The position numbers and the translations under genes were made by a program. The notes beneath the pieces were generated by a model, which searched no databases, had not been told where the DNA came from, and saw only the letters and a list, made by a program, of their open reading frames with translations. Positions 1 through 22,285 of a stretch of DNA of 22,285 nucleotides are shown here, piece by piece; the first letter of the stretch is position 1; every line of letters begins with the position of its first letter. Source of the stretch: an uncultured Eubacteriales bacterium (GTDB taxonomy: Bacteria; Bacillota; Clostridia; Oscillospirales; Oscillospiraceae); the NCBI GenBank assembly GCA_900549405.1, contig URNZ01000030.1, forward strand, positions 1-22,285. Direction: 5' to 3'.

Positions 1-2986
1 CCTGACCGATGTTCATACGGGAAGGCACGCCCAGGGGGTTCAGCACGATGTCCAGGGGGGTGCCGTCGGGCAGGAAGGGCATATCCTCCTGGGGCAGGAT
101 GCGGGAGACAACGCCCTTGTTGCCGTGACGGCCGGCCATCTTGTCGCCCACAGAGATCTTACGCTTCTGGGCGATGTAGACACGGACCACCTGGTTGACG
201 CCGGGGCCCAGCTCGTCGCCGTTCTCACGGGTGAAGATCTTCACGTCCACCACGATACCGGCCTCGCCGTGGGGCACCTTCAAAGAGGTGTCACGGACCT
301 CACGGGCCTTCTCGCCGAAGATGGCCCGCAGCAGCTTCTCCTCGGCGGTGGCCTCGGCCTCGCCCTTGGGGGTGACCTTGCCCACCAGATAGTCACCGGC
401 GTGGATCTCAGCGCCCACGCGGATGATGCCGTGCTCGTCCAGGTCCTTCAGGGCGTCCTCGCCCACGTTGGGGATGTCGCGGGTGATGGTCTCGGGGCCC
501 AGCTTGGTGTCACGGGACTCGGTCTCATACTCCTCGATGTGGATGGAGGTGAACACGTCGTCCTTCACCATGCGCTCGTTGAGCAGGATGGCGTCCTCGT
601 AGTTATAGCCTTCCCAGGTCATAAAGCCCATGAGGATATTCCGGCCCAGGGCGATCTCGCCGTGGTCGGTGGAGGGGCCGTCGGCCAGCACGTCGTGATA
701 CTCCACCCGCTGACCGGCCTCCACGATGGGGCGCTGGTTGATACAGGTGGTGTGGTTGGAGCGCAGGTACTTGGTCAGGCGATACTCCTTGGTCTCGCCG
801 TTGTCATAGGCCACGGTGATATACCGGGCAGAGACCTTGGTGACCACGCCGGGACCCTCGGCCAGAATGACGATCTCAGAGTCGATGCAGTTCTTGTGCT
901 CCTGGCCGGTGGCCACGATGGGGGCCTCGGGCCGCAGCAGAGGCACGGCCTGGCGCTGCATGTTGGCGCCCATCAGCGCACGGTTGGCGTCGTCGTTCTG
1001 CAGGAAGGGGATCATGGCGGTAGCCACGGACACCATCATCTTGGGGGACACGTCCACATAGTCCACCTGGTGCTTATCCACGGAGATGGTCTCGTTGCGG
1101 CGGCGGCAGGTGATACGCTCGTTGACAAAGCAGCCGTTCTCGTCCAGGGGCTCGGTGGCCTGGCCCACGGTGAACTGGTCCTCCACGTCGGCGGTCATAT
1201 ACTCGATCTGGTCGGTGACCCGGCCGGTCTCCTTGTCCACCTTGCAGTAGGGGGCCTCGATAAAGCCGAAGCGGTTGATGCGGGCGTAGGAGGCCAGATA
1301 GGAGATCAGGCCGATGTTGGGACCTTCGGGGGTCTCGATGGGGCACAGACGGCCATAGTGGCTGTAGTGGATATCACGCACATCGAAGGAGGCGCGGTCT
1401 CGGGACAGACCGCCGGGGCCCAGGGCGGACAGACGGCGCTTGTGGGTCAGCTCGGCCAGGGGGTTGGTCTGGTCCATGAACTGGGACAGGGGGCTGGAAC
1501 CGAAGAACTCCTTGATGGCGGCGGTGACGGGCCGGATGTTGATCAGGCTCTGGGGGGTGACCACATCCAGGTCCTGGGTGGTCATGCGCTCGCGGATGAC
1601 GCGCTCCATGCGGGAGAAGCCGATGCGGAACTGGTTCTGGATCAGCTCACCCACGCAGCGCAGGCGGCGGTTGCCCAGGTGGTCGATGTCGTCGGGGGTG
1701 CCCACGTGATGGGCCAGGCAGTTGAGATAGTTGATGGAGGCCATGATGTCAGGCACGGTGATGTGCTTGGGGATCAGGTCGTCGATGCGGTCCCGGATGG
1801 CGTCCTTCAGCTCCTCGCCGCTGAACTCGTCCAGCAGCTGGCTGAGCACGGGGAAATAGACCATCTCGTCCACGCCCACTTCGGCGGGGTCAAAGTCCAC
1901 AAAGTCCTTCAGGTGGACCATGTTGTTGGAGAAGACGCGGATGGTCTTGCCGTCCATGTCCAGCAGGGCCTCGTTCACGCCGCAGTCATCCAGCTGGTGG
2001 GCCCGCTCGGTGGTCAGGACCTCACCGGCCTCGGCGATGATCTCGCCGGTGCGGGGGTCGGCGATGGGCATGGCCAGCTTCTGGCCACGAATGCGGGCCC
2101 ACAGGCCCATCTTCTTGTTGAACTTATAGCGGCCCACGGCGGACAGGTCATAGCGCCGGGGATCGAAGAAGGTGGCCTTCAGCAGAGACTCGGCGGAGTC
2201 CACCGTGGGGGGCTCGCCGGGGCGCAGCTTGCGGTAGATCTCCAGCAGGGCCTCCTCATAGGTCTTGCAGGCGTCCTTCTCCAGGGTGGCCACGATGCGC
2301 TCGTCCTCGCCGAACATCTCGATGATCTCGGCGTCGGTGCGGGGGCCCAGGGCACGGATCAGGCAGGTGATGGGCAGCTTGCGGTTCTTGTCGATGCGGA
2401 CATAGAAGATGTCGCTCAGGTCGGTCTCATACTCCAGCCAGGCGCCGCGATAGGGGATGACGGTGGTGGCATAGGTGTGGTTGTCGGCCTTGTCCTTGTT
2501 GTCGGCATAGTACATGCCGGGGGAACGGACGATCTGAGAGACGATAACGCGCTCGGCGCCGTTGATGACGAAGGTACCGGCCTGGGTCATGATGGGGAAA
2601 TCTCCCATGAAGATCTCCTGCTCATTGATCTGGCCGTTCTGCTTGTTGCGCAGCTGCACCTTCACCTTGATGGGGGCGGCATAGGTGCAGTCCCGGGCCT
2701 TGCACTCCTCCACATCGTACTTGGGCTTCTCATCCATGGAGAAATCAATGAAGGACAGCTCCAGATTACCGGCATAGTCGGTGATGGAGCCCACGTCCTT
2801 GAACACGTCGCGCAGGCCGGTGTCCAGGAACCACTGATAGGAGGTCTTCTGCACCTCCAGCAGATTGGGCATCTCCAGGATCTCCTGGTACCGGGCAAAG
2901 CTCTTGCGCAGGGTCTTGCCATAGTACACGTCCTTGGCCCGCTGTTCCACCTTCTGGCGAACTTCGTCCATGTTTACCTTGACCAT
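1..2986 (-). CDS. rpoB: RNA polymerase beta subunit, C-terminus cut by window edge
   Basis: This is the beta subunit of the core RNA polymerase; it forms half of the catalytic cleft and the rifampicin pocket. About 995 codons are present and the C-terminal part (probably around 200 residues) lies outside the window, where rpoC would be expected. The N-terminus reads [15 protein letters not shown]. The rifampicin region is at residues 493-520 ([13 protein letters not shown], then [14 protein letters not shown]), followed by [15 protein letters not shown]. The last visible residues are the conserved [16 protein letters not shown]. The residues equivalent to E. coli Asp516, His526 and Ser531 are the usual sensitive ones. 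The ATG at 2986 lacks a good ribosome binding site. An ATG five codons later (2971) has AAGG in front of it and could be the true start. The gene has its own promoter and is not preceded by rplL. Confidence 0.98.
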
Positions 2987-3228
2987 TTCTAAAAATCAAC
3001 TCGCTTTCTGTTTGATCCACGGTTGGTTCTGTCGGGTTTCTCTCCCGGGTGCAGGGAAAAACGTCCGTGCCGCTTGTGATTTTGCACAATTCCGGTGGGG
3101 GATCGCTTTTCCGCACACCCGGCCAAGTGGTTTGTTTCCCTGTGTTTGCTCTTGTCATTTTTCCTCTGCCATGTTAAACTACGTTCACGGTCTAAGAGAG
3201 GAAGTTTCGCCCTGTTAGGCCATAAGAG
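2987..3228 (-). other. rpoB 5' leader, about 240 nt
   Basis: This is the stretch between the predicted start of transcription (near 3228) and the rpoB start codon. I see no recognised riboswitch or protein-binding leader in it. It contains a five-codon mini-ORF (start at 3172, MAEEK) whose stop overlaps, as ATGA, a second ATG at 3158. That second ATG has GAGG four bases upstream, and its reading frame runs out of frame into rpoB as far as 2766. These could be chance. They are recorded because rpoB itself has no clear Shine-Dalgarno sequence. Confidence 0.45.
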
Positions 3229-3234
3229 CATTTT

Positions 3235-3263
3235 ATTGTACCATGCCCACGCACGGCTGTCAA
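3235..3263 (-). promoter_or_regulatory. Consensus sigma-A promoter for rpoB
   Basis: On the minus strand a perfect -35 TTGACA (3263-3258) is followed by a 17-base spacer and a -10 TACAAT (3240-3235). Two A-rich tracts lie just upstream of the -35 at about 3270-3295 and look like an UP element. Transcription would start near 3228, about 240 bases before rpoB. The perfect -35, ideal spacing and position make this one of the best-supported regulatory calls in the window. Confidence 0.85.
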
Positions 3264-3390
3264 GGCCATGCGCTTTATTTTTGCCTATTTTTCCACATTT
3301 GTGGAAAACTCCCCGCTCCCCCGCCCTGCTCCGGCGGCGGATGGGGAAATTTTTTTGCCCTGGGGGCGTTTCTCTCTTCCAGGCAAACAT

Positions 3391-3426
3391 CAGCGGCCCC
3401 GGGATTTTTTCCTCCCGGAGCCGCTG
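3391..3426. other. Strong GC-rich stem-loop upstream of rpoB promoter
   Basis: CAGCGGCCCCGGGA (3391-3404) pairs with TCCCGGAGCCGCTG (3413-3426) with one mismatch, around an eight-base T-rich loop. On the plus strand it is followed by ACAAATTTTC, a weak terminator-like tail. On the minus strand no T-run follows. It lies about 130 bases upstream of the rpoB -35 and belongs to no gene. It could be a weak terminator of antisense transcripts or a repeat remnant. Confidence 0.5.
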
Positions 3427-3454
3427 ACAAATTTTCAGTATCTGCATTTTAAAG

Positions 3455-3505
3455 CCTTCTCCTGGGAGAAGGTGCCCCAGTGGGCACACTGGGGCGGATG
3501 AGGGG
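3455..3505 (+). repeat. Two-hairpin dispersed repeat, copy A
   Basis: The first hairpin is CCTTCTCC/GGAGAAGG, then TG, then a second hairpin CCCCAGTG/CACTGGGG, then the tail CGGATGAGGGG. The same plan occurs at 3548, 3728, 3816, 9135 and 9211. The copies differ in stem sequence but keep the pairing and the tail. It lies outside genes. Confidence 0.8.
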
Positions 3506-3547
3506 AACGCCAAAGGGCCTTGATCTCTGACGCCAGGACGGCTATAG

Positions 3548-3600
3548 CCTTCGCCCCGCAGGGGAGAAGGTGGCATGGCGCAGCCATGACGGATGAGGGG
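3548..3600 (+). repeat. Two-hairpin dispersed repeat, copy B
   Basis: The layout is as in copy A: a first stem of CCTTC...GAAGG type, then TGG, a second hairpin CATGGC/GCCATG, and the tail ACGGATGAGGGG. It has the same orientation as copy A and is separated from it by about 42 bases that are not repeated. Confidence 0.8.
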
Positions 3601-3625
3601 GACCCCGGAGGTACATACGCTGTCG

Positions 3626-3654
3626 CGGGCGGACACAGAGGTCCGCCCCTACGG
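3626..3654 (+). repeat. Short hairpin repeat, second family, copy 1
   Basis: An 8-bp stem GGGCGGAC/GTCCGCCC (3627-3634 with 3641-3648) is followed by CTACGG. It matches the reverse complement of the copy at 3671-3699 almost base for base. The fifth stem pair is G-C here and C-G there, so the change on one side is compensated on the other. Confidence 0.8.
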
Positions 3655-3670
3655 CAAATCACGATGGCTC

Positions 3671-3699
3671 CTGTAGGGGCCGACCTCTGTGTCGGCCCG
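3671..3699 (-). repeat. Short hairpin repeat, second family, copy 2
   Basis: This is an inverted copy of the repeat at 3626-3654: CTGTAG, then stem GGGCCGAC/GTCGGCCC (3677-3684 with 3691-3698). Each copy folds on its own. The two could also pair with each other across a 16-base spacer. Confidence 0.8.
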
Positions 3700-3727
3700 T
3701 CGATGACCACCGCACCAACGACACTCA

Positions 3728-3775
3728 CCCTCATCCGGCGCTGCGCGACACCTTCCCCCTGGGAGGGGGAAGGCT
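3728..3775 (-). repeat. Two-hairpin dispersed repeat, copy D
   Basis: Read on the minus strand: AGCCTTCCCCC with GGGGGAAGG as the first hairpin, TG, a second hairpin around TCGCGCAGCG, and the tail CCGGATGAGGG. Its orientation is opposite to copies A and B. Confidence 0.8.
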
Positions 3776-3815
3776 ATACTCGTTTTATCGGGCACGCTCA
3801 CTTATCGTGACCCGT

Positions 3816-3861
3816 CCCCTCATCCGGTCCCTTCGGGACCACCTTCCCCCAGGGGAAGGCT
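3816..3861 (-). repeat. Two-hairpin dispersed repeat, copy E
   Basis: Read on the minus strand: AGCCTTCCCC with GGGGGAAGG, then TGGTCCC/GGGACC as the second hairpin, then GGATGAGGGG. It abuts the stop codon of the M18 aminopeptidase. It completes the mirror-like order of copies: A+, B+, short copy 1+, short copy 2-, D-, E-. Confidence 0.8.
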
Positions 3862-3868
3862 ATTTTTT
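3842..3868 (+). terminator. Plus-strand intrinsic-type terminator formed by repeat E
   Basis: CCTTCCC and GGGAAGG form a tight hairpin (3842-3859), followed on the plus strand by CTATTTTTTT. No plus-strand gene lies upstream, so it would stop only antisense transcription entering the M18 gene. On the minus strand there is no T-run, so it does not look like the terminator of the M18 gene. Confidence 0.5.
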
Positions 3869-5280
3869 TATTTCGCCTCAAAGACCGCCTTCATGCCCTT
3901 GAAGGTCATATAGCAGTCCAGCTTGCCCACCGTCTCGAAGGGGGCGTGCATGGACAGCACGGGCACGCCGGCATCCAGGGTGTCGATGTTCCGCTCGGCC
4001 ATATAGACGGCCACGGTGCCGCCGCCGCCGGCATCCACCTTGCCAAGCTCGGCCATCTGCCACACCACACCGGCGTTATCCAGGGTGGCCCGGATATAGG
4101 CCACCAGCTCGGCGGAGGCGTCGCTGGCCCCGGACTTGCCCCGGGCCCCGGTGTACTTGCACAGGCCCATGCCATAGTTCACCATGGCGCTGTTGCGCTT
4201 TTCATACACCTCGGCAAAGTTGGGGTCATAGGCCGCCGTCACGTCGGCGGACAGACAGAAGGACTTCTCATAGCAGGCCCGCAGGGGCACGTTCTGCCCG
4301 GCGCACAGGTCCTCCATAAAGGTGTCGAAGGCGGCGGACTTCATGCCGGACACGCCCTCAGAGCCGATCTCCTCCTTGTCGGCCAGCATACACACGGCGG
4401 TGCGCTCCGGGGTGCCCAGCTGGAGCAGGGCAGCCAGGGCGGCATAGGCGCACACCCGGTCATCGTGGCCATAGGAGCCGATGAGGGAGCGGTCAAAGCC
4501 GATGTCCACAGCGGAGAAGGCGGGCACGGCGCACAGCTCGGCGGAGATGAAGTCCTCCTCCACGATGCCATACTTCCGGTTCAGCAGCTCCAGAACGGCG
4601 ATCTTCACCCGGTCGCTGCCCTCGTCGTCGGCCAGGGGGCGGCTGCCCACCAGCAGATTCAGGCTCTCAGCGGGGATGGCCTCCCCCAGGGGCTTGCGGG
4701 ACTGCTCGGCCCCCAGGTGGGGCAGCAGGTCGTCGATGGTGAACTGGGGGTCCCCCTCCCCGTTGCCGATGGACACCCGGATGGTCTGGCCGCTCTTCAG
4801 GGCCACCACGCCGTGGAGCTCCAGGGGGATGGTCACCCACTGATACTTGCGGATGCCGCCATAGTAGTGGGTCTTCAGGAACGCCAGCTCGTCGCTCTCA
4901 TAGAGGGGGTTCTGCTTTAAGTCCAGGCGGGGGGAGTCGATGTGGGCCGCGCCGATGTTCACGCCCTCGGCCAAACCCCGGCGGCCAATGACCGCCAGCA
5001 TGATGGCCTTGCCCCGGTTCACCTGATAGAACTTGTCCCCGGGCTTTACCGCCATGCCCCGGACAAAGGGCTTGAAGCCCGCGGCCTGGGCCATGGACAC
5101 GGTGCGCTCCACACACTCCCGCTCCGTCTTTCCGTTGTCCAAAAACTGCTTATAGCCCTCGCAATAGGCGTCCATGGCCTCCAGCTCGCCGGGGGCCAGA
5201 CGGTCATAGCCGTTCTTCTTCTGATAGGCCAGGGTCTTGCGCAGGGCCTCGCCCCGGCTGGTCTCCTTGTTCTCGTCCAT
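3868..5280 (-). CDS. M18-family metallo-aminopeptidase
   Basis: A cytoplasmic, two-zinc aminopeptidase of the aspartyl aminopeptidase / aminopeptidase I type that removes N-terminal residues from peptides. It has 470 residues, normal for the family. Visible metal and catalytic motifs, in order, are AHIDSPRLD (His113, Asp115), GHDDR (271-275), DKEEIGSEG (301-309, tandem Glu), SADVTAAYDP (345-354) and SMHAPFE near the end (His445). The ATG at 5280 has GGAGGAG seven bases upstream. It is the last gene of the prfA-side unit, 46 bases after coaE, and no clear minus-strand terminator follows. The family is certain; substrate preference (acidic or neutral) cannot be read from the sequence. Confidence 0.95.
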   Translation of the reverse strand: MDENKETSRGEALRKTLAYQKKNGYDRLAPGELEAMDAYCEGYKQFLDNGKTERECVERTVSMAQAAGFKPFVRGMAVKPGDKFYQVNRGKAIMLAVIGRRGLAEGVNIGAAHIDSPRLDLKQNPLYESDELAFLKTHYYGGIRKYQWVTIPLELHGVVALKSGQTIRVSIGNGEGDPQFTIDDLLPHLGAEQSRKPLGEAIPAESLNLLVGSRPLADDEGSDRVKIAVLELLNRKYGIVEEDFISAELCAVPAFSAVDIGFDRSLIGSYGHDDRVCAYAALAALLQLGTPERTAVCMLADKEEIGSEGVSGMKSAAFDTFMEDLCAGQNVPLRACYEKSFCLSADVTAAYDPNFAEVYEKRNSAMVNYGMGLCKYTGARGKSGASDASAELVAYIRATLDNAGVVWQMAELGKVDAGGGGTVAVYMAERNIDTLDAGVPVLSMHAPFETVGKLDCYMTFKGMKAVFEAK

Positions 5281-5326
5281 AATGAAACTCCTCCTTGTTC
5301 AAGTTTCGTTTCTGTTCCCGGGCCGC

Positions 5327-5935
5327 TTACCGGCCCTTGTGTTCCTGTAGGATGCGCTCCAGCAGGGTCCGGGCCTTGGCCCCGAACTCCTCCGCCGTGG
5401 CGCAGTCGTTGACTAAAGTATACCCGCAGGCGTCCCGATAAAATGCGTCGCTCTGCTGGGCGGCCACCCGGGCACGGGCGTACTCCTCCGGGATGCCCTC
5501 CCGGGCCATGATGCGGCCCACCCGCACCTCCGCCGGAGCGGTGACAGCCAGGGTGGCGTCACACAGGTCGGCCAGGCCGTTTTCGATCAGGCGGATGGCG
5601 TCGATGGCCGCTGCCGGGCGGCCCTCTTGCTCCGCCGCCGCCAGCCGGGTCTTCAGCGCCCGGTCAATATAGGGGGCGGCGATGGCGTTCAAATCGGCCA
5701 TGGCGGCCTGGTCGTGAAAGACCACCCCGCCCAGCTTCTTCCGGTCAAAGCGCCCGTCCGCCCCGGTGAGGGGGCCGAACCGGCTCTCTAACGCATGGCG
5801 CAGGCCGTCGTCCTCCTCCAAAAGCTGATGATACACCGCGTCCGCGTCCAGCACGCAGCCCCCCAGGGCCTCCAGCTGGTTCAGCGCCGTGGTCTTTCCC
5901 GCCCCTGTGGGGCCGGTGATGCCGATGACGATCAT
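5327..5935 (-). CDS. coaE: Dephospho-CoA kinase, divergent
   Basis: It phosphorylates the 3'-hydroxyl of dephospho-CoA with ATP, the last step of coenzyme A synthesis. It has 202 residues, the usual size. The P-loop GPTGAGKTT is at residues 7-15, followed by LDADAVYHQLLE, the DRKKLGGVVFHD segment and a CoaE-like lid region (RIMAREGIPEEYARARVAAQ). I chose the ATG at 5935 over an in-frame start 17 codons upstream because GGAGG sits seven bases before it. The P-loop is unusual (most CoaE have GGIGSGKS). The family's PLLFE motif is replaced by IRLIENGL, so the enzyme is divergent. It is 54 bases downstream of tsaC, with a hairpin between them. Confidence 0.87.
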   Translation of the reverse strand: MIVIGITGPTGAGKTTALNQLEALGGCVLDADAVYHQLLEEDDGLRHALESRFGPLTGADGRFDRKKLGGVVFHDQAAMADLNAIAAPYIDRALKTRLAAAEQEGRPAAAIDAIRLIENGLADLCDATLAVTAPAEVRVGRIMAREGIPEEYARARVAAQQSDAFYRDACGYTLVNDCATAEEFGAKARTLLERILQEHKGR

Positions 5936-5959
5936 GATAAATCCTCCGTTTTCATCCCC

Positions 5960-5990
5960 AATGCCTTTCCCGTCAGGGAAAGGCATTTTT
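5960..5990 (+). terminator. Perfect hairpin with T-run, facing against the genes
   Basis: A perfect 12-bp stem AATGCCTTTCCC/GGGAAAGGCATT (5960-5971 with 5976-5987), with loop GTCA, is followed on the plus strand by T5. The T-run overlaps the stop codon of tsaC. On the minus strand, the strand of the operon, the hairpin is followed by GGGGATG, so it should not terminate the operon. It may block antisense transcription or act as an RNA processing or stability element between tsaC and coaE. Confidence 0.65.
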
Positions 5991-7015
5991 CATACCCGGA
6001 TGATGTGAAAGCCCGCCGCCTTGTTCAGGCGGTTGGCGATGGCCAGGCCGATGCCGTCGGTGTCGGGGCACTGGGCCCAGATGGCGGTGACGGCGGTGTG
6101 GTCAAAGGCCCGCAGGGCATCGAAGATATGCCGGGCCTGCTCCCCCTTGTCCCCGGCGGGGCCCAGGTCCATGACGGGCCGGGTCTGGTGCCCCTTCGTG
6201 AACAGGTCCTTGAACTCGTCAAAGCAGATGACCCCGTCCTCCGGGGCGGCGTGGGCGGCGATGTACTCTGCCGCTTTTTTGGGCTCCCCGGCCACCACGG
6301 TCACGGGGGCCTTGGGGGCATAGTGGCGGTATTTCATGCCGGGGGCCTTGGGCTGCTCCCCCGCCCCCATCAACCGGGTGACGGCGGGGTCCACCTCTAC
6401 TTCACCCAGGGCGTCCCGCAGCTGCTCCAGGGTCACCCCGCCGGGGCGGAGGAGGCGCGGGGGCGTGCAGGTCAGGTCGATGATGGTGGACTCCACCCCC
6501 ACGGCGCAGGGGCCGCCGTCCACGATGGCGTCGATCTTCCCGTCCATGTCCTCCAGCATATGCCCCGCCGTGGTGGGGCTGGGCCGGCCGGAGGTATTCC
6601 CCGAGGGGGCCGCAATGGGCACATCCGCCGCCACAATGATGGCCCGGCACAGGGGATGGGCCGGGCAGCGCATCCCCACCGTGTCCAGCCCCGCCGTGAC
6701 CACGTCGGGCACCAGGGGTCTGCGGGGCAGGATCATGGTCATGGGGCCGGGCCAGAACCGCTCTGCCAGGGTCCAGGCCGCCGCCGGGATGTCCTGACAG
6801 CAGCGCTCCAGCCAGCCCGGCTCCGGGATGTGGAGAATGAGGGGGTTATCCTGGGGGCGGCCCTTGGCCTGGAAAATGTGGGCCACCGCCTCCGGGTCAA
6901 ACCCGTTGGCCCCCAGACCGTACACCGTCTCCGTGGGGATACCCACCAGGCCGCCTTTTTGAAGGATCTCCGCCGCTCTGGGGACATCCTGTTCCGTTAA
7001 AAGCTCTGTTTTCAA
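5990..7015 (-). CDS. tsaC: Threonylcarbamoyl-AMP synthase, Sua5 type
   Basis: It makes threonylcarbamoyl-AMP from threonine, bicarbonate and ATP for the t6A37 modification of tRNAs that read ANN codons. The YrdC domain covers residues 1-200, with PTETVYGLG (27-35), KGRPQDNPL (51-59) and PSGNTSGRPSPT (137-148). A linker with APGMKYRHYAP (224-234) leads to the C-terminal Sua5 domain. At 341 residues it is therefore the long two-domain form. The start is a TTG at 7015 with GAGG eight bases upstream; there is no better in-frame start. It lies 43 bases after the HAD gene, in a unit rich in translation functions. Confidence 0.94.
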   Translation of the reverse strand: MKTELLTEQDVPRAAEILQKGGLVGIPTETVYGLGANGFDPEAVAHIFQAKGRPQDNPLILHIPEPGWLERCCQDIPAAAWTLAERFWPGPMTMILPRRPLVPDVVTAGLDTVGMRCPAHPLCRAIIVAADVPIAAPSGNTSGRPSPTTAGHMLEDMDGKIDAIVDGGPCAVGVESTIIDLTCTPPRLLRPGGVTLEQLRDALGEVEVDPAVTRLMGAGEQPKAPGMKYRHYAPKAPVTVVAGEPKKAAEYIAAHAAPEDGVICFDEFKDLFTKGHQTRPVMDLGPAGDKGEQARHIFDALRAFDHTAVTAIWAQCPDTDGIGLAIANRLNKAAGFHIIRV

Positions 7016-7058
7016 TGTGAGGACCTCGTTTTCTTATGGAAAGGACTACGCTTTTTGC

Positions 7059-7712
7059 TCATTGCCCTAAAATGACCCGCTCCAGCTCCTCCGGGGTCTG
7101 GACCAGCACGTCCGCCCCCTCGGTCTCCAGCTCCTGTCGGGAGCGGAAGCCCCACAGCACGCCGCAGCCGGTGAGACCGCCGTTTTTGGCGGTGCGGATG
7201 TCCACGTTGCTGTCCCCCACGAACAGGGTGTTCTCCCTGGTGGCGTTCATGCGCTCCATCAGCTTATGCAGCAGAGTGGGGTCGGGCTTGGTGGGCATTC
7301 CGGGCAGGGCCCCCTGCACTGTGGGGAACAGCCCCGGATAATAGGCATTTACCACCGGGCGGGCCATGGGGTCTGCTTTGTTGGTCAGCACAGCCATGTT
7401 CACCCCCGCAGCCTTCAGCCGGGCGATGAGATCCACCATACCGGGATAGGCGGCGGTCTTGTCCTCCTTATGGGCGTCGTACCGGGCAGAGAACTGGGCC
7501 AGGGCCTCTTTCAGGGTGGCCTGGTCCCGGGCCTGCTCCGGGGCAAAGCGCTCCACCAGCTTGGGGCTGCCGTTGCCCACCATGCGCTTATATTCCTCCA
7601 CGGTGTGCTCCGGCCAGCCCCGCTGGGCGCACACCCAGTTGCCCGCGTCGGCCAGGTCGTCAATGGTGTTCAGCAGAGTGCCGTCCAGATCAAAGATCAC
7701 ATTCTGATACAT
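7059..7712 (-). CDS. HAD-superfamily phosphatase (phosphoglycolate phosphatase-like)
   Basis: A soluble HAD hydrolase of 217 residues. Motif I FDLDGTLLNT (nucleophile Asp8, acid Asp10), motif II LTNK (109-112), motif III Lys142 in TKPDP and motif IV VGDSNVDI (165-172) are all present, with a helical cap between motifs I and II. This matches the Gph/PpaX group, which removes phosphate from phosphoglycolate or cleaves pyrophosphate. The substrate cannot be decided here. The ATG at 7712 is preferred over a longer frame because GGAGG lies six bases upstream and the Rossmann strand begins immediately. It starts 13 bases after the small gene upstream. Confidence 0.93.
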   Translation of the reverse strand: MYQNVIFDLDGTLLNTIDDLADAGNWVCAQRGWPEHTVEEYKRMVGNGSPKLVERFAPEQARDQATLKEALAQFSARYDAHKEDKTAAYPGMVDLIARLKAAGVNMAVLTNKADPMARPVVNAYYPGLFPTVQGALPGMPTKPDPTLLHKLMERMNATRENTLFVGDSNVDIRTAKNGGLTGCGVLWGFRSRQELETEGADVLVQTPEELERVILGQ

Positions 7713-7725
7713 GCCGCGCCTCCGC

Positions 7726-7983
7726 TTATTCGTAGATGCCGATCTCCATGCCGCCGATCTCGATCTTGGTGGTGGGGTCAAAGGCGGCGCGCTGGAGATA
7801 GGCCTTCACGGCGATCTGGGCGAACTTGGGGTTCACCTTTTCGTCCTCCAGGTCCAGGTCGATGCGGCCCTGCTCGCCGCCGCACACGCGTCCACCCTCC
7901 TCCAGCACTTCGTTCAGTTCGCCGACGATATCGGCCAGTTCCTTGTCCTGGGGCAGCTGCGTGTAGTGAATATAGATGTCCAT
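7726..7983 (-). CDS. Small acidic protein of unknown function
   Basis: An 85-residue protein beginning MDIYIHYTQLPQDKELAD and ending EIGGMEIGIYE. I do not recognise the family. It has no signal peptide, membrane segment or cysteine cluster; it is acidic, with alternating hydrophobic residues that suggest a small alpha/beta fold. The start is taken at the ATG at 7983, with AAGGAG nine bases upstream. A TTG three codons earlier would overlap that site. It lies between prfA (27-base gap) and the HAD gene (13-base gap) with a good ribosome binding site, so it is very probably translated. Its position suggests, but does not show, a link to translation termination. Confidence 0.8.
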   Translation of the reverse strand: MDIYIHYTQLPQDKELADIVGELNEVLEEGGRVCGGEQGRIDLDLEDEKVNPKFAQIAVKAYLQRAAFDPTTKIEIGGMEIGIYE

Positions 7984-8010
7984 GGGTTCCAACTCCTTTG
8001 GTTTTTTTGC

Positions 8011-9069
8011 TCAAGTCTGTTCGTTCAGCCGCTGGGCCTGATCGGCGGCGGCCAGGGCGTCCATCAGCTCGTTCAGGTCGCCGTTCATGATGCTGTCTAT
8101 TTTATATAGCGTCAGGCCGATGCGGTGGTCCGTCACCCGGCCCTGGGGAAAGTTATAGGTGCGGATGCGCTCGTTTCGCATCCCGGAGCCGATCTGGCTG
8201 CGGCGCTGGGCGGTGTACTCCGAGGATATCTTCTCCTGCTCCGCCTCGTATAGGCGAGAGGCCAGGATGCGCATGGCCTTGTCCCGGTTCTGGAACTGGC
8301 TGCGCTCCTGCTGGCACTCCACCACCGTGCCCGTGGGCCGGTGGATCAGCCGCACAGCGGAGGAGGTCTTGTTCACGTGCTGGCCCCCCGCGCCGCTGGA
8401 GCGGAACACCTGCATCTCGATATCCGCCATGTCCAATCGCACGTCCGCCGTCTCCATCTCGGGCAGCACGGCCACGGTGACGGTGGAGGTGTGGACCCGC
8501 CCGCCGGACTCGGTCTCTGGCACCCGCTGGACCCGGTGGACGCCGCTCTCATATTTCAGCCGGGAGAAGGCCCCCTCCCCCTCGATGGTGAAGGAGATCT
8601 CTTTCACGCCCCCCAGCTCGGTCTCGCTGACGGAGTCCACCTCCGCCCGCCAGCCCCGGCGCTCGGCGTACATGGCATACATGCGATAGAGGGAGTGGGC
8701 GAACAGGGCCGCCTCCTCCCCCCCTACCCCGGCCCGGATCTCCACAATGACGTTCTTGTGGTCGTTGGGGTCCTTGGGCAGCAGCAGAATTTGAATTTCC
8801 CGCTCCAGCCGGGGGATGTCCTTCAGGGCCTGGTCATATTCCTCCTGGGCCAGCTCCCGCATCTCCGGGTCGCCCAGCAGTTCCTTCGCCTGGTCCCGGG
8901 CCTCCAGCGTCTGCTGATAGGTGCGGAAGGTCTCCACCAGGGGGGCAAGCTCCGCCTGCTCCTTGTTCAGCCGGGCCACCTGGGCTGGGTCGTCATAGGT
9001 CTCCGGCGCGGCCAGCCGGGCCTCGATCTGGCTGTATTTCGCCTCGATGGCAATGAGTTTATCCAGCAT
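8011..9069 (-). CDS. prfA: Peptide chain release factor 1
   Basis: It recognises UAA and UAG stop codons and triggers peptidyl-tRNA hydrolysis. It has 352 residues, normal for RF1. The peptidyl-tRNA hydrolysis motif GGQ is at 228-230 within SSGAGGQHVNKTSSAVRL. The codon-recognition tripeptide is PET at 184-186 (the RF1 PxT type, not the RF2 SPF type). The GVGGEEAALFA segment is also intact. The ATG at 9069 has AAAGGAGG seven bases upstream. It appears to head the unit prfA, 85-aa protein, HAD, tsaC, coaE, M18. The methylase gene prmC, which often follows prfA, is not adjacent. No convincing promoter is visible between 9070 and 9110. Confidence 0.98.
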   Translation of the reverse strand: MLDKLIAIEAKYSQIEARLAAPETYDDPAQVARLNKEQAELAPLVETFRTYQQTLEARDQAKELLGDPEMRELAQEEYDQALKDIPRLEREIQILLLPKDPNDHKNVIVEIRAGVGGEEAALFAHSLYRMYAMYAERRGWRAEVDSVSETELGGVKEISFTIEGEGAFSRLKYESGVHRVQRVPETESGGRVHTSTVTVAVLPEMETADVRLDMADIEMQVFRSSGAGGQHVNKTSSAVRLIHRPTGTVVECQQERSQFQNRDKAMRILASRLYEAEQEKISSEYTAQRRSQIGSGMRNERIRTYNFPQGRVTDHRIGLTLYKIDSIMNGDLNELMDALAAADQAQRLNEQT

Positions 9070-9108
9070 AGCTGCGCCTCCTTTAGTCAGTATGGGTCAC
9101 ATGATACC

Positions 9109-9134
9109 CTGTAGTGGCGGCTATCAGCCGCCCG
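9109..9134 (-). repeat. Short hairpin repeat, second family, copy 3
   Basis: CTGTAG, then TGGCGGC/GCCGCC (stem 9116-9121 with 9127-9132), then CG. It has the same frame as the copy at 3671-3699 with a different stem and a shorter loop. It lies in the 198-base spacer upstream of prfA, directly next to a two-hairpin repeat. Confidence 0.65.
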
Positions 9135-9183
9135 CCCTCTCAGTCACGGCTGCGCCGTGCCAGCTCCCCCACAGGGGGAGCCA
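9135..9183 (-). repeat. Two-hairpin dispersed repeat, copy G
   Basis: Read on the minus strand: GGCTCCCCC/GGGGGAGC hairpin, then GGCACGGC/GCCGTG as the second hairpin, then ACTGAGAGGG. It is the inverted partner of the copy at 9211-9260, about 27 bases away. Confidence 0.75.
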
Positions 9184-9210
9184 AGATCATGTCTCCAGTC
9201 ATGCACCCCT

Positions 9211-9260
9211 TGCCTCCCCCTGTGGGGGAGGTGCCCAGTGGGTACACTGGGCGGAGAGGG
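9211..9260 (+). repeat. Two-hairpin dispersed repeat, copy F
   Basis: GCCTCCCCC/GGGGGAGG hairpin, TG, second hairpin CCCAGTG/CACTGGG, tail CGGAGAGGG. The second hairpin is nearly identical to that of copy A, 5.7 kb away. It ends eight bases before the stop codon of the SanA/YdcF-like gene. Confidence 0.78.
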
Positions 9261-9267
9261 CCGTCCC

Positions 9268-9903
9268 TCACCGGTCCACCATAAACGACTTCACCAGCGC
9301 CAGCGGCTCCCGCAGGTACATTTTCAGGCGGGAGGGCAGGTGGCTCTCCGGGGCGGCCAGGGTGGACACCTCGTCAAACCCGCACCGCTGGGCCAGCATC
9401 CTGGCCCGGGTGAGGTGGAAGCCGTTGGACACCACCACCACCTGGGTCTGGGCCGGGTCCATATTCTCCTCTGAGAGCAGCTTAGCGGCGTTCTCTAAAT
9501 TCTGATGGGTGTTGTGGGAGTCCTCGTCCAACAAAATATTCCGTTTGCTCACGCCGTTCTCCGTGAGATAGTCGGCGATGGCCTGGGCCTCGCTCTCCGG
9601 CTCGTCGGCCCCCTGGCCGCCGCAGGCCACCACCGTCATGTCCGGGTGGTCCTGTAAATAGGCCAGGGCCGTGTCCAGCCGGTCCTGAAGCAGCACCGAT
9701 GGTCCCCAGGGCTTCACCTGGCAGCCCAGGACGATCATCACCTGGGGGTCGCCGCTGACCGAGGAGTGTGCCCCGGAGAGCACCACCCCCAGCAGCACGG
9801 CAAAGGCCAGCACCCCCGCCAGGATCAGCCCCAGCAGAACTTGCAGCCACAGGGGGCGGCGGCGGCCCTTATAGCTGGCCACCTCGATCTTGGGTCTGCT
9901 CAT
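9268..9903 (-). CDS. SanA/YdcF-like DUF218 membrane-anchored protein
   Basis: A 211-residue protein. After a basic N-terminus (YKGRRR) comes one membrane helix, about residues 17-43, which would leave the DUF218 domain outside the membrane. Conserved DUF218 blocks are MIVLGCQV (56-63), DRLDTALAYL (74-83), ACGGQG (93-98) with DEPESEAQAIADYL, DEDSHNTHQNLENA and VVSNGFHLTRA (157-167). Family members are linked to envelope integrity (SanA and vancomycin resistance in E. coli), but the reaction is not established. The ATG at 9903 overlaps the ABC-F stop codon as ATGA and has GGAGG upstream, so I chose it over a start 13 codons earlier. Its place after murF and ddl fits a cell-envelope role. Confidence 0.88.
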   Translation of the reverse strand: MSRPKIEVASYKGRRRPLWLQVLLGLILAGVLAFAVLLGVVLSGAHSSVSGDPQVMIVLGCQVKPWGPSVLLQDRLDTALAYLQDHPDMTVVACGGQGADEPESEAQAIADYLTENGVSKRNILLDEDSHNTHQNLENAAKLLSEENMDPAQTQVVVVSNGFHLTRARMLAQRCGFDEVSTLAAPESHLPSRLKMYLREPLALVKSFMVDR

Positions 9904-11807
9904 CCTCTCGCCTCCTCCAGCTGGGCGGACAGGTCCTCCCACTTGCCATAGAGCTTCAGAATTTCCTCCTCCAGGGCCTCCTTCTGTTCATACAGGTCCT
10001 GGAGCTTTAAATAGTCGGCGGCGGCGGCCTCCATCTCTTGGGTCAGGTCGAACATCCGCTCCTCCGCCTTGGCCACGGCCCGCTCGGCGGCGGCCACCTC
10101 CTTCTCCAGGTTCTTGGTGCCGCCGGGGCGCTTGGGCTTCTCTTTCTTCTCCTTGGGGGCCTGGGCCTGGACCTGGGCGGCGGGCTGGGGCTGGTTCTTC
10201 TGCCGCTGGCGCATGGCCAGATACTCCTGATAGGTGCCCTTAAAGTCGGTAATGTGTCCGCCCTCCAGCATCCAGATGCGGGTGGCGAAGCGGTCGATGA
10301 AATAGCGGTCATGGGAGACGAAGAGCAGGTTGCCCTCATACTCCTCCACCGCCTCCTCGATCCACTCCCGGCTCTGGATGTCCAGGTGGTTGGTGGGCTC
10401 GTCCAAAATCAACAGATTGATCTTGGCGTCCATGAGCATGCACAGCCGCAGGCGGGACTGCTCCCCGCCGGACAGGGCGGACACGGGCTTGAACACGTCC
10501 TCCCCCTTGAACTGAAAGGCGGCCAGGCGGTTCCGGGCGGTCTGTGCCGTGCAGTCCAGGTCATAGATCATGGTGTCCACCAGACTGCGCTCCGGGTGGT
10601 CAAAGTGGATGATCTGGGGCAGATAGCCGATCTTCACCGTGGGGCCCAGGCGCAGCTTGCCCTCATCGGGGCTCTCCTCCCCCATCAGGATCTTGATGAG
10701 GGTGGACTTGCCCGTGCCGTTGTCCCCCAGCAGGGCGATGCGCTCGCCCCCGGCCACCTCCAGATTCACGTCGTCAAACAGGGTGCGGCTGCCGAAGGAC
10801 TTTTTCAGGTGCTTGATGGTCAGCACCTCGTCCCCCCGGAACTCCCGCTCCCCAAAGCGGACCTCCATCTTCCGGGCCTTCTTGGGCCGGTCGGTCACCC
10901 GCATCCGCTCGATGCGCTTTTCCATGGACTGGGCCCGTTTGAACGTCTTGTCCATGCCGGAATAGGCCCAGGTGCGCAGCTGCTCGGCGGCTTTCTCCAG
11001 CTGCTGGATCTTGGCCTGCTCCTTCTCATACTGGCGCTGGCGCTCCTCAAAGCGGCGCTCCTTCTCCACGGCGTAAAAGCTGTAGTTGCCGGAATAGAAC
11101 TCCGCCTTGCCCTCCTGGATCTCGATGACCCGGTCCACCACCTTGTCCAGGAAGTAGCGGTCATGGGACACGGTGAGCACGGTGCCCTTGAACTTCTCCA
11201 GATACTCCTCCAGCCACTCGGTGGCCCGCAGGTCCAGGTGGTTCGTCGGCTCGTCCAGCAGCAGGATGTCCGTGTCCTCTAAGATCAGGCGGCCCAGGTT
11301 CACCCGGGTCTTCTCCCCACCGGACAGCTTGTCAAAGGGCCGCTGGCGCATCTGGGCGGAGATGGACAGGCCGTTGCACACCTTGTTCTTGTTGGTGTCC
11401 ATCTCATAGCCGCCCCCGGCCTGGAATGCGGCGGTGAGCTTGTCATACCGGGCCATGGCGGCCTGGTCCTCCCCCTGGCCCATGGTCTCGGCCAGCTGGG
11501 TCATCTCCCGCTCCATGGCGTGGAGATCGGCAAAGGCGTCGTCCAGCACGTCCTCCACGGTATAGCCCGCGGGATAGACGGGAATTTGAGAGATCAGGCC
11601 CACCCGCTTGCCCGGGGCGATGACCACCTCTCCCTCGTCATAGTCCATCACGCCGGTGAGAATGCGCAGCAGGGTCGTCTTGCCGCAGCCATTCGGCCCC
11701 AGCAATCCGACCCGTTCCCCTGAGTCCACCTGAAAGGTGAGCCCGTCTAAAATTTTACTGCCAACCTCGAATTCCTTCACCAGGTTGGTCACGGAAATGT
11801 CGATCAT
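9900..11807 (-). CDS. ABC-F family ATPase, ribosome-associated type
   Basis: A soluble protein of 635 residues with two ATPase domains and no membrane segment. Domain 1 has Walker A GPNGCGKTT (37-45), signature LSGGEKTR (161-168) and Walker B ILLLDEPTNHLD (181-192). Residues 240-330 are a charged helical linker (the interdomain P-site tRNA-interaction motif of ABC-F proteins). Domain 2 has GDNGTGKST (361-369), LSGGEQSR (445-452) and LLILDEPTNHLD (465-476). A Gln/Pro/Lys-rich hinge (537-560) leads to a C-terminal coiled coil. ABC-F proteins act on stalled or antibiotic-bound ribosomes. This one resembles the housekeeping YdiF-like group more than a known resistance protein, though that is inference. 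The ATG at 11807 has GAGG five bases upstream. Confidence 0.95.
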   Translation of the reverse strand: MIDISVTNLVKEFEVGSKILDGLTFQVDSGERVGLLGPNGCGKTTLLRILTGVMDYDEGEVVIAPGKRVGLISQIPVYPAGYTVEDVLDDAFADLHAMEREMTQLAETMGQGEDQAAMARYDKLTAAFQAGGGYEMDTNKNKVCNGLSISAQMRQRPFDKLSGGEKTRVNLGRLILEDTDILLLDEPTNHLDLRATEWLEEYLEKFKGTVLTVSHDRYFLDKVVDRVIEIQEGKAEFYSGNYSFYAVEKERRFEERQRQYEKEQAKIQQLEKAAEQLRTWAYSGMDKTFKRAQSMEKRIERMRVTDRPKKARKMEVRFGEREFRGDEVLTIKHLKKSFGSRTLFDDVNLEVAGGERIALLGDNGTGKSTLIKILMGEESPDEGKLRLGPTVKIGYLPQIIHFDHPERSLVDTMIYDLDCTAQTARNRLAAFQFKGEDVFKPVSALSGGEQSRLRLCMLMDAKINLLILDEPTNHLDIQSREWIEEAVEEYEGNLLFVSHDRYFIDRFATRIWMLEGGHITDFKGTYQEYLAMRQRQKNQPQPAAQVQAQAPKEKKEKPKRPGGTKNLEKEVAAAERAVAKAEERMFDLTQEMEAAAADYLKLQDLYEQKEALEEEILKLYGKWEDLSAQLEEARG

Positions 11808-11832
11808 AGCGTCCTCGCATCATAACCATCGC

Positions 11833-11858
11833 AAGGGCCGATGCGGACATCGGCCCTT
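11833..11858 (+). repeat. Short hairpin repeat, second family, copy 4, between murF and ABC-F
   Basis: An 11-bp perfect stem AAGGGCCGATG/CATCGGCCCTT with loop CGGA, followed by ACGCGG. It lies in the 63-base spacer between the murF stop and the ABC-F start. No T-run follows on the minus strand, so it is unlikely to be an efficient terminator. The flanking TACG resembles the copy at 3626-3654. Confidence 0.65.
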
Positions 11859-11870
11859 ACGCGGCAGTCT

Positions 11871-13268
11871 TTAATTCTTGGCCGGGGTGGTGTGCTCCAT
11901 CAGGAAGGCGGTCAGTTCCTCCATCTGCATCCCCCGGGAGGCCTTTACCAGGATGGTGCTGTCCGGGCGGATGATCTGCTCCAGCAGGGCCTTGGCCCCC
12001 TCCTTGTCCGGGCAGTGGTGGACCTGGGGCACGCCGGAGTCCTGGGCGCCCTGGGCGATATAGGCGGACATCTCCCCCACGGCGATGAGACAGTCGATCT
12101 TCTCCCGGCCCAGGCACTCGCCCACCTCGGTGTGCAGGGCGGGGGCGAAGGGCCCCAGCTCCAGCATGTCGCCCAGCACGGCGGCCTTCCAGGTGCTGTG
12201 ACTGTCGGCCAGCACGCTGATGGCCGCCCGCATGGACTGGGGATTGGCGTTATAGGTGTCATCCAGAATGGTGATCTGCCCGTCCCGGCGGAGGATGTTC
12301 ATGCGCATCCGGGTGGGGACAAATCTTGTCAGCCCCTGCTGAATTTCGTCGGCGGACAGGCCGAAGAACTCCCCGATGGCCGAGGCGGTAAGGGCGGGAT
12401 AGATCATGTGCTCCCCCAGGGCGGGAATGCGCACCTGGCGGTCCATGTTGGGGGTGGTCAGGCGGCAGAGGATGTGGCTCTCCCCGTCGCCGCCCACGGT
12501 CTGGGCGCGGTAGTCCAGGCCCTCCCCCTGGCCGCAGAACACGGTCTTCACGGGGGTGTGGCCCCGCAGAGAAGCCAGCATGGGGTCGTCCCCGTTGAGC
12601 ACCAGCAGACCGTCCTTCTGAATATGGGGCAGCAGCTCGCACTTGGCCTTGAAGATGTTCTCCCGGCTGCCCAGCCGCTCGATGTGGGCGTCGCCGATGT
12701 TGGTGATCACGCCCACGTTGGGCCGGACGATGTCGGCCAGATAGTCGATCTCGCCCGGGCGGTCCATGCCCATCTCCAGCACGCACACCTGCACGGTGCG
12801 GTCCAGGCGCAGGATGGTCAGGGGCAGACCGATGTTGTTGTTGAAGTTCCCCTCGGTCTTCAGCACCCGGAACCGGGTGCCCAGCACGGCGGCGATCATG
12901 TCCTTGGCCGTGGTCTTGCCCACGCTGCCGGTGACGGCCACAAAGGGGATGTCGAACCGGGATTTATACCAGGCGGCCAGGTCCCGCAGCGCCCGCTGGG
13001 TGTTGGCCACCTTTACATAGAACTTATCCTCCCGATAGCTCTCCCGCTCCCGGGCGGTAAGACAGCCCACCGCGCCGCTCTCCAGGGCGGCGTTGATATA
13101 GGCGTGGCCGTCGAACCGGTCCCCCACCAGGGGGATGAACAGGGAGCCGGGGTGCATGTTCCGGCTATCTGTATCTACCTTTTGGATGATGGCAGATGTA
13201 TTCTGAAAGGGGCCAAGCAGGGTGCCGTTCACGGCCTGAAGCAGCTGGCCCAGGGTAATCTCTTCCAC
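11871..13268 (-). CDS. murF: UDP-MurNAc-tripeptide--D-Ala-D-Ala ligase
   Basis: It adds D-Ala-D-Ala to the UDP-MurNAc tripeptide, the last cytoplasmic amino-acid step of peptidoglycan precursor synthesis. It has 465 residues, the family size. The N-terminal domain has VDTDSRNMHPGSLFIPL (31-47). The ATP site is TGSVGKTT (113-120), followed by TEGNFNNNIGLP (138-149), EMGMDRPGEID (165-175) and DDTYNANP (336-343). The frame is open 84 codons further upstream, but that part overlaps ddl. The GTG at 13268 has AGAGGGGG about ten bases upstream and gives the normal N-terminus. The gene begins five bases after the ddl stop, so the ligase that uses D-Ala-D-Ala follows the enzyme that makes it. Confidence 0.95.
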   Translation of the reverse strand: MEEITLGQLLQAVNGTLLGPFQNTSAIIQKVDTDSRNMHPGSLFIPLVGDRFDGHAYINAALESGAVGCLTARERESYREDKFYVKVANTQRALRDLAAWYKSRFDIPFVAVTGSVGKTTAKDMIAAVLGTRFRVLKTEGNFNNNIGLPLTILRLDRTVQVCVLEMGMDRPGEIDYLADIVRPNVGVITNIGDAHIERLGSRENIFKAKCELLPHIQKDGLLVLNGDDPMLASLRGHTPVKTVFCGQGEGLDYRAQTVGGDGESHILCRLTTPNMDRQVRIPALGEHMIYPALTASAIGEFFGLSADEIQQGLTRFVPTRMRMNILRRDGQITILDDTYNANPQSMRAAISVLADSHSTWKAAVLGDMLELGPFAPALHTEVGECLGREKIDCLIAVGEMSAYIAQGAQDSGVPQVHHCPDKEGAKALLEQIIRPDSTILVKASRGMQMEELTAFLMEHTTPAKN

Positions 13269-13273
13269 AGGCT

Positions 13274-14326
13274 TCAGACCCCCTCTCTTCTGGCTTCCAG
13301 GGACTTCTGGATGATGATCTCGCACAGCTGGCCATAGTCGATGCCCACCACAGCGGCCTCCTGAGGCACCAGACTGGTGGGGGTCATACCGGGCAGGGTG
13401 TTGATCTCCAGGAAATAGGGGGTTCCGTCCTCCGTAACGATAAAGTCCGCCCGGGAATACACCGCCAGCCCCACCGTCTGGAACACGGTGAGAGCCGCCT
13501 GGCCCACTTTTTCCTCCCACTCCTGGGGGATATCAGCGGGGCAGACATCCAGGGTCGCGCCGGGCTGATACTTGTTCTCATAGTCATAAAAGCCCTGCTT
13601 GGGGATGATCTCGATGGAGGGCAGGGCCTTGCCGTCCAGCACGGCCACCTGGATCTCCCGGCCCTGGACATACTGCTCCAGCACCGTGCGGCCGCCCAGG
13701 CGGATGCTCTCCGTCAGGGCGTGGCGCAGCTCTTGGCGGGTCTTGGCGATGAACACGCCGATGGAGGAGCCGCTGGCGATGGGCTTTACCACCACGGGCA
13801 GCTGGGTTTCAGCCGTCAGGGCGTCCACATTCTCCTCCGTCACCGTCACGGTCTGCCACTTGGGGGTGGTCACTTTGCCGGCCACCAGCTGCTTGGTCAT
13901 GTCCTTGTCCATGGCGATGGCCGAGCCCAGATAGCCCGAGCCGGTGTAGGGCACGCCTAGCAGGTCCAGGGCAGCCTGGATGCGGCCATCCTCGCCGCAG
14001 GCCCCGTGGAGGGCCAGATAGACCACGTCCGCCCCGGCGCACAGGTCCAGCACCCCGGGCCCGATGGCGGAGGGGCTTTGGGTCTTGCGGCTGGCGCGCA
14101 CCTGGTCCAGGTCGGGGGCCTGGCGGCTCACATGGAGAAATTCCTCCGGGATGGGAGCGCCATACAGGGCCTCCGGCTCCTTGTCCCAGTCATCCAATCC
14201 AAAAAACAGATCGACCAGCGCCACCTGGTGGCCCCGGTCCCGCAGCGCCTGGCACACCAGCGCGCCGGAGGACAGGGATACATTGCGTTCCGGGCTGAGT
14301 CCCCCGGCCAGTACCACGATCTTCAT
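13274..14326 (-). CDS. ddl: D-alanine--D-alanine ligase
   Basis: It joins two D-alanines using ATP to make the peptidoglycan dipeptide. It has 350 residues, the longer form with an insertion after residue 40. Visible ATP-grasp features are GGLSPERNVSLSSG (8-21), LHGACGEDG (106-114), VVVKPIASGSSIG (178-190), VLEQYVQGREI (215-225), FLEIN (305-309) and PGMTPTS (312-318). The omega loop reads FYDYENKY (246-253). This Tyr-containing form is typical of D-Ala-D-Ala ligases, not of VanA-type D-lactate ligases. The ATG at 14326 begins the first beta strand; its GAGG is 12 bases away, rather far, and a TTG two codons earlier is better spaced. It is the first gene of the ddl, murF, ABC-F, SanA-like unit. 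Confidence 0.95.
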   Translation of the reverse strand: MKIVVLAGGLSPERNVSLSSGALVCQALRDRGHQVALVDLFFGLDDWDKEPEALYGAPIPEEFLHVSRQAPDLDQVRASRKTQSPSAIGPGVLDLCAGADVVYLALHGACGEDGRIQAALDLLGVPYTGSGYLGSAIAMDKDMTKQLVAGKVTTPKWQTVTVTEENVDALTAETQLPVVVKPIASGSSIGVFIAKTRQELRHALTESIRLGGRTVLEQYVQGREIQVAVLDGKALPSIEIIPKQGFYDYENKYQPGATLDVCPADIPQEWEEKVGQAALTVFQTVGLAVYSRADFIVTEDGTPYFLEINTLPGMTPTSLVPQEAAVVGIDYGQLCEIIIQKSLEARREGV

Positions 14327-14393
14327 ATTCAACAGCACCTCGTTTTTCCTTTTCGGCACACTTATTGCATGATACACTATATGCTAGCTGAAC

Positions 14394-14422
14394 ATTTTAG
14401 CACATCCCCCGTCAATACGCAA
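14394..14422 (-). promoter_or_regulatory. Candidate extended -10 promoter for ddl operon
   Basis: On the minus strand TTGCGT (14422-14417) is followed by 17 bases and TAAAAT (14399-14394), with TGC directly before the -10 as in extended -10 promoters. Transcription would start near 14387, about 60 bases before ddl. The -35 is weak and the call rests mainly on the -10, the spacing and the position. Confidence 0.5.
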
Positions 14423-14478
14423 GCAGAGGAAGGATTTTTCCATATAACACAAAACAAATATCCCTAGCAATATATTCG

Positions 14479-14516
14479 CAAAATAATACCTCACGGTCAT
14501 GCGCCCCGTGAGGTAT
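14479..14516 (-). terminator. Intrinsic terminator of the controller-nuclease unit
   Basis: An 11-bp perfect stem, ATACCTCACGG (14486-14496) with CCGTGAGGTAT (14506-14516), and a nine-base loop. On the minus strand it is followed by TATTTTG. It lies 14 bases after the nuclease stop codon and marks the low-coordinate end of the AT-rich restriction-modification island, just upstream of the ddl promoter. Confidence 0.75.
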
Positions 14517-14529
14517 CATTGCTATCGCT

Positions 14530-15366
14530 TTACAGCATAGATTTTAATAATTCAGGCCATCTGTCAAAAACTTCTCTGCCAACAATCACTTCGTCCACCA
14601 ACCCCATATTCAGTGCGTCAATAATACGGCAGAGATACGATTTTCCTTTCGTCCACCACGTTTGATAAGCATCTACAAACAACACATGGTAAATCTTTTC
14701 TCCCGTTCTTTCATATAATTCTTTAAACTCATACCCATCGAGTTGTGTTTCATAAACTCCGTCTGCTACACGGCTTCCAAATGTCGTTGCGTAATAATAT
14801 TCTTTTATCTCCCACACCATCTTCGGATTCTTGATACTAGGATATGCACCATCGAACCTACGCGAAGAAACTCCGAGTAGCGCTCCGTTATCGTTATGCA
14901 TACGTGTCAAGCCTTTAGGATCATCGTCAAATCCAAGGCCAGACACATTTGGCAATGCTTCACGAATTGTTTTCTCTGCAAGTATGTTAACAGCTGCCGT
15001 AAAATAAGAAATCTGTTTTTTGTCACCTTTTTGCTTATTTTGCTGGATTTTACAGAGAAAATCTTCTCGGTCATGTAATTGCAGAAGTGGACAGCATTCG
15101 GTGCGGGCTTGTTCTGCATTCATAAGCATGGACTCTACGAAATTATTCAAAATATCTGCACGCATATTCAAATAATTGATTACGGGTTCAAGCATTTCAT
15201 CTGGTATATTAATATTTTCTTTTTTGCATAGCCCTTTGATTTGCTTTTCAGAATAGTTACGAACAATACCTTTTCCTCGTTTTGTATAGCCTAGTTTCTC
15301 TGAAATAAACTTGACAAATGCCCAAAATTCTATTGACATATTTTGAAATTCAGAAAACGCCCTCAT
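14530..15366 (-). CDS. Putative Type II restriction endonuclease, PD-(D/E)XK-like
   Basis: A 278-residue protein I cannot assign to a named restriction enzyme. It is called a nuclease from context (controller in front, methyltransferase opposite) and from a PD-(D/E)XK-like core. FDGAYP has Asp172, followed 14 residues later by Glu186-Ile-Lys188 in VWEIKEYY, then QLDGY (208-212), which fits the QxxxY helix motif of many such nucleases. The N-terminal half (1-130) is charged and helical, perhaps a target-recognition domain. There is no signal peptide or membrane segment. The ATG at 15366 overlaps the controller stop codon as ATGA and has GAGGAGG about ten bases upstream. Base composition is far richer in AT than in neighbouring genes, which suggests horizontal transfer. 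The cut site is unknown. Confidence 0.75.
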   Translation of the reverse strand: MRAFSEFQNMSIEFWAFVKFISEKLGYTKRGKGIVRNYSEKQIKGLCKKENINIPDEMLEPVINYLNMRADILNNFVESMLMNAEQARTECCPLLQLHDREDFLCKIQQNKQKGDKKQISYFTAAVNILAEKTIREALPNVSGLGFDDDPKGLTRMHNDNGALLGVSSRRFDGAYPSIKNPKMVWEIKEYYYATTFGSRVADGVYETQLDGYEFKELYERTGEKIYHVLFVDAYQTWWTKGKSYLCRIIDALNMGLVDEVIVGREVFDRWPELLKSML

Positions 15367-15587
15367 TCTCTCTCTGCCTCCTCAAACAACTCCGTTATAG
15401 AAACATTTAATGCACATGCGATTCTAGAAATGTTCTCTAATGATACGTTTCTCTTCCCTAATTCCACATCGCTAATGTATGTACGATGCAGGGTACACAG
15501 ATCAGCGAGCTTCTCTTGAGAAATGTTCCGTTCTCGACGAAGTTTCCTAATCGCTCTTCCAAAACGCATTAGAATTGTCTCAGACAT
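15363..15587 (-). CDS. Restriction-modification controller protein, XRE-type HTH
   Basis: A 74-residue DNA-binding protein with a helix-turn-helix: FGRAIRKLRRERNISQEKL, then HRTYISDVELGKRNVSLENI and ALNVSITELFEEAE. Size and fold match the C proteins that time nuclease expression after a restriction-modification system enters a new cell. The start is taken at the ATG at 15587, which has a GGGGGTG ribosome-binding-like site eight bases upstream. The ATG six codons earlier has none. It overlaps the nuclease gene by four bases, so the two are translationally coupled. Its probable operator is the tandem C-box at 15629-15654, about 40 bases upstream. Confidence 0.9.
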   Translation of the reverse strand: MSETILMRFGRAIRKLRRERNISQEKLADLCTLHRTYISDVELGKRNVSLENISRIACALNVSITELFEEAERE

Positions 15588-15623
15588 CACTTGACACCCC
15601 CGCATATGTAAATTATAATTAGA

Positions 15624-15652
15624 TTGTCTATTATAAGTCTACAGACTATAAG
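15624..15652 (+). promoter_or_regulatory. Promoter of the methyltransferase gene, inside the C-boxes
   Basis: TTGTCT (15624-15629), a 17-base spacer and TATAAG (15647-15652) form a good sigma-A-type promoter. Transcription would start near 15659, giving a leader of about 14 bases with CGGAG before the ATG. Because the C-boxes cover the spacer and the -10, the controller should repress this promoter while tuning its own. Confidence 0.65.
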
Positions 15653-15654
15653 TT
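15629..15654 (-). promoter_or_regulatory. Tandem C-boxes: operator of the restriction-modification controller
   Basis: Read on the minus strand there are two boxes, AACTTATAGTC (15654-15644) and GACTTATAATA (15639-15629), separated by TGTA. They fit the known C-box plan GACTnnnAGTC, twice, with a GT-centred spacer. The downstream box is the poorer match, as expected for the weaker repressing site. It lies at the -35 position of a minus-strand promoter whose -10 is TATAAT at 15617-15612. This fits activation from the upstream box and repression when both are filled. The same boxes overlap the plus-strand methyltransferase promoter. Confidence 0.75.
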
Positions 15655-15672
15655 ACGAAACGGAGCCGTTTT

Positions 15673-16530
15673 ATGATTCCTGCATTGCTAAAATGGATCG
15701 GAAACAAACAGCGCTTTGCTGAAACCATTGTTTCATATATGCCAGATGAATTTGTAAATTACTACGAGCCCTTTTTAGGTAGTGGTGCCGTAATGGCTGA
15801 ACTACTCCATGCGGACAGCAATAAGATATATCCTCATCTGATACACGCCTACGGCAGTGATATACTCCCTTTTCTTATTGATGTATTTAATTATACAAAA
15901 GATTCCCCAAATCAATTAATCGATTACTACACCAAACAAATCGATGAATATTACCTCTCCCCAGTTGAAAAATACAACGAAATTAAAGACAGATTCAACT
16001 CTAATCATAACGGATTGGATTTCTGTGTGCTCTCTCGGACTTGCTATTCTGGAATCATCCGCTTCAGAAAAGCTGATGGATACATGAGTACCCCAAAAGG
16101 TCCTCATTCTCCAATAAAACCAACCACATTTAAAAATCGTGTTCTTCAGTGGCATGAATTGCTTGACAAGGCAAGTTTTCAAACCGAAAGTTTTATAACC
16201 GCAATGGATAAACCCACAGCAGGCGATGTTGTATATTGCGACCCTCCTTATACTCATTCTCAAAGCATTATCTATGGGGCTCAGAGTTTTAATATCAACG
16301 ACTTATGGATTAAGATTGACGAATGTAAGCGTCGCGGTGCCAAAGTAATGCTTTCTATCAACGGAATGCGAGAGTCCAGAAAAAAGAACATCTCTGTTGA
16401 AATTCCACAGGGGCTTTTTGCGCGGAAGATTATAATTGATTGCGGGACATCTATGATTGATCGGCTACAGAGTTCCGGCAAAGAAATGATTGGTGAAAAA
16501 GTTGACGATCTGCTCTTACTAACCTGGTAA
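15673..16530 (+). CDS. DNA adenine-N6 methyltransferase of the restriction-modification system
   Basis: A 285-residue alpha-class adenine methyltransferase (D12/Dam family) that would protect host DNA from the adjacent nuclease. Motif X is KWIGNK (7-12). Motif I, binding S-adenosylmethionine, is YEPFLGSGAV (31-40). Catalytic motif IV is VVYCDPPY (186-193). The segment DRFNSNHNGLDFCVLSRT followed by SGIIRF (126-131) resembles the M.EcoRV/Dam branch, so a GAT-containing target is a reasonable guess, not a finding. The ATG at 15673 has CGGAG seven bases upstream. It is the only plus-strand gene in the window, divergent from the controller across 85 bases, and ends at a bidirectional terminator. 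It is AT-rich like the rest of the island. Confidence 0.93.
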   Translation: MIPALLKWIGNKQRFAETIVSYMPDEFVNYYEPFLGSGAVMAELLHADSNKIYPHLIHAYGSDILPFLIDVFNYTKDSPNQLIDYYTKQIDEYYLSPVEKYNEIKDRFNSNHNGLDFCVLSRTCYSGIIRFRKADGYMSTPKGPHSPIKPTTFKNRVLQWHELLDKASFQTESFITAMDKPTAGDVVYCDPPYTHSQSIIYGAQSFNINDLWIKIDECKRRGAKVMLSINGMRESRKKNISVEIPQGLFARKIIIDCGTSMIDRLQSSGKEMIGEKVDDLLLLTW

Positions 16531-16576
16531 TCATATATACCCATTCTGATTATATTTTCTTTGCAATTTTAGATAT

Positions 16577-16611
16577 AAAAATGGCGTGACCGCAAAAGTC
16601 ACGCCATTTTT
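16577..16611. terminator. Bidirectional intrinsic terminator between methyltransferase and MATE gene
   Basis: AAAAATGGCGTGAC (16577-16590) and GTCACGCCATTTTT (16598-16611) form a perfect stem with loop CGCAAAA. T-runs follow on both strands. It lies between two convergent genes, 46 bases after the methyltransferase stop and 46 bases after the MATE stop, and can serve both. It marks the high-coordinate edge of the AT-rich island. Confidence 0.9.
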
Positions 16612-16657
16612 ATTGTCTTCAACCTCAAACGATTGAACCTATTACATCTTACGTCAT

Positions 16658-18034
16658 TTACAGATGGACTGGCAGGGCTTCTCCGTCTTTCAGCCGTCCC
16701 AGGGGGCGGTAGAGGGTGAAGTACATGGTGGCGAAGCAGGCCAGGCCGCCGATGAGCTGCGAGGCCGCCTCGGCATAGAACACGCCCATGGTGTCCATCC
16801 AGATGGGCAGGATCACGGTGAGGGGGGCGTTGATGATGGCCTTGCGGAGCAGGGAGAAGAACACCGCCTGCTTGGACCGGCCCAGGGCCACGAACACCGA
16901 CTGCCCCGCCGATTGCAGGGACATGGGGATGAACAGGGCGAAATAGACCCGCAGGGCGGGCACACCGGCGGCGATGACCTCCGGCTCGCTGTTGAACACC
17001 CGGATCATCAGCTCAGGCAGGAGCATGGCCGCAGCCCAGAAGACGCCGGCATAGGCCACGATCAGCCAGCAGGTGAATCGGATGGACTTGCGCACCCGGC
17101 TATACAGCCCCGCGCCGTAGTTAAAGCCCATCACCGGCTGGGCGCCGTTGCTCAGACCGTGGACAGGCATGAAGAACACCTCCCGCAGGGAGTTGATGAT
17201 GGTCATCACGCCCACATACAGGTCCCCGCCATAGCTCTGGAGGGTGGCGTTGCACACGATCTGCACCAGACTGTTGGTCATGTTCATAAAGAAGCCGGAC
17301 AGGCCAAGGGCCACGATGCGCTTTACCCGCCGGGCCTGGAGGGGCAGACAGCTGAGCTTCAGCGTGAGCAGGGCCCGCCGCCCGGTGAGGAATTTCAGCA
17401 CCCAGGCCGCCGAGATGGCCTGGGAGATGACGGTGGCCAGGGCCGCCCCCTTCACCCCCATGTTCAGCAGGAAGATGAAGATGGGGTCCAGGACGATGTT
17501 CACCGCCGCCCCCAGCACCACCGTCATCATACCCACCGAGCCAAATCCCTGGGCGTTGACGAAGGGGTTCATGCCGAGGCTTATCATCACAAACAAGGTG
17601 CCCATGAGATAGATGGTCATGTAGTCGTCGGCATAGGGGAAGGTGGCGTCGCTGGCCCCGAAGAGATAGAGAATGGGCCGCTTAAAGGCTAGGAAAAAGG
17701 CGGTGCAGGCCGCCCCTAAAATGAGCAGCAGGGAGAAGGAGTTGCCCATCACCCGCTCGGCCTCCTCCTGGTCCCCCTGGCCCCGGCAGATGGAGAAGAT
17801 GGGCCCGCCCCCGGTGCCGCACAGGTTGGCAAAGCCCATGATGATGGACACGATGGGGATGGTCACCCCCAGACCGGTGAGCGCCAGGTGGCTGCTCCCC
17901 GGCAGGCGGCCCAGATAGATGCGGTCCACCACGCTGTACAGCACGTTCACCAGCTGGGCCGCCGTCATGGGCAGGGCCAGGGACAAAATATTTTTGGAGA
18001 TGCTCCCCTTGGAAAAATCGCTTCTGCTGCCCAC
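16658..18034 (-). CDS. MATE-family multidrug efflux transporter, MepA-like
   Basis: An inner-membrane cation-coupled drug exporter of 458 residues with about twelve hydrophobic segments. It opens with FSKGSISKNILSLALPMTAA and NVLYSVVDRIYLGRL, typical of the first helix of MATE proteins. GANPVMG-like features appear as SNGAQPVMGFNYGAG (about 296-310), a hallmark of the MepA/DinF branch. The start is a GTG at 18034 with GGAGG eight bases upstream. Base composition matches the core genes, not the neighbouring restriction-modification island. It ends at the bidirectional terminator at 16577-16611. The substrate cannot be predicted. A short inverted repeat at 18074-18086 may be an operator. Confidence 0.94.
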   Translation of the reverse strand: MGSRSDFSKGSISKNILSLALPMTAAQLVNVLYSVVDRIYLGRLPGSSHLALTGLGVTIPIVSIIMGFANLCGTGGGPIFSICRGQGDQEEAERVMGNSFSLLLILGAACTAFFLAFKRPILYLFGASDATFPYADDYMTIYLMGTLFVMISLGMNPFVNAQGFGSVGMMTVVLGAAVNIVLDPIFIFLLNMGVKGAALATVISQAISAAWVLKFLTGRRALLTLKLSCLPLQARRVKRIVALGLSGFFMNMTNSLVQIVCNATLQSYGGDLYVGVMTIINSLREVFFMPVHGLSNGAQPVMGFNYGAGLYSRVRKSIRFTCWLIVAYAGVFWAAAMLLPELMIRVFNSEPEVIAAGVPALRVYFALFIPMSLQSAGQSVFVALGRSKQAVFFSLLRKAIINAPLTVILPIWMDTMGVFYAEAASQLIGGLACFATMYFTLYRPLGRLKDGEALPVHL

Positions 18035-18073
18035 CCGGGCCGCCTCCTTCGTACAATACTTGAACGCTTGGTT

Positions 18074-18086
18074 TAGATGGCATCTA
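18074..18086. promoter_or_regulatory. Possible operator: short inverted repeat upstream of MATE gene
   Basis: TAGATG-G-CATCTA is a perfect 6-1-6 inverted repeat about 40 bases upstream of the MATE start codon. It lies just downstream of TAAACT, a weak -10 candidate on the minus strand. Efflux genes are often controlled by a repressor at such a place, but no regulator gene is adjacent and the repeat is short. Confidence 0.3.
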
Positions 18087-18160
18087 GTTTAACACGCATT
18101 TTACAAAAAGAAAATGGCGCATTACACGATTTACGCCCCGTTATCGCTTCGTTTTTCCAC

Positions 18161-18200
18161 AAAAAGCAGCAGAGGGTGGAAAATCTCCCGCCCTCTGCTG
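18161..18200 (-). terminator. Intrinsic terminator of the aromatic operon
   Basis: On the minus strand CAGCAGAGGG (18200-18191) pairs with CCCTCTGCTG (18176-18167) across a 14-base loop, followed by CTTTTTG. It lies 14 bases after the aroQ stop codon and ends the aroA-aroC-pheA-aroEK-aroQ unit. Confidence 0.85.
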
Positions 18201-18213
18201 TGGGTTCTGTATG

Positions 18214-18648
18214 TTACTTCTGATATTTGTCCACCAGATACCGGATGGCCTCCACATAGCCCTGAAAGCCCAGGCCCATGATGGTCTTCTCGCAGGCCAG
18301 GCGGGCATAGGAGATCTGGCGGAAGTCGTCCCGGCTCTTCACGTCGGACAGGTGGACCTCCACCGCAGGCAAAGCCACCGCCTTCAGCGCGTCTAGAATG
18401 GCCACGCTGGTGTGGGTATAGGCGGCGGGGTTGATGACGATGGCGTCCTTGGCCCCATAGGCCGCCTGGATCTTGTCCACCAGGTCCCCCTCGTGGTTGG
18501 ACTGATAGACCTCCACCTCCACGCCAAGTTGTCGGCAGGTGTCCTCCACCAGCTTCACCAGCTGGGGATAGCTCTCTTTGCCATAGATGTTCGGCTCCCG
18601 GATGCCCAGCATGTTCAGGTTGGGTCCGTTCAGCACCAGCAGCTTCAT
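18214..18648 (-). CDS. aroQ: 3-dehydroquinate dehydratase, type II
   Basis: It dehydrates 3-dehydroquinate to 3-dehydroshikimate, step three of the shikimate pathway. It is the small dodecameric type II enzyme, 144 residues. Diagnostic motifs are LNGPNLNMLGIREPNIYG (6-23, with catalytic Tyr22), SNHEGDLVDKI (50-60), VINPAAYTHTSVAI (71-84) and EVHLSDV (97-103). The ATG at 18648 overlaps the stop codon of the aroE-aroK fusion as ATGA, so translation is coupled. It is the last gene of the operon and is followed by a terminator. Confidence 0.97.
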   Translation of the reverse strand: MKLLVLNGPNLNMLGIREPNIYGKESYPQLVKLVEDTCRQLGVEVEVYQSNHEGDLVDKIQAAYGAKDAIVINPAAYTHTSVAILDALKAVALPAVEVHLSDVKSRDDFRQISYARLACEKTIMGLGFQGYVEAIRYLVDKYQK

Positions 18649-19874
18649 AGCTTCAGCCTCCTTATGATCTCGTCCACTGCCCGGTCCACCTGGTCGTTGT
18701 CCACCGTCAGGTCGGCGGCCTTTTCGTACAGGGGCAGGCGCTTTTCATACAACTCCTCCAGGGGATTGGCCTGGGACACGGGCCGCCCGTCCAGGGGCAG
18801 CTGGTCCAGGGGCCGCCGCAGGAAGATGACGGTGGAGTTCTCCCGCATGGGGGCCCAGTTCTCCCGCCGGGTGACGATGCCGCCCCCGGTGGCGATGACG
18901 GTGCCGGAGGCCCGGCCCGCCTGGCACAGGGCCTGGTGTTCCAGGGCGCGGAAGGCCTCCTCCCCCTCCCGGGCGAACAGCTCTGGGATGGGGCAGCCCG
19001 CCGCCTGGACCACCAGGGCGTCGGTGTCCACCAGGGTGCGGCCCAGCCGCTGGGCCAGGACCCGGCCCACGGTGGTCTTGCCGCAGCCGGGCATCCCGAT
19101 CAGCAGCAGGTTCTGGGTCTCCCGCTCCATCTGGGCGGTGATCTCCTCCACCTGGCCGTCGGGGATGGGGGCGTCCAAAAAGCGCTCCGCCGCCGCCTTG
19201 GCCTGGGCCACCAGCATCCCCAGGCCGTTGGCCCGGCACAGGCCCCGCTCCTCCGCCTGGAGGAGCAGCCGGGTGCGGGCGGGGTTATAGATGAGGTCAA
19301 AGACCCCCTCTAAATTGGGCAGGCGGTCTAAGTCCACCGGCGAGACCTCCGTGTTGGGATACATGCCCACGGGGGTGGCGTTCACCAGGACCTGGGCGGC
19401 GGCGTGGCGCTCCAGATTTTCATAGTTGTCCGGGCCGGACCGGGAGATGAACACGATCTCCCCCGCCCCCAGGTCCTCCAGCACCGTCTTCACCGTGGGG
19501 GACACGCCGCCGGTGCCCAGGATCAGGGCCTTTTTGCCCCGAATCTGTGCCCCGGCGGACCGGAGCATATAGGCAAAGCCGTCGTAGTCCGTGTTGTGGC
19601 CCAAAAGAGTTCCGTCCTTCTGCCGGACGATGGTGTTCACGCTGCCGATGCGCCGGGCCTGGTCGGTGAGGGTCTGACAGAAGGGGATCACCGCCTTTTT
19701 ATAGGGGATGGTCACGTTCAGCCCCTTAAAAGTCCCGTGGGTGAGGAAGTCAGCCAGCTCCTCCGGCTTCTTTTCCACCAGCCGGTAGTCATATCCGGCC
19801 AGCTTCTTGTGAATGGCGGGAGAAAAGCTGTGGCCCAGCTTCTCCCCCAGCAGGCCATATTCCAGATCGCTCAT
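18645..19874 (-). CDS. Shikimate dehydrogenase / shikimate kinase fusion
   Basis: A single 409-residue protein joining two consecutive shikimate steps. Residues 1-250 are AroE: HSFSPAIH (15-22, shikimate binding), NVTIPYKK (53-60, catalytic Lys59), GHNTDYDG (92-99, Asp96), NADP loop GTGGVSP (120-126), NATPVGMYP (165-173) and GMLVAQAKAAAERFL. Residues 254-409 are shikimate kinase (AroK): Walker A GMPGCGKTT (260-268), DTD (283-285), GGG (330-332) and lid Arg364 in LDGRP. All key residues of both domains are present and there is no stop or frameshift between them, so it is a true fusion. The ATG at 19874 shares one base with the pheA stop (TGATG). The ATGA overlap with aroQ follows. Confidence 0.95.
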   Translation of the reverse strand: MSDLEYGLLGEKLGHSFSPAIHKKLAGYDYRLVEKKPEELADFLTHGTFKGLNVTIPYKKAVIPFCQTLTDQARRIGSVNTIVRQKDGTLLGHNTDYDGFAYMLRSAGAQIRGKKALILGTGGVSPTVKTVLEDLGAGEIVFISRSGPDNYENLERHAAAQVLVNATPVGMYPNTEVSPVDLDRLPNLEGVFDLIYNPARTRLLLQAEERGLCRANGLGMLVAQAKAAAERFLDAPIPDGQVEEITAQMERETQNLLLIGMPGCGKTTVGRVLAQRLGRTLVDTDALVVQAAGCPIPELFAREGEEAFRALEHQALCQAGRASGTVIATGGGIVTRRENWAPMRENSTVIFLRRPLDQLPLDGRPVSQANPLEELYEKRLPLYEKAADLTVDNDQVDRAVDEIIRRLKL

Positions 19875-21022
19875 CAGCAGATGACCTCGTGATAGGTGCC
19901 CAGATAGCGCAGCTGCTCGCTCTCGGCCTCCAGATCCCGGAACAGCTTCTCCATCTCGGGGGCATAGACCGAAGCCTCCACGTCGAAATAGAACATGAAC
20001 TCAAACTCCCGGCTGGGCAGGGGGCGGCTCTCCAGCTTCTGCAGGTTGATGTTCAGGGCATAGAACTTGGCCAGCACGTTATACAGGGTGCCGGGCTTGT
20101 GGGGCAGGGTCATCATCAGAGAGGTGCGGTCCGCCCCGGGATAGATCTCCGGCTTTTTGGAGATGCAGATGAACCGGGTGTAGTTGTTATCCTGGTCCTG
20201 CACGTTGTCCTGGACGATCTCCAGGTCATACTGCTCGGCGCAGAAGCGGGAGGATAGGGCGGCCACGTCGCTGCGGTCCGACTGGGCCACCATGCGGGCG
20301 GCCACGGCGGTGTTCTCCACCACGTGGACGGCCACATTCTTCAGCCCAGCCAGATAACCGGCGCACTGGTGGAGGGCCTGCTCGTGGGAATAGACGTTCC
20401 GGATGTCCTCCAGCTTGGTGCCGGGTTTGGCCAGCAGGTTGTGGCTCACCTTCAGCCGGGCGGAGCGGACGATGGAGAAGTTGTGGCGGATCATCAGGTC
20501 ATACACCGCGTTCACCGAACCGGCGGTGCTGTTTTCGATTGGCAGGATGCCATACTGGCACATGCCGCTCTCCACCGCCTTGAACACGTGGTCAAAGCTC
20601 TGGAAATACATGATGGAGGGGGCCTTGAACAGGCGGTCACAGGCGATCTGAGAGTAAGCGCCCTCGATGCCCTGGCAGGCCACGGTGGGCCGCTGGGGGA
20701 ACAGCTGGGGGGTCTCCTCCATGGCCTTTTTGATGCCGTCATAGACCTTGGAGCCCCGGCCCAGCTTGCCGTTCTCATAGGAGCGGCTGGCGGCCATGAT
20801 GGTGCGGTACATGGACTGGACGTAGTCGGCCAGCTCCTCCCCAGCCTCCTGGCCCACCTTGCTCAGCAGGGCCCGCTCCCGGCTGGTGTCCAGCACGGGC
20901 ATATTGTTGGCCTTTTTATACTCGGCCACCTGGGCCACCGTCTCCATCCGCCGCTTCATCAGGTCCACGATCTGCCGGTCAATGGCGTCGATGTCCCCCC
21001 GAAGCTGCTCTAACTCGCTCAT
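19874..21022 (-). CDS. pheA: Chorismate mutase / prephenate dehydratase with ACT domain (P-protein)
   Basis: A 382-residue bifunctional enzyme that converts chorismate to prephenate and then to phenylpyruvate, the committed path to phenylalanine. Residues 1-85 are a helical AroQ-type chorismate mutase (IDAIDRQIVDLMKRR). The dehydratase (about 110-290) shows GIEGAYSQIA (118-127), ILPIENSTAGSV (159-170), VSHNLL (192-197) and the catalytic TRF (282-284). The ACT domain (about 299-380) carries GTLYNVL and ESRP (331-334), the latter the phenylalanine-binding motif, so feedback inhibition by phenylalanine is expected. The ATG at 21022 has GGAGGAG five bases upstream. It lies 52 bases after aroC and overlaps the aroE-aroK fusion by one base. 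Confidence 0.97.
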   Translation of the reverse strand: MSELEQLRGDIDAIDRQIVDLMKRRMETVAQVAEYKKANNMPVLDTSRERALLSKVGQEAGEELADYVQSMYRTIMAASRSYENGKLGRGSKVYDGIKKAMEETPQLFPQRPTVACQGIEGAYSQIACDRLFKAPSIMYFQSFDHVFKAVESGMCQYGILPIENSTAGSVNAVYDLMIRHNFSIVRSARLKVSHNLLAKPGTKLEDIRNVYSHEQALHQCAGYLAGLKNVAVHVVENTAVAARMVAQSDRSDVAALSSRFCAEQYDLEIVQDNVQDQDNNYTRFICISKKPEIYPGADRTSLMMTLPHKPGTLYNVLAKFYALNINLQKLESRPLPSREFEFMFYFDVEASVYAPEMEKLFRDLEAESEQLRYLGTYHEVIC

Positions 21023-21074
21023 ATTGTCTCCTCCTTGTTGTATCTCTCTTTAAATATACAAATTGTTGTCGAAT

Positions 21075-22169
21075 TTACTTTAAAATCGCCGGGGCGTCCA
21101 GCAGGGCGTCCAGCAGGACCAGGGCGGCGGCGGCCTCCACCACCGGCACGGCCCGGGGCACGATGCAGGGGTCGTGGCGGCCCACGATGGACAGCTTCTC
21201 CTCCGTCCCCCGGCTGAGGGACACGCTGTCCTGCTCCCGGGCGATGGACGGGGTGGGCTTAAAGGCCGCCCGGAAGATGAGGGGCATCCCATTGGTGATG
21301 CCGCCCAGAATGCCCCCGGCGTGGTTGCTCCTGGCGGTGACGCGGCCGTCCTTCATGGCGAAGGGGTCGTTGTGCTCCGAGCCCCGCATCCGGGCGGCCC
21401 GGAAGCCGGCGCCGAACTCCAGGCCCTTCACCGCGGGTACGCCGAACATGGCATAGGCCAGGCGGCCCTCCATGCCCCCGAACATGGGGTCCCCCAGTCC
21501 GGCGGGCAGGCCGGTGGCCATGCACTCCACAATGCCGCCCACTGAGTCCTGCTCCTCCCGGGCCAGCAGAATGACCCGGCGCATCTCCTCCCCCGCCTTG
21601 GGGTCCAGGGTGGGGAAGGGTGCGGTCTTCAGCTGTTCAAAGGTCTCCCGGCGCTCCCCCATGGGGTCAAAGGGCCGGTCCTCCACCTGGGATACCGCCT
21701 GAATGTGGGCGGCGATCTCAATGCCCCGGCGGGCCAGGATCTGAAGGGCGATGCCCCCGGCGATGCACAGGGGGGCGGTCAGCCGCCCGGAGAAGTGCCC
21801 TCCCCCCGCCACATCCTGAAAGCCGCCATACCGCACCTGGGCGGTGTAGTCGGCGTGGCCGGGGCGGGGCACATCGTGGAGGGAGGAATAGTCCTTTGAC
21901 CGGGTGTTGGTGTTCTCGATGACGGCGGCCAGGGGCGCGCCGCAGGTGACATTGTCCACCAGGCCGCACAAAAACCGGGGCTTGTCCGCCTCCTTCCGGG
22001 GGGTGGCGGTGGCGTCCCGGCCCGGGGCCCGGCGCTGGAGAAAGCGGTCCAGCTCCTCCAGATCCACCCGCTCCCCGGCGGGCAGGCCGTCCACCGTCAC
22101 GCCGATGGCCGGGGCGTGGGACTGGCCGAAGATGGACACATGCAGATTTTTACCCAGATATGAGGACAT
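21075..22169 (-). CDS. aroC: Chorismate synthase
   Basis: It converts EPSP to chorismate with reduced FMN, the last shikimate-pathway step. It has 364 residues, the normal size. Seen are FGQSHAPAIGVTVDGLPAG (14-32; many bacteria have GESHG here, and the Gln form occurs in clostridial enzymes), RRAPGRD (46-52), TRSKDYSS, RPGHADYTA, GGGHFSGRLTAP and ARSNHAGGILGGITNG, the C-terminal signature. The ATG at 22169 has GGAGGGG six bases upstream. It overlaps the aroA C-terminus by 20 bases in a different frame. It is probably transcribed with aroA upstream and pheA downstream. Confidence 0.97.
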   Translation of the reverse strand: MSSYLGKNLHVSIFGQSHAPAIGVTVDGLPAGERVDLEELDRFLQRRAPGRDATATPRKEADKPRFLCGLVDNVTCGAPLAAVIENTNTRSKDYSSLHDVPRPGHADYTAQVRYGGFQDVAGGGHFSGRLTAPLCIAGGIALQILARRGIEIAAHIQAVSQVEDRPFDPMGERRETFEQLKTAPFPTLDPKAGEEMRRVILLAREEQDSVGGIVECMATGLPAGLGDPMFGGMEGRLAYAMFGVPAVKGLEFGAGFRAARMRGSEHNDPFAMKDGRVTARSNHAGGILGGITNGMPLIFRAAFKPTPSIAREQDSVSLSRGTEEKLSIVGRHDPCIVPRAVPVVEAAAALVLLDALLDAPAILK

Positions 22170-22285
22170 CCAGATCCCCTCCTAACTGACGATAGTCCTC
22201 CCAAAAGCCGGGATAGGACTTGTTCACGCACTCCGCCCCCAGCAGCGTTATCGGGCGGCGGCAGGCGCAGGCCGCCACGGCGGCC
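22150..22285 (-). CDS. aroA: EPSP synthase, C-terminal end only
   Basis: Only the last 44 codons are in the window. They read AAVAACACRRPITLLG, then AECVNKSYPGFWEDYRQLGG and DLDVLISG before a TAA at 22150-22152. The pattern of a cysteine before a Lys-Ser-Tyr-Pro-x-Phe/Tyr-Trp segment is the C-terminal end of 5-enolpyruvylshikimate-3-phosphate synthase, the enzyme just before chorismate synthase. It overlaps aroC by 20 bases, consistent with one operon. The assignment rests on this short segment plus context. Confidence 0.87.
   Translation of the reverse strand, partial: AAVAACACRRPITLLGAECVNKSYPGFWEDYRQLGGDLDVLISG

Follow-up and report, generated by a model that had tools for sequence, protein, structure and literature searches.

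The source of the restriction enzyme BclI is [Bacillus] caldolyticus NEB414, in which BclI cuts T^GATCA and the methylome contains m6A at TGATCA, made by a Type II alpha methylase (PMC5805893). The solved chain 2b5a is described as the BclI control element (PMC3062615). The controller (C) gene on plasmid pBcl1 of the same strain is letter-identical to this chain, 'C.BclI', and lies beside a methyltransferase gene (M) and an open reading frame annotated 'hypothetical protein', which we infer from this position to be R.BclI itself. Among other controller-dependent systems, those of EcoRV and Kpn2I are described as governed through C-boxes, and the M and C genes of Kpn2I as divergent with overlapping promoters (PMC6237814); both features are predicted for the locus described here as well.

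The window, by which we mean the whole stretch of 22,285 nucleotides that was analyzed, comes from an uncultured member of the Oscillospiraceae close to Pseudoflavonifractor/Flavonifractor, as judged from matches of up to 83% to its ddl gene. We are confident that it contains a complete Type II restriction-modification system that belongs to the BclI family and was acquired horizontally; its M, C and nuclease (R) genes would be regulated as proposed below. The three open reading frames are adjacent and all lie within positions 14530-16530. The features of the locus are as follows.

13274..14335, minus strand: ddl, D-alanine--D-alanine ligase, the native left neighbor (NCBIfam NF002378; up to 83% to Pseudoflavonifractor loci)
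14394..14422, minus strand: ddl promoter, TTGCGT-17-TAAAAT by eye, kept in relatives (window aligned with 7); the left limit of native sequence
14486..14516, no strand assigned: hairpin 3' of R, likely terminator from sequence and fold; absent from a consensus terminator scan
14530..15366, minus strand: R, BclI-family Type II restriction endonuclease, 278 aa, DUF7690 + DUF7687, putative catalytic D172...E186-x-K188
15363..15587, minus strand: C, controller protein, XRE/HTH_3, 4-base overlap with the start of R; reading frame opening at 15605, likely start at 15587
15591..15619, plus strand: predicted M promoter, TTGACA-17-TATAAT, 12/12
15612..15641, minus strand: predicted C-R promoter, TAGACT-18-TATAAT, 10/12, a consensus match only, overlapping the M promoter
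15626..15656, no strand assigned: putative C-box (tandem operators), GTAACTTATAGTCTGTAGACTTATAATAGAC in C orientation, with a core common to a six-locus alignment
15673..16530, plus strand: M, D12-class N6-adenine DNA methyltransferase, 285 aa, motifs FLGSG (34) and DPPY (190)
16576..16612, no strand assigned: hairpin 3' of M, likely bidirectional terminator from its fold, core GGCGTGACCGCAAAAGTCACGCC at 16583-16605, resembling hairpin 2 of a dispersed element
16658..18034, minus strand: MATE transporter gene, the native right neighbor (PF01554, TIGR00797; best relative matches of 76-81%, elsewhere in 8/8 genomes)

The original prediction, made from the letters of the window, was of a complete controller-regulated restriction-modification system with an XRE controller, a coupled PD-(D/E)XK-like nuclease and a divergent adenine methyltransferase. 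Each part of it is borne out: the three genes are intact, PADLOC models match all three roles, C and R overlap by four bases on the minus strand, and M lies on the plus strand. C matches the PADLOC Control_protein model (4.8e-27), and its best solved relative is C.BclI, 2b5a (2.2e-18). M matches PF02086 (1.9e-29) and PADLOC MTase_II (1.2e-87), and its motifs I and IV assign it by sequence to the D12/alpha N6-adenine methyltransferases. R matches the PADLOC Type II restriction-enzyme model and the Pfam families DUF7690 and DUF7687, both of 'unknown function'; a literature search turned up no paper on DUF7687, and another none on M.BclI. Homologues of R made up 6529 of 7267 candidates, and none was found in phage records. 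By sequence, R gave four weak matches in the Protein Data Bank (best E 0.036), with no EcoRV chain among them at E up to 1. A confident structure model of R was nearest to BstEII (9ibq) and then BsoBI (1dc1), both PD-(D/E)XK enzymes, at identities to R of only 12% and 8%; the targets of these two enzymes differ from the one proposed for the window system. Among 45 homologues of R, D172, E186 and K188 are kept in 45, 44 and 45, and together with the modeled fold this points to a PD-(D/E)XK nuclease with its catalytic residues in place. Family libraries and the structure search of R returned restriction enzymes and no other clear homologue. An orphan methyltransferase beside a non-restriction gene was considered and rejected, the PADLOC matches and the structure search of R being against it.

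The affiliation with BclI comes from plasmids. A tblastn search with R reached four plasmid records, including pBcl1, whose nuclease frame is homologous to R over its full length (143/284 identical, E 7e-101). Because the C gene of pBcl1 is identical to 2b5a, and because R, C and M of the window are 50%, 51% and 58% identical to their counterparts there and stand in the same order (M<- C-> R->), we place the window cassette in the BclI family. The other three plasmids, pBM69 of B. methanolicus MGA3, pGA2 of C. glutamicum and pHL2708Z5 of Marinobacter, carry uncharacterised systems that, like the window, combine a DNA adenine methylase, a helix-turn-helix regulator and a DUF7687 nuclease; unlike the window system they are plasmid-borne, with R identities of 34-51%, and the Marinobacter plasmid has an extra methyltransferase between C and R. 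The M-C-R order of the window is kept in 3/4 plasmid matches and in two Oscillospirales genomes. The window cassette differs from pBcl1 in appearing chromosomal, in a GC-rich host and with no recombinase seen alongside, whereas on pBcl1 a tyrosine recombinase follows R.

The target reported for NEB414 (PMC5805893) suggests by analogy that the window system probably also recognizes T^GATCA. Identities of 50-58% are no guarantee of an identical target, and a member of the BclI family whose specificity has shifted to another site, for example one containing GATC or GAT, rather than a TGATCA isoschizomer, is a reading that we consider unlikely, with some evidence on its side. R and M share only 50% and 58% identity with the pBcl1 proteins, M also scores above the cut-off of the general TIGR00571 dam subfamily, the Marinobacter relative has its second methyltransferase, and the 22-kb window shows no significant shortage of TGATCA (2 seen versus 5.6 expected). 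Against drift, 19 of the 29 columns at positions 185-213 of R are invariant across 45 rows, down to ~43% identity, and M aligns with the pBcl1 M over its full length with a single gap.

The control region between C and M bears on how the BclI-family cassette of the window may be regulated. A start of C at the ATG of 15587 is likelier than one at 15605: transcription is predicted to begin at ~15605, this ATG is preceded by GGGGGTG, and the resulting spacing before the helix-turn-helix fits that of C.BclI. A core, ACTTA(A/T)AGTCTGTAGA, is common to six aligned, hand-chosen loci: the window, two Oscillospirales genomes (G996 and G1161), pBM69, pBcl1 and one viral contig. The longest exact control-region match between the window and pBcl1 is 16 bases, as against at most 15 in 500 shuffles, and that with the viral contig is also 16, as against at most 12; exact operator-region matches to pBM69 (11 bases), pGA2 (7) and the Marinobacter plasmid (8) are within shuffle chance. 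Promoter-like sites in the cassette region are not enriched (5 versus 7.0 expected from shuffles), so that only the perfect 12/12 M promoter and its recurrence carry weight: it scores 12/12 in three cassettes, those of the window and the two Oscillospirales genomes. The predicted M and C-R promoters overlap in opposite directions and the C-box starts about where transcription of M is predicted to begin, and from this arrangement we would expect the two promoters to be mutually exclusive and C to restrain M, in a manner akin to the overlapping promoters described for Kpn2I. In that system, however, C is described as blocking its own gene (PMC6237814), whereas the window C-box lies at the predicted M transcript start. 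The best M promoters of pBcl1 and pBM69 score 11/12 and are closer to M, whereas the window's predicted M promoter is upstream of the C-box, so regulation may differ between the window and these systems.

In the mechanism that we propose, M would be expressed from its strong promoter when the cassette enters a cell and would methylate the target adenine, most likely in TGATCA. C would then bind the tandem C-box and at first activate the C-R promoter, which overlaps that of M; with rising levels of C, both this promoter and M would be repressed, the C-box spanning the first transcribed bases of M. R would subsequently cut incoming DNA without this methylation, presumably at T^GATCA.

The cassette is foreign in composition. 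The GC contents of R, C and M are 38.0%, 40.9% and 39.4%, against 60-70% in nine flanking genes; GC3 is 0.34-0.37 against 0.85-0.90, and codon adaptation, with the same nine flanking genes as the reference set, is 0.14-0.18 against 0.64-0.77. Homologues of R were found in 2/394 genomes across the order Oscillospirales and in 0/400 genomes of the family, the latter in a search without a positive control of its own. A profile search with PF24736 was negative in all 64 genomes of the nearest genus and in all 398 of a phylum sample, and recovered 7/7 records known to contain PF24736. Relatives therefore do not all carry these genes here, and the AT-rich composition, the alien codons and the absence of the family from the 64 nearest-genus genomes support acquisition from elsewhere. 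The original prediction thus held for an AT-rich block contrasting in composition and codon use with its flanks, for its origin in another genome, and for the lack of an integrase or transposase gene, none being seen by eye among the long reading frames of the window. Its claim of terminators at both ends stands in part. Strong hairpins close both ends (fold z -3.2 for 14486-14516 beyond R; -4.9 and -4.2, one per strand, for ~16576-16612 beyond M), and we call them terminators because of their fold and U-rich arms only, but a consensus terminator scan found none in the cassette region.

What failed was the implied expectation that relatives without the island would have ddl and the MATE gene adjacent. 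The ddl neighborhoods comprised the sequence around the best 80 of 339 ddl loci, and in none of these 80 did a MATE gene of >40% identity occur, the nearest thing being one paralogue at 25%. Six of the loci have <1000 bases upstream; in the other 74, upp and tsaB were found in 11, tsaB alone in 3, and neither in 60. Conversely, the best MATE match (76-81%) was away from ddl in 8/8 genomes tested, with aroQ alongside in five, mutS2 following in four, and neither gene in three, one of which ends at a contig edge. Since ddl and the MATE gene are not neighbors in the relatives compared, the cassette sits at a synteny breakpoint, and a simple insertion between two stable neighbors was rejected. The same separation might suggest a chimeric assembly, rather than a real chromosome, at the junction of ddl, island and MATE gene, which we regard as most unlikely given that ddl retains its conserved promoter beside the cassette and that in one relative a single contig carries the MATE gene and ddl, with order and orientation as in the window and a distance of 19.6 kb between them. 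The breakpoint would also suit a cassette intact in sequence and yet silent or inactive as a defense. This is very unlikely in our view: the three frames are open, their motifs are intact, and near-identical clusters occur elsewhere, for R at 97% (P0001, 40 members) and for M at 99% (P0121, 23 members).

Both Oscillospirales genomes with R hold the cassette in full, and the two sites are unrelated: in G996 (locus L113) it lies next to guaB and in G1161 (locus L114) next to an ogg-like gene, both genes named by eye. From R stop to M stop the two cassettes are 83% alike. Each has a complete left element, ~142-150 bp long and composed of hairpins, 84 (L113) and 15 (L114) bases from the last stop codon of the cassette; the two elements are 73% alike and point in the same direction, one at the R end and the other at the M end. 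L114 has both ends, whereas L113 has the left end only, without inverted hairpin 1. In the genus of G996, the sequence downstream of guaB in L118 and L119 is unrelated and provides no empty site, and in the genus of G1161 the ogg-like gene was found in one of two genomes, G1161 itself.

The element is dispersed more widely than the cassette. A covariance model built from the two copies (R1) matched 37/345 genomes of the order at E 0.01, and one built from 18 copies (R2), run at E 1e-8 against 87 genomes of one family, matched eight, three of which have 20, 13 and 11 copies; in the nearest genus of the window R2 matched 5/64 genomes weakly, at 27.6 bits at best. As a DNA query the element matched 1/10 genomes, G1161 itself, and missed the 73% copy of G996. 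GC was lower to the right of the element in 28 of the 29 copies, among 30, that are comparable on both sides (mean 0.477 versus 0.595; Wilcoxon p 1.9e-8). A fitted change point to higher GC lay 0.3-3.1 kb to the right in 17/19 and 18/20 flanks, although the fit yields a point for any flank and the rise in GC is slight in some. A motif like inverted hairpin 1 (loop CTTCCTTRCGRAG, <=2 mismatches), picked after inspection of L114 and L181, occurred in 15/19 and 13/20 right flanks, <=160 bases from the change point in 13/19 and 7/20, and not at all in 34.0 kb of left flanks; its density was 0.19 and 0.18 per kb, versus 0.023 per kb and strand in the 80 ddl loci. These counts are not all independent because related genomes share the same insertion (L187/L188, L189/L214 and probably L210/L213). 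The element thus seems to border many short AT-rich islands at one end, the opposite end frequently carrying an inverted hairpin.

Pfam assigns a family to 18 of 29 cargo proteins (the main frames of 25 out of 39 units) and identifies none of the 29 as a transposase or recombinase. The families include a D12 methyltransferase with an AlwI-type nuclease, a C5 methyltransferase, three GNATs, two other methyltransferases and a histidine phosphatase. In G1178:C41, ~0.82 kb separates the element from an ABC gene that in G1128 and G869 follows it by 18-32 bases, and the genes to the left differ in all three. Identity with an integron attC site seems unlikely, its consensus, RYYYAAC/GTTRRRY, misfitting by eye. 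Rfam gave no match at gathering score in the window and one in L113/L114 far below it (E 0.082), one pattern of the element was absent from viral contigs, and literature word searches, at the level of listings and the openings of abstracts, yielded no paper on such an element, which is weak evidence that it is new to the literature.

The M-side hairpin of the window shares the stem GGCGTGAC/GTCACGCC with hairpin 2 of the element. Among 121 loci (1.29 Mb), the L113 core (<=5 mismatches) occurs only beside cassettes and in the window, shuffled motifs giving a mean of 0.9 and at most 4 matches; a regular expression for the stem, chosen afterwards, is absent from 89 relative loci (1.09 Mb) and present in 9/20 element loci and the window. 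R2 scores 17.6 bits at this hairpin (E 0.038 in 1.08 Mb, 7.7e-4 in the window), and in this match its cargo side faces M, as it does in L114. The hairpin is, however, almost a palindrome, with an R2 score of 11.7 bits on the opposite strand. A complete ~150-bp left element is absent from the window, which has hairpin 2 only and lacks the GATGCTCGTTATAACTGTGGACA core and the other two hairpins. Between 14301 and 16800 no CTTCCTTRCGRAG loop occurs within 3 mismatches, and its reverse has a single 3-mismatch match at 14974, inside R and at no border. The window keeps at most one hairpin of the element, which may be just a terminator. It is a tentative and rather doubtful proposition that the window cassette arrived as cargo of undescribed short non-autonomous mobile units of the Oscillospirales. 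Such units would have three hairpins at the left end and an inverted hairpin at the right; 16583-16605 would be a remnant of the left end, and the ddl/MATE synteny break a by-product.

The system is of an ordinary kind, and its interest lies in the naming of DUF7687/DUF7690, in the overlapping-promoter layout and, above all, in the lead on movement. DUF7690 and DUF7687 can now probably be identified as the BclI-family restriction nuclease. The probable cutting site is of relevance to attempts to transform this group of gut commensals. The two related genomes in which the cassette stands beside a repeated hairpin element provide a testable lead on how small restriction systems may move without a transposase of their own.

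The segment between ddl and the MATE gene is arranged differently in the relative G007:C65, where 19.6 kb separates the two genes and where dnaG-, rpoD- and tgt-like genes were identified between them by eye. Instead of these genes, the BclI-family restriction-modification cassette occupies the place between ddl and the MATE gene in the window (13274-18034). The segment therefore differs between the window and this relative through rearrangement.

The hairpin element found beside related cassettes in two Oscillospirales genomes is dispersed, with up to 20 copies per Oscillospirales genome. Among the Oscillospirales loci L122-L141, L147-L176 and L177-L216, it is approximately 90-150 bp long with up to three hairpins, and its consensus ends in GGATTTTG.GGG.CAAAATCCGATGCTCGTTATAACTGTGGACA. 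The right side of the element adjoins short AT-rich islands in 28 of 29 cases, and the opposite border of the islands often carries an inverted first hairpin of the element. At L177 (G990:C84) the element lies beside genes for an AlwI-type nuclease and a D12 methyltransferase. At L191 (G862:C8) its neighbour is a C5 methyltransferase with an HTH domain, next to which lies a frame that by eye resembles the nuclease of this methyltransferase.

The nuclease (R) and methyltransferase (M) genes are convergent in the viral-contig relatives L085/L107, L109 and L110; no homologue of the controller (C) was reported in these loci, and their layout is possibly C-less. In another viral-contig relative, L081 (the same record as L105), two TGATCA sites were seen by eye beside the C-box, the putative operator of the C protein, in the C-M intergenic region (4617-4762), and because of this placement methylation itself might affect control. 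A Marinobacter plasmid (L099:2694-5483) encodes a four-gene variant in the order DNA adenine methylase, C, second DNA methyltransferase and R, an arrangement suggesting that one nuclease is served by two methylases.
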